The notes under the pieces are model-generated. The model did not search any database and was not told the origin of the DNA. It saw nothing but the letters and a program-made list of their open reading frames with translations. From the NCBI RefSeq assembly GCF_016406125.1, contig NZ_CP066339.1, positions 5,084,001-5,148,000 of the forward strand: DNA of 64,000 nt, given 5' to 3'. Source of the stretch: Alicyclobacillus sp. SO9. Its GTDB lineage: Bacteria; Bacillota; Bacilli; Alicyclobacillales; Alicyclobacillaceae. How positions within the stretch are numbered: the stretch's first letter is position 1; each line of letters begins with the position of its first letter. Positions 1-64,000 of the stretch are shown here, one piece after another. A program made the translations under genes and the position numbers.

Positions 1-103
1 GAATCGCGGCCAAAATTAGCGCGGCGACAAGAAACCCCATCATTATCCAAGTGCGCTTTCTCCGATAGATCTTCATGTTTTCGTTTCCAATGAGTTTCAT
101 CAT
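1..103 (-). CDS. ABC-2 type permease, N-terminal fragment
   Basis: Only the first 34 codons are in the window; the gene runs off the left edge. The start is one of two adjacent ATGs (103 or 100) that overlap the TGA of the upstream ATPase gene in an ATGA arrangement, so the two are translationally coupled. The visible N-terminus has a short basic stretch (YRRKRT) followed by the beginning of a hydrophobic helix, as in ABC-2 permeases. The role as membrane partner of the ATPase is inferred from context. Confidence 0.6.
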   Translation of the reverse strand, partial: MMKLIGNENMKIYRRKRTWIMMGFLVAALILAAI

Positions 104-1230
104 TTCACTGCACCACCTGTCATCTCCAAGAAGGTTTCTTCCAGAGTTTTGCTTAGGGTTTGTACGCCGTAAATGCGTACTCCCTGCGAGTCGAGGGCGT
201 GGACGACATCCGGAACTTGTTCCCGGGTTAAAAGCATCTGAAGAACTGCTGTTGCAGTCGATCCCGGTTCTACTTCCGGCACAGTTGCTCCCGCCGCAGT
301 TGCTCCCGCCGCAGTTGCTTCCGGCACTGCGTTCTCTGTGGCAACGCCGTCCGGCGCAGTGGCTTCGGACACAGTTTCCTTGAGCGTTGCGCTCTCCGAC
401 ACTGGTCTCTCGGAGGCAACACCTTCCGAAGCGTGGTTAGCAGCACTGAGTTTGGTATCTGTCTCCACTTTGAGGTCAGGAAACGCCTCTGTGAGAATTC
501 TGCTGGCGACTGCTGCATTGTCGACTTCAATCACAACAGGCTGCTCCATGGCACTGTCTAACTGCTTGTCACGGATAGAACGAACGTCGATGAGTTTGCC
601 CGATTGGATAATGGCAACGCGATCGCACATGAGTTCCATCTCTGACAACAAGTGGCTGGAAACAATGACGGCGATGCCTTCGTTGGCCGCCAGGTTTCGG
701 AGGTAGTCGCGAAGTTCTCGGATTCCGGCGGGATCGAGGCCATTGGTAGGCTCGTCCAAAATGATGACGTCGGGACTACGAAGCAAAGCCTGTGCAAGTC
801 CGAGCCGCTGCCGCATTCCTAAAGAATAGGTTTTCACCTTATCGTGAATGCGGTCTTCCAGTCCCACTTGCTTGACGACTTCCATGATGCGATCCTGGGT
901 CACGCCGTTGGACATGTTTGCGTAGTGCTTCAGGTTCTGAAACCCTGTGAGAAATTTGTACATCTCTGGGTTTTCAACGATTGCCCCGACATGGCTCATA
1001 GCAGCCTTAAAGTTGTTGCGAACATCGTACCCGGCGATGTGTACATCACCCCGTGTAATGGAGATAAGGCCTACCATCATGCGGATGGTCGTCGTCTTCC
1101 CTGCTCCATTGGGTCCGAGCAAGCCAAAAACCTCACCCTTAGGGATATCAAAGGAAAGGCTGTCAACAATGGTTTTTCTACCAATCTTTTTTGTCAAATC
1201 TCGAATTTCGACAGCTGTGTTCGAAGTCAT
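100..1230 (-). CDS. ABC transporter ATP-binding protein with alanine-rich C-terminal insert
   Basis: ATPase of the BcrA/CcmA-type drug or lipid export family. Visible motifs are Walker A GPNGAGKTT (residues 39-47), signature YSLGMRQR (about 135), Walker B VIILDEPTNGLD (155-166) and the H-loop SSHLL (His193). At 376 aa it is about 70 aa longer than usual. The excess is a low-complexity Ala/Val/Glu/Thr stretch (about residues 262-335) containing the DNA-level repeat at about 281-330, placed before a normal C-terminal tail. The start ATG follows AAGGAGAACGCAG. It overlaps the downstream permease by 4 bp and probably energises it. Function is certain at family level; the substrate is unknown. Confidence 0.9.
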   Translation of the reverse strand: MTSNTAVEIRDLTKKIGRKTIVDSLSFDIPKGEVFGLLGPNGAGKTTTIRMMVGLISITRGDVHIAGYDVRNNFKAAMSHVGAIVENPEMYKFLTGFQNLKHYANMSNGVTQDRIMEVVKQVGLEDRIHDKVKTYSLGMRQRLGLAQALLRSPDVIILDEPTNGLDPAGIRELRDYLRNLAANEGIAVIVSSHLLSEMELMCDRVAIIQSGKLIDVRSIRDKQLDSAMEQPVVIEVDNAAVASRILTEAFPDLKVETDTKLSAANHASEGVASERPVSESATLKETVSEATAPDGVATENAVPEATAAGATAAGATVPEVEPGSTATAVLQMLLTREQVPDVVHALDSQGVRIYGVQTLSKTLEETFLEMTGGAVK

Positions 1231-1765
1231 CTGCGTTCTCCTTATCTGCTGGTTAATCGACGGACTTTACACCCGTTATACGGTCTACATGAATGGATGG
1301 TTCACTTTGACTTTGGTCAGACAATCACATTGTAATGGTCGAATAGAGACAGAGCGCTGCGCCTCCTTTTGTTCCTCCTCTTTATTTGACGCCGGAAATT
1401 CGGTATTCACTGCAAACAATTTGAAAATTAATTTCGATATAAAGTGTTATCGAACATGTTGACTCCATCGTTACCAGCATCGTTGACGGCATCCAAACGA
1501 ATCTGCAACTTTACTTTACACGTAGACTGTTCGCCTCTAGCACATGAGTTTAGTATTATTCTTCCCAAAATGGAAGAAGAATTACCGTCTGCTTATTTCT
1601 TCAATTTTGATACATCTGGCTAAACCTTCATCAATTTTATTTACTTCTACGCCACCGTGGTCTACAACCATACCCCTCCCCCGCCGCGCTGGGCCTTAGT
1701 CACGACGTCACCCATCTGCATACACTGATCAGAACGAATAATTGATGTAATGGGGGAACGATGCC
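1231..1765. other. 535-bp intergenic region
   Basis: I see no convincing gene here. It contains a short inverted repeat (TTCTTCC/GGAAGAA, 1559-1578, 6-nt loop) without a T-tract. It must hold the divergent promoters of the ABC operon and the peroxiredoxin gene, but no clear -35/-10 pair was recognised. Confidence 0.5.
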
Positions 1766-2392
1766 GTGACGGACCAAGGAAGTTTCGGACAGAAGTCGAT
1801 TGTCTTATCCTCAACCTATCCATCACAAGGTTGTGTGTCTCAGGGTGATGCAGCACCTGCATTTACTGCGGATGCTTTTGCAAAGGGAAAACAGCGGGAG
1901 GTTAAATTAGAGGATTACAGAGGTAAGTGGGTCGTTCTTGTCTTTTATTCAAGTGACTTTACCTTTGTCTGACCGACAGAACTGGCTGCGGTCGCAGTCA
2001 TTTATCCGAGGCTGAAAGAACTGGACGCCAAAGTCCTTGCTATAAGCACAGACAGCATCTACAGCCACAAAGTGTTTAGTGAAACCTCTCCCTCAATGCA
2101 GCATGTAAGCTATGCCCTGTTAAGCGACAGAAACCACCGCATCAGCAGAAGTTACGGTGTGTTGAATGAGGAAAAGGGGACGGCAATGAGATCGACCGTA
2201 ATTATCAATCCTGAAGGGCTCATCGAAGCGAAACTGGTGTATCCATCTCAGGTCGGAAGAAACACAGCAGAAGTCATTCGTATTTTAGAAGCACTGCAGT
2301 TTAACCGACAATCAAACTTGGGAGCACCCGCAAACTGGGTGCCTGGTAAACCAGGCATACCCATCGACATTTCACACGCAGGTAAAATATAG
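1766..2392 (+). CDS. Peroxiredoxin (AhpC/Prx1 family), probable selenoprotein with in-frame TGA at codon 69
   Basis: Thiol peroxidase family that reduces H2O2 and organic peroxides. The frame is open from GTG 1766 (GGGGGAA upstream) to 2392 except for one TGA at 1970-1972. That TGA falls exactly on the peroxidatic residue: DFTFV-(TGA)-PTEL against the family motif TFVCPTE. Homology continues without a frame change (STDSIYSH, SPSM, LLSDR, GRNTAEVIRIL, PANWVPGKPGIP). The position where 2-Cys members have the resolving Cys (VCPANW) is Ala (GAPANW), so this would be a 1-Sec enzyme; the only cysteine is Cys23. A SECIS-like hairpin follows the TGA (separate entry). No selA, selB, selC or selD is in the window. 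The alternative is a nonsense-mutated pseudogene, but the exact position and the hairpin argue for Sec. Confidence 0.82.
1983..2000 (+). promoter_or_regulatory. Bacterial SECIS-like hairpin for UGA-selenocysteine decoding
   Basis: Seven-bp stem (1983-1989 with 1994-2000, one G-U pair) closed by the 4-nt loop GGUC at 1990-1993. The loop GGU begins 18 nt after the UGA. In E. coli fdhF the apical GGU also lies about 18-21 nt after the UGA, and loop G and U are the bases known to be bound by SelB. The element lies inside the coding sequence, as bacterial SECIS elements do. Confidence 0.75.
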
Positions 2393-2513
2393 AAGCAAAA
2401 GCACTTAGCCACGGCTCATGTCGAGCTAAGCTGATAATAACGACTGGCTAAAACTCACAAACCCTATAATCCAGGACATGGCCCCACATCATTGTTTTGG
2501 AGAAACCAGGACT

Positions 2514-2545
2514 GCCTGATGGTTTTGCCATCAGGCTTATTTTGT
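2514..2545 (+). terminator. Rho-independent terminator after the peroxiredoxin gene
   Basis: Perfect 9-bp stem GCCTGATGG/CCATCAGGC with loop TTTTG, followed by TTATTTTGT. It lies about 120 bp after the peroxiredoxin stop. Confidence 0.85.
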
Positions 2546-2610
2546 CCTACAGTCTGCGACTGAATGTTTGCTAAAATAAGGACAAGACAGTTTTCCGGGA
2601 GCTGGTTCAA

Positions 2611-2838
2611 GTGGTGATTGCAGCCGTCATTTTTTGGATTGTCTTTTTAGGAGCCGCAGTGTATCTCTTTAGAACAGGACGAATGAAACCCTATGAGCTT
2701 GTTGTGTATATCACTGGCTTGGTGGGCGGCACCCTTATGACCCTTGCGGGAAAAAGTGCGCTCGGTTACTTTGGAGTTTTCTTGTTCACCTTATTTATGT
2801 TGTGGGAATTGGTACGAACAGTGAGAGAGAAAAAGTAA
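2611..2838 (+). CDS. Small membrane protein, two predicted helices
   Basis: 75-aa protein with hydrophobic helices at about residues 1-20 and 45-65 and a basic tail (VREKK). GTG start, with GGGAGCTGG upstream. I do not recognise a family. It is monocistronic, between the terminator at 2514 and the convergent ABC pair. Confidence 0.6.
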   Translation: MVIAAVIFWIVFLGAAVYLFRTGRMKPYELVVYITGLVGGTLMTLAGKSALGYFGVFLFTLFMLWELVRTVREKK

Positions 2839-2884
2839 TGGCGATGTCTGGACAAGGATGAGCAGACACTGCCTACCTGCGTGC

Positions 2885-3592
2885 CTACTTGAACGTTCTT
2901 GTGCCAACCGTTCTAATAAAGACGAGTAACAGAACTGCTGTGTAAATGAATCCCCAGGCTAAAGCCAAGATGTGTTGCCACACAGGAAAAGCCGACCATT
3001 GTGAAGCGACGGCGACAATTGGTGACACAGGAGGAAGCAGCCATGGAATAACGTGGACTGGCAGTGGCAGAGAGCGGACCATTTGCTCACTGCTTACTGC
3101 TAAAGCGGCTGTAAGTAAAGCCACCAAGACGGCGGTTCTCTTCTTTGCAATGAGGCTCTGTGTAAAGTACAGACCAATTGCTGTGCCCAGCAGTGCCATT
3201 GAGATGTTCTCAATGAATGCAATCGACATCTTACCTACTGTCAGCGATACTGCGAAACGCTGCAGCAGGATTGGATAAAGAAGCGAGCAGGCTGCGGCAA
3301 AAAGCCCCAGTAATATCGCATAAATGACTTTGCCAACAAGATATTTTTGAAGACTGCCCATGTGCAGAACTGTAATTTGCTGCTGTGTCGGATGTTCAAG
3401 ATTTGTAAAGCCGTAGGCTAACCACAGGGATGCCAGGAAGACCCACATCCCTCCAAAAGAATAACTCTGCAGAACATGGTTCGAACTGTCGCTGTAGACA
3501 ATCATGAGTGTTGCAAAGAGAAACAGAACGGGCGCTGTATACAAGTACGAGCGTAGATAGTAGCGGTGGATGTATCCTAGATAGTGTGTCAT
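2885..3592 (-). CDS. Putative ABC transporter permease, six-helix type
   Basis: 235-aa integral membrane protein with about six hydrophobic segments. Its ATG shares one base with the TGA of the upstream ATPase gene (TGATG), so the two form a translationally coupled pair. It probably worked as the membrane half of an ABC exporter. Because the paired ATPase has lost essential motifs, the system may be inactive or depend on another ATPase. Confidence 0.65.
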   Translation of the reverse strand: MTHYLGYIHRYYLRSYLYTAPVLFLFATLMIVYSDSSNHVLQSYSFGGMWVFLASLWLAYGFTNLEHPTQQQITVLHMGSLQKYLVGKVIYAILLGLFAAACSLLYPILLQRFAVSLTVGKMSIAFIENISMALLGTAIGLYFTQSLIAKKRTAVLVALLTAALAVSSEQMVRSLPLPVHVIPWLLPPVSPIVAVASQWSAFPVWQHILALAWGFIYTAVLLLVFIRTVGTRTFK

Positions 3593-4167
3593 CAGTTTAT
3601 ACCTCGGGCGGACAGAGGGTTGAGAGACAAAATGGTTGCATTCAACTGCAATAATTTGTGCAGGACCTCATCACTCTTGCTGCGCGTCACATGAAAAGTG
3701 GTTCTGCCGTTTTGTCTCTTCATCCAGACCACTCCAGGAATGGTATCCAAAGACGCTGTATGAGTCTGCGACGGCACGTGAGCTTGAATGACAATGACCT
3801 CTTCGTCAGCGCTTTTCTGATTCAGGACATCGGACAGAATGTTCCCCTCATGGATATGTACGACCCGGTTTGCTAACAAATCTACAAGATGAGAGTATTC
3901 CAGCGGTGAAAATCGGAGTTTTGGAAAGCGTGCGGGTACGAAACCAATTTTGAGAGAATCCGGAGACACCCGTCTTGTTCCTTCAGATACGGGCTCCAAT
4001 CCAGATATGATACGCAAAAGCGTTGTTTTCCCGGATCCGTTCTGCCCGACAACGGCTAAAGACTGAGGAGAATGAAGGGACAAAGAAATGTTACTGAGGA
4101 CTGTGTTGCCTCCAAATTTCTTGGTTATGTTATCCAATCGCAAGATTACCTGGCCGGGAAAATTCAC
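3592..4167 (-). CDS. ABC ATPase with an internal deletion of the signature and Walker B region
   Basis: 191 aa against the usual 210-240 or more. The N-terminal half is normal (FGGNTVLSNISL, Walker A VGQNGSGKTTLL, GFVPARFPKLRFSPLEY). It then jumps directly to SHLVDLLANRVVHIHEGNIL, which corresponds to the H-loop and the strand after it. The Q-loop-to-D-loop segment, with the LSGGQ-type signature, Walker B and catalytic Glu, is missing, about 80-90 residues, yet the frame is intact. As encoded it should not hydrolyse ATP. GTG start after GGGGGCGGCACT. Probably a decaying gene; a regulatory role is possible but not shown. Confidence 0.75.
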   Translation of the reverse strand: MNFPGQVILRLDNITKKFGGNTVLSNISLSLHSPQSLAVVGQNGSGKTTLLRIISGLEPVSEGTRRVSPDSLKIGFVPARFPKLRFSPLEYSHLVDLLANRVVHIHEGNILSDVLNQKSADEEVIVIQAHVPSQTHTASLDTIPGVVWMKRQNGRTTFHVTRSKSDEVLHKLLQLNATILSLNPLSARGIN

Positions 4168-4215
4168 AGTGCCGCCCCCTTGCTGGACTTTGTTAGAAAC
4201 AGCTCCATCTACTTT

Positions 4216-4929
4216 TCAGCAGCAATGAGATAGAAACGCTGTTACTTTGGAAATCACTGTGTCTGATTCAACATCTAAACACACGTGGTGACGCGAACGC
4301 GGAAGCTGGTGAATCTCGCGATGAGGTGACTGCACACTGTTATACACGTATTGCGAACTTTTGGGATGAATGACTTCATCCATGTCACCCTGAATAATAC
4401 AAACCGGGACCGTCACCTTGTACAGAACTTGCTTTGCTCTTCGAACCACGCTTCCAAACTGGACTACACTGCTGGGAGGCGTGACCAAAAAACCGCTGGG
4501 ACGCTTGCGCAGATACTCTGATTCCTCACTGGAAGACTGAAAGTGGCCCTTTAGGAAAACCTTTGCTTGTCGAAGCAAGAGTTCAGGGCTGGCATAATTC
4601 AAAGCCGGTGACAGCATGGTCAGCGAGGCAATGGGCTGTTTGCTGGCCAGTATTGCGGCAATAAGAGCGCCCATTGAAAAGCCGATGAGATGGACCGGCC
4701 CCCGCTCTAGAGCCTCTATGACAGGTTTTTCTGCGCTGTCAATCCACTGGTCTGCCGAGACCCCGCTGAGGCCAGAGTAGGTACCGTCGTGCCCCGCCAA
4801 GTGTGGAACGGACACGTGATACTCCAGCTCACGCAGTGCTTCAGTCAGCGGAGCCAACTCAGTTGGATCCCCGGTAAACCCGTGCAGCAAAACACAGTAT
4901 TCCTCTCTCACAAGGTTCGCCTGCCTCAT
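4216..4929 (-). CDS. Alpha/beta hydrolase, carboxylesterase Est30-like
   Basis: 237-aa serine hydrolase. Visible are the oxyanion motif HGFTGDPTEL near the N-terminus, the nucleophile elbow GFSMGA, the acid GDMDEVIHP and the catalytic His region SRHHVCLD. No signal peptide, so cytoplasmic. Length and the GFTG motif fit the thermostable Bacillus Est30 carboxylesterase and monoacylglycerol lipase group. Its start overlaps the stop of the upstream epimerase gene by 4 bp. Confidence 0.85.
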   Translation of the reverse strand: MRQANLVREEYCVLLHGFTGDPTELAPLTEALRELEYHVSVPHLAGHDGTYSGLSGVSADQWIDSAEKPVIEALERGPVHLIGFSMGALIAAILASKQPIASLTMLSPALNYASPELLLRQAKVFLKGHFQSSSEESEYLRKRPSGFLVTPPSSVVQFGSVVRRAKQVLYKVTVPVCIIQGDMDEVIHPKSSQYVYNSVQSPHREIHQLPRSRHHVCLDVESDTVISKVTAFLSHCC

Positions 4930-5780
4930 TGTAGACTCTCGCTAAATCCTAACTCCCAACTGGGATATGTCGGTCTCCATCCATATTCTCTCCTGGCCTT
5001 TCGATTCGATGCTCCCCGTTCCCAGCCTTCACAAGTCTGGCTTACAGGGGGCATAGGTGCACCTAATGCCTTTGCATACACTGGAACCCACTGTGTTCCA
5101 GGAGCAGGATTATCATCTACTATATTTACAGCACCGTTTGGCCACTGCAACGCTTCAACAGCAGCGTGTGCGGCATCCGCAACATGCAGGAAGGACTCAA
5201 TGCCGGGCGTGGCCGTAAGTTCCCCTGCAAGTACTTGTTGGGCCGTCATTTCATCTTTGTCATACCAAGTACCGGGTCCATACAGTTTCCCGTAACGGAG
5301 TATCACGTATTGCGGGAGTTCTGAAACTGCGTGTTCTAAAGCGGTCACTCCACGGACGAACCGCCCTCTGGCACCATCAGCCTCACTGTCAAGGGCATCT
5401 GCTTCCACTGCGAGACCGTCTCCTAGTGCATAGGCCCATGCAACACTCTGCGCAACGATGTGATTGACTCCCGCTCTAAGACACGCATCTACAAGATTTC
5501 TTGGACCCTCGATTCGCACTCTGCTGTTCTCAGCAAAGTCCATGTCACTGAGAGCCGTGAGCTGATGCATCACAACATCGGGTCGAACCTCTCTCAGTAC
5601 AGCAGTAAGGCTTTCTAAGTCATAGACATCTGCCACCACTGCACGGGCGCCAGTCTTTTCAATGGAAGCTGCTTTCTCAGTCCGTCGTGTTGTTCCGACC
5701 ACTTGATGACCGGCTTGAACTAACATAGGCAGCAGCAGTCTTCCGACTGCACCCGTTGCTCCCGCAATAAATATCTTCAT
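4926..5780 (-). CDS. NAD(P)-dependent epimerase/dehydratase-family oxidoreductase
   Basis: 284 aa from ATG 5780, chosen because AGGAGG lies just upstream and the protein then begins directly with the Rossmann motif MKIFIAGATGAVG. Extended-SDR features include DVYDLESL and the hydrophobic VMHQLTAL strand. The usual YxxxK is not obvious (LRYGKLYGPG fits the extended family). It resembles NAD-binding proteins of unknown substrate. It is coupled to the downstream esterase. Confidence 0.75.
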   Translation of the reverse strand: MKIFIAGATGAVGRLLLPMLVQAGHQVVGTTRRTEKAASIEKTGARAVVADVYDLESLTAVLREVRPDVVMHQLTALSDMDFAENSRVRIEGPRNLVDACLRAGVNHIVAQSVAWAYALGDGLAVEADALDSEADGARGRFVRGVTALEHAVSELPQYVILRYGKLYGPGTWYDKDEMTAQQVLAGELTATPGIESFLHVADAAHAAVEALQWPNGAVNIVDDNPAPGTQWVPVYAKALGAPMPPVSQTCEGWERGASNRKARREYGWRPTYPSWELGFSESLQ

Positions 5781-5826
5781 GAGGCTCCTCCTTGTGGCTG
5801 GTCTGCTCTTCAAAAGTGTTCTGTCC

Positions 5827-6357
5827 TTATGTACAGGTGGCATAGACAAGCACATCTTGTCCATTTCGCTTGATTTCCTTTTCGAGCTTCATGCCAATGT
5901 GCAGAGCGACTTTCCGTGATCCGGTGTTTCCGGGCTGAATGAGAGATACGAATCTGCTGTTCTCCAACTCCTGTGTTCCATACTCCTTTAGTCTCGCCGC
6001 GGCTTCAGTCGCATAACCTTGCATCCAGTATTCGCGAGCAATCCAATATCCTATCTCCAGTTCTATGGCATCATCCACAACTTGCAAAACAATCCCAGCG
6101 TGTCCAATTGCGGACCTGTCCGTCTTTCTCTCAAGAATCCTCAGTCCCATCATCTCTCCGGTTGCATACATGTCGTAAATCCGGCTTAAAAAAGTTCTAG
6201 CCTCCGCCTTGTCCCTTACCTGGCCGTTGCCAATGTAGCGCATGACTTCGGGATTTGCCAGCAACGCTTCAAGAAAAGGCAGGTCTTCGTCACAGTATCG
6301 TCGGAACACAAGCCGCCGTGACTCTAGTTCTGACCTTGAGTCTGTAGACGACAACAT
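5827..6357 (-). CDS. GNAT acetyltransferase, RimJ/RimL type
   Basis: 176 aa. N-terminal strand ESRRLVFRRYCDEDLPFL, then GHAGIVLQVVDDAIELEIGYWIAREYWMQGYATEAA with the acetyl-CoA loop-like Q-G-Y-A/T element, and NTGSRKVALHIGMKLE near the end, all typical of N-acyltransferases acting on small molecules or ribosomal proteins. Start at ATG 6357 behind GGAGGTGATGA. The substrate cannot be assigned. It is probably the first gene of the 6357-4216 minus-strand operon. Confidence 0.85.
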   Translation of the reverse strand: MLSSTDSRSELESRRLVFRRYCDEDLPFLEALLANPEVMRYIGNGQVRDKAEARTFLSRIYDMYATGEMMGLRILERKTDRSAIGHAGIVLQVVDDAIELEIGYWIAREYWMQGYATEAAARLKEYGTQELENSRFVSLIQPGNTGSRKVALHIGMKLEKEIKRNGQDVLVYATCT

Positions 6358-6489
6358 TCATCACCTCCCGGAGTTCGTTGTCTATGCTGCTGTCAAAATC
6401 ATTCCTTTATCGGTCATCCATCTGGCATCCTTGGAACCGTGTCTTAATTATAATAGAATCACTTACAACAGTCCTAAGGAGGTTGTGCA

Positions 6490-8535
6490 TTGTCTTCATT
6501 TGCTCATAAACAGGATGGTGTTTTTCCTGCTGTTTGTTCATTGGACTGCCCGGATCAGTGCGGTCTGCTCGTTCATAAAAAGGACGGAAAGATTGTCAAA
6601 GTGGAAGGGGACCCAAGCCATCCGGTGACGCAAGGACACATTTGCAACAAAGTGCGTCAACTTCCTGAACGCATTTATGACAAAGATCGGCTGCAATACC
6701 CGCTGAAACGTATCGGCAAGAAGGGTGAAGGCGTGTTTCAACGCATAACTTGGGATGAAGCAATTGCGACAATTACCGCTAAATGGAAAGAACGGATTGA
6801 AAACCAGGGTCCGGACAGAATCCTTCCCTATAGTTTTTACGGTAATATGGGTCAGGTACATGCTGAAGGCATGGACAGACGTTTCTTCAACCGTCTTGGT
6901 GCCAGCCGTCTCGACCAGACCATTTGCAATTCTGCCGGCAGCGCAGGCTACGGGTACACCATGGGTGGAAGCTTCGGTACTCCGCCGGAAGATACCATCC
7001 ATGCAAAGCTCTTTATCTTCTGGGGGATTAACGCAGTCAGCACGAACATGCACCAGGTGGCAATTGCTGAAAGAGCGCGCAAGCACGGTGCTAAAATCGT
7101 TGTCATCGATGTCCACAAAAACCAGACAGGAAGATGGGCAGACTGGTTTATCCCAGTTCTACCTGGAACGGATACAGCCCTCGCACTTGGTCTGATGCAC
7201 GTTTTGTTTGAGCAAAACTATGTGAATGAAGGCTTTCTTAGGGACTACACCGTGGGCTCTGAAGAGCTTCGTCATCACGTAAAGCAGTACACACCAGAAA
7301 TCGTTTCGAAGCTTACCGGTGTACCTGCTGCGAACATTAACCGACTGGCCGCACTATATGGCGAGACGCTGCCTTCGTTCATTCGGATTGGCAACGGTCT
7401 GCAGCACCATGACAACGGCGGTATGGCCGTACGTACCATTGCGTGCTTACCTGCGTTAACAGGCCAGTGGCTGCATCAAGGCGGAGGCGCCCTGAAGGGG
7501 AACTCTGGCTACTTGCAAACGAACTCCGTCAACCTGCAGCGTCCACACTTGAGAGCAAACAAGCGAACTCGAACAGTGAACATGAATCAACTCGGGGACG
7601 CCTTGTTGTCTCTCTTGCCGCCGATTCTGTCTCTGTACGTGTACAACAGCAATCCAGCCATCGTGGCTCCGGAAGGCACAAAGGTAAGACAGGGTTTAAT
7701 GCGGGAAAATCTGTTTACCGTTGTTCACGATTTGTTTGTGACGGAAACCGCAAAATACGCCGACATCGTACTTCCAGCAACGTCTTCCTTTGAGAATACG
7801 GATTTATATACCAGCTACTGGCATCAGTACATGCAACTGCAGCAGCCCGTGGCAGCACCGTATGGTGAATCCAAGTCGAATTCAGATGTCTTCCGGCTCC
7901 TCGCAAAGGCTATGGGCTATGATGACCCGGAGTTCGATGACACAGACGTTGAAATGATTCAACAAGCCCTAGACAACCCTTCGAATCCCAGAATTCAAAA
8001 CATCACCTTCGATGAACTTCGCGCTCGCAACTTCATGAAGGCCCAAAGCAAACCGCTGTTTCCAGGCAGGTTGCCAACGCCAAGCGGGAAAATTGAGTTG
8101 TATTCAGAACAAATGGCGCGGCACGGGTATCCTCCGCTTCCCACGTTCAAACCTCTGATACAAGACAGCGATGCTCCGTACTTGTTTGTACCGGGTCCAA
8201 ATCACCACTTTCTGAACACTACCTTTGCAAACAATATGCTGCACCAGCAGTTGGCAAAAGAACCGAAACTGTATATGAATGGTCAGGATGCGGAGAATGC
8301 GGGTATTAACGACGGCGATGTTGTTTCCGTCTACAACCACCGCGGCATCTGCACCCTGACTGCAGCCGTGGGGGAAGATGTGCTGCCAGGAGTCGTCGTG
8401 AGCCAGGGGCTTTTTGCAGAAGGAGCAGAAGGCGACAATTTGGTCAATACGCTTACACCTGACCGTTTGGCAGATATGGGCGGAGGGGCCACGTTTTTCT
8501 CGGGCAGAGTCTATGTCGAAAAAATGGGAAAGTAG
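6490..8535 (+). CDS. Molybdopterin-dependent oxidoreductase (YoaE-like)
   Basis: 681 aa, TTG start 8 nt after AAGGAGG. The N-terminal [4Fe-4S] ligands are Cys16, Cys20, Cys24 and Cys52 (CSLDCPDQC ... HIC). The molybdopterin domains follow (FYGNMGQVH, TICNSAGSAGYGYTMG, LFIFWGINAVSTNMHQ, IRIGNGLQHHDNGGMAVR), then a C-terminal molydopterin dinucleotide-binding domain (NHHFLNTTFAN, DGDVVSVYNHRG). The NSAGSAG segment aligns with YoaE-type enzymes rather than the Sec/Cys of formate dehydrogenases. There is no Tat signal and no partner subunit next door, so it is probably cytoplasmic. The substrate is unknown. Confidence 0.88.
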   Translation: MSSFAHKQDGVFPAVCSLDCPDQCGLLVHKKDGKIVKVEGDPSHPVTQGHICNKVRQLPERIYDKDRLQYPLKRIGKKGEGVFQRITWDEAIATITAKWKERIENQGPDRILPYSFYGNMGQVHAEGMDRRFFNRLGASRLDQTICNSAGSAGYGYTMGGSFGTPPEDTIHAKLFIFWGINAVSTNMHQVAIAERARKHGAKIVVIDVHKNQTGRWADWFIPVLPGTDTALALGLMHVLFEQNYVNEGFLRDYTVGSEELRHHVKQYTPEIVSKLTGVPAANINRLAALYGETLPSFIRIGNGLQHHDNGGMAVRTIACLPALTGQWLHQGGGALKGNSGYLQTNSVNLQRPHLRANKRTRTVNMNQLGDALLSLLPPILSLYVYNSNPAIVAPEGTKVRQGLMRENLFTVVHDLFVTETAKYADIVLPATSSFENTDLYTSYWHQYMQLQQPVAAPYGESKSNSDVFRLLAKAMGYDDPEFDDTDVEMIQQALDNPSNPRIQNITFDELRARNFMKAQSKPLFPGRLPTPSGKIELYSEQMARHGYPPLPTFKPLIQDSDAPYLFVPGPNHHFLNTTFANNMLHQQLAKEPKLYMNGQDAENAGINDGDVVSVYNHRGICTLTAAVGEDVLPGVVVSQGLFAEGAEGDNLVNTLTPDRLADMGGGATFFSGRVYVEKMGK

Positions 8536-8622
8536 CTTCGCGATCCAGCTTGAAATCAGGAGTGAATGTGAAGAAGGACTGATTAGCGGGCAACATGCAC
8601 AGACAGTTTTGTTCCATCCAGG

Positions 8623-8652
8623 GAGGCGGGCTCAGCAACCTCTACCCGCCTC
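8623..8652. terminator. Possible terminator between converging genes
   Basis: Perfect 8-bp GC stem GAGGCGGG/CCCGCCTC with a 14-nt loop in the 150-bp gap between the oxidoreductase and the exported-protein gene. It has no real T-tract on either side, so its efficiency is doubtful. Confidence 0.4.
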
Positions 8653-8688
8653 GGTTCCATTTATGCTCTCGTTGAACTGCAGTATCGT

Positions 8689-9366
8689 TTAAGCCTTGGC
8701 TTTGCGCCGACGCCTCAGGTACACAAAAGCACCGCCGGCCAAAATGACCGCTGGCAGAATGCCCGCATAAGGAACTTCCGGCATCTGACCCGCTGGCGTT
8801 GTCGGCCCAATGGAAATTGAACCGCCTCCGATATTCGGATCGTTGGAGAAGTACATTTCGTCTTCACCTTTGTTGTTATTCTCACCGTGCCCCGTAGAAT
8901 GATTGAAAGCTACTGGGCCGGCTTCAATTGTGTAGCTTCCATTATTGACTTTCGACGGCAAGGTAAATTTATACACAAACGGTGCTTTGTTGCTAGAGCC
9001 GTCCACCTCTGTGCCTGTCACACTGAAAGTAGGGTTGCTCGTATCCCACTTCCCGGGATCGGCTTTAAACGGGCGCGGCGGATTGAAGAAGTTAAAGGTC
9101 AGGTGTGCTGGCGCATTGACCTCGTTCCACAGCTTCGACTTATTACCTGGATTGGTCAACTCAATGTAGTAGGTACCGCCCCACTGCAATGCAGAGATTG
9201 GCGCTGTCGAAGTGACACTTGAGCTGTTGTATAAATCCAAATTGCCTTCGCCGTTTCCTCCATTATCCGCCAAAGCAGTCTGCGTTAACGCTACCATCGT
9301 ACCGGTCATCGCCATAGATAATGTAATGTTTCGAATGATTCGAAGCCTAGGCTTTGCCTGACTCAT
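8689..9366 (-). CDS. Exported protein with membrane-anchored C-terminus
   Basis: 225 aa from ATG 9366, chosen for GAGGGGGAAACGGCA upstream. Signal peptide RIIRNITLSMAMTGTMVALTQTALA. The exported part is Gly/Asn/Pro-rich, probably beta-rich (TAPISALQWGGTYYIELTNPG). The end is PEVPYAG, then a hydrophobic helix, then RRRRKAKA, which has the layout of a cell-wall sorting signal although no LPxTG is present. Function unknown; a surface protein is inferred. Confidence 0.7.
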   Translation of the reverse strand: MSQAKPRLRIIRNITLSMAMTGTMVALTQTALADNGGNGEGNLDLYNSSSVTSTAPISALQWGGTYYIELTNPGNKSKLWNEVNAPAHLTFNFFNPPRPFKADPGKWDTSNPTFSVTGTEVDGSSNKAPFVYKFTLPSKVNNGSYTIEAGPVAFNHSTGHGENNNKGEDEMYFSNDPNIGGGSISIGPTTPAGQMPEVPYAGILPAVILAGGAFVYLRRRRKAKA

Positions 9367-9643
9367 ATTGCCGTTTCCCCCTCTCCCCCAGTGCATCTTC
9401 AAGCATCCACTCAAGGGCAACTTTTGCGTCAAGAATACCACATGTGCAGTCAGTTAATTACTAAAATTGTCACATTTAAAGATATCTTTAACTAATTAAA
9501 ATACAAAAATAGGATCTGAATCCAAATTGAATCCAGACCCCGCCTTGATCTTCATTGCTATGAAATTTGGGGAGTTGAGCATGGGCAGCGCACTTCTCGT
9601 TTCTTTCTCGTTATTTGCAGTTTCCAGCTATCCCAGGTTCCGG

Positions 9644-10495
9644 CTATCCCAGTTTTCGGCGCAGCATTTCCTGCACAACGAAGGAAGCCACATCCGGTGC
9701 CAGAGTGCCCGGGCCAAAGCCGGCATCATAACCGAGTTCAAGTGCCAATTCGTGCGTGATGCGCGGTCCCCCTGCTATCAACACCAGTTTCTCCCGCAAG
9801 CCTTCCGCTTCCAACAGGTCCGCCAACCGACTCAGGTTCTCGATGTGCACGTCCTTCTGTGTGACAATTTGAGACACCAAAATGGCATCGGCTTTTAGCT
9901 CAACGGCCTTTTTCAAGAGTTCGTGATTTTCCACCTGACTCCCCAGGTTGTATGCGTTAATCTGTGGATACCGTTCAAGCCCATACTCCTGGTTGTAGCC
10001 TTTCATGTTCATGATGGCGTCGATGCCGACGGTATGTGCGTCGGTCCCCGTGCAGGCACCAATGATGTTGATCTTTCGTCCAATCTTCTCTTCAATAAAC
10101 TGATTGATTTGATAGTAGTCCATTTTTTCGGTGTCCACTTTGGCAACATGAATGCTGGAGTAATCAATGGCGTGCTGTAGGTTTCCGTACATCACAATGA
10201 AAGTGAAGTTTTCACCGATGTCTTCGTGGTGAACCACCGCAGGGTTCGCAAGCCCCATCTTTGCTCCGAGCTGCCGTGCGGCTTCGACCGCTTCCGGGCC
10301 ATCCGGCACAGGCAGTGAAAAGCTTAACTGGACTTTGCCGTCGTCCATGGTATCCCCGTATGGCTTGACTCTCGTCAAGTCCACCTTTGCAATCTGGTCT
10401 TTGTAGTTTGCTGCGTTTACTCGGTCACCACCCGCTTCGACAAAACCTGATGATTTCCCTAAGTTCACATCCGACTTCGCATTGAATGGATTCAT
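9644..10495 (-). CDS. kamE: Lysine 5,6-aminomutase, beta subunit
   Basis: 283 aa. Small, B12-binding subunit of the adenosylcobalamin- and PLP-dependent enzyme that moves the epsilon-amino group of beta-lysine (or D-lysine) to C5. The cobalamin base-off motif is visible in GACTGTDAHTVGIDAIMN. The region before it (EEKIGRKIN) should contain the PLP-binding lysine known from the family. It overlaps the kamD stop by 4 bp and is the last gene of the kdd-kamABCDE operon. Confidence 0.92.
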   Translation of the reverse strand: MNPFNAKSDVNLGKSSGFVEAGGDRVNAANYKDQIAKVDLTRVKPYGDTMDDGKVQLSFSLPVPDGPEAVEAARQLGAKMGLANPAVVHHEDIGENFTFIVMYGNLQHAIDYSSIHVAKVDTEKMDYYQINQFIEEKIGRKINIIGACTGTDAHTVGIDAIMNMKGYNQEYGLERYPQINAYNLGSQVENHELLKKAVELKADAILVSQIVTQKDVHIENLSRLADLLEAEGLREKLVLIAGGPRITHELALELGYDAGFGPGTLAPDVASFVVQEMLRRKLG

Positions 10496-12078
10496 GCCTG
10501 CACCCCCGTCTTGGCTGGCTTCAACCCCAACTGTTGTCGCAAGGCTGTTTCAAACGGGTTAAAGTAGTCTTCCGATCTCGGAAAAACACCCGCCAAGCCC
10601 TTCCCCCCGTCAAAAGCCCTTTTCACATCAGCGAACACACCTTGTGCCAGTGATTCAAAAAATCCTTGTTTCAGGATGCCTTCGAGCATTTCGACTGCAT
10701 CATTCAAGACCTGGTGAGCGCGCTGCACTATCCGTCCATCCGCCTTGAACTCAATTTCATCCCCCAAGTGCCGCGCATTGTTAAAGACATACTTGGCATT
10801 CTCTACCGCCAAATGCCTGTCATAGAGCAGAGGTGTATGAATCTGCTCCGTCATCATGCCAAGCAGTTGAATTCCCTGGTGTGTCATAATTCCCACCATG
10901 TTAAACAATGCATCCTGAATATGCCCGCGAAAGATGTTTCCCGTCATGTACTTTGTAGGAGGCATGTACTTGAGCGGTGCATCCGGAAAAATCTCCCGTG
11001 CCATCTGTGCTTGTGCCAGTTCATACAAGAATCCGTCTTCAAGCTGCGGATTCATTTCAAAGGCGTGCCCCAGGCCCATTTGCTCTGGCGGAAGTCCAGC
11101 CCGAAGCGCAAACTGCTCATTGATAAACTGGGAAGCCAGTACCGTGTGTGCCGCCTCCACCGCATCGGCTGTAGTCAAATAGTTGTCTTCGCCTGTGTTA
11201 ATCATAATGCCGGCAAAAGAGTTGAGCATGCGGGAGAAGGCTTGATCGACCAGTGTTCTCTGCATATTGATATCCCGGAACAAAATGCCGTAGAGCGCAT
11301 CGTTCAACATGACGTCGAGACGTTCCATGGCACCCATGGCGGCAATCTCAGGCATACACAGCCCGGACGCGTAGTTACACAAACGAATATAGCGGTGCTC
11401 TTCTTCGCCAACCTCGTCCAGCGCCTCTCGCATGATGCGAAAATTCTCCTGGGTTGCAAATGTTCCGCCAAAGCCTTCTGTGGTCGGGCCGTATGGAACG
11501 TAATCAAGCAAGCTCTGTCCAGTACTGCGAATTACGGCGATGATATCTGCTCCCTGTCGGGCTGCAGCCCTCGCCTGGACAATATCCTCATAGATGTTGC
11601 CTGTAGCCACAATGACATAGACGTAGGGCTGCTCGCCTTCACCGAGTCGGTCTATATACCCATCCCGGGTTTGGCGATTTCGCGCGATTCGCTCCAGGCT
11701 TGTTTCGGCCAGGTCCCTTCCCTTTTCAAGCACTTCTTCCCGCGGACTCAGAGGCAGTTCCATCAAGTCCACCGTCTCTGCTGCAACTGCCTCTGCCAGT
11801 TCCTGGGCAGTCAGACCGGTTTGGAGCATTCCGTTGATAAACCAGGTTGATATGCCGGACTCGATGCGCCCTGCGGAGTGAATACGCTGGACCACAAGGT
11901 TGGCAAAAGGGATGCCGTCCTCGTCCACACCGTCCACACCCAGCAGGCGCAAAGCAGTCCTTTCCACAGCCACGGTCGATCGCGCTGCTATAAACTCATC
12001 CACCTGCTCCGCAATGCGACTAGCCGCCTCTCGTGCCCGCCTCACCACACTCTCATCCAAATGCAGTTTCGACTCCAC
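10492..12078 (-). CDS. kamD: Lysine 5,6-aminomutase, alpha subunit
   Basis: 528 aa from GTG 12078, chosen because GGGAGGAATCAACA precedes it and the protein then starts VESKLHLDESVVRRAREAA, matching the family length of about 520 aa. Large subunit with the TIM-barrel that holds substrate, PLP and the adenosyl radical (YVIVATGNIYEDIVQARAAARQGAD, RSTGQSLLDYVPYG, NEQFALRAGLPPEQMGLGHAFEM). It forms the holoenzyme with the next gene product. A long frame antisense to it (10666-11850) is a shadow. Confidence 0.93.
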   Translation of the reverse strand: MESKLHLDESVVRRAREAASRIAEQVDEFIAARSTVAVERTALRLLGVDGVDEDGIPFANLVVQRIHSAGRIESGISTWFINGMLQTGLTAQELAEAVAAETVDLMELPLSPREEVLEKGRDLAETSLERIARNRQTRDGYIDRLGEGEQPYVYVIVATGNIYEDIVQARAAARQGADIIAVIRSTGQSLLDYVPYGPTTEGFGGTFATQENFRIMREALDEVGEEEHRYIRLCNYASGLCMPEIAAMGAMERLDVMLNDALYGILFRDINMQRTLVDQAFSRMLNSFAGIMINTGEDNYLTTADAVEAAHTVLASQFINEQFALRAGLPPEQMGLGHAFEMNPQLEDGFLYELAQAQMAREIFPDAPLKYMPPTKYMTGNIFRGHIQDALFNMVGIMTHQGIQLLGMMTEQIHTPLLYDRHLAVENAKYVFNNARHLGDEIEFKADGRIVQRAHQVLNDAVEMLEGILKQGFFESLAQGVFADVKRAFDGGKGLAGVFPRSEDYFNPFETALRQQLGLKPAKTGVQA

Positions 12079-12111
12079 TGTTGATTCCTCCCATCCAGTT
12101 CCGTTCAAGCT

Positions 12112-12193
12112 CAACATCCGTCTACATCTATTGTGCGCCCACATTCGCCTACATCTATGTCTGCGCCTACATCCGTCCACAGCTATGTCTGCG
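12112..12193 (-). repeat. Three degenerate ~28-bp tandem repeats between kamC and kamD
   Basis: Units at 12166-12193, 12138-12165 and 12112-12137, read on the minus strand, each starting CGCA(GA)CA and containing ATAG.TGTAG/GGACG. They fill part of the 184-bp gap between kamC and kamD, which is unusual because the other kam genes are tightly packed. No function is evident. Confidence 0.6.
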
Positions 12194-12262
12194 TGCACGC
12201 GGGTCTTGTCAGAAGCGTCACCGCGCGCCCGTTTCACTTCCTCAATCTGCTCCCGCTTGGCT

Positions 12263-13987
12263 TCAACTCTCTCCAGCCTCTTTTGAGGAGCCCCGCCCCT
12301 CACGATACCGTCGACTCTCTTGTAAAATCTCTCGCGGCAATCCAATCCAATCAGCCACTTGGAGCCCTTCTTCAGACCATACGGCGGTATCGATGCGTTC
12401 GACTCTGTAATCCATTGCGTCCGCCAAGTACTTCATTCGATTAGAAAATTCCACATTTGACCCCCCTGCCAGAGGAGTGAGCCCGGCTTGACGCAGCCCC
12501 CGGACACGAAACTGAGTGCATCCCGGCTCTGCAGACGCCTGCGGAAAATGAGTGGCGATAATGACTGAGGACTGCGTGTTGCGGTTCGGCAATGATTGCC
12601 GCAAACTGCGCAAAGTCCCCACAACCAACGCTTCTCCCTCAATTGGATTCGTTGATTTCGCCGGTTCGTCGAAGCAAATTAGTGCTGTTTCACCTGTCAA
12701 GAGAATGTCCCATGCGTCCTTGATTTGCCTGACTTCTGTCCCAAAGGAACTTAGACCAGATGTGCTGTGTCCAGACGAAGTGCCTCTCGTATCTCCATTC
12801 GTGTCCATACCGCTGCTCTCGCCCGCGTAAAAACGCACCCGCTGGAACAGGTGAGTTGCAAAGCGCTTCGCAGGTACAGGCAAGGCATACTGTGCACAAA
12901 GCTGGCATAACGCAAGTACCGACATGGCCACGGTCTTGCCTCCCATGTTTGAACCGCAGAGAACACTGGTACCTGCCGGCACTTCCCAGTTCAAGGGAAC
13001 GTAGGTACGCCCAGCACTTTTCAGACGGCGTTCAACAAGCGGATGAACTGCTTCCTCGACCGCAATGCTCTGTGCTGCTTTGGGCACAGAGGCAATGCGC
13101 CACGACAAGAACAAGGCTGTTTTACTGACTCGCAAATCGATGTGAGCAATCTGATGTACAGCGGCCTGCCACGTCTTTGAAGCTTGCCGCAGTGTTCTGC
13201 TGAGACGCAGCAGGACCTCGTCAGCCTCCTTATCCATTGCCAATCGAACGTCGTCTCTCTGATTTTGAAACGCACGGACCGTGTCGGTTGTCTCCACTTT
13301 GAATACCGATTCGAAGGGGGTTTCCTGAATCCAGTCTGCGTTTGCCAGCTGTCTGAGGCTGGCTGCTGCGTCTCGTTGTTGCGGAAGCTGGCACCGAATC
13401 ACGCCCTCCTTGTCGGGCGCAATCCCTGTTTTCTGACGCCACCATTCACGCCAAGCATGAACAGCCTGACTGAGACCGTGTTGTGCCTCAGCCAGTTTTT
13501 TCGCATTGTCGCGGTAGGTGTCCGACGCAACATGGTGAATGGAGAAACTCTTATCTGAGACATTTCCAAACGGCTTGAGCAGTTTGTCCCACATGCTTGA
13601 ATCCCATATCCCTGCCAAAACAGCCTTCCAGTTGTCAGACAGAGTTTTTCCGTAATACGCGAACTGCTTTAGCAGCAATAGTTCCCTAGGTGAGAACACA
13701 GATGCCTGCTGTGTCATGGCTGCGTTACGAATATCCGGCAGCTTTTCTAACTGGCTTTGCAGGACATCGACTTCCGTCTGGCTGAGCGCCTTGATGTCGC
13801 CCTGAAGAACCTGCATGCTTTCTTCCCAAGCCTTCTCCTCGCCCGGATGAAAAGGTTTTAACTCACGCTTGGCATCTTGTCCGTAAGGTGTGACGGGCCG
13901 CCACTCTTCCCACAGTTCATCCCAGTTCAAACTATGGCGGCTGCCGCTGTCCAAGAACTCACTGACAGAGCGAGAGTGCGAGTTCAT
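12263..13987 (-). CDS. kamC: MutS-related ATPase, probable lysine 5,6-aminomutase reactivase ATPase KamC
   Basis: 574 aa. The C-terminal half is a MutS domain-V ATPase: P-loop LCGSNMGGKTVAMS (about residue 340), Walker B LICFDEPAKSTNP, and VIIATHF. The N-terminal half is helical and lacks the MutS mismatch-binding domain. Genes of this type lie between kamA and kamD in lysine-fermenting clostridia and are thought to reactivate the B12 mutase. The order here (kamA-kamB-kamC-kamD-kamE) is the same. It overlaps kamB by 4 bp. The role is from context and family knowledge, not sequence alone. Confidence 0.8.
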   Translation of the reverse strand: MNSHSRSVSEFLDSGSRHSLNWDELWEEWRPVTPYGQDAKRELKPFHPGEEKAWEESMQVLQGDIKALSQTEVDVLQSQLEKLPDIRNAAMTQQASVFSPRELLLLKQFAYYGKTLSDNWKAVLAGIWDSSMWDKLLKPFGNVSDKSFSIHHVASDTYRDNAKKLAEAQHGLSQAVHAWREWWRQKTGIAPDKEGVIRCQLPQQRDAAASLRQLANADWIQETPFESVFKVETTDTVRAFQNQRDDVRLAMDKEADEVLLRLSRTLRQASKTWQAAVHQIAHIDLRVSKTALFLSWRIASVPKAAQSIAVEEAVHPLVERRLKSAGRTYVPLNWEVPAGTSVLCGSNMGGKTVAMSVLALCQLCAQYALPVPAKRFATHLFQRVRFYAGESSGMDTNGDTRGTSSGHSTSGLSSFGTEVRQIKDAWDILLTGETALICFDEPAKSTNPIEGEALVVGTLRSLRQSLPNRNTQSSVIIATHFPQASAEPGCTQFRVRGLRQAGLTPLAGGSNVEFSNRMKYLADAMDYRVERIDTAVWSEEGLQVADWIGLPREILQESRRYREGRGSSKEAGES

Positions 13988-15042
13988 AGTACACCGCCTC
14001 TACTTACAGTGCCTCTATTTACGGTGGCTGCTGTGGCTCTAGCGTTTAGCACAGGGATACCTGGGGCCAGTTCAGCGATGGCTGCGACGAGCGTCTCAGA
14101 CGAAAGGTCGTATCCCGTGATACTGTGCGGGTTTACGGTAATGGCTGCCACCGGTACCTGCCGCCAGACGGAAAGCCTGTGCCCGTTACGGAACCACCTT
14201 TGCAGGGCTTCACGCCCCGCCGTAACTTGTGCAGGATGGGCAGCAACCAGTTCAATCCCCCGGGGTTGGCTCCGGAGTCCTTGCAAAACTTCATCCGTCA
14301 CAGCACCGGGGAGCCACAAGGCTTTGACTTGAGTCGGCCAACTGTGATGACTAGACAATCCCAACACACCCTGGTGTCGTGGAAACTTCACGACTTCCGA
14401 TCCCGTCCAGATACCGATATCTCCCGCCTCTACAACTGCTTGCAGGCGCTTGCGAATGGACATAGTGACTTCAGGCAACTGAAACCTCAACAGAAAGGGT
14501 CTGGCTGCGGCTGCCACCCGGTCTGCGCTGGTACCCAGAACGGCACCCACGGACAAAACCACCGCGTCGACTAAGTCTGGTGTGGCAGCGGCAACGCGAC
14601 TGAAGGCCCCATCCACCAGACATATCTCAGCACCAAGCGCCTGGAGCATGGGAACAACCGTTTGAATGTGGCGGCGCTGACGGACTCCTGCCAGCACCAC
14701 ATGACCTGATGTTTCGGTTCGAGCAATGAGAATGTTACCTAAAGGAGAACTGATGCCTGTGTCCTCAATGTACTCAAATACGGCCTCTGAGGCTTCTAAA
14801 GCAGCTTCGGCGGACGCCACCAAAGTCCCGACAGGCGCATAGACAGGAGGCTTTTCCACGCCAAGAATCGTGTCCAAGCGTTCCCCGTCCAGCCCAATAC
14901 TGCATAGCCCCAGAGTCATATCATCGCTTATCGCTGTCGAGATAAAGGCATTCATAGCCGTTGTCTTGCCAGCGTGTTTGGAGGCGCCGATAAACGCGAT
15001 TCGATTCCACGCCTTTGCTTTGCACTGCGCAATCCAGTCCAT
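13984..15042 (-). CDS. kamB: P-loop protein, probable lysine 5,6-aminomutase reactivase subunit KamB
   Basis: 352 aa from ATG 15042, 8 nt after AGGAGG; upstream GTG codons at 15051 and 15045 are too close to that site. Near the N-terminus is a clear P-loop FIGASKHAGKTTAMN. The remainder (TLGLCSIGLDGE, ILIARTETSGHVVLAGVR, EICLVDGAFSRVAA) has no catalytic signature I recognise. Its position between kamA and the MutS-like gene is that of kamB in clostridial lysine clusters. It is coupled to kamC by a 4-bp overlap. Confidence 0.75.
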   Translation of the reverse strand: MDWIAQCKAKAWNRIAFIGASKHAGKTTAMNAFISTAISDDMTLGLCSIGLDGERLDTILGVEKPPVYAPVGTLVASAEAALEASEAVFEYIEDTGISSPLGNILIARTETSGHVVLAGVRQRRHIQTVVPMLQALGAEICLVDGAFSRVAAATPDLVDAVVLSVGAVLGTSADRVAAAARPFLLRFQLPEVTMSIRKRLQAVVEAGDIGIWTGSEVVKFPRHQGVLGLSSHHSWPTQVKALWLPGAVTDEVLQGLRSQPRGIELVAAHPAQVTAGREALQRWFRNGHRLSVWRQVPVAAITVNPHSITGYDLSSETLVAAIAELAPGIPVLNARATAATVNRGTVSRGGVL

Positions 15043-15147
15043 CACTGGCACCTCCTGCTGTAGTTATCGCGAACACGGCTAACACAACACGAACTCTTAG
15101 GGACGCATTGGAACTCATAGAAACTCTCAGGAACTCAGTGCAGCGCT

Positions 15148-16500
15148 CTACTCGTGTCTTGGCGCTCTTCTCAGTGCATCCTTGTCTACATTTTTATCCA
15201 GATGCTCTCTGTCATCACGCCGTTTTAGCTTCGTTGGCTCCAATGTCAAATCGACGTCATTTAACAGTCGAGCCACGCCAATCAGTTCGTCTTTGTCTTT
15301 GGATTTATCGTGATCGCAGCTGGGAGGACATCCCTGGTCCTCATAAGTTGGCTCGTGATAGGTGGTAATGACCCCTTCAAAGTTGCGCAGAATCACCTTG
15401 CCGTGACCTTGAGAAATCAGGTACTGCGGTCCTACCGGAATCTTTCCGCCGCCGCCGGGCGCATCCACAATGTAAGTCGGAATCGCGTAACCGGATGTAT
15501 GACCGCGCAGTTGCTCCATAATTTCAATACCCTTGGAAACGGTTGTACGGAAGTGTTCAATGCCTTCGGACATGTCGCACTGATAGAGATAGTAGGGTCG
15601 AACGCGAATCTGTACCAGCTTGTGCAGCAGTTTTTTCATGACGTGCGGGCAGTCGTTGACACCACGCATTAACACTGATTGGTTGCCCATCGGGACCCCG
15701 GCATCCGCCAGTTTTTCACAGGCTGCGGCCGCTTCCGGCGTGATTTCATCTGGATGATTGAAATGTGTGTTGATCCAAACCGGATGGTACTTCTTCAAAA
15801 TGCGGCAAAGGTTGTCTGTAATGCGCTGCGGAAAGACCACAGGTGCTCGTGTTCCCAGGCGAATGATTTCAACATGTGGAATCTCACGCAGTTTCCCGAT
15901 GATGTATTCAAGAATCCTGTCGTTAACCAGCAAACCGTCGCCGCCGGAAAGAAGGACATCGCGGACTTCCGGCGTCCTGCGAATGTAGTCAATGGCTGCA
16001 TCCAACTGCGGTTTTGGTACCGCATGGCCCACTTGACCGGAAAAACGCCGCCTTGTGCAGTGCCGGCAGTACATCGAGCACTGGTTGGTTATCAGAAACA
16101 GGACTCTGTCAGGGTAACGGTGTGTCAGACCCAGCACAGGCGAATCCTCGTCTTCGTCCAGAGGGTCTTCCATGTCCCAGGGCGATCGCTGCATTTCATG
16201 AGAAATCGGTACAGCCTGCATGCGAATCGGTTCCGTGGGATCATCGGGATCCATCAGCATGGCGTAGTAAGGCGTAATCCGCAGCGGAATGGACTCACGG
16301 ACGTTGGCAACACCGGCTTCTTCTTTCTCTGTCAGATTCACGACTTGACGCAGTTCATCAACAGTATTGATGGTATGGGTCAGTTGCCATTTCCAATCGT
16401 TCCACTGCTCGTCAGTCACATCTTTCCACAGCTCAATGTCGCGAAAGTGACGCTGTTTCTTCCCGTAACGGTGAACTACCTGATTTTCCATAATACCCAT
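15148..16500 (-). CDS. kamA: Lysine 2,3-aminomutase
   Basis: 450-aa radical SAM, PLP-dependent enzyme that converts L-lysine to L-beta-lysine, the first step of the pathway. The radical SAM [4Fe-4S] motif CSMYCRHC is at Cys141, Cys145 and Cys148. SAM-binding GGDGLL and the PLP-lysine region DAPGGGGKIPVGPQY are present. The start ATG follows AAGGAGGGTGTTCAA. It ends in a charged tail (KDKDELIG...RREDHLDK type). Second gene of the operon, 129 bp after kdd. Confidence 0.95.
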   Translation of the reverse strand: MGIMENQVVHRYGKKQRHFRDIELWKDVTDEQWNDWKWQLTHTINTVDELRQVVNLTEKEEAGVANVRESIPLRITPYYAMLMDPDDPTEPIRMQAVPISHEMQRSPWDMEDPLDEDEDSPVLGLTHRYPDRVLFLITNQCSMYCRHCTRRRFSGQVGHAVPKPQLDAAIDYIRRTPEVRDVLLSGGDGLLVNDRILEYIIGKLREIPHVEIIRLGTRAPVVFPQRITDNLCRILKKYHPVWINTHFNHPDEITPEAAAACEKLADAGVPMGNQSVLMRGVNDCPHVMKKLLHKLVQIRVRPYYLYQCDMSEGIEHFRTTVSKGIEIMEQLRGHTSGYAIPTYIVDAPGGGGKIPVGPQYLISQGHGKVILRNFEGVITTYHEPTYEDQGCPPSCDHDKSKDKDELIGVARLLNDVDLTLEPTKLKRRDDREHLDKNVDKDALRRAPRHE

Positions 16501-16629
16501 TTGAACACCCTCCTTGAAATCGTTCGGTTTGGAATCTCCATTCGAGTCGCAGGTCTCGAGTACCTGATTTCAGGTGCCAGTTCTCAAGTACCAAATCGTT
16601 TCGCTACGCAGTAACGCTACATCGCAGCT

Positions 16630-17673
16630 TTATGCCATAGCGGCAAACTTCTGTTCGAAAACCTGCCTCAGCTCAGGGGACTCCCGCAACAGGTCTAGAG
16701 CCAACTCCGCATGTCCGAGGCAGTAGCCGTTGCCAATGACCATATCCACATCTTTACCTACACCTTCAGCACCCAAAGCAGCAGCAGTAAAGCTGGTTGC
16801 CATGCTGAAGAAGTAGACCGTACCTCTGTCTTTGGCGCACAAAATTGACGACATTTCCGTGTGCTCCACGTTGACGCAGTTAATGACCACATCTGCCAGT
16901 CCTCCGCCAAGCGCGTTCTCTACAGCCGCGAGTACATCCGCAGGCTTGGTGGCATCCAAATTCAGCACCTCATCTGCCCAGCCCAATCCCCGCAATCGTT
17001 CGCAAGCTGCTTCGCCATACTCCACAGCAATGACCTTGCCGTTTCCAGCTGCCAACCGAGCTTGGCGCAGTACCGTCATTCCTGACTTCCCCCCAGCCCC
17101 GAGAATCACCACACTGTTGCTTTCCTTCACTAACCGTGCGGTCTGTGCTGGTGCGCCGCAAACGTCAAACACAGCCAAAGCCACCCGTCGGGGAAGATCA
17201 CTGGGCAACTTCGCAAAGATACCGCTTTCAAACAGAATCGCCTTTGCTTTCACATGGACCTGTGCATTCTTCATGTCGATGTCTCTAATTTCCTCAATAG
17301 CAAGAGGTGTTAATGACAGAGAGACCAGTGTCGCAATCTCATCACCCACTTGAACGTCAGTCCGGTTGCGGATTTTTTCACCCATCTCTTGCACACGTCC
17401 AATTAGCATCCCGCCCGATCCCGTCACTGGATTGTGATGCTTCCCCCGCTCCCCCACAATCCGCTCCATGATGTCCTTCACTTGCTTCGGGTCGTCTTGT
17501 GCTTCCCTGCGAATTTGCGTAAAAGAAGCCGAATCAATGTTCAACACATCCACGTCAATCAGAATTTCGTTGTCGTAACACACCATTTCGTTGTCGATTT
17601 TCCATGCTGCTTGCGGCATAACTCCAGCCGGTTCAATGACACGATGCAATCCATATTTGTCTCCCTGACGCAC
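16630..17673 (-). CDS. kdd: L-erythro-3,5-diaminohexanoate dehydrogenase
   Basis: 347 aa from GTG 17673, preceded by GGAGGTGGTTGT, which gives VRQGDKYGLHRVIEP at the N-terminus and the usual family length. It oxidises 3,5-diaminohexanoate, the product of KamDE, to 5-amino-3-oxohexanoate with NAD. The dinucleotide fold VVILGAGGKSGMTVLRQA is clear, as are NEILIDVDVLNIDSASF and GSGGMLIGRV. It is first in the kam operon. The following enzymes of the clostridial pathway (Kce, Kal) are not in the window. Confidence 0.9.
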   Translation of the reverse strand: MRQGDKYGLHRVIEPAGVMPQAAWKIDNEMVCYDNEILIDVDVLNIDSASFTQIRREAQDDPKQVKDIMERIVGERGKHHNPVTGSGGMLIGRVQEMGEKIRNRTDVQVGDEIATLVSLSLTPLAIEEIRDIDMKNAQVHVKAKAILFESGIFAKLPSDLPRRVALAVFDVCGAPAQTARLVKESNSVVILGAGGKSGMTVLRQARLAAGNGKVIAVEYGEAACERLRGLGWADEVLNLDATKPADVLAAVENALGGGLADVVINCVNVEHTEMSSILCAKDRGTVYFFSMATSFTAAALGAEGVGKDVDMVIGNGYCLGHAELALDLLRESPELRQVFEQKFAAMA

Positions 17674-17818
17674 ACAACCACCTCCTGCACATGAACACTC
17701 CCTGGCCTCCCTCACCATGAAACCCATACTATGCCGTACATACCGCACACCAATGACCCGATGGGAGACCCTCAGATGAAAGGCCCTTTGATGAAAGGCC
17801 TTTTGATGAGTGGCGGTG

Positions 17819-17950
17819 GGCCTCAGGTGCAAGCCCTCGGATGAGTAGCAAATGAGTGGCCCTCGAATGAGCAGCCCTTAATGCGTAGGCCTCTGGTGCA
17901 AGCCCTCGGATAAGTAGCAAATGAGTGGCCCTCGAATGAGCAGCCCTCAA
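17819..17950 (-). repeat. 69-bp tandem duplication in the kdd leader
   Basis: Two units, 17819-17887 and 17888-17950, nearly identical over about 58 bp (core GCAAGCCCTCGGAT.AGTAGC on the plus strand). Shorter GATGAAAGGCC copies precede them (17775-17808). They lie between the sigma-54 promoter and the kdd start, so they would be in the 5' untranslated region. Each unit also carries a weak GG-N10-GC sigma-54-like core. Confidence 0.75.
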
Positions 17951-17997
17951 TGGGAGTGTGTAACTCGTGTTTCATTGTTTCTCTCTTGTTTATTGAA

Positions 17998-18013
17998 GCA
18001 AGTTCTATGCCAA
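17998..18013 (-). promoter_or_regulatory. Sigma-54 (-24/-12) promoter of the kdd-kam operon
   Basis: On the minus strand TTGGCAT-AGAAC-TTGC, against the consensus TGGCAC-N5-TTGC, with the invariant GG and GC exactly 10 bp apart. It points at kdd, whose start is about 325 bp downstream. A gene for a sigma-54-dependent activator lies 2 kb upstream. One -24 mismatch (T for C). Confidence 0.72.
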
Positions 18014-18109
18014 GTATTTGGTTAGTCGTGATGAACAGGTAATTTATTTGTGAGTGGAGAGTGCTTCGCCGATGTCCACGAAGCTTGAATCGGGACATTG
18101 CCGTGGATT

Positions 18110-18127
18110 AACGGTCGATTGTCCGTT
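18110..18127. promoter_or_regulatory. Dyad AACGG-N8-CCGTT, candidate activator site
   Basis: Inverted repeat about 115 bp upstream of the -12 element. It shares the AACGG/CCGTT half-sites with the stronger palindrome at 18191-18215; the centres are about 84 bp apart, close to eight helical turns. Enhancer function for the activator encoded at 20026-21768 is inferred. Confidence 0.4.
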
Positions 18128-18190
18128 GAGTGACAAGTCGACCACACAAACGTCCAATCCGCGAAGCAGTGGCTTTTGGCCTGAAGGGTG

Positions 18191-18215
18191 GATAAACGGG
18201 TTATTCCCGTTTATC
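18191..18215. promoter_or_regulatory. Perfect palindrome GATAAACGGG-N5-CCCGTTTATC
   Basis: Ten-bp perfect arms, preceded by GGGTG and followed by TTCCTTCC. A near-identical element occurs at 28560-28599. It lies about 200 bp upstream of the sigma-54 promoter, a typical enhancer distance. It has no T-tract directly after the stem, so a terminator is less likely. Confidence 0.55.
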
Positions 18216-18302
18216 TTCCTTCCCTTTTTCTCTCTTTGCGATGAGTTCGAATAAGGGACAGCGGAACCGCCGGGATTTAACAAAACATCAGAGGGGAAAT
18301 TG

Positions 18303-20000
18303 CATTTATTACCTTTAAATACCATTATATCCAGTTCAATAGGCAGCGGAACACTTGCGAGCTGCCGATGCAGGCCGTTTGTTCGTGACGCCAGTTGGTT
18401 AAGGATCCTTTTGCTCCCTATTCCAACGCACGCCAAAGAATAGTGATCGCTGCGATCCCTATCACCAACAGGCCGTCTAGAATAGGGATCCCGTTGATCC
18501 CTATCACCTATGCCCCATTCTGCCGCCTCCCACATTAGGGATCTTTCATGACACTAATGTCCCCGGCACGGAGCATTAGGGAGCTTTGCGATCACTACCG
18601 CCGTGGTCCCGCACCATTAGGGATCTTTCCGATCACTAACTGCCGACCGACCCCGACCCGCCCCCGGTCCGGTCACCCTGCCGCCGCTACTGGCAGCCTA
18701 CGATGGCCGCGGGATCAACGGGATCAAGCAAAATATCAGCGGTAAAGTCTCATTTATTAACTCCAGTTACCATTATATCCAGCTCAATGCGCAGCGGAAC
18801 ACTTGCAGGCTGCCGATGCAGGCCGTTTGTTCGTGACGCCAGTTGGTTAAGGATCCTTTTGCTCCCTATTCCAACGCGCGCCGAAGAATAGGGATCCCGT
18901 TGATCCCTATCACCTACGACCCATTCTGCCGTCTCCCACATTAGGGATCATTCATGACACTAATGTCCCGGGCGTGAGGCATTAGGGAGCTTTGCGATCA
19001 CTACCGCCGTGGTCCCGCACCATTAGGGATCTTTCCGATCACTAACCGCCCGCCCGGCCCCGGCACGGTCACCCCACTACTCGCCCCCGCCGCCGCTACT
19101 GGCAGCCTACGACCGCACCGGGATCAACGGGATCAAGCAAAATATCAGCGGTAAAGTCTCATTTATTAACTCCAATTACCATAATATCCAGCTCAATGCC
19201 CAGCGGACCTCTTACGTACTCCAGATGCAGGCCGTTTGTTCGTGACGCCAGTTGGTTAAGGATCCCTTTGCTCCCTATTCCAACGCGCGCCAAAGAATAG
19301 TGATCGCTGTGATCCCTATCACCAACAGGCCGTCTAGAATAGGGATCCCGTTGATCCCTATCACCTACGCCCCATTCTGCCGTTTCCCACATTAGGGATC
19401 ATTCATGACACTAATATCCCCGGCACGGAGCATTAGGGAGCTTTGCGATCACTACCGCCGTGGTCCCGCACCATTAGGGATCTTTCCGATCACTAACTGC
19501 CCGCCCGGCCCCGGCACGGTCACCCTGCCGCACCCGCTGACAATACGGGCAGCCTACGACCGCAACGGGATCAACGGGATCAAGCAAAATATCAGCGGTA
19601 AAGTCTCATTTATTAACTCCTGTTACCATTATATCCAGCTCAATGCGCAGCGGAACACTTGCAGGCTGCCGATGCAGGCCGTTTGTTCGCGACGCCAGTA
19701 GGTTAAGGATCCTTTTGCTCCCTATTCCAACGCGCGCCGAAGAATAGGGATCGCTGCGATCCCTATCGCCAACAGGCCGTCTAGAATAGGGATCCCGTTG
19801 ATCCCTATCACCTATGCCCCATTCTGCCGCCTCCCACGTTAGGGATCATTCATGACACTAATGTCCCCGGCACGGAGCATTAGGGAGCTTTGCGATCACT
19901 ACCGCCGTGGCCCCGCACCATTAGGGATCTTTCCGATCACTAACCGCCGACCGACCCCGACCCCGGTCCGATCACTAACCGCCCGACCGGCCCCGACCTC
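18303..20000. repeat. Array A: four tandem ~450-bp units built of GATC-cored dyads
   Basis: Units begin at 18303, 18751, 19160 and 19607 (periods 448, 409 and 447). Unit 2 lacks one ~40-bp dyad. In unit 1 dyads begin at 18399, 18440, 18481, 18534, 18574 and 18615, mostly 40-42 bp apart. Typical forms are ATAGGGATC-CCGTT-GATCCCTAT and ATTAGGGATC-N5-GATCACTAA. The spacers are GC-rich (CCCCGGCACGG and similar). About 23 dyads in all. Small frames across the units have no ribosome site, and unit 4 has ACG instead of ATG, so I regard the array as non-coding. Confidence 0.9.
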
Positions 20001-20025
20001 GGTCCGTTCCTCTCCATCCGTTCAC

Positions 20026-21768
20026 TCAATTTTCACTATGCGGAGAAATGCCAGCCTGTTTTAAGCGATACTGCAGTGTTTGTCGAGGCATACCCAGTCG
20101 GGCAGCCGCTCTCTTTACATTGCCGCCCACTACATTCAGCGCCTGTATGAGGACAATCCGTTCAAATGCCCCTGCCATCGTTGGGAAATCCGGTTGCGCC
20201 TCAGATTCCGCGTCAGTCCTGAGAGTATCCCAAAATGAATCCATACCGAATGATTGCAGCAATTCCGCCCACTCCGGCATCGTCGTAGTGTCAGTGTGAT
20301 AAGGACGCAAAGGCATGTTACGCAAAGAGGATGCTGTTGCCCAAAAGTCGGCACTCGTACCATCCGGCCGATCCCCTTGGTTACGCGTCACCCCTCCCTG
20401 CTCCCGCGCTCCGCCAGCCCCTCGGTACTCACCGTACTTCCCAGACTCACCGTACTTCCCAGACTCACCGTACTTCCCAGACTCACCGTACTTCCCAGAC
20501 TCACCGTACTTCCCAGACTCACCGTACTCCCTGATTTGAACCGGCAACACCTTCCGGGTAATCAGGCCAGAAGATACGAGGTTCATGGCAGCCTCGACCG
20601 CATTCTCCATTTCTCGAACGTTACCCGGCCAGGGGTACTCCTGGAACAGTGCCAAAACCTGGTCGTCAAACCCCTCTACCTGAAGCCCAAAGCGACCGTT
20701 CCACTTTTCCAAAAAGTGTTGCAGCAACAAGGGAATATCCCCCTGACGTGCCCGCAGTGGCGGTAAGTCCAGCCGGACCACATTGATTCTGTAGTAGAGG
20801 TCTTGTCGCAGCGTTCCTTTCCGAACAGCAGTTTCAGGCGGCTGATTCATGGCCACAATGACCCGAACACTGATTCTGCGCACCCGTGTGTCGCCGACCC
20901 GCAAGATTTCTCCTTCCTGCAAGACCCGCAACAATTTTGCCTGAAGTTCCAGCGGCATGGACTGAATTTCGTCGAGAAACAGTGTCCCTCCGTTGGCTAG
21001 TTCGAACAGCCCTTCGCGATCACCTGCACCTGTAAAACTACCTCGAACCGTACCAAACAGAATCCCTTCCAACAGGGAGGCTGGCAACGCGGCACAGTTC
21101 AGGGCCAAAAACGGCTGCTGCCGCCTCGGACTTGCATTGTGGATTGCCTGCACCATCAATTCCTTGCCGGTCCCGGTCTCACCATAGACCAGTATCGGGG
21201 AAGCCGTTCTCGCAGCCATTTCGGCTCTGTTTTTCATGTCTTTCAGTTGTTCGTCATGGGTAAGAATTTGTGAGAACTGATAGAGTGCCTGTGCACCGTC
21301 AAGTGCACTGTCATGTAGGCCGTCGACTGTTTTTGCATTTGAGGACTTTCTTCGTTTCCCTACCACTTGTGCCTGAAGGCTCAGAACCTGCTCAGAGAGC
21401 ATCTTTAGCTGTGTTAGATCCTTTGCGATTTCTAAAGCGCCAATCACCGTCGATCCAGACAAAATCGGCAGAGTCGTATTAACCGTGTGCACTTTTACAC
21501 CCAGATAGTTCGTGTAGGTTTGGGGCTTATTTGTAATGCCTGTGCCGGTTTCCAGTACCTGAAGCAGCGTACTGCTATCCGAACGCAAGGATGGGAAGAC
21601 AGACAAAACATGTTTGCCAATAACGTCTTCCTGCTTCAACCCGTCCATTCTTCCTGCCGCCCGATTATAGACTAAGGTTACGCCTTCCATATCCACGGCG
21701 TGAATGCCTTCGTCAACGGTATCGAGGAGGTTCAAGAGCCATTCTTCGCCTGCACTAAACACAGTCAT
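20026..21768 (-). CDS. Sigma-54-dependent transcriptional activator (PAS-AAA+-Fis HTH)
   Basis: 580 aa. N-terminal PAS domain (about 8-125: TVDEGIHAVDMEGVTLVYNRAA), central AAA+ domain with Walker A GETGTGKE, the sigma-54 contact loop as GSFTGA (usual GAFTGA), Walker B GGTLFLDEIQ and R-fingers LYYRINV, then a C-terminal Fis-type HTH (NVKRAAARLGMPRQTLQYRLKQAG). Between AAA+ and HTH is a YGESGK repeat. It resembles RocR-class activators of amino-acid catabolism. It probably activates the -24/-12 promoter at 18.0 kb and so lysine degradation; the PAS ligand is unknown. The start follows GAGGTGTTTTT. Confidence 0.92.
   Translation of the reverse strand: MTVFSAGEEWLLNLLDTVDEGIHAVDMEGVTLVYNRAAGRMDGLKQEDVIGKHVLSVFPSLRSDSSTLLQVLETGTGITNKPQTYTNYLGVKVHTVNTTLPILSGSTVIGALEIAKDLTQLKMLSEQVLSLQAQVVGKRRKSSNAKTVDGLHDSALDGAQALYQFSQILTHDEQLKDMKNRAEMAARTASPILVYGETGTGKELMVQAIHNASPRRQQPFLALNCAALPASLLEGILFGTVRGSFTGAGDREGLFELANGGTLFLDEIQSMPLELQAKLLRVLQEGEILRVGDTRVRRISVRVIVAMNQPPETAVRKGTLRQDLYYRINVVRLDLPPLRARQGDIPLLLQHFLEKWNGRFGLQVEGFDDQVLALFQEYPWPGNVREMENAVEAAMNLVSSGLITRKVLPVQIREYGESGKYGESGKYGESGKYGESGKYGESGKYGEYRGAGGAREQGGVTRNQGDRPDGTSADFWATASSLRNMPLRPYHTDTTTMPEWAELLQSFGMDSFWDTLRTDAESEAQPDFPTMAGAFERIVLIQALNVVGGNVKRAAARLGMPRQTLQYRLKQAGISPHSEN
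20432..20521 (-). repeat. Five perfect 18-bp repeats in the activator gene
   Basis: Five identical in-frame copies of an 18-bp unit (plus strand CCGTACTTCCCAGACTCA) plus partial copies on both sides, encoding YGESGK repeats in the linker before the HTH. Perfect identity points to recent slippage, so copy number may vary among strains. Confidence 0.95.
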
Positions 21769-21818
21769 AAAAACACCTCGCTTTCTCCATTATACGAAAG
21801 CAAGGCCCTCTTCACGAG

Positions 21819-22286
21819 TTATTTGTGCTTATTTTTCGGCACATGCCGAATTTTCAGCAGATGTTGAGTCCGTTTCTGCAGCAGAGCGCCGAATTTTCCG
21901 CACTGCGCCGTAGTTGCCTCCCCGAGTTCCCCTTGCACGATTTTTTCCATCCCAAGTTCCTGTGCAACTTCAAAGCGAATCCGTTCCATCAGCTGCCGTT
22001 TGTCCAGACCTGCAAGCATGTCTTCTTGATCTCTGTGATCTCTGTGATCTCGTTGTTCTATATGATCTCTTTGACCCCTTTGTTCTCTTTGTTCTATGTG
22101 ATCTCTCTGAACGCTTTGTTCTCTTTGTTCCGTCCGGTCTCTGCGCTGTTGCTGCGGCGGCCCGTCCCAAGCTTGTTTGAGTCGTTGCTTCCGGTCTTCT
22201 TGGTGCAACGACTGCTGCAGCCCTGGCTCCCTAGATGCCTTTGACTTGAGTTTATCCACGTCCTCCAAGGCTTTCCTGGTGCTCAT
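21819..22286 (-). CDS. Alpha/beta-type SASP-like protein with low-complexity N-terminal extension
   Basis: 155 aa from ATG 22286 (AGGAGG 8 nt upstream). The C-terminal ~60 residues match the small acid-soluble spore protein pattern: RFEVAQELGM, which includes a GPR-protease-type site F-E-V-A, then GELGEATTAQCGKFGALLQKRTQ, where the family has TxxxNGxVGGxMVKxM. The N-terminal ~95 residues are charged, with Asp/His/Arg/Gln/Glu repeats (REQ, RDHIEQ). Classical alpha/beta SASPs are 60-75 aa, so this is an extended version. DNA binding in the spore is inferred. It overlaps the DUF1934 gene by 35 bp. Confidence 0.6.
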   Translation of the reverse strand: MSTRKALEDVDKLKSKASREPGLQQSLHQEDRKQRLKQAWDGPPQQQRRDRTEQREQSVQRDHIEQREQRGQRDHIEQRDHRDHRDQEDMLAGLDKRQLMERIRFEVAQELGMEKIVQGELGEATTAQCGKFGALLQKRTQHLLKIRHVPKNKHK

Positions 22287-22800
22287 ACAAGCCCTCCTTG
22301 AAAAACCGGATTTGTGTTTGGACACGCTGGAGTTCGCCCGACAGGTTGAGACTGTAGTCCATCTTGATGAGGCCTTGGTCTGATGCCATAGACACATCCA
22401 AGCTGTGGGTATCCGTCATGACATCGAGGGTTAAAGGACCGGTCTGCAGGATGCTCGTAAACTGTTTGCCTGCTTCGAACTGATGCCGCCATTCTGCCGC
22501 ACCGCGTCGAATCCATGTCAGTACATTACCTTTTACGTGCAGAACTGTCTTTATCTCATTAGCTAGTTCGTCGCGATTGTGCGGATCATCTTTGCCCTCA
22601 TAGATAAACCAGTCATCGCGCTCGCCTTGCCGAACCCAGTGAACGTTCCGCCAGAGCTCTGTCTCTGCGGCTTCTGAACTCTCCGTCTTGTCATTCGCTT
22701 CAACATTTGCAGTATCCATTTCACCAACACCGGAACGTGTCCATCTGGTCCACTCCAACACGACCCTGTCTGCCGCTTGTAAATGACGGCTTGCCTCCAA
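22252..22800 (-). CDS. DUF1934 (YwiB-like) protein
   Basis: 182 aa, TTG start after AGAGGTGGAACATC. The core (VLHVKGNVLTWIRRGAAEWRHQFEAG, TGPLTLDVMTDTHSLDV, GLIKMDYSLNLSGELQRVQTQIRF) matches the lipocalin-like YwiB family of small beta-barrel proteins of unknown role. In Bacillus ywiB is also near the speE-speB genes, which supports the assignment. The first ~45 residues are a non-conserved acidic extension. Confidence 0.7.
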   Translation of the reverse strand: MEASRHLQAADRVVLEWTRWTRSGVGEMDTANVEANDKTESSEAAETELWRNVHWVRQGERDDWFIYEGKDDPHNRDELANEIKTVLHVKGNVLTWIRRGAAEWRHQFEAGKQFTSILQTGPLTLDVMTDTHSLDVSMASDQGLIKMDYSLNLSGELQRVQTQIRFFKEGLYEHQESLGGRG

Positions 22801-22964
22801 GATGTTCCACCTCTTACTGTACGTTTATGCTTTTCCTGCAGTTTCCTTTCACCTTGCAATAACTCAATTTACCTTTTGGTCATTGCCTTTCGTCATTGCC
22901 TTTGTCTTGTGTCCATTCGTGTTGCCTTCAGCTTCGTCAGGTTTGCTCTTTGCACACAGGTTTG

Positions 22965-23840
22965 TTACTTGACAAACGCCAGCAGGGCCTCACGCACAAG
23001 CTTGGATGCCAGAATCTGTGTTTGTTCTGTTGGGTCAATTTGCGGTGCAACTTCCACCAAATCGAAACCGACAACGTCCAGCTTCTGCAACTCGGTCATG
23101 GCTGCAAAGGCTTCCCGCGCATCAATTCCGCCGTGTTCGGCTGTGCCTGTGCCGGGTGCGTAAGCGGGATCGAAAACGTCTATGTCCCATGTCACGTACA
23201 CTGGCTTCCCTTGTAATTCATGCAGACTTTCGCGCAAGGGCTCCAAGAGATGAAACGGATGAAAGTGTGTGTGTTCCCGGGCCCACTGAAACTCCTCTCG
23301 CGTCCCGGAACGAATGCCGTACTGATACACCCGGTTGGGGCCAATGAGATTGCAAATATGACGAATCACCGTAGCGTGGGAGAATTCCTCTCCTTCGTAG
23401 TCTTCCCGAAGATCGGTGTGCGCATCAATATGGATCAACCGCAGGTCTGGGTATGCCTGGGCCGCGGCTCGGATTGAACCCCAGGATACTAAGTGTTCAC
23501 CGCCGAGACCGAGCGGAAACTTGCCTGCCGCGTAGAGTGATGTCACGTACTCGTAGATCTGCTCAACACTCTTTTTGGGATTCCCGAAGGGCAGGGGCAA
23601 GTCGCCGGCGTCAAAATACGAGATATCAGCAAGGTCCTTGTCCAAATACGGGCTGTACTCTTCCACCCCGATGGAGACTTCGCGGATGCGGGCAGGTCCA
23701 AGTCGGGCGCCTGTTCGAAAAGACACTGTCCAGTCCATGGGCATGCCGTAAATGACAGCTTGTGCGCTGTCAAAGTCGCTTCCTGCACCGATATATACGT
23801 TCCCGCTGTAAGCAGGGTCGAAAGGGCTGTTTGCTGTCAC
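22965..23840 (-). CDS. speB: Agmatinase
   Basis: 291-aa ureohydrolase that splits agmatine to putrescine and urea. Mn-binding motifs are visible: GGEHLVSWG (His), IDAHTDLRED (Asp-His-Asp) and WDIDVFDPAYAPGTG (Asp and Asp). Its GTG start overlaps the speE stop (GTGA), so the pair speE-speB is one operon for spermidine synthesis. Confidence 0.93.
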   Translation of the reverse strand: MTANSPFDPAYSGNVYIGAGSDFDSAQAVIYGMPMDWTVSFRTGARLGPARIREVSIGVEEYSPYLDKDLADISYFDAGDLPLPFGNPKKSVEQIYEYVTSLYAAGKFPLGLGGEHLVSWGSIRAAAQAYPDLRLIHIDAHTDLREDYEGEEFSHATVIRHICNLIGPNRVYQYGIRSGTREEFQWAREHTHFHPFHLLEPLRESLHELQGKPVYVTWDIDVFDPAYAPGTGTAEHGGIDAREAFAAMTELQKLDVVGFDLVEVAPQIDPTEQTQILASKLVREALLAFVK

Positions 23841-24670
23841 GATTGAATCAACTCCTGGACAAATGGAGGCAATGCAAATGCAGCCTGATGGACCTCCGTT
23901 GAGTAATACTTCGTACCTGCTACTCTGCAGGCAGAGGCTTGATGGGGGTCGTACTGCTTACTGCCCATGGTGAAACTCCACATGCCTGTGGGATACGTCG
24001 GGATGTAGGCCAAATACAAATATGAGTTTTTAAACACTTCACCGATGTCCCGAGAGGTTTTCTGGATCAGATTTGCATTCATAAACGGTGACTCTGTCTG
24101 TGCCACCATTATGCCGTCTGGTTTCAAGGCACGGTGCACCGCGTGGTAGAAATCTTTGGCGAATAAGCCTACTGCGGGACCGACGGGATCGGTGGAATCA
24201 ACCAGGATGACATCGAACTCCCCAGCATGGTCGTTCACGTATTGAATTCCATCCGTCACCTGCACATCCACACGCGGGTCGGACAAACCGCTGGCAATGC
24301 CGGGAAAGTACTCCTTGGACGCCGCAACGACGCGCCCGTCGATTTCCGCCAGAACGGCTCTTTCAACGGACTCGTGCTTCAGAATTTCGCGGATAGCACC
24401 GCCGTCGCCGCCGCCAATCACCAATACGTTTTTGGGATTTGCATGCGTGTGCAGCGCCACATGGCTAATCATTTCGTGGTAGACAAACTCATCCCTGTCT
24501 GTCGTCATGACGCAGCCGTCAAGCACGAGCAACTTGCCGTACTCTGCAGTTTCGTATACATCGAGGGATTGAAACTCCGTCTGCTCGCTGTGAAGGGTTT
24601 TATTTATCCTTAATCCTAGTTTCAAGTTTGAATTCTGCTGCTCTGTAAACCAAAGTTCAGATCTTGTCAT
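23837..24670 (-). CDS. speE: Spermidine synthase
   Basis: 277 aa from ATG 24670, chosen for GGAGGAGTACGG upstream. Transfers aminopropyl from decarboxylated SAM to putrescine. Visible are NKTLHSEQTEFQSLDVYET, VMTTDRDEFVYHEM, the nucleotide motif VIGGGDGGAIREIL and VDSTDPVGPAVGLF (catalytic Asp). Cytoplasmic; coupled to speB. Confidence 0.93.
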   Translation of the reverse strand: MTRSELWFTEQQNSNLKLGLRINKTLHSEQTEFQSLDVYETAEYGKLLVLDGCVMTTDRDEFVYHEMISHVALHTHANPKNVLVIGGGDGGAIREILKHESVERAVLAEIDGRVVAASKEYFPGIASGLSDPRVDVQVTDGIQYVNDHAGEFDVILVDSTDPVGPAVGLFAKDFYHAVHRALKPDGIMVAQTESPFMNANLIQKTSRDIGEVFKNSYLYLAYIPTYPTGMWSFTMGSKQYDPHQASACRVAGTKYYSTEVHQAAFALPPFVQELIQS

Positions 24671-24804
24671 CCGTACTCCTCCTGTCCTCGCATGGACCAG
24701 ACAACAACTTGTCCATGGGGTTCCCGTATTATACCAAACCTGCATGAGATAAGTCGCTGCGGACATACTATTCCCGGATTACCAACACAGGGGGTCGCAT
24801 TCCG

Positions 24805-26841
24805 ATGTCTTCCAATCAGCCTGCCATGAATCCTTCTTTACCCAAGCCAAAGCATTGGTGGAAGCACAGCAAAGTCCGCAACTGGATTGTGTTCCCGCTC
24901 CTCGCAGGATTTGCTGGAGCAGCCGTAATTATTACCAGTCTACGCATCACACCGTTACCGTCGGTGGGACTCATCGATCCGACTGTACTCGACGACGCGG
25001 CGGGAAATGAATTGGCTGAATGGACGATTCGCGGATCACATTCAGAACAAGTCCCCCTGACCGACATTCCGCTTTCACTGCAACAGGCTACCATAGCGGT
25101 GGAAGACCGGCAATTCTATCGTCATCATGCATTCAATGTAACGTCTATCGGCCGCGCACTAGCAGTAGATTTTCTCCACCACAACATTGTGGAAGGCGGG
25201 TCAACCATTACCCAGCAACTGGCGAAAAACCTTTATCTAAACCAGCAGCGAACCGTCGTGCGGAAGTTGAAGGAAGCCCTGTACGCCATGCAATTGGAGC
25301 TGCACGAATCGAAGCATACCATTCTCACACAGTATTTAAATCTCGTTTATTTCGGACATGGTGCTTACGGTGTTCAGGCTGCCAGTGAACTATACTTTCA
25401 TAAGCCCGTCTCTGAGTTAAATCTGGCTCAGTCTGCAATGCTGGCCGGGTTGCCCAAGGGACCTGAACTGTATTCTCCTTTCCGGAACCTGACAGCAGCC
25501 AAAAATCGACAGTACGATGTACTGCAGAGTATGGTGCGAGGCAGGTACATCACACAAAATGAAGCAGACAAGGCGTTTCGACAGCCTTTACACTTGTCTC
25601 ACGTGCACGATCCTTTACAAAAAGCTCCCTACTTCACCGCCACCGCCATCCGGGAAATGCAGCAGCGGTTTCACATCTCCCCTGACTACCTGTACAGAGG
25701 GGATTGGCATGTGCAGACAACGCTCGATCCCGTTTTACAAAAAGCCGCAGAACGCGCGGTTGCCAGCACACTGCCGAAACAGGGGGACCTGCAGGCCGCG
25801 CTCATTGCAATGGATCCCAAGACAGGTGCCATCAAAGCCATGGTAGGCGGTAAAGAGTTTGACAAGAGTCCCTACAACCGGGTGTTTGCGCAGAGACAAC
25901 CGGGATCGACCTTTAAAGGAGTCCTTTACACCAGTGCACTTGAACATGGTTGGTCCCCCGCAAAGCGCATCAACAGCGAGATGACAACCTTTCTCTATGA
26001 CAATGGCAAAACCTATACGGTTCACGACTACGGCGATTTTTACGCACACAGACCCTTGACACTGAAGGAAGCCATCGCGCGCTCAGACAATGTCTACGCA
26101 GTGACAGCCAACCTCGAGGTAGGACCTGATGAAGTCATTCAGACCGCTCGAAAGATGGGGCTGACCACTCCTCTCAAGCCATACCCGGCCATGGCTTTAG
26201 GCGTGTTTCCGACCAGTCCGCTGCAATTGGCGGCTGCCTACAGCGTTCTTGCCAACGGAGGCAATACGGTTGACCCATACACAATCTCCCAAATCACTTC
26301 GCCGTCGCTGAAGCAGCCCTTAAATGCAACCCGTGAACACCAGAACGTGGTTTCACCTGATGTTGCCTTTGAAATGAGCGATTTGCTCCGCAGTGTGACG
26401 GAACCCGGGGGTACGGCTTATCGGGCACGCAAGTATTTGCACGGTCCGGTTGCCGCCAAAACCGGAACCACCAACACAGATGCCTGGACAGTAGGCTACA
26501 CTCCCAATCTAGTCTGCGCAGTGTGGGTGGGATACGACAACAACAAACCGCTGTCGATGACCGAGGCCCATTTGGCAACACCCATCTGGGGTAAGTTTAT
26601 GGGGACGGCTCAGCAACGAGATCCCGCAAAGTGGTACACTGCACCGCCGCAACTGGTGGAGCGCACCATCGATCCAGCGACAGGCAAACTTGCCACTTCA
26701 GCATGCCGGGACAGAGAGACAGACTACTTTGTAAAAGGAACAGAACCTACAGATTCCTGTCCTCTCCACCCTGTCATTGAATCTTCAGAAAAAAATCACT
26801 GGTTTTCACTATTTCCGGGCTTGTTTCACGGGACACATTGA
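24805..26841 (+). CDS. Class A penicillin-binding protein (transglycosylase/transpeptidase)
   Basis: 678 aa, bifunctional cell-wall synthase. One N-terminal membrane anchor (about residues 27-47). GT51 domain: EDRQFYRHHAFN (catalytic Glu) and GGSTITQQLAKNLYL. Transpeptidase domain: PGSTFKGVLY (active Ser-x-x-Lys), SDN and KTGTTN. Opposite the speE operon it sits where pbpG (PBP2d) lies in Bacillus, so a role in spore wall synthesis is possible but unproven. The upstream GGGGG serves as ribosome site. Confidence 0.92.
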   Translation: MSSNQPAMNPSLPKPKHWWKHSKVRNWIVFPLLAGFAGAAVIITSLRITPLPSVGLIDPTVLDDAAGNELAEWTIRGSHSEQVPLTDIPLSLQQATIAVEDRQFYRHHAFNVTSIGRALAVDFLHHNIVEGGSTITQQLAKNLYLNQQRTVVRKLKEALYAMQLELHESKHTILTQYLNLVYFGHGAYGVQAASELYFHKPVSELNLAQSAMLAGLPKGPELYSPFRNLTAAKNRQYDVLQSMVRGRYITQNEADKAFRQPLHLSHVHDPLQKAPYFTATAIREMQQRFHISPDYLYRGDWHVQTTLDPVLQKAAERAVASTLPKQGDLQAALIAMDPKTGAIKAMVGGKEFDKSPYNRVFAQRQPGSTFKGVLYTSALEHGWSPAKRINSEMTTFLYDNGKTYTVHDYGDFYAHRPLTLKEAIARSDNVYAVTANLEVGPDEVIQTARKMGLTTPLKPYPAMALGVFPTSPLQLAAAYSVLANGGNTVDPYTISQITSPSLKQPLNATREHQNVVSPDVAFEMSDLLRSVTEPGGTAYRARKYLHGPVAAKTGTTNTDAWTVGYTPNLVCAVWVGYDNNKPLSMTEAHLATPIWGKFMGTAQQRDPAKWYTAPPQLVERTIDPATGKLATSACRDRETDYFVKGTEPTDSCPLHPVIESSEKNHWFSLFPGLFHGTH

Positions 26842-26888
26842 CTCCTCTATGCTAAAATTGTGGAAAAACCACTGGAGGAGATAATTTC

Positions 26889-28076
26889 GTGGAACATCGC
26901 CTGTCCAATCGAGTGCAAAGCATATCGCCTTCAGCCACAATCGCCATTGACACAAAGACGAAGGCTCTGCTGCGTGAAGGAAAACCAGTGATTAACATGA
27001 GTGTCGGAGAGCCGGATTTTGATACGCCGAAAGCCGCAGCATTTGCAGGCATGAAAGCCATTGCTGACGGCCACACGCGCTACACACCTGCACCCGGCAC
27101 ACTCGATTTACGCAAAGCCATTGCAAAAAAACTGATGGAAGAGAACGGTCTTCAATACGCCCCTGAGCAAATTGTGGTTTCGTCGGGAGCAAAACACTCC
27201 CTCTTTAACGTGTTTCTAACGATTTGCAATCCCGGCGACGAAGTCGTCCTGCCAGCCCCATACTGGGTTTCCTACCCGCAGCAAATACGGATGTCCGGTG
27301 CCAAACCAGTCGTTGTACAGACCGAAGAACAAAATGGCTTTAAGATGACAGCCGCTCAGTTGAGGAACGCCATTACGGATAAGACAAAGGCTGTTCTGCT
27401 GAACTCTCCGTCCAACCCAACAGGCGCCGTCTACTCTGAAGCCGAGCTTCGAGAGTTGGGTGATGTCCTGCGCGAGACAGACCTGTACATCGTAACGGAT
27501 GAGATTTACGAACGGCTGGTGTACGACGTAGAGCACATCAGCCTGGCGTACCTGTATCCAGAGCTATTGGACAGAACCCTGCTCGTGAACGGATTTTCCA
27601 AGGCATTCGCGATGACCGGATGGCGTCTTGGCTATGTGGCAGCTCCTGCTGACATCGCCAAAGCCATGTCCAGCTTGCAAAGCCACGCAACCGGAAATGC
27701 GTCCAGCGTCTCACAGCAAGCCGGCATTGCAGCTTTGGATAACTTTGATGAGAATATGGTGCGGGAGTTCCGCCGCCGGCGCGATCGGCTGGTACAAGGA
27801 CTCCGAGACTTACCCGGAGTCAGTTGCCTTGTTCCTGATGGAGCTTTCTACGTGTTTCCGAACATCTCAAAGCTTCTCGGACGCCAATTCAACGGCAAAA
27901 CCATTGACACCGCCACCACCTTTGTCGAGTTGCTGCTGGAACACGAAATGGTATCAGCAGTCCCAGGAGATGCCTTCGGGGCACCGGAAAATGTTCGCTT
28001 TTCCTATGCAACTTCCTACGATAACATCGAGACCGCACTTACCCGCCTAGGCCACTTCGTTCAGCAAATTGGCTGA
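26889..28076 (+). CDS. aspB: Aspartate aminotransferase, class I
   Basis: 395 aa, GTG start after GGAGGAGATAATTTC. PLP-dependent fold type I enzyme: SVGEPDFDTP, NSPSNPTGAVYSE, DEIYERLVY, the PLP lysine in NGFSKAFAMTGWRLGY, and RFSYATSYDNI near the end (carboxylate-binding Arg). AspB-type, interconverting aspartate and oxaloacetate with 2-oxoglutarate. The terminator at 28118 follows. Confidence 0.9.
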   Translation: MEHRLSNRVQSISPSATIAIDTKTKALLREGKPVINMSVGEPDFDTPKAAAFAGMKAIADGHTRYTPAPGTLDLRKAIAKKLMEENGLQYAPEQIVVSSGAKHSLFNVFLTICNPGDEVVLPAPYWVSYPQQIRMSGAKPVVVQTEEQNGFKMTAAQLRNAITDKTKAVLLNSPSNPTGAVYSEAELRELGDVLRETDLYIVTDEIYERLVYDVEHISLAYLYPELLDRTLLVNGFSKAFAMTGWRLGYVAAPADIAKAMSSLQSHATGNASSVSQQAGIAALDNFDENMVREFRRRRDRLVQGLRDLPGVSCLVPDGAFYVFPNISKLLGRQFNGKTIDTATTFVELLLEHEMVSAVPGDAFGAPENVRFSYATSYDNIETALTRLGHFVQQIG

Positions 28077-28117
28077 CGATGTAAATGCGTTCGAGTTGAA
28101 CAATGACTAAGGGAAAG

Positions 28118-28148
28118 AAAGCCCGGGCACGACAGATGCCCGGGCTTT
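28118..28148 (+). terminator. Rho-independent terminator after aspB
   Basis: Perfect 12-bp stem AAAGCCCGGGCA/TGCCCGGGCTTT with a 7-nt loop, 40 bp after the stop. The T-tract is short (TTT) but the stem is strong. Confidence 0.8.
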
Positions 28149-28221
28149 GTGGTGTGTGGGGCGGCGACTTGGGGGCCGGGCCCTGGGGGCTTGAGGCGGC
28201 GGATCGGAGGCCCGGCGGGCC

Positions 28222-28465
28222 CATAGGGATCCCAATGATCACTATGAGCTGACAGGCCCAAACGATAGTGATCCTTCGGATCACTACGGCACCCACACGT
28301 CAGAGCATTATGTCGCAAATGATCACTATTTGTCACGAGCCTCCGCTAATGTAGTGGAAATAGTGCGCAAAACGATCCCTATGGCGGACCCGCCTAGCGA
28401 AATAGTGCGATATGCGATCACTATTATCCACGGTACTCTGAAATAGTGCGATATGGGATCCCTAT
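28222..28465. repeat. Array B: six GATC-cored dyads, period ~44 bp
   Basis: Dyads begin at 28222, 28264, 28311, 28359, 28401 and 28442. Examples are ATAGGGATC-N4-GATCACTAT, ATAGTGATC-N5-GATCACTA and AATAGTGCGATAT with GATCCCTAT. Half-sites are the same as in array A, and there are again six, but the spacers differ, so the dyads rather than the whole unit are conserved. Confidence 0.85.
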
Positions 28466-28559
28466 CGTTCGGCGACCCTTCTGAACGCAGCCCGTCTCAA
28501 TGCAGCCCTTTTCTATAGTCGTTCAGTCGTTCAGAGGTTTGATACTCACTGAAGTACTT

Positions 28560-28599
28560 GAGGAAGGTGGATAAACGGATAATTCCGTTTATCTTCCTC
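28560..28599. repeat. Long palindrome matching the one at 18191
   Basis: GATAAACGGA-TAAT-TCCGTTTATC with outer arms GAGGAA/TTCCTC after a GGTG bulge, giving a 16-bp interrupted stem. The same GGTGGATAAACGG ... CCGTTTATCTTCC element lies next to array A in the same orientation. Confidence 0.7.
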
Positions 28600-28690
28600 C
28601 CTAAGCATCCTCCTGTTCAAAACCGTAGGCATTTCTCTGTTCTACACCGTTTGCACAATCGCAAAATCCTTGCCTGCTGATTGGGGATAA

Positions 28691-28906
28691 CTAATGGATT
28701 TCTCCCTCGGGATCGGTCCATTGACCATCATTTTGAATCTTGATGAGGCCTTCCTTGTCGAGTTCCGTCATAACTTCAAAAATGCTGTCTCGCTTCTGCT
28801 CTGGCAGAGCTCTGACAAACTCGTTTATGTCCCGTTGCGGCACTAGATTGACAAAATGTACTCCGCCATACTTTGCATACATAGAACGCTGGGTGTTGGG
28901 ATCCAT
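28691..28906 (-). CDS. Small hypothetical protein
   Basis: 71 aa from ATG 28906, chosen because AGGAGGGCGCAT precedes it; a TTG at 28996 would give 101 aa but lacks a ribosome site. The protein (INEFVRALPEQKRDSIFEVMTELDKEGLIKIQNDG) looks like a small helical domain with a winged-helix-like end, but I recognise no family. Monocistronic, with an inverted repeat upstream at 29001-29020. Confidence 0.55.
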   Translation of the reverse strand: MDPNTQRSMYAKYGGVHFVNLVPQRDINEFVRALPEQKRDSIFEVMTELDKEGLIKIQNDGQWTDPEGEIH

Positions 28907-29000
28907 ATGCGCCCTCCTCACGTCAAAATTCATCCGCCTAATGCTTCTCCATAATGCTTCGTAAATCAACTGAGCGTACTGTGAATCAAATGACAAACTT

Positions 29001-29020
29001 ACAGACTAACGCTAGTCTGT
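29001..29020. promoter_or_regulatory. Inverted repeat ACAGACTA-N4-TAGTCTGT
   Basis: Perfect 8-bp arms about 95 bp upstream of the small gene starting at 28906. It could be an operator or an mRNA hairpin. The repressor is unknown. Confidence 0.4.
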
Positions 29021-29385
29021 GCGCAGAGAAAAACCATTATACGGCGGCAACACGTTGATCCAGCGTATCGCCTTCGGTTAAATCGCCGCCTGTCCATCCG
29101 TTTGCGGCAAAGCACGTTCGCTACCTCATTACATACCACATCACATACCTCATCGGATTATCATGAGTGGAACTGGGGATGCAATTCACTAACGCAATTT
29201 ACTAACGCACTTTACTATTTCACACAATGTTCGCTTTTTAGGCGTTAGTTGGTGCTTTACGATTTGAATTCAACGGAGGATAACGATACGGTGGTTATAG
29301 TACCCGTGTTGTCTGATGCAGTTCGAGATTTCGAATTTCCGCTCGTCAACTGAAAACCGTTAAATCGGTACTGGAGGGTCTACAC
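29021..29385. other. 365-bp intergenic region
   Basis: No gene seen. It contains CTAACGCA-type short repeats (CACTAACGCAATTTACTAACGCACTTTACT, described by its ACTAACGCA copies at about 29188 and 29203), and must carry the SDR promoter. Confidence 0.4.
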
Positions 29386-30150
29386 ATGCAATTACAAAAC
29401 AAAGTTGCAGTCGTGACAGGCGCCGCTTCCGGAATGGGAAAAGAAATCGCCATGTTGTACGCCCAAGAAGGGGCCAAGGTTGTTTTGGCGGACATTGCAG
29501 AGGAATCATTGAACAGTGTTGCGAAGGAAATACAACGGCTCGGCGGTACAACAACCAGTGTTGTATCGAATGTGGCTAAAGAAGCAGACATTCAAACGAT
29601 GATTGATACGGCTGTGAATGAATTTGGTTCCCTTGATATCTTAGTGAACAATGCTGGCATAATGGACAAGATGACCGCTGCGGCTGAGCTGACGGACGAA
29701 CTTTGGGAGCGGGTATTTGCAGTTAATGTAACCGGTCCAATGCGTGCGATTCGCAAAGCACTCCCACTAATGATAAAACAAGGCGGTGGAGCTATCATCA
29801 ATGTGGCTTCAGTTGGCGGATTATTCGGATCTCGTGCGGGTGCCGCTTACACTGCCTCTAAACACGCTGTTGTCGGACTCACAAAGAACGTTGGGTATCA
29901 ATACAGTAAACTCGGTATTCGCTGCAACGCAATTGCACCAGGTGCAGTTGAAACAAACATTGGGGCTGATTTAGCCAATGTGGACCCATCTTCACTGGGT
30001 CTCCAACAAGCCATGATTGGCATAGGTGTAAATCCTCGTACAGGCAAACCGGAGGAGATTGCCCGCGTAGCACTGTTCCTGGCTTCAGATGACTCCAGTT
30101 TTATTAATGGAACCGTCATCACAGCTGACGCTGGCTGGACAGCATATTAA
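29386..30150 (+). CDS. SDR-family oxidoreductase
   Basis: 254 aa classical short-chain dehydrogenase: TGAASGMGKEIA (NAD(P) binding), ADI acidic residue after beta-2 (favouring NAD), NNAGIM, catalytic Ser in NVASVGG and Tyr-x-x-x-Lys in YTASKHA. Start follows GGAGGGTCTACAC. Substrate not assignable; glucose/alcohol-type dehydrogenases are closest in pattern. Monocistronic. Confidence 0.88.
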   Translation: MQLQNKVAVVTGAASGMGKEIAMLYAQEGAKVVLADIAEESLNSVAKEIQRLGGTTTSVVSNVAKEADIQTMIDTAVNEFGSLDILVNNAGIMDKMTAAAELTDELWERVFAVNVTGPMRAIRKALPLMIKQGGGAIINVASVGGLFGSRAGAAYTASKHAVVGLTKNVGYQYSKLGIRCNAIAPGAVETNIGADLANVDPSSLGLQQAMIGIGVNPRTGKPEEIARVALFLASDDSSFINGTVITADAGWTAY

Positions 30151-30312
30151 ACATTACCGCCGAACCCCGCATCGTCATACAAACACCGCATCTTCATGTC
30201 CTGCGGTTCATGTGAGAGGGAGTGCAGCGCACTCTCTCTTTAATATTGCCCCCCATCCCGCCAACATCTTTCACCAAAACGGTCCTGGTTCAATACATTA
30301 ATAGCGAGAGGA

Positions 30313-31299
30313 ATGCCCGGAACAGAGGGGGTGAAGAATGTGCACAGGAACTATCATTCCACTGGCACACGCGTCCAAAAACTGAGGAAAGAACTGAGGG
30401 AGTTGGACCCAGCGCGGGCTGACTATCGGAATTTGCGGATGAAACTAATAAAAGACATTGAGCTAGCAAAAGCGAATCAGCCCAAATCGCAAAAGAAAAC
30501 ATCAGGACGAAGCGGACGCGTTAGCTCCAAAGGAAAAACTGCGTCATCCAGAAAGAGAGCAACATCCAATACTGCTGCTTCATCCAAATCCAAGGCAACT
30601 TCTTCAGGAAAGAAAGGAAAAGGGCTGAGCGGCTTGTTAAGCTCTGAGAATATTCAAGAATCGCTGAAACAAGTGAACAACCTGCGCGGTCTGGTCAAGA
30701 ATGGTCTTGGTTACTTGCAGCAAGCCGACTCGCTTCTGGAGACATTGTACGCAACTTCAAGCAGTCTGAAAGATACGGGCGTGCTGGATAAATTGATAAA
30801 GCAAAAAGGCAAGAATCTGACGACGGAAGACTTCACCAATATTCTTGTAGCGCTAATGAATTCACCTGTTGGCGGACAATTATTAGGGGGAGGAAAATCA
30901 TCAGACGAATCATCAAAATCAGGGTCGGGCCATCAAGACGAGAAAGCCGCGGCACAAAACGCAAGTGAGAACCAGGCGGCAACAGCCAGCCAGGGTGTCA
31001 ACACAAATGGGAACCAAGGTTACACACAAGGTCCCCAGCAAGGATATGCACAAGGGCAGCCTGTCCAGCCGGGATATATGCAACCGGGAATGCAACCGGG
31101 AATGCAACAAGGATTTCAGGGCCCACAGTACCCACAGCAGCCAATGCAACAGCAGCCGCAACAACCACCGCAACAACAGCCCCCGCAGCAGCCTGGGGGA
31201 AATACAAACCAGCAAACGGGACCCTATCCGCCCTACAATCAAGGCATGCCGGGACCCATGCAGCAACCTCAGCCTCCGCAAACCCCTCCGCAGCAATGA
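30313..31299 (+). CDS. Hypothetical protein with PQ-rich C-terminus
   Basis: 328 aa. N-terminus is basic and helical (RVQKLRKELRELDPARADYRNL), then a Lys/Ser-rich linker, a helical core (about 105-200: ESLKQVNNLRGLVKNGLGYLQQADSLLETLY) and a Gln/Pro/Gly-rich tail. The layout is like spore-coat or VrrA/YqfQ-type proteins of Bacilli, but I cannot establish homology. Start uncertain: ATG 30313, or GTG 30340 with GAGGGGG upstream. Confidence 0.65.
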   Translation: MPGTEGVKNVHRNYHSTGTRVQKLRKELRELDPARADYRNLRMKLIKDIELAKANQPKSQKKTSGRSGRVSSKGKTASSRKRATSNTAASSKSKATSSGKKGKGLSGLLSSENIQESLKQVNNLRGLVKNGLGYLQQADSLLETLYATSSSLKDTGVLDKLIKQKGKNLTTEDFTNILVALMNSPVGGQLLGGGKSSDESSKSGSGHQDEKAAAQNASENQAATASQGVNTNGNQGYTQGPQQGYAQGQPVQPGYMQPGMQPGMQQGFQGPQYPQQPMQQQPQQPPQQQPPQQPGGNTNQQTGPYPPYNQGMPGPMQQPQPPQTPPQQ

Positions 31300-31343
31300 G
31301 CGCCCACTGGCTAGCGATAAACAGCAAAAAGACAACAATAAAA

Positions 31344-31370
31344 GCGGCTGCACAGCCGCCGCTTTCTTTA
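31344..31370 (+). terminator. Rho-independent terminator
   Basis: Stem GCGGCTG/CAGCCGC with a 2-nt loop, extended by flanking AAA and followed by CGCTTTCTTTA. It lies between converging genes and may serve both. Confidence 0.7.
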
Positions 31371-31398
31371 CAGGCGGGTCGAAAAGACCCGACCTGTG

Positions 31399-31851
31399 TT
31401 ATTTGGATTTTGGCACATACTTCTTGATTTCCTTCAGTGTCTTGTCGTCAACATTTTGGCCGTATTTATTCACAATCTCATCTACGCTGGAGTTCGGACC
31501 ATGCTTGGTTGCGTCCTTATATGCGTTTACGAACTGTTTAATCCGTTGATCCGGTACTGGCAGACCCAGCTTGTCGGCAAAATTCTTTGCCATTTTTTCA
31601 ACCTGGTTCGGATCCTGCCATTCATCCGGTTTGACACGTTTCACGTCATCCAGAATCTCAAATATGGCTCTGCGTTTGCCGCTTAAGTTTTGCTTTAAGT
31701 TATCGAATCCAGATTGCGATTGCTTCGCCTCTTGCTGTCTTGAATCCGGCTGTGCTCCGGCTGATGCGGGTTTCTGTGTTGACTGGGTCCGTGCTTTTGC
31801 AACTCTGGCACGGTTAGCAGTCCGGTTTCGTTTCACCGGCTTCTTTGCCAC
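31399..31851 (-). CDS. Hypothetical protein, basic N-terminus and helical domain
   Basis: 150 aa, GTG start after GAGGAGGGGATAGT. The first 45 residues are Arg/Lys/Ala-rich. The rest (FDNLKQNLSGKRRAIFEILDDVKRV, VEKMAKNFADKLGLPVPDQRIKQFVNAYKDA) is helical and distantly recalls the SpoVIF/YjcC sporulation domain, a weak similarity that I would not name on. Nucleic-acid binding by the tail is inferred from charge only. Confidence 0.6.
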   Translation of the reverse strand: MAKKPVKRNRTANRARVAKARTQSTQKPASAGAQPDSRQQEAKQSQSGFDNLKQNLSGKRRAIFEILDDVKRVKPDEWQDPNQVEKMAKNFADKLGLPVPDQRIKQFVNAYKDATKHGPNSSVDEIVNKYGQNVDDKTLKEIKKYVPKSK

Positions 31852-31960
31852 ACTATCCCCTCCTCTTCAGATGTCCGCTCCAAGAGGAGCCTCACCATAC
31901 TGTATGGTTTGACTTCAAAAAGTGCGCCTGCTTTAAGCCAAAAACAGGCATTTGCAGCGC

Positions 31961-32989
31961 CTACTTTACTTTGCCTCTCAAGTGCCGCAGCGTATTGAGG
32001 TGAATTCTGCGCAGTGCCAGTTCCGATTTTGCATATGGCGCGGTCGGTATGACTCGATACTTCCCTGGACCAGCAATACTGCGTTTTTGCACCCAGGTAG
32101 GAGCATAGGCGATTCGCCGAAGATTGACCGTACCGTCAGCTCCTTTTTCCAGGGTCAAGCGGACAATAACGCCAATATCGGCGTACCTGTTGCCCATCAT
32201 CCTGTCTGATATGAAATTTCCCAGTGAATAGATGGCAAAACGCCGCTTTGTCCGGCCCCACTTGTCCGTCACGGTCTGAATGGAAGCAGGCTGGAGGACG
32301 TGCGGGTGTGCTCCCAGAATAATGTCTGCACCGTGGTAGAACAGCGTGCGCACAATTTGCTTTTGCCGCTGGTTTGGGTAGCGATAAAATTCTTGTCCGA
32401 AATGCAGCGAAACTACAACAGCGTCACAACGTCCGTGCAGCGCGTTTAAGTCCTGTATCATCCGCTGCTGATGAATCCGATTCACCAGCCACGGCTTGCC
32501 GCTTGGCACTGGAATATAGTTTGTTCCATAGGTGTATGACAGGATGCCAATACGAAAACCGTTAGCGTTGTAAATGAGCTGCTTTTGAGACTCCGCTTTT
32601 GACCTAAAGGTTCCCGTATGCTGTATACCAGCCTTATCAAGGACGTTCAGGGTGCGTCTGAGTCCACTTTCACCGCGATCCATGCAGTGATTGTTGGCAG
32701 TCGTCAATACATTGAAACCAACTCGCCTGAGTGTATATGCCAGTTCGTCTGGACAATTGAACCGCGGATATCCTGTTTTTGGATTCCGCTTTTGGTAGAC
32801 CTGTTCCCTCCCGGACAGTGTCGTTTCCAAGTTCCCTATGGTTAAATTTGCTTGCCTTAGAAGCGGTGCGGCTTTTGCAAACATAGGGTCAAACAGATAG
32901 CTGCCCTGTGCTGTGTCTCTTGCAGCCTGTATTTGTGACCCCCACATCAGGATGTCACCAACAGCTGCAATGCGCAGTGTGCGAGGCAT
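31961..32989 (-). CDS. CapA/PgsA-family metallophosphatase-like protein
   Basis: 342 aa from ATG 32989 behind GGGGGGATTTCT. CapA fold of the calcineurin-like superfamily: AVGDILMWGSQ, NLETTLSG, NCPDELAYTLRRVGFNVLTTANNHCMDRGESGL, VVSLHFGQEFYRYPN and DIILGAHPHVLQP (metal-binding residues kept). In gamma-PGA producers this protein takes part in polymer export or synthesis. It has no signal peptide here, so it may be cytoplasmic. It is divergent from a Mur-ligase-like gene, a CapB/PgsB-type partner. Confidence 0.85.
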   Translation of the reverse strand: MPRTLRIAAVGDILMWGSQIQAARDTAQGSYLFDPMFAKAAPLLRQANLTIGNLETTLSGREQVYQKRNPKTGYPRFNCPDELAYTLRRVGFNVLTTANNHCMDRGESGLRRTLNVLDKAGIQHTGTFRSKAESQKQLIYNANGFRIGILSYTYGTNYIPVPSGKPWLVNRIHQQRMIQDLNALHGRCDAVVVSLHFGQEFYRYPNQRQKQIVRTLFYHGADIILGAHPHVLQPASIQTVTDKWGRTKRRFAIYSLGNFISDRMMGNRYADIGVIVRLTLEKGADGTVNLRRIAYAPTWVQKRSIAGPGKYRVIPTAPYAKSELALRRIHLNTLRHLRGKVK

Positions 32990-33142
32990 AGAAATCCCCC
33001 CTTTTTCACCTTGCATTGCAGTGTATTCCCCGCTCCGAGAAAGAGCGTGTTTCATTGCCTACAGTGGAGTATCCAGCCCACTCACTTTCGCCCTTCAGCC
33101 ATATGCTGGATTACCAGTCTATGCAGAATGCAGGTGAGCAGA

Positions 33143-34249
33143 GTGGCGACTTCACTCGGTTTAAAGAAGCCAATGATTGCAATCACAGGAAGTGCGGGTA
33201 AATCCACAACGAAGGAAATGCTCGCGGCCATCCTTAGGAGAAAGTGGAAAGTATTTAAAACTCCGGCGAATCACAACCTTTATTCGCATACGAGGAACTA
33301 TGCCAAACAACTAAAACGGGGAAGCTACCGTGCGGCAGTGCTTGAATACGGGTTGTCTGCAAAAGGCCACATACGGCTGCACTGCCAAGCAATTCGGCCG
33401 GATATTTCAATCGTAACGAATATCGGAACTGCCCATCTAGGGAGTTTTGGCGGTGACATCAAAAAGCTGATTCGGGCAAAGTCTGAGATCATCCGCTACA
33501 TGTCGCCGAGCGGTATGGCTGTCTACAACATTGACGATGCCAACAGTCGCGCTATGCCCAAAGGGAACTTCCGGGGTACGCTCGTGACTGTCGGTATTCA
33601 ATCCGCAAAAGCAGATTACAGAGCCCAAAACATTAGTTACGGCAAAGGCGGGATGAACTTTTCAGTGAAGATTGACGGCACAAGCCAGCGTTTCTTCATA
33701 CCGATTTACGGACGCCATCAAGTGTACAACGGCTTGTGTGCCATTGCTGTGGCAAGTCGGCTAGGCTTTACCCCGGCAGAGATTCGGGCTGGGTTGCGCA
33801 ACTATACGCGAATGCAAAGCCGGTTGACGGTACGGCGTGTACCAAGCGGTGCATTGGTCATCGACGATACCTACAGTGCTAATCCAAATGCCGCCAAGGC
33901 TGCAATCGACGTGCTGTCGGCGATTGGCGGAAAGAACAAGGTTGCTGTACTGGGGAATATGCTCTCGCTTGGACAATATACTAAAATAGGCCACCGGGGC
34001 GTAGGCAGCTACATCGCAAAAAAGCGTGTCACGTATTTGTACACGTACGGAAAGTATGCTTATCAAATCGGCAGCAGCGCCGTCGCGGCCGGGTTCAACA
34101 GCAACCATTGGCGTCATTTTACATCACGACCTGCATTACATCAGTCACTTCGAAAGCACTTGCAGCAAGGGACAACATTTTTGGTAAAGGGATCGCACGC
34201 GACCAATATGAAACAAACTGTGCTCTATCTGGTACGCAGCAAGAAATAG
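33143..34249 (+). CDS. Mur ligase-family protein (MurF/CapB-like)
   Basis: 368 aa from GTG 33143 (AGGTGAGCAGA upstream); an ATG at 33128 is the alternative, and the reading frame stays open further up but reads as non-protein. ATP-binding motif PMIAITGSAGKSTTKEML, then TPANHNLYSHTRNYAKQL, SIVTNIGTAHLGSFG, the C-terminal ligase part LVIDDTYSANPNAAKAAIDVL and VAVLGNML. It lacks the N-terminal MurF domain, so it is an ATP-dependent amide ligase of unknown acceptor, perhaps acting with the divergent CapA protein. Confidence 0.8.
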   Translation: MATSLGLKKPMIAITGSAGKSTTKEMLAAILRRKWKVFKTPANHNLYSHTRNYAKQLKRGSYRAAVLEYGLSAKGHIRLHCQAIRPDISIVTNIGTAHLGSFGGDIKKLIRAKSEIIRYMSPSGMAVYNIDDANSRAMPKGNFRGTLVTVGIQSAKADYRAQNISYGKGGMNFSVKIDGTSQRFFIPIYGRHQVYNGLCAIAVASRLGFTPAEIRAGLRNYTRMQSRLTVRRVPSGALVIDDTYSANPNAAKAAIDVLSAIGGKNKVAVLGNMLSLGQYTKIGHRGVGSYIAKKRVTYLYTYGKYAYQIGSSAVAAGFNSNHWRHFTSRPALHQSLRKHLQQGTTFLVKGSHATNMKQTVLYLVRSKK

Positions 34250-34420
34250 CTGAAAACTCATATCAGTCTATTTGTCTGAAATTTGAAGACACAAACGGAA
34301 TTCTGTATACTCCCTAGGATGTTGCAGGTTTTGTAGACACTGTCCCTCATGACTCGCTGATAGTGACCCGATGCTTGGGACAGTTGCTCTCAGAGCCCTT
34401 TTATTAGGGGAGTGGAAGCT

Positions 34421-35044
34421 ATGTTGACTGTGGGGATTGCGGGCGGTACGGGATCGGGGAAAACCAGTGTTGCCAGCTCCATCGTAGAACACCTTGGGGA
34501 AAGCGTCGTAACGCTAATACCGCAGGATGCGTACTACAAGGATTATCCAAATCTGTCCCCGGGCGATCGATCCCGTTTAAATTACGACCATCCTGACTCA
34601 TTTGACACCGAATTGTTGCATTTGCAAATCGAGCAACTAAAGCAAGGACAAGCTGTGCAGATGCCTGTCTACGACTTTTCAACACACAGGCGACACCAAG
34701 AGACCATACTTGTTCCTTCCCGACAAGTCATCATTCTTGAGGGAATTCATGTACTGGTGGACGAGCAGTTGAGAGACGCTATGGATATCAAAATCTTTGT
34801 CGACACAGATCCGGATGTGCGGGTTCTGCGAAGAATGCTGAGAGACGTCAAGGAACGCGGACGCAGCGTGGATTCGGTGTACAGCCAGTACTTGCAGACA
34901 GTGAAACCGATGCACGATGCGTTTATTGAACCGTCCAAGCGCTATGCAGACCTGATTTTACCGGAAGGCGGAGAAAACCAGATTGGCATTAGTCTTGTGG
35001 TAGCGCGCATTCAACACTTTTTGCATCCATTGTCCAGCAAATGA
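34421..35044 (+). CDS. udk: Uridine kinase
   Basis: 207 aa from ATG 34421, 8 nt after AGGGGAG. Phosphorylates uridine and cytidine (pyrimidine salvage). P-loop GIAGGTGSGKTSVA, QDAYYKDYPNLS, NYDHPDSFDTELL, PVYDFSTHRR, VIILEGIHVL and DTDPDVRVLRRMLRDVKERGR are all family hallmarks. It is a free-standing gene. Confidence 0.92.
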   Translation: MLTVGIAGGTGSGKTSVASSIVEHLGESVVTLIPQDAYYKDYPNLSPGDRSRLNYDHPDSFDTELLHLQIEQLKQGQAVQMPVYDFSTHRRHQETILVPSRQVIILEGIHVLVDEQLRDAMDIKIFVDTDPDVRVLRRMLRDVKERGRSVDSVYSQYLQTVKPMHDAFIEPSKRYADLILPEGGENQIGISLVVARIQHFLHPLSSK

Positions 35045-35115
35045 CATTGTGTTTACTTTACGGCTGTGCTGATTCATAATTTTAATTGGTGAAGTAAAAT
35101 GAAGGAGGATGACAT

Positions 35116-36351
35116 GTGTCTACTTTACAGGAGCTGCAAGAAAAATACGCTGAGTTAATCCTGACAGTTGGTTTGAATTTGCAACCCGGACAACCTGTTT
35201 TACTCGAATGCCCTCTTGAATTAGTGGATTACGGTCGAACCCTGGCACGCAAAGCCTACGAAATTGGTGCCGGTCGCGTTCACGTAGAATGGATAGATGA
35301 AGAAATTCGTCTCATTACATTGGAGCACTCAAAAGCAGAGTATCTCGATAAATCTTATTACTGGCGCGCCAAAATGATGGAGTCTTTCCATGAGGAAGGC
35401 GGTGCGTTGCTGCAGGTATATGCTCCCAACCCCGACTTACTCAAAGATGTAGACCCACAGCGCGCTGCATCTCTACAAAAATCAAGCGCTGTTGCGATGA
35501 ACAACTTTAGAAATAAGATTCAAAACGGGCAAATTAACTGGTGTCTGACCTCTGCCCCGACCAAGGAATGGGCCAAGAAAGTCTACCCGGAGCTGAACGA
35601 AGAAGAAGGCATGAAAAGACTGTGGGATCAAATTTTCTACATGACACGCGCCAACCAAGACAACCCCATTGGTGCCTGGGAACAGCATTTGGCTACACTA
35701 AAGGAAAAGGTTGAAACCCTCAATGAAAAAAAGTTTAAATCACTCCACTATACGACTTCTGAAGGAACAGACCTGACCATAGAACTCCCGGAAGGACACA
35801 TCTGGTTAGGCGGTGGCTGGGACCCCAAAGGACAAATTCCCTTCGTTCCCAACATCCCGACAGAAGAAGTCTTTACTATGCCTCACCGTGAAGGCGTGAA
35901 CGGTGTTGTCAAAGCCACACTCCCCTTGAACTACAATGGTACGCTCATCGAGAATTTCTCTTTGACCTTTAAAAAAGGACGCATTGTAGATTTCAGTGCC
36001 GAAGCTGGCTACGATACACTAAAGACCTTGATTGAAACAGATGACGGTGCACATTACCTTGGAGAAGTAGCGCTGGTGCCCTACGATTCTCCGATTTCAA
36101 ATCTACATCAGATTTTCTTTAACACCTTGTTTGACGAGAATGCCTCCTGTCACCTGGCTATCGGGGCCGCATATCCAACAACCATTGAAGGCGGCACTGA
36201 CTTGTCCAGAGAACAACTGCTGGAGAAAGGTGCCAACAACAGTCTTCAACACGTTGACTTTATGGTCGGTTCAGCAACCTTGAACATAGACGGAATGCTG
36301 CAAAGCGGAGAAACCATTCCTGTCTTCCGCGATGGAAATTGGGCATTGTAA
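35116..36351 (+). CDS. Aminopeptidase, M29 (AmpS/PepS) family
   Basis: 411 aa, GTG start after AAGGAGGATGACAT. Metal-dependent leucyl-type aminopeptidase: N-terminal LILTVGLNLQPGQPVLLECP, catalytic-domain features NIPTEEVFTMPHREGVNG, and metal-site segments EVALVPYDSPIS, FDENASCHLAIG and HVDFMVGS. Length equals the family norm (about 410 aa). Cytoplasmic peptide turnover. Confidence 0.9.
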   Translation: MSTLQELQEKYAELILTVGLNLQPGQPVLLECPLELVDYGRTLARKAYEIGAGRVHVEWIDEEIRLITLEHSKAEYLDKSYYWRAKMMESFHEEGGALLQVYAPNPDLLKDVDPQRAASLQKSSAVAMNNFRNKIQNGQINWCLTSAPTKEWAKKVYPELNEEEGMKRLWDQIFYMTRANQDNPIGAWEQHLATLKEKVETLNEKKFKSLHYTTSEGTDLTIELPEGHIWLGGGWDPKGQIPFVPNIPTEEVFTMPHREGVNGVVKATLPLNYNGTLIENFSLTFKKGRIVDFSAEAGYDTLKTLIETDDGAHYLGEVALVPYDSPISNLHQIFFNTLFDENASCHLAIGAAYPTTIEGGTDLSREQLLEKGANNSLQHVDFMVGSATLNIDGMLQSGETIPVFRDGNWAL

Positions 36352-36399
36352 CCCGATTTAGAAAAGCCAAATTCCCAAAGATATTTTGATTGGATTTGT

Positions 36400-36427
36400 G
36401 TCAGGCCGAAACTCTCATCGGTCTGAC
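36400..36427 (+). terminator. Possible terminator after the M29 peptidase gene
   Basis: Stem GTCAGGCCGA/TCGGTCTGAC with one mismatch and an 8-nt loop, followed by CTTTCCTG. The T-tract is poor. Confidence 0.45.
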
Positions 36428-36525
36428 CTTTCCTGCGTTTTACGCGGGAATCAATGTTTTATCAGGCGCCAGTCATCAAACACCCTTGTACTAGGTCCAG
36501 ATAAACATGTAAGGAGAGAACAGCC

Positions 36526-39500
36526 GTGTATAAAGCATTAGGGCGTATTGTTTACCGACTGCGGTGGGGAATTATCGTCGTCTGGCTGGCTTTCATTGTC
36601 CTGGCTGTAACGTTCCTCCCAAGCCTCAGCGGTGTAGTTGCACATACCAAAACTAACTTCGTTCCAAGCTCCTCAAACTTTGTCCAAGCCCAGAACATGT
36701 TGAAGCATGTTGACTCGAAGCACCAGTCTACAAGTTCAGCCGTCGTTGCCATTCATAGAAATGGCAAGCTCACATCCAAAGACAAGTCCTACTTTAAAGC
36801 GCAGTTGCAGAAATTATCGTCCAGCAAGGGCCGCTACGGACTGAGCGCTGTCACGGACCTGTACAACACAGATAAAAGCGTTTCAAGCAACTTCGTGAGT
36901 AAAAACGGGACGACGGAAATTGCCTTAATCGGGTTCCCGAACGCGTCCGTAAGTCAGGCAACAAAAACCAGCCTGCACCAGGTGAAGGAGGTCTTTTCTT
37001 CTCCGCCGACGGGATCGAAAGTGCAAATGACAGGTGATGTTCCGATTGAACAGGACAACATTAGAATTTCCATGGACGGCGTGAAAAAGACATCTCTGGT
37101 GACCATCACGCTGGTTCTATTAATTCTATTGGTTGTCTTTCGGTCCGTGGTAGCCCCGTTTGTGACGCTCATATCCATTGGGCTGTCATTCATTCTGACT
37201 TCCTACGTGGTTGCGTGGCTCTCCAAATTTGGCCTGCCTGTCTCAACCTTCACGCAAACCTTCCTGGTTGCAGTCATATTCGGTGCCGGAACAGACTACT
37301 CGATTATCATCATGAACCGGTTTCGAGAGGAACTCGCCAAGCAAAACGGCGAAGTCGTTCCGGCCCTTGCAGCTTCCTACGGTGCCATCGGAAAGACGGT
37401 GCTTTTCAGCGGACTGACCGTATTTGTGTCATTCGCAGTTTTGTATTTTGCCCATTTTGGACTCTACCGCACGGCTGTGGGCGTCGCCGTCGGCGTTGTC
37501 ATCACACTGCTGCTGTGTTTCACATTTATCCCGGCTATGCTTGGGATTTTGGGTAGATTTCTCTTCTGGCCGCGCAAGTCGGTCACAGGCAATACGCACA
37601 GCCAATCGCGCATTTGGGGATTCACAGGCCGTACCGCCACTCGCCACCCCTGGTTGACCATTTTGGCGCTGATTATTGTCTTGCTGCCGACAGCCTTGTT
37701 GTTTACCAACAAGCGTACTTTTGATCCCATGTCGGATATTCCGGGCGCACCGTCAGTCAACGCGTTCCACACCATATCCAAGGCGTTTTCACCTGGCCAA
37801 GTCATGCCCACAAGCATCGTGCTGCACACGAGCCAGAACTTGCGCTCACCGCAAGGACTGACAACGATTGAATCAATATCAAAGGCATTGAAGAAACAAA
37901 GCGGTGTATCCCAGGTTGACAGTGCTACCCGTCCGACAGGAAGCGTAATTAAGGGATTCCAGATTGCCAATCAAAACGCCTCTGCTGCAAGCGGCTTGAA
38001 GAAAGCGAACAAGGGACTCAGTTCTGTGTCATCCGGATTGCAGACGACGGTTCAAAAACTCCAGTCCGGACAGTCCGGCGTAAAGAAGCTGTCATCTGGT
38101 GCTTCACAAGTATCCAGCGGATTGGGGCAACTGCAAACTGGCATAAACCAAATGGCCACAAGCTCCAGCAAATTGGCAACAGGTGCGCAGACGGTGAATA
38201 CCGGGGCTAAGCAGTTTGAGTCGGGTCTGAATCAGTACACGGCCTCTGTCAGCAAAGTGAATCAAGGCGCAGACTCTCTGGCTAAAGGCTTACAGGAGTA
38301 CGCAGCCGGAGAAAACACTCTTGCGTCGAAGTTGGGCCAATTTGCGCAACAGCTAAGCCAGGGTCAAGCACAGCTCGTGAACACCATCAAAGGAATGATT
38401 CAGCAGGACCAGGGTTCCAATCCCGTTGCCGCAGCACAGTTAACTGCTCTCCTCAAGGCTATTGAGAGCCCGCAAGGACTGAGCGCAGCAACTGATGCAG
38501 CCTCCAAGCTGAGCCAAGGTGCGCAGCAAGCCAACGGCGGACTTGGCAAGCTTGTCCAAGGGGCCAACAAGCTCGCGTCTGGAACAAGCCAATTGGCAGA
38601 CAACGGAAGTAAACTCAACTCTGGAGCCAGCGGGATTGTAAACGGAACAGCACAGGTTGCGCAAGGCACTTCCGCCCTGAGCGGCGGCCTGCAAAAAGTG
38701 GATAGTAACGTGCCGCAGTTAACGGCGGGAAGCCAGCAGATAGCGAACGGGCTGCAGTCGTTTGTCGGCAGCTACAACAAACTGCCGTCCGGACTCACAT
38801 CCATGCGAAAAGGCGTCGATTCTGTCCACAGCGGGGTGGGCAAGGTTCAGTCGTATTTGCATGACAGCAAAGTGGCTCAAAGCAAAGGAAACCCTGGTTT
38901 TTATGTGCCCAGCAGTTCAGTGAACTCAAACAAGGACCTACAGAAAGCTATGAACGCCTATATTTCGAAAGACGGGCACACAGCAAAGTTTACGGTCATT
39001 CTGAAGAGTAACCCGTATTCCAACACAGCCATCAAAGAGATACCGAAACTTGAGCAAGCAGCTCAAGCAGCTTTGAACACAAGCCCAATTCACAGCGGCA
39101 GAATCTTGGCCGCCGGTACCAGTGCACAGCAGAATACACTGAATCGAATTTCGACGAATGACTTTGTTCGCACTGTGATTCTGATTCTCGGCGCCATCTT
39201 TATTTTGCTGATGTTGATGCTGAGGTCCATCGTGACGCCGCTCTATATTATTGCGTCACTGGCGTCCACGTACTTTGTTACAATGGGTGTTTTACAGGAA
39301 GTATTCGTGAACATTCTCGGTAAACCGGGACTCAGTTGGGTCGTCCCCTTCTTTGGTTTTCTGCTGTTGGTTGCCCTCGGGGTGGACTACAGTATCTTCC
39401 TCATGACGAGGTTTGAAGAGGAATATCGAGAATCGGGATCGTTCTCTCAAGCCATTTTGTCTGCCATGAAAAACATGGGTAATGTTGTGTTTTCGGCAGC

Positions 39501-39738
39501 CCTGATTATGGCTGGAACATTCGGATCAATGTTGGCAACGGGTGTCACTTCACTGGTTGAAATCGGAAGTTCAATTATCATTGGTCTTGCAATCTACGCA
39601 CTGGTGGTTCTGGCGTTCTTTATTCCTGCTTGTGCCACTGTCGTCAACGTGGGTCACTTATGGCCATTCCAGTCTCGTGAGAAGGATGACTCAAAATCAG
39701 ATAAACACAGCCTTTCCTCCTCTCCCATCGAAGGCTAG
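36526..39738 (+). CDS. MMPL/RND-family transporter with YhgE-like coiled middle
   Basis: 1070 aa, GTG start after AAGGAGAGAACAGCC. Two MMPL blocks, each with five to six helices (about 180-370 and 875-1050), carry the family signatures GAGTDYSIIIMNRFREEL and ALGVDYSIFLMTRFEEEY. Between them about 400 residues of SSG/LQxG/ANGLQ-type heptads, as in YhgE/Pip proteins, form a long extracytoplasmic coiled coil. Probably a proton-driven exporter of lipids or small amphiphiles. Confidence 0.9.
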   Translation: MYKALGRIVYRLRWGIIVVWLAFIVLAVTFLPSLSGVVAHTKTNFVPSSSNFVQAQNMLKHVDSKHQSTSSAVVAIHRNGKLTSKDKSYFKAQLQKLSSSKGRYGLSAVTDLYNTDKSVSSNFVSKNGTTEIALIGFPNASVSQATKTSLHQVKEVFSSPPTGSKVQMTGDVPIEQDNIRISMDGVKKTSLVTITLVLLILLVVFRSVVAPFVTLISIGLSFILTSYVVAWLSKFGLPVSTFTQTFLVAVIFGAGTDYSIIIMNRFREELAKQNGEVVPALAASYGAIGKTVLFSGLTVFVSFAVLYFAHFGLYRTAVGVAVGVVITLLLCFTFIPAMLGILGRFLFWPRKSVTGNTHSQSRIWGFTGRTATRHPWLTILALIIVLLPTALLFTNKRTFDPMSDIPGAPSVNAFHTISKAFSPGQVMPTSIVLHTSQNLRSPQGLTTIESISKALKKQSGVSQVDSATRPTGSVIKGFQIANQNASAASGLKKANKGLSSVSSGLQTTVQKLQSGQSGVKKLSSGASQVSSGLGQLQTGINQMATSSSKLATGAQTVNTGAKQFESGLNQYTASVSKVNQGADSLAKGLQEYAAGENTLASKLGQFAQQLSQGQAQLVNTIKGMIQQDQGSNPVAAAQLTALLKAIESPQGLSAATDAASKLSQGAQQANGGLGKLVQGANKLASGTSQLADNGSKLNSGASGIVNGTAQVAQGTSALSGGLQKVDSNVPQLTAGSQQIANGLQSFVGSYNKLPSGLTSMRKGVDSVHSGVGKVQSYLHDSKVAQSKGNPGFYVPSSSVNSNKDLQKAMNAYISKDGHTAKFTVILKSNPYSNTAIKEIPKLEQAAQAALNTSPIHSGRILAAGTSAQQNTLNRISTNDFVRTVILILGAIFILLMLMLRSIVTPLYIIASLASTYFVTMGVLQEVFVNILGKPGLSWVVPFFGFLLLVALGVDYSIFLMTRFEEEYRESGSFSQAILSAMKNMGNVVFSAALIMAGTFGSMLATGVTSLVEIGSSIIIGLAIYALVVLAFFIPACATVVNVGHLWPFQSREKDDSKSDKHSLSSSPIEG

Positions 39739-39787
39739 ACAAGGTCGTTAAAGCGGGAGAGACAAGGCCGCTCAAGCTTGAAAGCAA

Positions 39788-39851
39788 AAAGAAGTCGCCT
39801 CTTGGTGGAACCAAAGCGTCGATGAGACGCAGCCATAGAGACGACTTCTTT
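39788..39851 (+). terminator. Terminator between the MMPL gene and the kelch gene
   Basis: Outer stem AAAGAAGTCG/CGACTTCTTT enclosing a second hairpin (GCGTC-GATGA-GACGC). It is symmetric, with A and T runs on the two sides, so it can work for both converging genes. Confidence 0.7.
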
Positions 39852-39938
39852 ATCTATGCGGAATAGGAAGCAGAATAGGCAAAAACAGCAAAAACAATCA
39901 AGGGCGGCCACAGCAGTCAGCCGCGAATAGATAGCGGT

Positions 39939-41006
39939 CTACCAGGTAATCTCATAGACCTTCGAGCTGATTTGAGAGCCCGATGCGTTGGTTTTTCCTC
40001 CAGCAATAAATCCTCTTTTGCCCTGTTGGGTATACCCGAAATCTGCGAGGGGACCCGGCAGTTTGCCAACCACTTTCGTCTTTCCAGTTCGGATGTTAAT
40101 GGCAAGGATGTTTCGGATGGGCACCCCTTTTTGGTTTTCACCGCCAGCCACCAGCAGGTAAGAACCGTCCACAAACAGGGCTGCCTTAGCAATTCCGTAG
40201 GCAAGCTGGACAGGAAGCTTTTGAATTCCCTTTTGAGGAGACCAACTGTACACGTGGGCACTGAAGCCCTGGTGGTGTGTTTTGCCGCCGGCTATATAGA
40301 TCTTCCCGTTGCCTGCAGCCACCGCAGCGTATCGAAGCCCAACAGGCATAGCAAACATTTTGGTCCCCTGCAACACCCCGTTAGTGATTGAGAAAAATTC
40401 AGTGCTTTGCCGATAAGTATTCCCGTCATACCCGCCGACTCGCACAATTCCCTGTTTTCCCTTCCACTTAAAAGGGACTGCAGCAGCATCAGACAAAGGA
40501 GACGAGAGCTTCCCAACCGTCTTCGCCGTTGCTGAGTTTTTTGACAATTTGACAATCGTATTATATGACACAGCTTGTCCTCCGCCGAAAACATACAAGT
40601 CTGACCCTAAATAGGCGGCCGCAGCATCGTGGGTTCTTACAGCCAAATGGCCAATGGATGCCACGCTGGGCTGTAACCTGTCTATGTTCGTGACAGAAAC
40701 ACGTCCCGTATAGCCACCTATGGAAACAGGACCGCTGCCTGACAATGCCAGAGTATTTCCTTCCACACCGTTGGGTAAGTTCCCCAAAGGCCTTATGCTG
40801 ACTGTCGGCCAAGGCTGTGCTGCTGAAGAAGCAGAACCGGATTTCGTTGAATTTCCCGAATTTGTTTTTGTCGAGTTGGAAGTTGTTTGATTTGAACTGG
40901 ACTTCTGTGGTGACGTTCCTGTATTCCCTTGGCCGTGTGTGCCACAGCCCGAAATCAGTCCTACCTGAATAAGGGATACAGCAGCAAGCATTGTTTTTCT
41001 TTTCAA
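39939..41006 (-). CDS. Kelch-like beta-propeller lipoprotein
   Basis: 355 aa. Lipoprotein signal MKRKTMLAAVSLIQVGLISGC with lipobox LISGC, then a Ser/Asn/Thr linker and repeated kelch blades (AAYLGSDLYVFGGGQ, VPFKWKGKQGIVRVGGYDG, AAVAAGNGKIYIAGGKTH, AALFVDGSYLLVAGGEN). Surface-bound propeller; the ligand is unknown. AAGTTTTTCTCGG-type spacer downstream; single gene. Confidence 0.8.
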   Translation of the reverse strand: MKRKTMLAAVSLIQVGLISGCGTHGQGNTGTSPQKSSSNQTTSNSTKTNSGNSTKSGSASSAAQPWPTVSIRPLGNLPNGVEGNTLALSGSGPVSIGGYTGRVSVTNIDRLQPSVASIGHLAVRTHDAAAAYLGSDLYVFGGGQAVSYNTIVKLSKNSATAKTVGKLSSPLSDAAAVPFKWKGKQGIVRVGGYDGNTYRQSTEFFSITNGVLQGTKMFAMPVGLRYAAVAAGNGKIYIAGGKTHHQGFSAHVYSWSPQKGIQKLPVQLAYGIAKAALFVDGSYLLVAGGENQKGVPIRNILAINIRTGKTKVVGKLPGPLADFGYTQQGKRGFIAGGKTNASGSQISSKVYEITW

Positions 41007-41347
41007 CGTGGGCCTCCTCGAGCAATTTGATTGATTTTTGATGTTCCAGTTTCATGCTAAAACTGCTTGAGGACAAACCTGATGGAGGGTGGACTACCCA
41101 CATCTTTTCATATTCTCACATATCGTGCAACAAGAATAAAAGTTACTATATTTGATCTGACACAGACTGCTGCTCCTTCAGCGGTACAGTCTTATGATTG
41201 TCAAAAAACAGACTTTTTTCGGAACTCACCTAACTCGCTTTCCGGTATACTAGAACAGAAGATTTGCTAAGAAGTCTGGGGCGATTCGAACACACTAAGT
41301 CGCCGGCACTTAGCAGTCGTTCAAAAAATCGTTCTAGGAGGATCGCG

Positions 41348-43237
41348 GTGTACTCCACTCCCTTGCTCATCACCCTGCAACATGCCCTTTCTTGGATTGG
41401 CGTCCCTGTTCTGCGGGCTATTTCAACTCTTGGCGGATTTGGACTATTCCTGATTGTCATTCCACTTATTTATTGGACTGTGAACCGCAGTAAAGCTCAT
41501 CATCTTACTTTAACTCTGTTGGTTTCAATTTGGTTGAACGCTTTCCTCAAAGATATGGTTGCTATCTCCCGTCCCGTGGCCACGTCTACCCTGCACGTTT
41601 TTGTCCAGCCGTTGACCAATGGCTTTCCCTCTGCCATCGCTCAGAACGGCACCGTGTTTTGGGGCACTTTGATGGCTTTTATAAAATCTGTTTGGTTTCG
41701 CATTTTCGGATTGGTTGTCATCATCTCAATAGGTATATCCCGCATCGCCGTTGGAGCGGATTATCCGACAGATGTTCTCGGCGGATTCATTCTTGGACTG
41801 ATGTTGTTGATTGGATTTTCCTTTCGCCGCAAACACCGAGACCCCGAGAAAGGCACGATTCAAAAAGAAGTACAACAAAAACAGCCTGCTGTCGGCCGAA
41901 AGTTGCTTTTGTTCGCCCTTATTTCACTATTACTTATGTTCCTCGACACAGCCTCTACAGAGTACGCGTCCCTGGGTCTCTTGTTTGGCTGGCTGGCTTC
42001 GAACACATATGCTTTGCAGCACTTTCCATATCGTGAAAAAGCGCCAATCGGAGTTCAGGCTCTTAAGGTTCTCGTGGGGTATGCAGGCATGGCTTTCCTT
42101 TTGCTTGTTAATGTCCGGTTTGTCCCCGTTGGTTTACCCGAGTTTCTAGGTTTTGCCCTTGTCAGTGTGTGGGTAACACTCGGCGCTCCCTATCTATTTC
42201 AGCGCATGGGCCTTGCTCCCATCCCGGGTACGGCGACAGGTGCAAAGCATGACAATGGACGACCCAAGCAGCTAAGGGCCGTGGCAATAGCTGCAGGCAT
42301 AGACGTCGCCGTTGTCACGCTGTTGACCCTGACTGCTGTCGCGAACATCGGGGGAACACACGAGACTGTTCCAGCCTTTGCCGATGCGGACAGCGCAGTC
42401 GCGCAATCCTCACCGATAACAGAACAAGATGGACTGGATGTAAAACACACATCCCTTATCGGCCGCCCGTTTGCAGTTCTTGGACACCGCGGTGATGCAG
42501 CAAAACTGCCGCAAGAGACTTTGCCGGGTTTCCGTCAAGCCGTGAAACTGGGTGTCGACCTGTTGGACTTAGACGTACGCTTAACCAAGGACCATCACTT
42601 TGTTCTGCTGCACAATCCCACGGTCGACGCTACGACAAATGGTCACGGTCCCGTGTCAGACATGACGCTGAAACAGGTGCAAAGCCTGGATGCCGGCTAT
42701 TGGATGACAACGGACGGCGGGAAGACCTATCCGTTTCGAGGCAAAGGGATTCACCTCATGTCTCTCACTGGATTTTTCAAGGCATTTCCACATCAACAGG
42801 TAAACATCGAGATAAAAAATGACTCATACACCGCGGGATCGGACTTGGCACGGGTTATTGCTGCAAGTCATGCCGCAAATCGAGTGATTGTCGGTTCCTT
42901 CTATCAATCACCCCTTGACTCGTTCCGTAAACACCTCCCCACTGCTCGAACGATGTTGTCGAAACACGAGATGATTCAGGCCTATGTATGGGCACACCTT
43001 GGCCTGGAAGCCTACTATACCCCGCCGGGGAATTTCGCAGAAGTACCTGAAACAGAAGGGCCCTTAAGAGTCGTCACTCCAGGCTTTGTCGACTTTCTCC
43101 ACCAACACGGTGTAATCGTCTATGTTTGGACGGTGGATGACACAGCTTCTATGAAGAGATTGATGAAGATGGGGGTCGACGGCATCATATCAGACAACCC
43201 AGGATTGCTCCTGCAAACGGACACAAAGGGGGTGTAA
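41348..43237 (+). CDS. PAP2-like membrane domain fused to a glycerophosphodiester phosphodiesterase
   Basis: 629 aa from GTG 41348 (AGGAGGATCGCG upstream). Residues 1-160 are a PAP2-type domain with KDMVAISRP and SRIAVGADYPTDVLGG, but the usual PSGHA is GFPSAIAQ and the second His is Asp, so phosphatase activity is doubtful. More helices follow to about 330. The C-terminal GDPD TIM barrel begins LGHRGDAAKLPQETLPGF with LDLDVRLTKDHHFVLLHN. The active centre of GDPD is partly changed (Glu to Asp, HD to HN). Probably acts on membrane-derived glycerophosphodiesters on the outer face. Confidence 0.8.
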   Translation: MYSTPLLITLQHALSWIGVPVLRAISTLGGFGLFLIVIPLIYWTVNRSKAHHLTLTLLVSIWLNAFLKDMVAISRPVATSTLHVFVQPLTNGFPSAIAQNGTVFWGTLMAFIKSVWFRIFGLVVIISIGISRIAVGADYPTDVLGGFILGLMLLIGFSFRRKHRDPEKGTIQKEVQQKQPAVGRKLLLFALISLLLMFLDTASTEYASLGLLFGWLASNTYALQHFPYREKAPIGVQALKVLVGYAGMAFLLLVNVRFVPVGLPEFLGFALVSVWVTLGAPYLFQRMGLAPIPGTATGAKHDNGRPKQLRAVAIAAGIDVAVVTLLTLTAVANIGGTHETVPAFADADSAVAQSSPITEQDGLDVKHTSLIGRPFAVLGHRGDAAKLPQETLPGFRQAVKLGVDLLDLDVRLTKDHHFVLLHNPTVDATTNGHGPVSDMTLKQVQSLDAGYWMTTDGGKTYPFRGKGIHLMSLTGFFKAFPHQQVNIEIKNDSYTAGSDLARVIAASHAANRVIVGSFYQSPLDSFRKHLPTARTMLSKHEMIQAYVWAHLGLEAYYTPPGNFAEVPETEGPLRVVTPGFVDFLHQHGVIVYVWTVDDTASMKRLMKMGVDGIISDNPGLLLQTDTKGV

Positions 43238-43292
43238 AATACTCATCCCCCGCAAAAGAAATAAACACTTGCATTTTTGGCGTGACTTGAAA

Positions 43293-43310
43293 ATATGATA
43301 ACTATCATAT
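43293..43310. promoter_or_regulatory. AT-rich dyad ATATGATA-AC-TATCATAT
   Basis: Perfect 8-bp arms 106 bp upstream of the DUF3311/symporter operon. It is a plausible operator or promoter element for the transporter. The binding protein is unknown. Confidence 0.4.
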
Positions 43311-43415
43311 ATATTTCAATATACCCGCCATGGTATTGTTCAGGACTACATGTATGCGATTGCATTTTCCTGGCGGAATGTTTTAGTATATTCAGATAGA
43401 ACAGGAGGTGAGAAC

Positions 43416-43610
43416 GTGCGCGGATTCCTCATGATTATCATTCTTGTTGGAAATATCATTATAACGCCCTTCGTTAATCATTTGCACCCCGTAGTTTTCG
43501 GAATGTCCTTTTTCTTGTTCTGGTTTCTTATCTGGATGTTCATTACACCGCTGTTGACTTGGTGGATTTACGCGATTGATAAACGAAAAGAAGCGTCCGA
43601 AGGGAGGTAA
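43416..43610 (+). CDS. DUF3311 small membrane subunit of an SSS symporter
   Basis: 64 aa from GTG 43416, preceded by GGAGGTGAGAAC. Two helices (FLMIIILVGNIIITPFVNHL and FGMSFFLFWFLIWMFITPLLTW) and a charged end. Such YhjC-like proteins are encoded immediately before SSS symporters and are thought to be accessory subunits. The stop is 6 bp before the symporter start. Confidence 0.8.
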   Translation: MRGFLMIIILVGNIIITPFVNHLHPVVFGMSFFLFWFLIWMFITPLLTWWIYAIDKRKEASEGR

Positions 43611-43616
43611 AAGAAG

Positions 43617-45086
43617 TTGACCGCTTTACTTACTACCGCCGTAATTATCTTAATTGTCGTAATCGTCGGTTTCTACGCTGGACGCAATGCCAAGTCCAGA
43701 AGCAGTATTGAAGAATGGAGCGTCGGCGGCCGAAACTTTGGCGGACTGCTGGTGTGGTTCCTTGTTGGTGCTGATATCTACACGGCATATACCTTTCTTG
43801 GACTGACAGGATATGCCTATAAGCTGGGAGCGGCCGCATTTTTTGCTGTACCCTATGTTGTGCTCGCTTACCCGATTGCCTATTTTATTCTGCCAAAAGT
43901 ATGGGGGTATGCAGCGAAGTATCACCTCACAACACTGGCGGATTTTGCAAGAGAACGTTTTCAGAGTAAAGGCTTAGGCATCCTTGTTGCTCTTACCGGT
44001 ATCGTCTTTCTGATTCCTTACATCGACTTGCAGTTGCTCGGTATTACAGGTGTGGCTGAAGTAGCCGGTAAAGGTACGTTCGCCAATCCTCACGCAGTTG
44101 GTATTGGTGCGCTGATTGTTTCATTTATACTTGTGGCACTCTATACCTATTTCAGTGGTCTCAGAGCTCCAGCATGGACGGCTCTCATCAAAGATGCGCT
44201 GGTTTGGATTGTTATCATTGTCATGATTATTACCATCCCGGTTATGCTGTTCCACGGATGGGGCAATATGTTCCATACAGCAGTCACCCAGTATCCGAAG
44301 ATGTTGACACTACACTCTGGAGCACATGACAGCTGGTGGTTTATGACAGCAGCTCTGATTTCCGCATTGGCTCTGTTCATGTGGCCCCACGCTTCGACTG
44401 GTGCACTCAGTGCAAGGTCGGCAGAAATTCTGAAGAAGAATGCAGTCTTTCTTCCGTTCTACAACATCCTGCTTTTTTTCATTACTTTCTTAGGCATTGT
44501 GGCCTATATGAAATTGCCGCATAGTCAGACAAAAGGCTACGCTAATGTCATTTTGCTCCACCTGATTCAATACACGTACCACAACCCGTTTGTACAGGGC
44601 CTCATGTTCGCCACGGTTGCTTTGGCCAGTTTGGTACCTGCCTCTATTATGGTACTCGCAGCCAGTAATCTGTTTGCGACAAATATATTGAAGGACTGGC
44701 TCATTCCGAACATGAGCTCAAAGAACCAGACATTGGTTGCCCGATGGTTTGTGTTTGTCATGACTGCTTTGGCCCTTGTTTTCGGCATTCTGTTCCCCAA
44801 CCAGTTGATTTCACTGCAACTCGAAGGGACCAGTGGTATGGTGCAGATTATTCCAGCTATTGCCTTGGGAATCTTCTGGCGCAGACTTTCCCGCCCGGCT
44901 GTTATTATTGGGCTTGTCGGCGGTATTCTGATGGTATTCTTAAACCACTTTACGTTCCACATTCACGGTTATGACGGGTTCTGGGGCCTTTTGGTCAACC
45001 TCGTTTTAGTACTTGTTTTGAACCCCTTGTTCCAAAAGGATGTCGAGCGAAACTTAGAGACAAACAAAATGATGATGGAAAGCTAA
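43617..45086 (+). CDS. Sodium:solute symporter (YhjB/MctC-like)
   Basis: 489 aa, TTG start after GGGAGGTAAAAGAAG. About 13 helices. SSS features include RSSIEEWSVGGRNFGGLLVWFLVGADIYTAYTFLGLTGYAY at the N-terminus, the TM5 segment FILVALYTYFSGLRAPAWTALIKD, and helix 8 with WPHASTGALSAR. Members paired with DUF3311 carry monocarboxylates or similar acids. The actual substrate is not readable. Confidence 0.88.
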   Translation: MTALLTTAVIILIVVIVGFYAGRNAKSRSSIEEWSVGGRNFGGLLVWFLVGADIYTAYTFLGLTGYAYKLGAAAFFAVPYVVLAYPIAYFILPKVWGYAAKYHLTTLADFARERFQSKGLGILVALTGIVFLIPYIDLQLLGITGVAEVAGKGTFANPHAVGIGALIVSFILVALYTYFSGLRAPAWTALIKDALVWIVIIVMIITIPVMLFHGWGNMFHTAVTQYPKMLTLHSGAHDSWWFMTAALISALALFMWPHASTGALSARSAEILKKNAVFLPFYNILLFFITFLGIVAYMKLPHSQTKGYANVILLHLIQYTYHNPFVQGLMFATVALASLVPASIMVLAASNLFATNILKDWLIPNMSSKNQTLVARWFVFVMTALALVFGILFPNQLISLQLEGTSGMVQIIPAIALGIFWRRLSRPAVIIGLVGGILMVFLNHFTFHIHGYDGFWGLLVNLVLVLVLNPLFQKDVERNLETNKMMMES

Positions 45087-45119
45087 AACGTAGAGACCAC
45101 CGTCATACTGAAAAATATG

Positions 45120-45187
45120 CAGCCTTCCCATAAACCTGTACAGGTCGATACAACGGATCTGTACAGGCCTGAGAAGGCTGTTTTTTT
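45120..45187 (+). terminator. Rho-independent terminator after the symporter gene
   Basis: CAGCCTTC/GAAGGCTG outer stem with an inner CCTGTACAG/CTGTACAGG stem, followed by seven T residues at 45181-45187. Confidence 0.9.
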
Positions 45188-45224
45188 GCTCCCTCCCTTG
45201 CAAATTCTCATGACATCGTGTATT

Positions 45225-45257
45225 ACTAAGTGTATTAATTGAATTAATACACTTAGT
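45225..45257. promoter_or_regulatory. Perfect 33-bp palindromic operator of the GntR-ABC operon
   Basis: Arms ACTAAGTGTATTAATT and its exact complement around a single central G (45241). It lies about 60 bp upstream of the gntR start, where the promoter should be. YtrA-subfamily GntR repressors usually bind such operators and repress their own ABC operons, so autoregulation is likely. Confidence 0.75.
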
Positions 45258-45315
45258 TCTTGTCGTGCATCCTGAATGACACAGAGTGACGGCAGCAGCG
45301 ATTGGAGTGACACGT

Positions 45316-45711
45316 GTGCCAGGACGAGAAACGTGGGTTCCCCCGCAGACTAATCTGGATTCCTCCAAACCTCTCTACGAGCAGTTTGAAGACATTGTGC
45401 GCTCAAGTATTGCTCGTGCGGATTTGGTTCCCGGTCAGAGACTTCCGTCTGTCCGAGATTTCGCTGCACACTTTCGTGTCAATCCAAACACGGTCATGCG
45501 CGCCTACCAGAACCTTGAGCGAGAAGGCTTTCTTGTGACCTTTCGGGGCCAGGGAACCTTTATTGCCAAGGACGAGCGAGTTATCGAGAGAAGCCGGCGA
45601 GCGCTGGCTCGAGCCGCCCTCTATCAGTTGCAACGTGTTGCAGCTTCAATGGGTATGTCTGTCGATGAATTACTGAGCCTTGCCAGTAAGCAACAAGGAG
45701 ATGAAGAATGA
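45316..45711 (+). CDS. GntR-family regulator, YtrA subfamily
   Basis: 131 aa from GTG 45316 (TTGGAG 8 nt upstream); earlier in-frame GTGs at 45286 and 45307 are possible. Winged HTH: PLYEQFEDIVRSSIARADLVPGQRLPSVRDFAAHFRVNPNTVMRAYQNLEREGFL. It is followed by only a short helical C-terminus, as in the YtrA subfamily, with no effector domain. Overlaps the next gene by 4 bp. Likely represses the ABC genes in the absence of envelope or antibiotic stress. Confidence 0.88.
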   Translation: MPGRETWVPPQTNLDSSKPLYEQFEDIVRSSIARADLVPGQRLPSVRDFAAHFRVNPNTVMRAYQNLEREGFLVTFRGQGTFIAKDERVIERSRRALARAALYQLQRVAASMGMSVDELLSLASKQQGDEE

Positions 45712-46427
45712 CCATGTCCAATCAAACGTTGAAAACACCCGCAATTGATTGTGTCGGAATTGACTTCAGCGTTGGCAAGAAGACAATTTTGAGCAGTATT
45801 ACGTTTTCCGTACAGCCCGGTGAGATTGCAGGATTGTTGGGTCCTAATGGTGCAGGCAAGTCGACTTTGTTGCGGATAATCGGGGGGATTGCGCCGCCAA
45901 ATCAAGGGCATGTCAATCTGTTTGGAAAACGTGCGGGGGTCTCAACGTTGGCCGATACAGCACTCCTCCCTGATAGAGGCAAACTCCCGGCCTGGCTGAC
46001 CTGTTCGGAATGGATTGGATATGCAGAAAGGATCTATCCCGATTGGGATCGTCATCGCGCTGACGAATTGACAGAAAGCTTGGAGATAAAGCTGGATAGC
46101 AAAATCATGTTCCTTTCCAGAGGTGAAGAAGCCCGATTGCAACTGATGACTTGCCTCGCTCGCAAGGCCCGGGTAGTGTTGCTCGACGAGCCGTTTGCAG
46201 GTGTAGACTTGGTCTCCAGACGGCGAATTGTGAATTCTGTTGTGAAGGAACTTGCTGAAAACAACCGGGGCTTTCTCATTGCTACCCACGATGTGTTAGA
46301 AATGGAGAATTTGTTCGATCGCGTCATACTTATCGGTCAGGGACAAATCAAAGGCGATGGTCTTGTCGAAAATCTGCGTGAACAAGGGACCTCCGTTGAA
46401 AAGTACTACAGGGAGGCATTCGAATGA
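45708..46427 (+). CDS. ABC transporter ATP-binding protein (YtrB-like)
   Basis: 239 aa with Walker A GLLGPNGAGKSTLLRI, shortened signature MFLSRGEEARLQLMTCLA, Walker B RVVLLDEPFAGVD and H-loop IATHD. The signature SRGEE deviates from LSGGQ but is common in this subfamily (LSKGM-like). Coupled to the regulator upstream and the permease downstream by ATGA overlaps. Exporter of unknown substrate. Confidence 0.88.
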   Translation: MTMSNQTLKTPAIDCVGIDFSVGKKTILSSITFSVQPGEIAGLLGPNGAGKSTLLRIIGGIAPPNQGHVNLFGKRAGVSTLADTALLPDRGKLPAWLTCSEWIGYAERIYPDWDRHRADELTESLEIKLDSKIMFLSRGEEARLQLMTCLARKARVVLLDEPFAGVDLVSRRRIVNSVVKELAENNRGFLIATHDVLEMENLFDRVILIGQGQIKGDGLVENLREQGTSVEKYYREAFE

Positions 46428-48163
46428 ACATAACACAGAGGGACAGCCACAGGACCAATTCAAAATCGCCTGCGCTCGCTAGTCTATGGCTGCTGACACG
46501 CTTTGAATACGGTAGAAACACAGTCCGACTGTCTAAGTCGAAAGGAAGGTCTCGCCGTTTCCTTTTTAGCAACCGCACTTGGTTCACTCTCGCTGTCATA
46601 ACCATTGTTTTCGGCATCATAGCATCCTCTGCTCTCAGCAGCCCTGAGAAACTGCCAGCAATCATCTGGATTCCCTGGGTAGGTGCAGCTATCTCGTATG
46701 TCACATCCACCGCTTCCGGGACTATCAGTACGCGACAAACAGACTGGTGGCTAAGTTATCCGTACCCGCGCTGGATGTTAGTCCTATCAAAGTGGATGGC
46801 TTCCACCATTCTGGGATTAAGAATGTTCGGTATCATGGCAACCTGGGGCTTTTTTGTTTACATGGTAGCATGGACGATTCATCCGCACAGCTGGATGCCG
46901 ACAAAGGACCTCTTGTTGTTTGTGGCCCTGCAAGTGCTCACCGTGGTGATTTACCTTCCGGTTTTGAGCGCTGTTGGAACGTTTTCTCTTGCTTTGGCTC
47001 GCGGTATCGCTCGAATCTTTCAGTTCCTAGTCTCAGCGGCACTTTGGGGTTCTTTTGTGGCGAGTTTTGCTGTAATGAATGTTGCAAAAACCAATAATTT
47101 CTCTACGATTGTGCAAGGCGTTGGCATCCTGTTTGCCGTCGGCTGGCCAATCTCAATCTTGCTGCTGTGGGTGACTTCGCGCAGACTGCAAACTCTGGCA
47201 GGCACAGTCGGGAAAACTCCCCTCTTCCCTGCTCACACTGCTCGCAGTCAGATTACCGACAAGACCCGAAACAAGACCGGAAGTAAAACCGGAAGCAAAA
47301 CCGAAAACGGCTTGTCCACTCATTCCGTTGACAGCCGTACAACGCCGAACAAAGCGCAACAGCCAGCACTGCGCTGGATTCGCCTTTATGAGAAGTTCTG
47401 GGGTAAGCGTACGACCTCGAGCGGCGCAGTATTCTTGCTCCATGCAAGTCAAATGCGCTGGTTTGGAAAAGAATCTGATTTGCGTGCCGCAGGAACGGCG
47501 GCCATAGTGCCAGTACTGGGATTTATATGTGGAGTACTGCTCAATTCGCAACGACTGCTGCTATACGTTCCGGCAGCATCCTTGCTCGTGGCTGCATGGA
47601 TTCTACTTTGGACAGGTCTGTCCTTGTTCCAGCGCAATTTGCGTAAGTCAGCAGGCTGGGTGCTCAGTTTCCCCGTATCGCGGGCGTCTTTAATTGTTAC
47701 ATTGTCTTTGTCAACATGGATAAAACTAGCAAGCTTTGTCGTGGCAGGCGAAGCAGGACTGTGGCTTGGAATCTGGACACGAACCCTGTTCAGTCCTCTC
47801 TCCGGAAACACCTATGCACTATCTGGGCTGGTAATGGTAAAAGCATTGTTCGTTTTCGTTACGCTCTTACCCATCTTACAAATCATATTGCAGACCGCAA
47901 GTTATGCGCTACAAGGGTGGTGGGCACTACTGCAACTGCTTGTCTACGGAGGTCTCGCCGGTCTGTTTATCCTGGCTTGGGTACACCGAAAAAACTGGTT
48001 GTTCCCTAATCTGCAAACAGGCGCACAACCCGCCGCTTATTGGATAATCCTCGTACTCACAATTATCATTGGATATCCTCTGGCAATATGGTTCGTGAGG
48101 TCTGCTTCGAAAAACTTGCACCACATCTACTTGGGCACTTCCCTGCACGATTACATGGACTGA
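46424..48163 (+). CDS. Large ABC-2-like membrane protein, partner of the GntR operon ATPase
   Basis: 579 aa with about 12 hydrophobic helices in two halves separated by a basic, low-complexity cytoplasmic loop (about 285-325, KTGSKTGSKTE). Each half resembles an ABC-2 permease (LPAIIWIPWVGAAISYVTSTASG, GTAAIVPVLGFICGVLL), so it is probably a fused dimer. Last gene of the operon. Confidence 0.75.
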   Translation: MNITQRDSHRTNSKSPALASLWLLTRFEYGRNTVRLSKSKGRSRRFLFSNRTWFTLAVITIVFGIIASSALSSPEKLPAIIWIPWVGAAISYVTSTASGTISTRQTDWWLSYPYPRWMLVLSKWMASTILGLRMFGIMATWGFFVYMVAWTIHPHSWMPTKDLLLFVALQVLTVVIYLPVLSAVGTFSLALARGIARIFQFLVSAALWGSFVASFAVMNVAKTNNFSTIVQGVGILFAVGWPISILLLWVTSRRLQTLAGTVGKTPLFPAHTARSQITDKTRNKTGSKTGSKTENGLSTHSVDSRTTPNKAQQPALRWIRLYEKFWGKRTTSSGAVFLLHASQMRWFGKESDLRAAGTAAIVPVLGFICGVLLNSQRLLLYVPAASLLVAAWILLWTGLSLFQRNLRKSAGWVLSFPVSRASLIVTLSLSTWIKLASFVVAGEAGLWLGIWTRTLFSPLSGNTYALSGLVMVKALFVFVTLLPILQIILQTASYALQGWWALLQLLVYGGLAGLFILAWVHRKNWLFPNLQTGAQPAAYWIILVLTIIIGYPLAIWFVRSASKNLHHIYLGTSLHDYMD

Positions 48164-48181
48164 CACAAACGGATTTATAGT

Positions 48182-49129
48182 TCAAGCCTTTTCCACCAAC
48201 TGTTTTCGTTCTCTTTTCAGACCTGCCACTTGTTGTTTGAGTGTCACAAGTCTCGCCTGTACAGCAGTAACCAGCCCATCAACTTGTTGATACTGTTCAT
48301 CTACTTGTGATGCAGTCTGTTTAATGTGATTCTGCACCGCCCAATCCACAAAGAGTCCATCAAAGAAATAGTCGGCAAAATGCATGAAGCCGCCCTGATG
48401 TATATCTACCGGATTGCTTACGTTCTCGTCCAGGTCTTGCAGTTCCCGCTGCAAACGGCTGAGAGCGTAACTGGCGTTGTCCATTTTTGACTGAGCGCTA
48501 TCCATGTGACTACGCTTAATCATAGTCGTAATCGTTCCTCCGCCGAGCATATCCATAGTTCCCCAGTTTTGTGCTTTCCGCAAGCTTTCAAGACAGTCTT
48601 TTAAAGCGGCTTTCGCATCCTGTGCAGCTGCCAACACCTCCTCGGTCTCCTGAACCTCTGCATTCAAGTCCGCTTCCTTATGCGTATATTCGAGTAACCG
48701 CTGCGCCAACAGACTGTTTTCCTCGGAAGCAATAGCTTGTTCTTTCTCGCGCAGAATGTTCTGGTATTGCTGCTCAATCCCACCTGTGAGCTTCAAATCA
48801 CGCTGCAGTTGGAATTCATCCGCTTCCAGCCTCTCTACGAGCCCAACTGCAGTAGTCAATTTACCATTAAGTTGTACTGCTTCACGATGAATCTGTTCTT
48901 CCTTCGTGTCCTCAATCCCCTTAATGAGCACCATTAAATGCAGGAATGATAATCCATGCAATTTGTCCGGCACGTGCTGTTTGTCGGAGAGTCCTTCACG
49001 TAAATTGCTCACATGCCGTCTTGCTTCATCCAGTTGCAGCTGACATGCCTTCAATTTGCTTTGCTTGCGATCGCGAATCCGAATTTGTTCCTTCAGTTGA
49101 CCGAGTTCGTCATTAAATGCGTCGAACAA
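48182..49129 (-). CDS. Coiled-coil protein of unknown function
   Basis: 315 aa from TTG 49129 (GGAGGATGAGGGC upstream); TTG 49144 is the alternative. Mostly long amphipathic helices (LKEQIRIRDRKQSKLKACQLQLDEARRH, KEADLNAEVQETEEVLAAAQDAKAALKD) around a conserved-looking central segment WGTMDMLGGGTITTMIKRSHMDSAQ, and later HFADYFFDGLFVDWAVQNHI. No signal peptide or helix anchor. I recognise no family. Divergent from the two-component system. Confidence 0.6.
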   Translation of the reverse strand: MFDAFNDELGQLKEQIRIRDRKQSKLKACQLQLDEARRHVSNLREGLSDKQHVPDKLHGLSFLHLMVLIKGIEDTKEEQIHREAVQLNGKLTTAVGLVERLEADEFQLQRDLKLTGGIEQQYQNILREKEQAIASEENSLLAQRLLEYTHKEADLNAEVQETEEVLAAAQDAKAALKDCLESLRKAQNWGTMDMLGGGTITTMIKRSHMDSAQSKMDNASYALSRLQRELQDLDENVSNPVDIHQGGFMHFADYFFDGLFVDWAVQNHIKQTASQVDEQYQQVDGLVTAVQARLVTLKQQVAGLKRERKQLVEKA

Positions 49130-49252
49130 GCCCTCATCCTCCAATTCTCAGTTTCTTGCAGTTTTTGTCCTATGAAGCAGTGCACATACTCCTCATGGTG
49201 CCAAAATTACGGGTGAGTTACGAGCTGTGAGCATGGGTACAGTTCTGTCAAT

Positions 49253-49292
49253 CTTAAGAAATTCTTAAGCATTATGCAGACTTTATCTTAAG
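49253..49292 (+). promoter_or_regulatory. CTTAAG direct repeats upstream of the two-component operon
   Basis: CTTAAG at 49253, 49264 and 49287, with start-to-start spacings of 11 and 23 bp, on one face of the helix. OmpR-family regulators bind such spaced repeats. TACAAT at 49303-49308 could be the -10. Autoregulation by the regulator at 49504 is inferred. Confidence 0.5.
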
Positions 49293-49503
49293 AACTAGCT
49301 TCTACAATAAACGAGTCGTCAACATTTGGAAAGTTTGGTGAGTTACTATGGTGTTAGACAACCAAATGGTTATTATGGCAGAACACGTACTTGGACTGTT
49401 GCATTCGACGGCAGTAAAGGTCATGATTATCCCCGTCCTATATGGCGTGTATCACTGCCAAGAGGCCAAGAAGTAGAGGTCTACGGAAAGGCGGATAATC
49501 GTC

Positions 49504-50202
49504 ATGAAAACTCATTCTGTTTTAGTCGTTGATGATGACAAGGAAATTAGAGATGCGGTAAGGATTTATCTCCGTAACGAAGGCCTGTCTGTGTACACCG
49601 CAAAGGACGGTGTCGAAGCCGTCGAGGAGCTTAATCGGCATGAATTTCATCTTATCGTTCTGGACCTCATGATGCCTCGAGCTGACGGCATGGAAACAAT
49701 AGTTCGGATTCGCGAACAGAAGAACATTCCAATTATCATCCTAAGCGCAAAAGGTGAAGATTATGACAAAATTCTCGGTCTTCAAGTTGGGGCAGATGAC
49801 TACGTTACAAAACCCTTTAACCCTTTGGAGTTAATTGCTCGTGTCAAATCGCAACTCAGACGTTACGTTACTCTCGGCACATATCAAAGGAATACACCTG
49901 AAGAAGTCATTCGTTTAGACGGCTTGTCTTTGGATAAAGGAGCGAAGCAAGTCAGCGTAGATGGAGAGTCAATAAAACTGACACCGATTGAGTACAGGAT
50001 TGTTGAGCTGTTGATGGAAAATGCCGGGCGCGTCTTCTCCATCGCTGACATCTATGAGTTGGTATGGAAGGAACCAGGATTTAAAGTGGAAAACACGGTC
50101 GCAGTACATATTCGAAAAATTAGAGAGAAAATCGAGATAGATCCTAGAAATCCAAGGTACTTGAAGGTGGTGTGGGGTATTGGATACAAAATTGAGAGAT
50201 AA
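49504..50202 (+). CDS. OmpR/VanR-family response regulator
   Basis: 232 aa. Receiver domain with acidic pocket VVDDDKE, phosphoacceptor Asp54 (LDLMMP), Thr/Ser switch ILSAKG and Lys in ADDYVTKPF. C-terminal winged helix (LTPIEYRIVELLMENAGRVFSIADIYELVW ... VENTVAVHIRKIREKIE). Overlaps the kinase start by 23 bp. Regulates by DNA binding; target unknown. Confidence 0.93.
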   Translation: MKTHSVLVVDDDKEIRDAVRIYLRNEGLSVYTAKDGVEAVEELNRHEFHLIVLDLMMPRADGMETIVRIREQKNIPIIILSAKGEDYDKILGLQVGADDYVTKPFNPLELIARVKSQLRRYVTLGTYQRNTPEEVIRLDGLSLDKGAKQVSVDGESIKLTPIEYRIVELLMENAGRVFSIADIYELVWKEPGFKVENTVAVHIRKIREKIEIDPRNPRYLKVVWGIGYKIER

Positions 50203-51673
50203 GGTGCTTACAGCATCGTGGATGATACTTCTTACATTTGGCTTGAGCGGTATCTTTTCACTTCTTTCATCCGGTTATACCCCGCGTCAGGGGCTTTTAG
50301 CTCTCTATGTTCTCTCTGGCACTGGAGCTTTCATCATAAGTCTGTTTCTGTACAGGAGGATTCCTGTCTTCACCTACCTTGAACCTAGACTGTGGAGTTT
50401 CTACTACGGATATGTACCCATGGATATCCGCTTCGTTATTTTTACTGTGTCAGCCATCATTACAGTGTATCACTTGCGCGATATGGGTTATCTGTTCCTG
50501 GCCAGCTTCTTGGCTTACGGAAAGAGTTTTCTGGCCACCGGACTGCTGCTTACATTCACGCTCATGCAAGGAAAGTCAATTCTGAATGTGATTCGACGAC
50601 AGGACACTATGAGAGTCAACCTGAGAAACAGTCTCACGTACAGGGGAGCGGGTATCTTAAAAGACGCCTTTGCCAACACCGGGATCGCGTTGAAAACAAC
50701 CTTCGTTTTAGGGGTTATGTTCGCTTCCGGATTTGGGTTCCTCGCAGTGCTTCTGGCCCATGGAACACTGATAATTTACGTGCTCTTGTTCGCAGTCGTC
50801 ACCATCCCCACTTTGGTAGTAGTCTATCGGCAGGTGGGATACATCAACCAAATTACTGACTATACAACCGCACTGGTAGAGGGAAAAATGGAACCGGATT
50901 TACCTAATCGAGGACAATCTGTGGGAGCAGTCCTTGCACGAAACATCAACAAACTAAAACAAGGAGTCAAGATGTCACAGGAGGCACAGGCTAAAAGTGA
51001 ACGCTTTAAGACTGAATTAATTACAAATGTTAGTCATGACCTTCGCACACCGTTAACATCCGTTATTACCTACGCAGAACTTCTCAAAACTCCTGGCATT
51101 TCAGAAGAGACTCGCAATGACTATATTGACATCATAGACAGAAAATCACAGCGGTTAAAGGTCCTGATTGAGGACTTGTTTGAAGCTTCGAAAATGGCCA
51201 GCGGGAGCATTGAATTGCATCGTACCCGCGTTGATATGGTCCAACTTCTGCAACAATCATTTGCCGAGACGGTGAATAGCAGTAATGATTCTGAGCTGGA
51301 TTTTCACTTCAGGGTACCTGATGTCCCTGTGTACGCGATGGTAGACGGCCAAAAAATGTGGCGAGTATTCGACAACCTGCTAGGAAATATTTTGAAGTAT
51401 TCTCTAGAGAAAACCAGAGTTTATGTCACTGTCACAAGTGTTTCGAAGCAGTTGGCAATCACATTCAAGAATATATCAAAGTATGAACTAAGTGAAAACG
51501 TGGATGATTTATTTGAGCGGTTCAAACGCAGTGACACATCACGACATACGGACGGTTCCGGACTTGGATTGGCCATTGCAAAGTCCATTGTGGACCTCCA
51601 CGACGGGTATCTCAATCTGGAAGTGGACGGTGATTTATTTAAAGCCACCGTTAAATTGGACACTGCAGACTAA
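50180..51673 (+). CDS. Sensor histidine kinase, multi-helix membrane type
   Basis: 497 aa, TTG start after GTGGTGTGGGG (start approximate). About six helices in the first 230 residues with no large extracellular loop, so it may sense within the membrane. Then a HAMP-like linker, H-box NVSHDLRTPLTSVITYAELL, N-box FDNLLGNILKYS, G-box SGLGLAIAKSIVDLHDG. Cognate of the overlapping response regulator. Confidence 0.92.
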   Translation: MDTKLRDKVLTASWMILLTFGLSGIFSLLSSGYTPRQGLLALYVLSGTGAFIISLFLYRRIPVFTYLEPRLWSFYYGYVPMDIRFVIFTVSAIITVYHLRDMGYLFLASFLAYGKSFLATGLLLTFTLMQGKSILNVIRRQDTMRVNLRNSLTYRGAGILKDAFANTGIALKTTFVLGVMFASGFGFLAVLLAHGTLIIYVLLFAVVTIPTLVVVYRQVGYINQITDYTTALVEGKMEPDLPNRGQSVGAVLARNINKLKQGVKMSQEAQAKSERFKTELITNVSHDLRTPLTSVITYAELLKTPGISEETRNDYIDIIDRKSQRLKVLIEDLFEASKMASGSIELHRTRVDMVQLLQQSFAETVNSSNDSELDFHFRVPDVPVYAMVDGQKMWRVFDNLLGNILKYSLEKTRVYVTVTSVSKQLAITFKNISKYELSENVDDLFERFKRSDTSRHTDGSGLGLAIAKSIVDLHDGYLNLEVDGDLFKATVKLDTAD

Positions 51674-51884
51674 GTAAACGGACTGCTCTACATGTTTACA
51701 AACAATAAAAATAAAGTTGGTAACCGAACTTCTGGCTTCAAGCAGTTCAGCATCTGTCGACGAATAGTAGGATCGACAGCAAAAGTCTATAAACATACAG
51801 TAAAATGCACTATTATCCACTATGCTGAGCATATTCTTATGTAGCTAACGCCCCCTTAAGTTCAACAACTAAAGGGGCATCGAA

Positions 51885-52664
51885 TCAACCCATATTCCAG
51901 AAACCACCGTTTGAATGGATGATTTGACCTGTTATCCATTCCGCCTCATCACTTGCAAGAAATACGATTAGCTTTGCCGCATCCCGTGGTTCTCCAATCC
52001 GCCCCATCGGAAACTTCGACAGTAGGAATTCCTTTAACTCGTCATTCATCCATCCAGAGTCCGTTGGTCCAGGATCTACGGCATTTACCGTGATGTTATG
52101 GGGTGCCAATTCTACGGCGACTGAAGTAGTAAAGACTGATATGGCACCTTTTGTAGCAACATAAGCCAGATTACCTGGCTCAGGTGTGATGTCTTGCCCA
52201 GATACCATGTTGATAATTCGCCCGCCGTGCTTTCCTTCAATCTGGCGTGCAAATTCCACAGACAGCAGCATTGTTCCCCGTACATTTACAGCGCAATGAA
52301 AATCTATCGAATCGGCAGACAGCGAACGGAAATCTTCATTCACACCGTGTGTCGCATTATTCACCAGAATGGATGGAGACCCCAGTTCTGTATGAACTTC
52401 ATGAAGGAGTGTTAGATGTGAATCCTTCTCCGACAAATCGAGTTCCATCGACTCGCAACGTACACCCAAACTACGAAGTTCGATTGTAAATTGACTGGTC
52501 CAATCTTTCTCCAAAGCATATTTCATCTGTTCATCATACGTGGACCAATGCGTAAAAAAAACATCCGCTCCTTCGTTAGCTAATGCTCTGCATACCGCTG
52601 CACCGATACCATTTGTGCGGCTCACACCAGTAACGATTGCGACTTTGTTCGTTAATCTGCTCAT
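51885..52664 (-). CDS. SDR-family oxidoreductase
   Basis: 259 aa from ATG 52664 after GGGGACTATACGC. NAD(P) motif TGVSRTNGIGAA, NNATHG, NMVSGQD (catalytic Ser) and YVATKGA (Tyr-x-x-x-Lys), DPGPTDSGWM. It resembles 3-oxoacyl reductase-type SDRs of unknown substrate. First gene of the minus-strand accessory block. Confidence 0.87.
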   Translation of the reverse strand: MSRLTNKVAIVTGVSRTNGIGAAVCRALANEGADVFFTHWSTYDEQMKYALEKDWTSQFTIELRSLGVRCESMELDLSEKDSHLTLLHEVHTELGSPSILVNNATHGVNEDFRSLSADSIDFHCAVNVRGTMLLSVEFARQIEGKHGGRIINMVSGQDITPEPGNLAYVATKGAISVFTTSVAVELAPHNITVNAVDPGPTDSGWMNDELKEFLLSKFPMGRIGEPRDAAKLIVFLASDEAEWITGQIIHSNGGFWNMG

Positions 52665-53079
52665 GCGTATAGTCCCCTTTTTCGGGAACGCCAAGAGACA
52701 TACCATGGGAGATGTATCCCGCCAAAAAGAAAAACGAATACCAATAAGGCATCCGCTCGGCGTGTTTATAGTACATGAACCAGCGTTCCTATAATGGTTT
52801 GATTGAACACGGGTACAAATAACCCTCTCGAATAAAGGGTTTTTGTATCCGTTCAAATTACTTTAACCATTACAGGATAATCCACATTAGGTTCATAACT
52901 CCTTTCACACATCTCCACTGTGAAAGCTACAACAGCCAAAAATGTTTGTCAATAATACTCTCCATTTGTTGCCACTGTTGCGCTATGCTGCCCGTTGATG
53001 ACTTAATGATTAGTAAAGATTCAATGTATATTCATTCAAAAGCGAGTCCCATCATGATGTATGTTGGGCGTGTAGTTAG
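52665..53079. other. Intergenic region with an interrupted palindrome
   Basis: 415 bp without a gene. It contains TACAAA-T-AACCCT and AGGGTT-TTTGTA (52814-52847, 9-nt loop), a 12-bp stem with one bulge followed by CCGTTC; it may end transcription coming from 53080. The rest is AT-rich with TGTATATTCATTCA at about 53027. Confidence 0.4.
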
Positions 53080-53688
53080 TTAACTCACAGGATTATTTAA
53101 GACAGCTAAATGAGTAAATACGCCGACAGGAAAAGACGGAACAGACGCATTGGGGTGAGTTGTCCATTCATAGAGAGTTATGTAGGTATTTCCTCGTCTG
53201 AAATAGTAGTATTTTGATGACTTGGACATATCCCACTCAAAGTATGTTTGCCCTGACTCTGTTGTTCGTTTCACCCATGGCACTCTGTGACTCTGTGGAG
53301 GAACCTTGCCGGGTGCGGTGATGATATCACTGCCATTGTAGATCCAGTTATTTGGTGAATCTCCTAACTCATAAAACCTATATTGAACACCGGGCGAGTC
53401 CCCTACTGCAAATGTGAAATTCCCATTGGAATCTGCCTGCATGATTGTTGGGTCTGGAACACCTAATCCACCCGTTATAACGTACACTTTGTGATTTTGT
53501 GCTCGGGTTCGTACGTTCCACTGAGAGATATCTTTCCAAATATGATCAAGGGTTGTATTGTTAAAATCACCGTTGTAAGGAACCTGGTCCTCAGTCCTGG
53601 ATCGACTTCTGCTAACTAGGAAGGCACTTCCTCCAGCCAATATTAAAACCGCGGACAAACCAAGAACTAATCTTGTTTTGTGTAACAC
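53080..53688 (-). CDS. Membrane-anchored exported protein, unknown
   Basis: 202 aa from GTG 53688, preceded by GGGAGGGTGTCA; the frame runs open further upstream into intron-derived sequence, which I do not count. One N-terminal helix (TRLVLGLSAVLILAGGSAFLV) and an extracytoplasmic part rich in Tyr/Asn/Gly (YITLYEWTTHPNASVPS). No family recognised. Confidence 0.6.
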   Translation of the reverse strand: MLHKTRLVLGLSAVLILAGGSAFLVSRSRSRTEDQVPYNGDFNNTTLDHIWKDISQWNVRTRAQNHKVYVITGGLGVPDPTIMQADSNGNFTFAVGDSPGVQYRFYELGDSPNNWIYNGSDIITAPGKVPPQSHRVPWVKRTTESGQTYFEWDMSKSSKYYYFRRGNTYITLYEWTTHPNASVPSFPVGVFTHLAVLNNPVS

Positions 53689-53889
53689 TGACACCCTCCC
53701 TTCGTGAATCCAATGACAAGAGTTTTGCAGTACTCCATTGGTCATTCTTCTGCACGAGAATGTATTACCGTCATTAATAACATAAGCGACGTTTTGTGAT
53801 CTCGATGGAGTAACAACGTCACGACGTACCGAGCTGATTTGAGCTAGTAAACACTGCTCCTGTGTAAGCGTCAAACCACGGACACATTG

Positions 53890-54460
53890 CAACATCAGGC
53901 CACATCTGCCTTATTACAAGGCAGCGTTCGCTTCCTGCCCAATCCGCTACCCACTGGGGAGTTCGGCATAGCTTGCGCTCGGCTTACTGTCGTTGTGGCT
54001 GACAGACCCCATTGGGTTTACCCTGTTTCGTCAAGAATCCATCTTTGGGGTGTTTAGGTGCTCCGACTCCCGCGATAGCCCTCGGAACTGCGAATCAGCA
54101 AGGCATGAGTGCTGATTCAGGCTACGTGCCCTTTTGGCCCAAGCGTACCAGAGTGTTTCGCTTGTTCTAGGTGACGCGTGTTTATATGGGGTTCACTGGT
54201 ATTCACCATGCACCTTTCAACCTAGCTCCGGCCCAAGTCACTCTCTCAGGTGCGGCTACATTGTCCCGCAGCTCCATAGAAAGGCATTACCACCAACCCA
54301 TGTCGCGGTAGGTTCGCGTCCGCAGTCCTGGACGAGTGGATTTGCACCACATGATTCACGACGACTTCAAGTCGCAACATGCCATCCTAGCCTTGGCGAG
54401 ATGAGGTACTCGCCAGCCACCGGAGTCGGTGGCTTCAATACATAGCGCCTCATGGCGCAC
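53890..54460 (-). mobile_element. 5' fragment of a group II intron
   Basis: On the minus strand it begins GTGCGCC at 54460, the group II 5' boundary, and its first ~73 nt are nearly the same as those of the intron at 60016. It then diverges, but still reads as structured intron RNA (GGTAAACCCAATGGGG, CAGTGGGTAGCGGATTGG, GCTGCCTTGTAATAAGGCAG). No domain V is seen and no reverse transcriptase frame follows, so it is truncated at about 53890, in front of the gene at 53688. Confidence 0.5.
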
Positions 54461-54504
54461 TAAACATAGTTGCCCATTACGTACATAACCCATAAGCTCC
54501 AATA

Positions 54505-54553
54505 ATGTATATTTATGTACAGGCTGCGACAAATCCTTCTTGGACATCAGCCC
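54505..54553 (+). repeat. Dispersed intergenic repeat, copy 1
   Basis: TGTATATTTATGTACAGG, then CGACAAATCCTTCTTGGAC and CAGCCCC. Other copies are at 55181, 56391 (partial) and 58634, always between genes and in the same orientation. Confidence 0.7.
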
Positions 54554-54648
54554 CCGTTAACTGATGAACGCTGTGAGTTACTCGGTTTCTGCTCGTAAAT
54601 ATACTGCTTTGCTGCAGATGCCTTTCCATCGATGGTACACCACACTCT

Positions 54649-54753
54649 TCACGGCACTGTCATTGTAACTTTTTTGACTTGTCCTGTAGTTGGATTCACC
54701 GTGTAGTATTGGTGTTTTCCGGTATTTTGTATCAAGACGTTATAGAAGTAAAC
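54649..54753 (-). pseudogene. Remnant C-terminus of a PepSY-like or secreted protein
   Basis: Directly after the stop of the 54754 frame, and in the same frame, the sequence reads YNVLIQNTGKHQYYTVNP then TTGQVKKV and ends with TGA. Protein-like N-P-T-T-G-Q-V text of this kind ends PepSY-type domains. No start or body is present, so I take it as a leftover joined by deletion. Confidence 0.35.
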
Positions 54754-55068
54754 CTAGTTTTGAGGACGAGCCTGTCCAGAGAGACTAGACGGTCTGGAGA
54801 CAACAAACCTTGCAGAGACACTGCCTAACTGCCCCAAAATCAAGGTTTCGCCTTTCTGATAGGTTAAGTGCGGTAATGTAGCAAAGAAAAGAGCTGGTGT
54901 GATTAACATGAGAGATACGTTCGTCCAAAAAGCCGCCATGGGACGCTTTTTGGCAATCCCCCGCCACCCGCCACCCAAAGAAACGGTAACCATCAAGATG
55001 GTAGGGTACGTTTCAACTATTCCTGCGTAGTAGTGGTGATTAAGGATCCCCAAGGCTAATGCTTCCAT
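54754..55068 (-). CDS. Small membrane protein, start uncertain
   Basis: 104 aa from ATG 55068, but the frame is open and hydrophobic upstream (TTVLVIISVIFAF), and the strong site AAGGAGGAGGGGAGC ends 8 nt before an ATT codon at 55116, while no ATG/GTG/TTG lies between. Either a rare ATT start or a lost start codon. Helices about YPTILMVTVSLGG and TNVSLMLITPALFFATL. Family unknown. Confidence 0.45.
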   Translation of the reverse strand: MEALALGILNHHYYAGIVETYPTILMVTVSLGGGWRGIAKKRPMAAFWTNVSLMLITPALFFATLPHLTYQKGETLILGQLGSVSARFVVSRPSSLSGQARPQN

Positions 55069-55180
55069 AAACGCAAAGATAACCGATATAATTACGAGAA
55101 CTGTCGTCCCTTTAATCCTGCTCCCCTCCTCCTTGCTGCAGTCTACTGCCTTATAACGTCATAATCCAAAAAATCCCTCA

Positions 55181-55231
55181 CTGTATATTTATAGATCAAT
55201 TGCGCAAGTCCTTCTCCGACATGAACCCTCG
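55181..55231 (+). repeat. Dispersed intergenic repeat, copy 2
   Basis: CTGTATATTTATAGATCAAT, then GCGCAAGTCCTTCTCCGAC and ACCCTC; diverged relative to copies 1 and 3. Confidence 0.6.
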
Positions 55232-55324
55232 TTTGTTAAAGAAGATGTTCCATGTCTTCAGGGTGTGGCAATCTGATACGCTAATAAAAACTCCTTCATC
55301 TAGGGGCTGGGGAGTTGATATGTT

Positions 55325-55543
55325 GTGAGATGGCAAGAATTGACCACAATAATACTCTTCTGCATTTCTTGCGTCGTCTTAATCGCAGTATATTTCTATC
55401 TCAAGAAGAATGGGGAAGTTGGATTTTACTTACGCGAATGGAAATCTCATAAGAAAGTTTTATCACTGCTTATCCTATTGGTTGGAAGTCTCGTCGTCCA
55501 ACTTGTCTGGCAAGTTATTCTTGGAATTGAAAGTCTGAGCTAA
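55325..55543 (+). CDS. Small two-helix membrane protein
   Basis: 72 aa, GTG start with GGGGAG upstream. Helices LTTIILFCISCVVLIAVYFY and LSLLILLVGSLVVQLVWQVI with a basic middle (REWKSHKK). Only plus-strand gene of the block. No family recognised. Confidence 0.5.
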   Translation: MRWQELTTIILFCISCVVLIAVYFYLKKNGEVGFYLREWKSHKKVLSLLILLVGSLVVQLVWQVILGIESLS

Positions 55544-55644
55544 CTCCAAACGCTTCTGCCCCTTTAACGCACTATATCAAGACAGCGGAGTTTTGTATAA
55601 ATATTCTAATTAAATCAACAATTCCACTTGGCGTTTAATCAAGG

Positions 55645-56034
55645 TTATGTTATGGGCTTTTGATATATCTCCAGCTCTTTCAAGTCGATCACAAATCCTC
55701 CCGAGAGAAGAATATCAGAACCCAACAGTCCATTAATGCCCGGATGCTCGTCCAGATAAGCGAAGTCTAGATGTGCATTCAACATATGATACGAGTCAAA
55801 CTGAATATGATCCATCCGCTTTCTGAGAGCAGACTCCCGACCACCGATACCAGACATGAATACAAACTCATCTTCGTTTTTTGACGAAACATCTAATAAC
55901 TGAATGGCGTCCATGTCGATAATGGACTGAGCTGCTCCAGTATCTAGTACTAGATCGTGAATGGTTTCACTGATTCCTTCATGGGACACTACCAGAGATA
56001 CGAATAACAATCCATTTCGATATTCTATGTTCAT
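55645..56034 (-). CDS. Retropepsin-like aspartyl protease, module A
   Basis: 129 aa, single-domain clan AA protease that would act as a homodimer. Active-site motif LVLDTGAAQSII, flap GIGGRESALRKR, and the late hydrophobic-hydrophobic-Gly motif INGLLGSDIL followed by GGFVIDLKELEIYQ. No signal peptide, so cytoplasmic. It follows its small partner gene by 5 bp. Paralogues are at 60084 (frameshifted) and 61842. Substrate unknown; cleavage of the partner is a guess. Confidence 0.75.
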   Translation of the reverse strand: MNIEYRNGLLFVSLVVSHEGISETIHDLVLDTGAAQSIIDMDAIQLLDVSSKNEDEFVFMSGIGGRESALRKRMDHIQFDSYHMLNAHLDFAYLDEHPGINGLLGSDILLSGGFVIDLKELEIYQKPIT

Positions 56035-56039
56035 GGATG

Positions 56040-56279
56040 CTAGCCCCTTAAGTTGGGTTTGGAACGAATATGCATCACAATCTCAGGCTTGGAAGTATGG
56101 CAGATAAACTTATTACCTTTGCATTCGCGAAGTTCGTGCGATGCTTCTTTCCCATCCACTAAAGGACGAATTACAGCGACTTCTTCAACATGGACTTGTC
56201 CATCTTCAACGTAAGACTTAAGGTCTTCCATCAGTACGAACTGATTGGGGAAAATTTCACGTACCTCTGTCCACAACAT
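56040..56279 (-). CDS. Small partner protein of the aspartyl protease, module A
   Basis: 79 aa from ATG 56279; the conserved MLW start with GGTGA 5-7 nt upstream is shared by all three copies. Pattern MLWxxVRxxxPNxxV, then the conserved EVAVIRPL and a C-terminal CHTSKPEIVM-(x)n-P. No known fold or family recognised. Always the upstream gene of the pair. Confidence 0.65.
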   Translation of the reverse strand: MLWTEVREIFPNQFVLMEDLKSYVEDGQVHVEEVAVIRPLVDGKEASHELRECKGNKFICHTSKPEIVMHIRSKPNLRG

Positions 56280-56310
56280 CCCGCTCACCGTCCACTTTCA
56301 AGTTGTTCAT

Positions 56311-56319
56311 ATTGTACCA
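56311..56319 (-). promoter_or_regulatory. Extended -10 of protease module A
   Basis: TGGTACAAT on the minus strand, 32 bp before the partner start. The same TG(G/A)TACAAT element precedes the other two copies at nearly equal distance. No clear -35. Confidence 0.55.
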
Positions 56320-56390
56320 TTTCTAATAATTTGACAGGAGGTTTACGTCGCTAAACTGCCCAATACTGACAGGTCCCAGGAAACCCTTCA

Positions 56391-56425
56391 ATGTATATTT
56401 ATGTACAGATACGACCGAATCCTGT
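56391..56425 (+). repeat. Dispersed intergenic repeat, partial copy
   Basis: AACCCTTCAATGTATATTTA then TGTACAG and CGAATCCTG; matches the 5' half of copies 1 and 3 with the same orientation. Confidence 0.55.
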
Positions 56426-56436
56426 GCCAACCAATC

Positions 56437-57015
56437 CTACATTTGATCAGTCAGCTTTCCTATTGTCGAGCATTGAGGTGCATAGTAGAATCCGCCAGTT
56501 AAGTTAGTTACAACAGGTTGTTCCCCGTTAGAATTAATGTACTTTCCGTTCTTCTTGAAGTAGAAGCCGTGTGCCATTTCGCTGCCCAGAAATGATGCAT
56601 GATTTGTACCTACCGTGTATTGGTCAACCCAAACTTTTACCGCCTCACCAACAACAGGCTTCATCATTCCCTTGGCAGGGAGAGGATGCTTAAAGTATAT
56701 GGTAACAATTGAACCACTGGGATATGGAAGCTTTGGAGTTGGCGACCTCAGCGGTCCATTAGGCGTGATGTTACTTGTTTTGAGTTTAATCGCTTGGATA
56801 GCCGTGTCGACTCCCGTGATTTTCCCTTGAAGAAGAAAATCATCCGTTCCAACGTAACGCCAGTTCGTGGACGTTGAAGGTGTCGGCTCTACGGTTACGT
56901 TTTTAACGGGGGTCTGAGATGGAGCTTGCGTTGGTTGAGTAGAATTCGCCGCACATCCTGAGAAGAATAAGGTACCTATGAGTCCAACAATCGTTGATCC
57001 AATCGATTTATTCAC
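56437..57015 (-). CDS. Lipoprotein of unknown function
   Basis: 192 aa from GTG 57015, behind GGGGGGAATACA. Lipoprotein signal with lipobox LFFSGC, a Thr/Pro/Gln linker, then a beta-rich domain (DDFLLQGKITGVDTAIQAIKLKTSN, VGEAVKVWVDQYTVG) that looks like a small OB-like barrel. No family named. Confidence 0.7.
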   Translation of the reverse strand: MNKSIGSTIVGLIGTLFFSGCAANSTQPTQAPSQTPVKNVTVEPTPSTSTNWRYVGTDDFLLQGKITGVDTAIQAIKLKTSNITPNGPLRSPTPKLPYPSGSIVTIYFKHPLPAKGMMKPVVGEAVKVWVDQYTVGTNHASFLGSEMAHGFYFKKNGKYINSNGEQPVVTNLTGGFYYAPQCSTIGKLTDQM

Positions 57016-57275
57016 TGTATTCCCCCCTTCTATTGTCATAGACAGTGAGCCAAACAAAAACGTTACAGGAGGCAAACAAAGTGGGAATATCCTTCCTGCA
57101 AACGGGATGTCTCTCTCGAACATAGCTGCCCTTGTCCTACAGAACGTGGTAACTGCAGTAAGTGCATAATAATTCAGATGTCAAGAGGACAGGTCTTCAG
57201 GTTATGCCACCTATTTCTCGGTAGTGAAACCAGTAAAGGAAGAAGTCATACTAGCCTAATCTGTTTGACGGAATA

Positions 57276-57665
57276 TCATCTGCTAAGATTATCGGTTAGC
57301 TTTTCCAACGCACCTAATAATAAAGTCTGCATTGTTTCCAACTGCTCACCGGAAGGCTTTACATCGTCCGATGACATCAAGGTTTTATCCGTCCACCAAA
57401 CGGGGCCATGGACCTGGTCGCTGGCTCTGCGAGGGAACAGATGCCAATGCATATGGGAATCACCGTTACCAAGCAACTCGTAATTCAGCTTGTCTGGAAC
57501 AAAGGCGTTAAAAACGGCTTCCGCCACGAGACTCATTTCAGATAAAAATTTCAATTTAAAGTCTGCATCCAAATAGTGCAACTCTGTCTCGTGTCGCTTG
57601 CACAAAAATAACGTGTAGCCATGGAATAACTGATGATCTCCAGTAACTACATAACCCGTCTCCAA
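57276..57665 (-). CDS. HIT-family hydrolase, N-terminally truncated
   Basis: 129 aa. HIT motif NGDSHMHWHLFPRR (His-x-His-x-His) and GYTLFLCKRHETELHYL are clear; nucleotide hydrolase or transferase family. The usual N-terminal CPxC or similar segment is missing, and the TTG at 57665 has no ribosome site, so the gene probably lost its start. Sits next to a broken NUDIX gene. Confidence 0.7.
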   Translation of the reverse strand: METGYVVTGDHQLFHGYTLFLCKRHETELHYLDADFKLKFLSEMSLVAEAVFNAFVPDKLNYELLGNGDSHMHWHLFPRRASDQVHGPVWWTDKTLMSSDDVKPSGEQLETMQTLLLGALEKLTDNLSR

Positions 57666-57702
57666 TCATTTACTTTTACCGAAAGTAAGACGTTCTTAGA
57701 TT

Positions 57703-58044
57703 TTACTTACCCGTTGATAACAGAACCTGCTGGACATAGCGGTTGAGATAGACCACTTGTTTTTTTGCAAGCCAGTCTTGTAAAGCGCTCTCGGATTGAC
57801 CAAGGAAATACGGGGTTACTTCATTCGGAGAAAGAAAACCCATTCCAAGGGTTCGTCCCCCATCCATCCTAAGCCCCAAATTTCCATGTACCCGCCTGGA
57901 ATCCCCCAGTAGCCGTTGTCGGAACGCCTGTAAAGCAAGAGCCCAAGAGCCGGTCCTGCGCATCGAACATCGCAGCGCCACATGCTACATAATAATCTTT
58001 GTGTTACCCACCAAAGCACGAATATGTTGAATGTAATCAGGCAC
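57703..58044 (-). pseudogene. Broken NUDIX hydrolase gene
   Basis: Starts at GTG 58044 behind AGGAGCCTTGTAG as VPDYIQHIRALVGNTKIIM then stop; in the other frames follow LLLYRRSDNGYWGIPGGYMEIWG and FLSPNEVTPYFLGQSESALQDWL. The pieces are consecutive parts of a NUDIX hydrolase, but several frameshifts and the loss of the catalytic GX5EX7REUXEEXGU box make it inactive. Confidence 0.8.
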
Positions 58045-58211
58045 CTACAAGGCTCCTTTAAACAGCTTAAATCAATTATACAGTTTTCTGGAAACTAGTT
58101 GTTATTGCACTCTCCCCGAATGTCCAAGAATGGAGTCATGTGGTGCTTGAATATTCAATGCAGGACCGTATCAGCCATTTTGCTCTTTCGTTTCTCAATG
58201 TCGGAGAGCGG

Positions 58212-58571
58212 TCACTCTGGACGTTGTACTAGTCCCCATACGTTTTCAAACGGGTCTTTAAGCTGACATACCCAGACCTGGTCTACTCCAAAAGTTGGTC
58301 CCCGGAACTTGCTGCATCCATGAGATTCAAAATGAGCAATGGTCTTCTTAATGTCTGACACACGCCAGTATGTAACTTGTCCCGCTATGCCCGAAGAGTT
58401 CTTTTCATCGCTTGGATGCAATCCAACAGTGACATTCGCCAATCGAAAAGCACAATAACCTTCGTGGTCAAAATATGGTTCTAGTCCAAGCAACTCACCG
58501 TACCAACGCTTGGCTACTTGAACGTCAGGAACAAAAAAGAGCACTTCGTCGACTCCCCAAACACCATCCAT
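58212..58571 (-). CDS. VOC (glyoxalase/bleomycin-resistance) family protein
   Basis: 119 aa, ATG after GAGGAGTGGACTGA. One VOC module pair: VDEVLFFVPDVQVAKRWYGELLGLEPYF, CAFRLANVTVGLHP, YWRVSDIKKTIAHFESHGC, CQLKDPFENVWGLVQ. Small metal-binding or sequestering protein; substrate unknown. Confidence 0.85.
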   Translation of the reverse strand: MDGVWGVDEVLFFVPDVQVAKRWYGELLGLEPYFDHEGYCAFRLANVTVGLHPSDEKNSSGIAGQVTYWRVSDIKKTIAHFESHGCSKFRGPTFGVDQVWVCQLKDPFENVWGLVQRPE

Positions 58572-58633
58572 TCAGTCCACTCCTCGTTCCTGCATTCTTC
58601 TCTCGTTATTGAAACAACCTAGAAAATTCCTCG

Positions 58634-58683
58634 TCGTATATTTATGTACCGGCGGGCGCAAATCCTTCTTCGATATCAGCCCC
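58634..58683 (+). repeat. Dispersed intergenic repeat, copy 3
   Basis: CGTATATTTATGTACC, then GCGCAAATCCTTCTTCGAT and CAGCCCC; closest to copy 1 at 54505. Confidence 0.7.
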
Positions 58684-58697
58684 GTGAACCAAAAGGG

Positions 58698-59180
58698 CTA
58701 CCCTGTGCTATTGACCTCGGAAAGCTCAACCATTGACTTCATGTTTATATCTCTGTGTTTCGAAACCCCGTTGATCTTCCATGAGATATCAACCGTTTGA
58801 GGGAAACTTGCCTTATTGGGAGATGCTGACTTAATGTAAAATCCAAGAGAGCTTTGGTGTGCCATTTGTGGTGAAGTTACAGTCTTACTACCACACTGGA
58901 TAACCACGTCGGTTGCTGGCGAATTTCCGTTATATTGGATTTGAGCATCCATAACGAGGTTCTGTTGCTGTCTCCATAAATGCTTCGTAATAACTGTACC
59001 AGGTGCAAAGTAGACGACCCACTCAGAGGATGGTGGATGTTTTATTTGGTATGAGGCAACTTTAGCAGCAAATTTATTCAGATCAAGCTGAAATGGCAAA
59101 TTGGAGTTTCCGCATGCCGAAACCATTGGTACTACTAGCATCAACACTGAGAGAATGACAGTCATTTTTCTCACAAACAT
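58698..59180 (-). CDS. Lipoprotein of unknown function
   Basis: 160 aa. Lipobox MVSAC after a strong signal peptide (MFVRKMTVILSVLMLVVP), then a mixed domain (ITKHLWRQQQNLVMDAQIQYNG, QTVDISWKINGVSKHRDINM). AAGGAGGTGTCCGTGC upstream of ATG. No family recognised; similar in type to the lipoprotein at 56437 but not in sequence. Confidence 0.65.
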   Translation of the reverse strand: MFVRKMTVILSVLMLVVPMVSACGNSNLPFQLDLNKFAAKVASYQIKHPPSSEWVVYFAPGTVITKHLWRQQQNLVMDAQIQYNGNSPATDVVIQCGSKTVTSPQMAHQSSLGFYIKSASPNKASFPQTVDISWKINGVSKHRDINMKSMVELSEVNSTG

Positions 59181-59264
59181 GCACGGACACCTCCTTGGAA
59201 AATGATGTTGGCATCCTCAATACACTTTAGTCTAGTCGATTATTATGGTGAGATGTTATGTAGA

Positions 59265-60016
59265 ATAAGCCCGAGCCGACCCACCCTTGATGGGGCAGTT
59301 TGGCGCTCGGACTTTTCCCCGAACCGGACTTGCGACTTTAACCGCATCCGGCTCTCCATTTGAGATATTTCACACAGTGTTACTTGTGTGCCACGCGCAC
59401 CACGTTTCGATTCTCAAGTCTTAAAGACTTGAGCGATGGGAGAAAAGCGCAATCACTCCAGTACAGGAGTCCTACTTTGTCAATGCGTATGCACCTCAAA
59501 CTGGAACCCTTCGCCATGTAATGGGCGTTACCCATCTCAGACTACTACGATTCCTCCGCCCCGTCACATTCACATCAACGTAGCTGTCCATCCTTATCGG
59601 ACGAATGGGACGGTTCCCATGTTCACTATGTACTGTCTCGCTACCTTAGGTCGCCACTATACGCGGGGAAGATTCAGGGCGTTGCACCTCTATACTACCC
59701 TAACCACCGGCATGCCGGGTCATGATGCCAAATCCAAGGGCACCATGCTCATTCCACCCACCCGTATCATCCAACGATTTCGGGTGTTGCAGTTGACCAC
59801 GCTTCTGACATGACTTTGCTTTCGCTGACCATAGCAGTTCTGCGAGGCTAGCCCCGCATCTTGGGAGGTTGGTTCCCCCTCACGGGTACATTGTTAGATG
59901 GGCTTCAAACCCTGGGTCTGCTCAAACCCAACGCATGCCATCCTAGCCTTGGCGAGATGAGGTACTCGCCAACCACCGGAGTCGGTGGCTTCAATACATA
60001 GCGCCTCATGGCGCAC
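59265..60016 (-). mobile_element. ORF-less group II intron
   Basis: About 750 nt on the minus strand from GTGCGCC (60016) to about 59265. It has a canonical 34-nt domain V (59321-59354) and a following stem-loop usable as domain VI (CCGAGC ... GCTCGG, about 59270-59315). No reverse transcriptase frame of any length is inside. It either lost its ORF or relies on an enzyme in trans. The 3' end is approximate. Confidence 0.75.
59321..59354 (-). ncRNA. Group II intron domain V
   Basis: 34 nt with the catalytic AGC triad at the 5' side (GAGCCGGATGCGG), a loop region TTAAAG, and the closing CCGGTTC. Matches the domain V layout GAGCCG ... CGGUUC; the tetraloop UAAA in place of GAAA is slightly atypical. 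Confidence 0.8.
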
Positions 60017-60083
60017 TAGATTTTCCTGCCCTTTAGCGCAGCAAACTGGTCTTTAGGACAGTGAATAATAATTCGCCAGCGAA

Positions 60084-60469
60084 TTAAACATCCTGATAAA
60101 TCTCCATCTTTGCAAGATTGATAATGAAGTTCCCTGCGATCAAGAGATCCAATCCGATTAGACCATCAAGATCGACATCTAGTCGTCCAAAATCAACTTG
60201 AAATCCCTCACCAATGAAGTCACCGAATTGAACCTGATCAATCCGTTTTCTGTTGGCTACATCCCGCCCACCAATTCCAAATGCGGTGATAATCTGGTCA
60301 CCTACCTCGGGAACTACATCCAAAACATCCTCCACGGCATCTAGATTAACCCATGTATGTGTGCGGAGCCAGTATCAATAATTACGGATTGGAGTGTTAA
60401 GCTGTTGCCTCTGTGAGAAATGGTTAAGGGGGTTAAAAGAACGCCGTTGACGACGCTTAATTTCATCAT
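60084..60469 (-). pseudogene. Retropepsin-like aspartyl protease, module B, frameshifted
   Basis: Starts at ATG 60469 (or 60466) as MKLSVVNGVLLTPLTISHRG and VIIDTGSAH, then hits TAG. The rest (VNLDAVEDVLDVVPEVGDQ, GIGGRDVANRKRIDQV, DGLIGLDLLIAGNFIIN) continues in another frame from about 60350. The shift lies in the CA-rich run CACACATACATGG just after DTG. The start overlaps the partner's TGA. Probably inactive unless frameshifting is programmed. Confidence 0.75.
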
Positions 60470-60711
60470 CGGATTCCTCGAACCATCGGCTTGGTGACAA
60501 CATCCATTACAATCTTCTCATTGGACGTATGGTAAATGAATTTGTTCTGTTTTGCTTCCTTGAGTGCCTGCAGAGCTTCGCTAGAATCCATGAGGGGTCG
60601 GATAACGGCTACCTCGTCAATATGAATCTTTCCGTCCTCCATGTAAGACTGCAAATCTTCAAGATACACGAATTGGTTTGGGTATAATTGACGAACCTCC
60701 GACCACAACAT
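60466..60711 (-). CDS. Small partner protein of the aspartyl protease, module B
   Basis: 81 aa from ATG 60711 (MLWSEVRQLYPNQFV), GGTGA 7 nt upstream. About half identical to module A partner; conserved EVAVIRPL and FIYHTSNEKIVMDV. TGA overlaps the ATG of the protease gene. Confidence 0.65.
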   Translation of the reverse strand: MLWSEVRQLYPNQFVYLEDLQSYMEDGKIHIDEVAVIRPLMDSSEALQALKEAKQNKFIYHTSNEKIVMDVVTKPMVRGIR

Positions 60712-60745
60712 GTCATCATCACCGTCCACTGTTCTTGTTAACTCC

Positions 60746-60754
60746 ATTGTACCA
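60746..60754 (-). promoter_or_regulatory. Extended -10 of protease module B
   Basis: TGGTACAAT on the minus strand, 35 bp before the partner start; conserved with modules A and C. Confidence 0.55.
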
Positions 60755-60882
60755 TCTTAGTGGAATTAAATGGCTTCCTAGTGGGACATTCCTGCCCAAG
60801 AGGTCAATAACCGGGGGCAGACGACACTGAATATTCATTGAGAGATGACTTTCCCGTTGTGATACTTGCCTAAGTCCAAACA

Positions 60883-61341
60883 TTACAGAGGTTTTCGAAG
60901 TCTGGATTGCCATTGTAACCCTAATAAGAACAGCAGTGATGGGACAGCGGAAAAGGTAACTCCTGGACCGATGTCAGTTGTAAAGAAACCTTGGACTAGG
61001 TTCAATACCCCAGCTATGCCAGCAAAAGGTGCGCTGTATGCAAAATACAGCCCAAGTGGATTGACGCCATTTGTCGGAGTGAACGTAATGAGTATGCCAA
61101 TGATGAATGGAAGTATTAAAGACACGACATTCTTAACCGGTGAACCCGTGTCCTTCAAAACATACCTGCCGGTAACGACAAACAGTATCAAAGTAATGGC
61201 TAGCAATGGTACGAAAAATGCGAGTTGTGACTTTGAGTGCTGGTCAAACCTATAAATGTAGTTTGGTATTAGGTAAAGCATGTAGGTGACGACGCTAATG
61301 ACAACAGTCATCAAAAATGAAATTACATTGTTTTTTACCAC
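60883..61341 (-). CDS. Membrane protein with four predicted helices
   Basis: 152 aa, GTG start after GGGGGATGTT. Helices at about 8-25, 35-55, 68-88 and 95-118, ending in a basic tail (QSRLRKPL). Could be a small tetraspan membrane protein of unknown function. Confidence 0.6.
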   Translation of the reverse strand: MVKNNVISFLMTVVISVVTYMLYLIPNYIYRFDQHSKSQLAFFVPLLAITLILFVVTGRYVLKDTGSPVKNVVSLILPFIIGILITFTPTNGVNPLGLYFAYSAPFAGIAGVLNLVQGFFTTDIGPGVTFSAVPSLLFLLGLQWQSRLRKPL

Positions 61342-61506
61342 AACATCCCCCTATTTCATCCAATAATGGCATGACACCCACAGGGAGTCTAGCGGTTGAA
61401 ATTGCTGATCGACATTGAGTTAACCTGCCCATCACTTACAGAATTCAGAAAATTACTTGTGGAATGTTTATTCATGGAACAGCAGAAAATCCGTCCTATT
61501 TAAGGC

Positions 61507-61719
61507 TCAATGAAACATCCATTCGGTAGTCAAAAGAATCGCTACAAATGCCAAGAAGATCAAGATAGACCCGCTGTAAAATTTCGATGTAAACCCGGAC
61601 TTTTTGTCAGAAGTCTTTCCCCCCCATAGACTGGTTGCTAACAATCCCACTCCACTCATAAAGACAACGAAAAATAGTCCCATGACAAACGACCCTGTAA
61701 TCCCTATGGACATGCCCAC
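61507..61719 (-). CDS. Small two-helix membrane protein
   Basis: 70 aa, GTG start behind GGGGAAGGCGGTT. Helices GSFVMGLFFVVFMSGVGLLATSL and SGSILIFLAFVAILL. No family recognised. Confidence 0.5.
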   Translation of the reverse strand: MGMSIGITGSFVMGLFFVVFMSGVGLLATSLWGGKTSDKKSGFTSKFYSGSILIFLAFVAILLTTEWMFH

Positions 61720-61841
61720 AACCGCCTTCCCCGATTAACTCAGCTCTTCTGCCAATAAGTCCCATAAGACTACTCAGCATGAACTGCATATTCATTCACA
61801 AAAGTCGCGGTGTAACTAGACGCGTGCGCTAGTTCTATCGA

Positions 61842-62225
61842 TTATCCTTGTTTGTTTTGTTTAATTTCCAAAAGTCGTAAATCTACGACGAAACCTCCAG
61901 GACGAAGAATATCCAATCCAATAAGACCGTTGATTCCATCAATACGTCCGAAATCAAGCATGACCTCGCTAACGTGAACTCCGGCAAAGCGAATGCCATC
62001 AACACGTTTTCGAAAACTAAACTCCTCACCGCCCACGCCGTACATGCGTGATATCGGATCGGTCGGATTCGGATTGATATCAAGGAGTTCAACTGCATCG
62101 ACGTGAATAATTGACCGTACCGCCCCCGTATCGATGACTACATCTTCGATGGTCTGCCTGCGCTCGTTGTATATAATTTCGATGGGTGCCACAAGTAACC
62201 CACTTCGTAGTTCCTTAATTCGCAT
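61842..62225 (-). CDS. Retropepsin-like aspartyl protease, module C
   Basis: 127 aa, intact. DVVIDTGAVRSIIHVDAVELLDI (active site), YGVGGEEFSFRKRVDGIRF (flap region), INGLIGLDILRPGGFVVDLRLLEI. Overlaps the partner gene by 11 bp, so the two are tightly coupled. Confidence 0.75.
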   Translation of the reverse strand: MRIKELRSGLLVAPIEIIYNERRQTIEDVVIDTGAVRSIIHVDAVELLDINPNPTDPISRMYGVGGEEFSFRKRVDGIRFAGVHVSEVMLDFGRIDGINGLIGLDILRPGGFVVDLRLLEIKQNKQG

Positions 62226-62466
62226 GGTTAATTCTCAGAAGAGGATTGGGTAGAATCTCTATGACGATTTCAGGATTGACGGTATGGTAGACAAATGTGT
62301 TACCCGAGCATTGCATAAGCATTCTCTTGGCTTCCCTGCTACTGCTCAACGTCCGAATGACCGATACTTCCTCAACATGTTGTTTTCCACCCTTGATATG
62401 GGATCGTTCATTGGATACCATCACCCAGGTATTGGGATATAATTCACGGACTTTCGACCACAACAT
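62215..62466 (-). CDS. Small partner protein of the aspartyl protease, module C
   Basis: 83 aa from ATG 62466 (MLWSKVRELYPNTWV), GGTGA 5 nt upstream. Conserved VEEVSVIRTL and FVYHTVNPEIVIEI. More divergent than A and B. Confidence 0.65.
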   Translation of the reverse strand: MLWSKVRELYPNTWVMVSNERSHIKGGKQHVEEVSVIRTLSSSREAKRMLMQCSGNTFVYHTVNPEIVIEILPNPLLRINHAN

Positions 62467-62498
62467 CTCTATCACCGTCCACTGTTCTTGTTCTCTTC

Positions 62499-62507
62499 AT
62501 TGTATCA
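62499..62507 (-). promoter_or_regulatory. Extended -10 of protease module C
   Basis: TGATACAAT on the minus strand, 33 bp before the partner start; same position as in modules A and B. Confidence 0.5.
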
Positions 62508-62685
62508 TCTTGGAGGAAATAGATGACTCGTTAGCGGGGTTCCCTCTCCCAACATCGAAATTATTTTCGTTCTATCTTTACGTTTTTAGTAGAGTCGCTA
62601 TGGGGTTAAACTGCCCAAGTGTTCAACATTGGTATAACGGTTAAAACGTATATGTATGCAATAAAGACAGCAGCCCTTCGTCTTT

Positions 62686-63153
62686 TTAACCGGTCTTTGC
62701 AACTTTCAATATCTGGCGGATAGCTCCAAGGTGATATGCTGAGTGAGACAGTGAAGCCATTACTTCATTCGCAATTGCCTGGTTCCACTCAGTAGCATCA
62801 AGTGCCGAAATTAATGCCATATATTCCGAACGCAATTGCTCTTGAACTTCCACCCAGCTGCTCTCACCAACTGAGCTTGGTTCCCAACTCTTGTCCCAGT
62901 CCATTTTTGGATAAGTACCACTGCGTATGAATTCATTGGTGCCCCACATGTGGTAACGAATGTGGTTTGCATGCCCAGCTAGTGTTGTTCCATTAACCGA
63001 AGTTGATGCTTCTCGGTGAGATGCTCCTTTTAGAGCGCCGAATATCCCGGAGTCTGGTTTATTATTCGTAAACCAAGTCTCTTGAGGATTGGTGGGACCT
63101 TCGAAACCCTCTTTGAGCATTATCATTACTGCCTCTTGTAACGCTCCACTCAT
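62686..63153 (-). CDS. DinB-family protein
   Basis: 155 aa from ATG 63153 (GGGGCG upstream). Four-helix DinB/YfiT type: AGHANHIRYHMWGTNEFI and SLSHSAYHLGAIRQILKVA give the His ligands of the metal site. Possible metal- or thiol-dependent transferase; not the DNA polymerase DinB. Confidence 0.8.
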   Translation of the reverse strand: MSGALQEAVMIMLKEGFEGPTNPQETWFTNNKPDSGIFGALKGASHREASTSVNGTTLAGHANHIRYHMWGTNEFIRSGTYPKMDWDKSWEPSSVGESSWVEVQEQLRSEYMALISALDATEWNQAIANEVMASLSHSAYHLGAIRQILKVAKTG

Positions 63154-63485
63154 CTCATATTCGCCCCTTTTGAAACGTTTTTCCAATAACAATCATTACA
63201 ACCCTGTTCAAAAAACTGAAAACATCACTACTCAGTTCTTCTGCCCGTGTGTGCAACAGGCATCACCTGTCAACTCTGAATGTTTATGAAACTCACGGAG
63301 AACAACGTTTCCTCAGGATCAGCCACTGATGCGACATGAACATTGTCTGATGTCAGCGAAAATCACACAATCCTACGCACGCTTTATTTAATAAGCCCAC
63401 ACAACTTTGAGCCTGTTGCTATGAAGTTAAGAATTCTCATGGTAATTGGACGAAGAATTCTACGGCCACGTCGTGTTCGTAATTC

Positions 63486-64000
63486 TTATTGGGTCTTCTG
63501 TCTAACCAATTTCCCTTTGCTAATCTCATTGAGTACGGATGTTATCTTACCAGACGCATCACTAATCATTGTATCTTTCTCAGGCTTCCCTGAAGCACTA
63601 TCGAGCTTGACTGTGTACTGAGTGGGGTTATTCGGAGCACTTGTAAACGAGATGGATGTTCCGTTTTTCATCTTAAGCTCGAGCCACTCACCGCCACCCT
63701 GTGAAATCGCCGTCTGATATGGTTTGATTGCTGTATCATTGGAAAGTCCTTTAAGCAAAGTGTTTATAAGCCTTGCTGACGTTCCTTTAGCGGGATGAAT
63801 GGTAAAATTCCCAGCTGCTCCAGGACCCCATCCCTGAATAGAGATCGAATTTATATCAGTAGTCGAAATTGACAACCATGACGGTAAATCGGGGTTTTGA
63901 ACAGAGTTAGGCGCTGTAAGTGTTGGGTGAGAACCGGCGGAAAATGGAAATGTCCCTGATGATGCGAGTGGCAGAGATTTAAGGATAGCGATTGCTTGTT
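63486..64000 (-). CDS. Hypothetical protein, 5' end outside the window
   Basis: At least 171 codons; the frame is open to the right edge (QAIAILKSLPLASSGTFPFS...) so the start is not in view, and the TTG at 63875 is internal. Ser/Thr/Gly-rich, likely exported (NPDLPSWLSISTTDINSISIQGWGPG, WLELKMKNGTSISFTS). No family recognised. Confidence 0.6.
   Translation of the reverse strand, partial: QAIAILKSLPLASSGTFPFSAGSHPTLTAPNSVQNPDLPSWLSISTTDINSISIQGWGPGAAGNFTIHPAKGTSARLINTLLKGLSNDTAIKPYQTAISQGGGEWLELKMKNGTSISFTSAPNNPTQYTVKLDSASGKPEKDTMISDASGKITSVLNEISKGKLVRQKTQ

Follow-up and report, generated by a model that had tools for sequence, protein, structure and literature searches.

A variant branch of putative selenocysteine-containing peroxiredoxins in Bacilli and Clostridia with a member in Alicyclobacillus sp. 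SO9

Results

A peroxiredoxin gene with UGA at its catalytic codon

The 64-kb stretch of the Alicyclobacillus sp. SO9 genome analysed here (hereafter, the window) contains a gene that almost certainly encodes a functional selenocysteine (Sec)-containing peroxiredoxin (Prx) of the AhpC/Prx1 fold, whose active-site residue 69 is very probably a Sec inserted by means of a reprogrammed stop codon. Sec-peroxiredoxins as a kind are already known. Judging from sequence comparisons, the window gene is a member of a distinct variant branch of this kind, which is found in Bacilli and Clostridia.

The gene occupies positions 1766–2392 of the plus strand, begins with GTG, ends with TAG and encodes 208 residues. 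It was delineated by translation of the frame and by comparison with homologues, given that 72 of 114 loci (counting the window) have TGA at this codon. The only interruption between GTG 1766 and TAG 2392 is a TGA at 1970–1972 in the context DFTFV-U-PTELAAVA, and this codon aligns with the catalytic codon of homologues, as the first-pass annotation had it when it placed an in-frame UGA at the peroxidatic position (TFV-U-PTE). A GGGGGA stretch (1752–1757, plus strand) that lies 8 nt 5′ of GTG 1766 is, by its sequence, a possible ribosome-binding site, and a second in-frame GTG is found at codon 24.

TGAs surrounded by open frame are frequent, since the window carries 21 with at least 60 open codons on each side (20 besides the one at 1970–1972). 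The UGA in question is set apart from chance by (i) homology on both of its sides, (ii) TGA at the corresponding codon in 71 other loci (68 once three duplicate records are removed), and (iii) covariation of the hairpin that follows it. The Pfam AhpC-TSA domain (PF00578) spans the UGA, matching residues 27–155 (5.4e-36, 123.7 bits against a cut-off of 26), which agrees with the earlier reading that homology resumes in frame past this codon. The peroxidatic motif of the protein, TFVU, has the form (T/S)xxU. The predicted fold has a mean pLDDT of 89 and matches AhpC/Prx1 proteins with query TM scores of 0.81–0.85 in the ten best cases, and the solved structures nearest by sequence are those of 2-Cys peroxiredoxins. 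Residues Arg142, Arg165 and Arg172 are invariant across 40 aligned rows, and any one of them could be the conserved active-site Arg of peroxiredoxins. Alignment A2 holds 40 of 51 listed sequences.

The gene is located on the 5.2-Mb contig of a 5.29-Mb, two-contig genome and appears to be a standalone unit with its own terminator-like hairpin. The latter (2514–2546, plus strand) comprises 10 pairs and a T-rich tail, resembles a Rho-independent terminator and lies 121 bases past the stop codon; the terminator scan that identified it found four such sites in the region against 1.8 expected. A search for sigma-70 promoters on the plus strand upstream of the gene gave no site, with counts at chance level. 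For seven TGA loci (L079, L082, L087, L090, L091, L099 and L113), we compared the flanks by eye, using lists of open reading frames with the first 60 residues of each, and saw no shared neighbour gene.

The catalytic codon in homologues

We read the catalytic codon in 114 loci, of which 34 came from searches of the same genome and its order and 80 from named genomes. The latter are the best 80 among 137 relatives retrieved with peptide patterns of the query, a sampling in which distant Cys forms are underrepresented. In this set of loci, which includes those best 80 of 137 relatives, the codon is TGA in 72, TGC in 30 and TGT in 12. Removal of the duplicate records L022, L025 and L081 leaves 69 TGA rows and 42 Cys rows, and all 69 distinct TGA rows carry T or S at the (T/S) position of the motif. 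Of the 58 loci that are at least 47% identical, a number that counts the window, the three duplicates and relatives drawn from the best 80 of 137, 57 have TGA; the lone exception is an AhpC (L036) with 47.4% identity over its best stretch. The TGA members are spread over the Bacilli (Alicyclobacillus, Bacillus, Mesobacillus, Salipaludibacillus, Fictibacillus, Alkalihalobacillus, Robertmurraya, Ammoniphilus and Rossellomorea) and the Clostridia (e.g. Maledivibacter, Thermohalobacter, Clostridium magnum and Desulfosporosinus). The Bacilli that host TGA peroxiredoxins are probably aerobic for the most part. Four candidates for TGA members, L030–L032 and a match in genome G019, were rejected: the search table lists a TGA for them, but their catalytic codon is that of Cys.

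A tree of 106 of the 114 rows, built with the catalytic site hidden and rooted at the midpoint for drawing only, places 56 rows on the side of the query, and all of them have TGA. On the opposite side, together with the Cys rows, fall 11 TGA rows that resemble the Sec-peroxiredoxin PrxU and two further TGA rows, L141 and L153. The Sec/Cys label requires four changes on this tree compared to about 31 when shuffled. Support for the base of the query's side is modest (88/63), and that for an inner group of 54 rows is 99/92.

A hairpin downstream of the UGA

Ten bases past the UGA, the transcript can form a stem-loop UGGCUGC-GGUC-GCAGUCA (1983–2000, plus strand, −9.9 kcal/mol), which we identify as a putative bacterial SECIS element on the basis of covariation, folding and fit to the bSECIS model. 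Its 7-bp stem, its apical G-GU-C and the start of the GGU at position 1990, the 18th base after the UGA, are as originally described for this DNA. The published bSECIS model (PMC13188914) is fitted by the loop GGUC, 7 bp, 17 nt and −9.9 kcal/mol of the window hairpin.

Folding of the single sequence is unconvincing on its own because its signal fades as the flanks grow. For a 22-nt stretch trimmed to the hairpin, z is −4.1 and none of 200 shuffles is equally stable; for 36 nt, z is −1.35 with 16 of 200 shuffles equally stable; and for 65 nt, other pairs are favoured and z is −0.58, with 48 of 200 shuffles equally stable. A scan of positions 1900–2100 against Rfam returned no match.

The comparative evidence was derived from a gapless alignment, A1, of 58 of the 69 distinct TGA rows. 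The 11 omitted rows, ten PrxU-like ones and L153, were left out mostly because their stem does not align; L130 and L137 are among them despite a closely similar motif. The positions at offsets 17 and 26 from the U of the UGA, both third codon positions, form a standard pair in 56 of the 58 rows (A-U in 37, G-C in 10, G-U in 6, C-G in 2 and U-A in 1, the window itself), and they pair in 11 of the 42 Cys homologues. The closing pair of the stem is present in 58/58 rows of A1 versus 4/42 Cys homologues. Across all 69 distinct TGA rows, with the PrxU-like ones among them, the frequencies of pairing drop to 58/69 for the synonymous pair and 61/69 for the closing pair. The outer bases of the loop covary around an invariant GU (G-C 27, A-U 22, C-G 4; 54 distinct rows), and in the bacterial SECIS model of PMC13188914 they are the N1/N2 pair. 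Over the whole structure, the covariation score is 0.336 against a shuffled mean of 0.161, and it is reached by none of 500 shuffles. The number of double-change pairs does not discriminate (4, where the shuffles average 3.2 and 175 of 500 are as high). With the structure slid by −3 columns, 91% of cells still pair, but the covariation score is 0.129. The lower stem is less conserved, its three outer pairs being found in 43, 40 and 47 of the 58 rows. Taken as a comparison of aligned sequences, the hairpin is conserved and covaries as the bacterial SECIS model expects, and the Cys homologues are without it.

The loop reads CGUG, with the closing pair kept, in four Desulfosporosinus/Peptococcaceae rows (L115, L116, L118 and L120), while others have GGUC or AGUU. 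The natural loops GGUC, AGUU and CGUG make a ready test set for recognition by SelB in Bacillota.

Sec machinery in the host and its relatives

The host genome encodes tRNA-Sec (anticodon TCA), a SelB of 651 amino acids, SelA (559 bits) and SelD (400 bits), so that the machinery which the first-pass annotation had expected elsewhere in the genome is present in full. SelD itself carries an in-frame TGA, at KSG-U-GCK, as does one of the four formate dehydrogenase alpha subunits (L165, C1:3654414-3656426), the other three having Cys. Counting the Sec-peroxiredoxin, SelD and this alpha subunit, TGA evidence points to at least three selenoprotein genes in the host.

In the order-wide search, loci were obtained for up to 30 matches and every row with an internal TGA was examined. 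Among the matches listed, a catalytic TGA occurs in nine of the 59 genomes (G000, G018, G020, G027, G030, G039, G040, G056 and G058). SelB is above the cut-off in 28 of the 59 genomes. All nine TGA genomes contain SelA, SelB and tRNA-Sec, compared to 19 of the 50 others for SelB (Fisher p 0.0005, relatedness uncorrected and with TGA called among the matches listed). Outside the order, we looked for SelB and tRNA-Sec in 36 genomes (31 with TGA, 5 with Cys) chosen from those that hold the 80 relatives' loci. Each was found over the cut-off in 30 of the 31 TGA genomes, and both together in two of the five Cys-Prx genomes. In Clostridium manihotivorum CT4 (L125), a complete chromosome, neither SelB nor tRNA-Sec was found over the cut-off, though the UGA gene and its hairpin are present. 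Either a UGA can persist after the machinery is gone or SelB and tRNA-Sec escaped the search; it is possible that the Sec trait was recently lost in this strain.

These data bear on the possibility that the Sec codon is ancestral and now poorly used or silent in the SO9 strain, with Cys-type relatives doing the work. The genome does carry other Prx-like genes, among them L018, L019 and L020, all three of the Cys type with TGC or TGT at the site, and in C. manihotivorum the gene persists although the search for SelB and tRNA-Sec gave neither. Against this, the host has the complete machinery along with two more TGA-containing selenoprotein genes, and the stem in the window is maintained by a U-A pair that is seen once in 58 rows, which makes a silent codon very improbable.

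In the genome of Mesobacillus boroniphilus that contains L083, the SelB match (G060:C232:20379-22151) is interrupted by a single in-frame TGA and begins at position 32 of the model; this TGA may be a mutation, a frameshift or an assembly error.

Selection downstream of the UGA

The region 3′ of the UGA is under purifying selection in close pairs of TGA loci. After the UGA, dN is 0.046 and dS 0.68 for L026–L027 (dN/dS ~0.07), dN is 0.027 and dS 0.50 for L082–L083 (dN/dS ~0.05), and dN/dS is ~0.09 for L103–L107. Between the window and L079, for which synonymous sites are saturated, dN is 0.20 after the UGA, less than the 0.54 before it.

A broken Cys-peroxiredoxin gene, in which TGC or TGT has mutated to TGA, could be imagined given that Cys occupies the site in 42 of the 114 wider-family loci and that the host has the three Cys-type relatives named above. 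The first-pass annotation had proposed an alignment of homologues at this site, with Cys codons and no conserved hairpin in close relatives as the sign of such a mutation; the close relatives have TGA rather than TGC or TGT, and their hairpin is conserved and covarying. A nonsense mutation is highly improbable in view of the same TGA across Bacilli and Clostridia, the covariation of the hairpin, the selection that acts past the UGA and the presence of Sec machinery in the genome, and we dropped this reading on the first three counts. Decoding of the UGA as something other than Sec, whether through suppression or through a variant genetic code, is scarcely credible for a codon at the catalytic Cys position that is followed by a SECIS-type hairpin in a genome with tRNA-Sec and SelB.

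Relation to PrxU and other peroxiredoxins

With residue 69 taken as Sec, the protein can be compared to its known relatives. Typical 2-Cys AhpC/Prx1 enzymes, such as Salmonella AhpC and human Prx3, share its fold, and the model matches PDB entries 4xs4, 4mab and 5jcg. It differs from them in having Sec in place of the peroxidatic Cys, Ala in place of the resolving Cys and Ser in place of the motif Pro.

A Sec-peroxiredoxin, PrxU, was reportedly described from Eubacterium acidaminophilum by Sohling in 2001. PrxU (NCBIfam NF040737) and the window protein have in common the AhpC/Prx1-type domain and Sec at the peroxidatic site (TxxU), and the PrxU-like rows that we read likewise lack the C-terminal resolving Cys (GEVMPSGW and similar). 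However, the window protein scores 172.7 bits, under the NF040737 cut-off of 270, and branch members L079, L082, L093, L099, L113 and L115 as well as the outlying L142, all seven that were scanned, score 159–199, whereas the PrxU-like rows L138 and L130 pass, the two scores being 323 and 396 bits. Furthermore, the branch of the window protein is separate in the tree, and it has lost the motif Pro in 46 of 56 rows, compared to its retention in 10 of 11 PrxU-like ones.

The databases already hold genes of this type, since RefSeq annotates a CDS through the UGA in Cytobacillus spongiae: WP_225003809.1, 'peroxiredoxin' (L166, NZ_CP089998.1 486630-487226). It is 58.9% identical to residues 46–208 of the query and has the same UGA and hairpin, an N-terminal Cys and GVPANW. 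It is found on a 690-kb plasmid record, unlike the window gene with its 5.2-Mb contig. A 'selenocysteine-containing peroxiredoxin PrxU' of the acidophilic Sulfobacillus thermotolerans is named in a proteomics paper, which states that it is upregulated on ore concentrate (PMC7409299).

The first-pass annotation considered such a protein unusual in Bacilli, which holds only in part: TGA members are spread over many Bacilli and Clostridia, one of them annotated by RefSeq in Cytobacillus. A table in a 2006 survey gives three selenoproteins for Bacillales and enters 12 against peroxiredoxin (PMC1794560), and a 2026 review says that selenoproteins are rarely retained by aerobic bacteria (PMC13188914). 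Compared to the three selenoproteins tabled for Bacillales, Sec-based peroxide defence would extend to many sampled Bacilli. In a literature search of titles and abstract openings, with thin coverage of subscription journals, none of the papers listed dealt with the Sec-peroxiredoxins of Bacilli collectively.

A variant active site and an N-terminal cysteine

A Prx atlas describes the Pro in Pxxx(T/S)xxC as definitive and the motif as common to all Prxs (PMC5302317). This Pro is replaced by Ser in the window protein and is kept in 10 of the 56 main-branch rows, the others having Gly (18), Ser (13), Ala (13) or Leu (2); it is found in 41 of 42 Cys rows and in 10 of 11 PrxU-like rows. As the domain score and the fold still put the window protein in the Prx superfamily, we read the Pro-less motif as a variant site. 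The C-terminal CPA.W resolving motif of typical 2-Cys Prxs is absent as well: the window protein reads GAPANW, with Ala187 (codon 2324–2326, plus strand) aligned at the place of the resolving Cys, a replacement already recognized in the first-pass annotation. None of the 56 main-branch rows has Cys there (Val 33, Ala 13, Ile 7, Thr 3). A branch that falls under the PrxU cut-off and departs from the atlas motif raises the question of whether a peroxiredoxin with Sec can more readily dispense with the Pro and with a resolving Cys near the C-terminus.

The sole Cys of the window protein, Cys23 (codon 1832–1834, plus strand), resides in an N-terminal extension, 46 residues before the Sec and seven residues before a conserved AP (residues 30–31), and the aligned Bacilli-clade rows make it a candidate resolving thiol. 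The Bacilli clade comprises 30 rows, of which 29 are readable in this region (the N-terminus of L096 is not, and this row was excluded). A Cys is found in the N-terminal extension in 27 of the 29 and at the place aligned with Cys23 in 24; the three Salipaludibacillus rows have theirs five residues earlier only, and the two Robertmurraya korlensis rows have none. Among the Clostridial rows, the N-terminal Cys is variable. Judged by this distribution, an N-terminal resolving Cys is possible yet cannot be required in every member. The original designation as a '1-Sec form' holds in that no resolving Cys is left at the C-terminal site, but it does not account for Cys23.

We propose the following course of events. 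SelB carrying Sec-tRNA-Sec would bind the hairpin at 1983–2000 and place Sec at the UGA at 1970–1972, as the conserved machinery and element suggest. The selenol of the Sec would then attack H2O2 or organic peroxides, a role consistent with the fold and the active site. The resulting selenenic acid could be reduced directly by an external thiol in a 1-Sec cycle or, more speculatively, could first form a selenylsulfide with Cys23, whereupon a thioredoxin-type donor would complete the reduction. The prevalence of the N-terminal Cys in the Bacilli clade (27/29) makes a Sec/Cys cycle possible. A doubtful extension is that the Bacilli branch, having lost the C-terminal Cys as well as the motif Pro, has turned to another thiol, and that the N-terminal Cys (PFCATRDDxAP) resolves the Sec in a Sec-Cys selenylsulfide cycle. 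If true, this would be a different resolving position for such a cycle, in hosts that are said to have few selenoproteins.

Two UGA peroxiredoxins outside the main branch, L141 (ACPANW) and L153 (LCPLEW), keep the C-terminal Cys, which suggests separate Cys-to-Sec changes. Locus L097 (JADPRS010000021.1) clusters with Clostridial rows in the tree, although the name of its record, Lutibacter sp. B2, would make it a member of the Bacteroidota; this name may be wrong or the gene may have been transferred.
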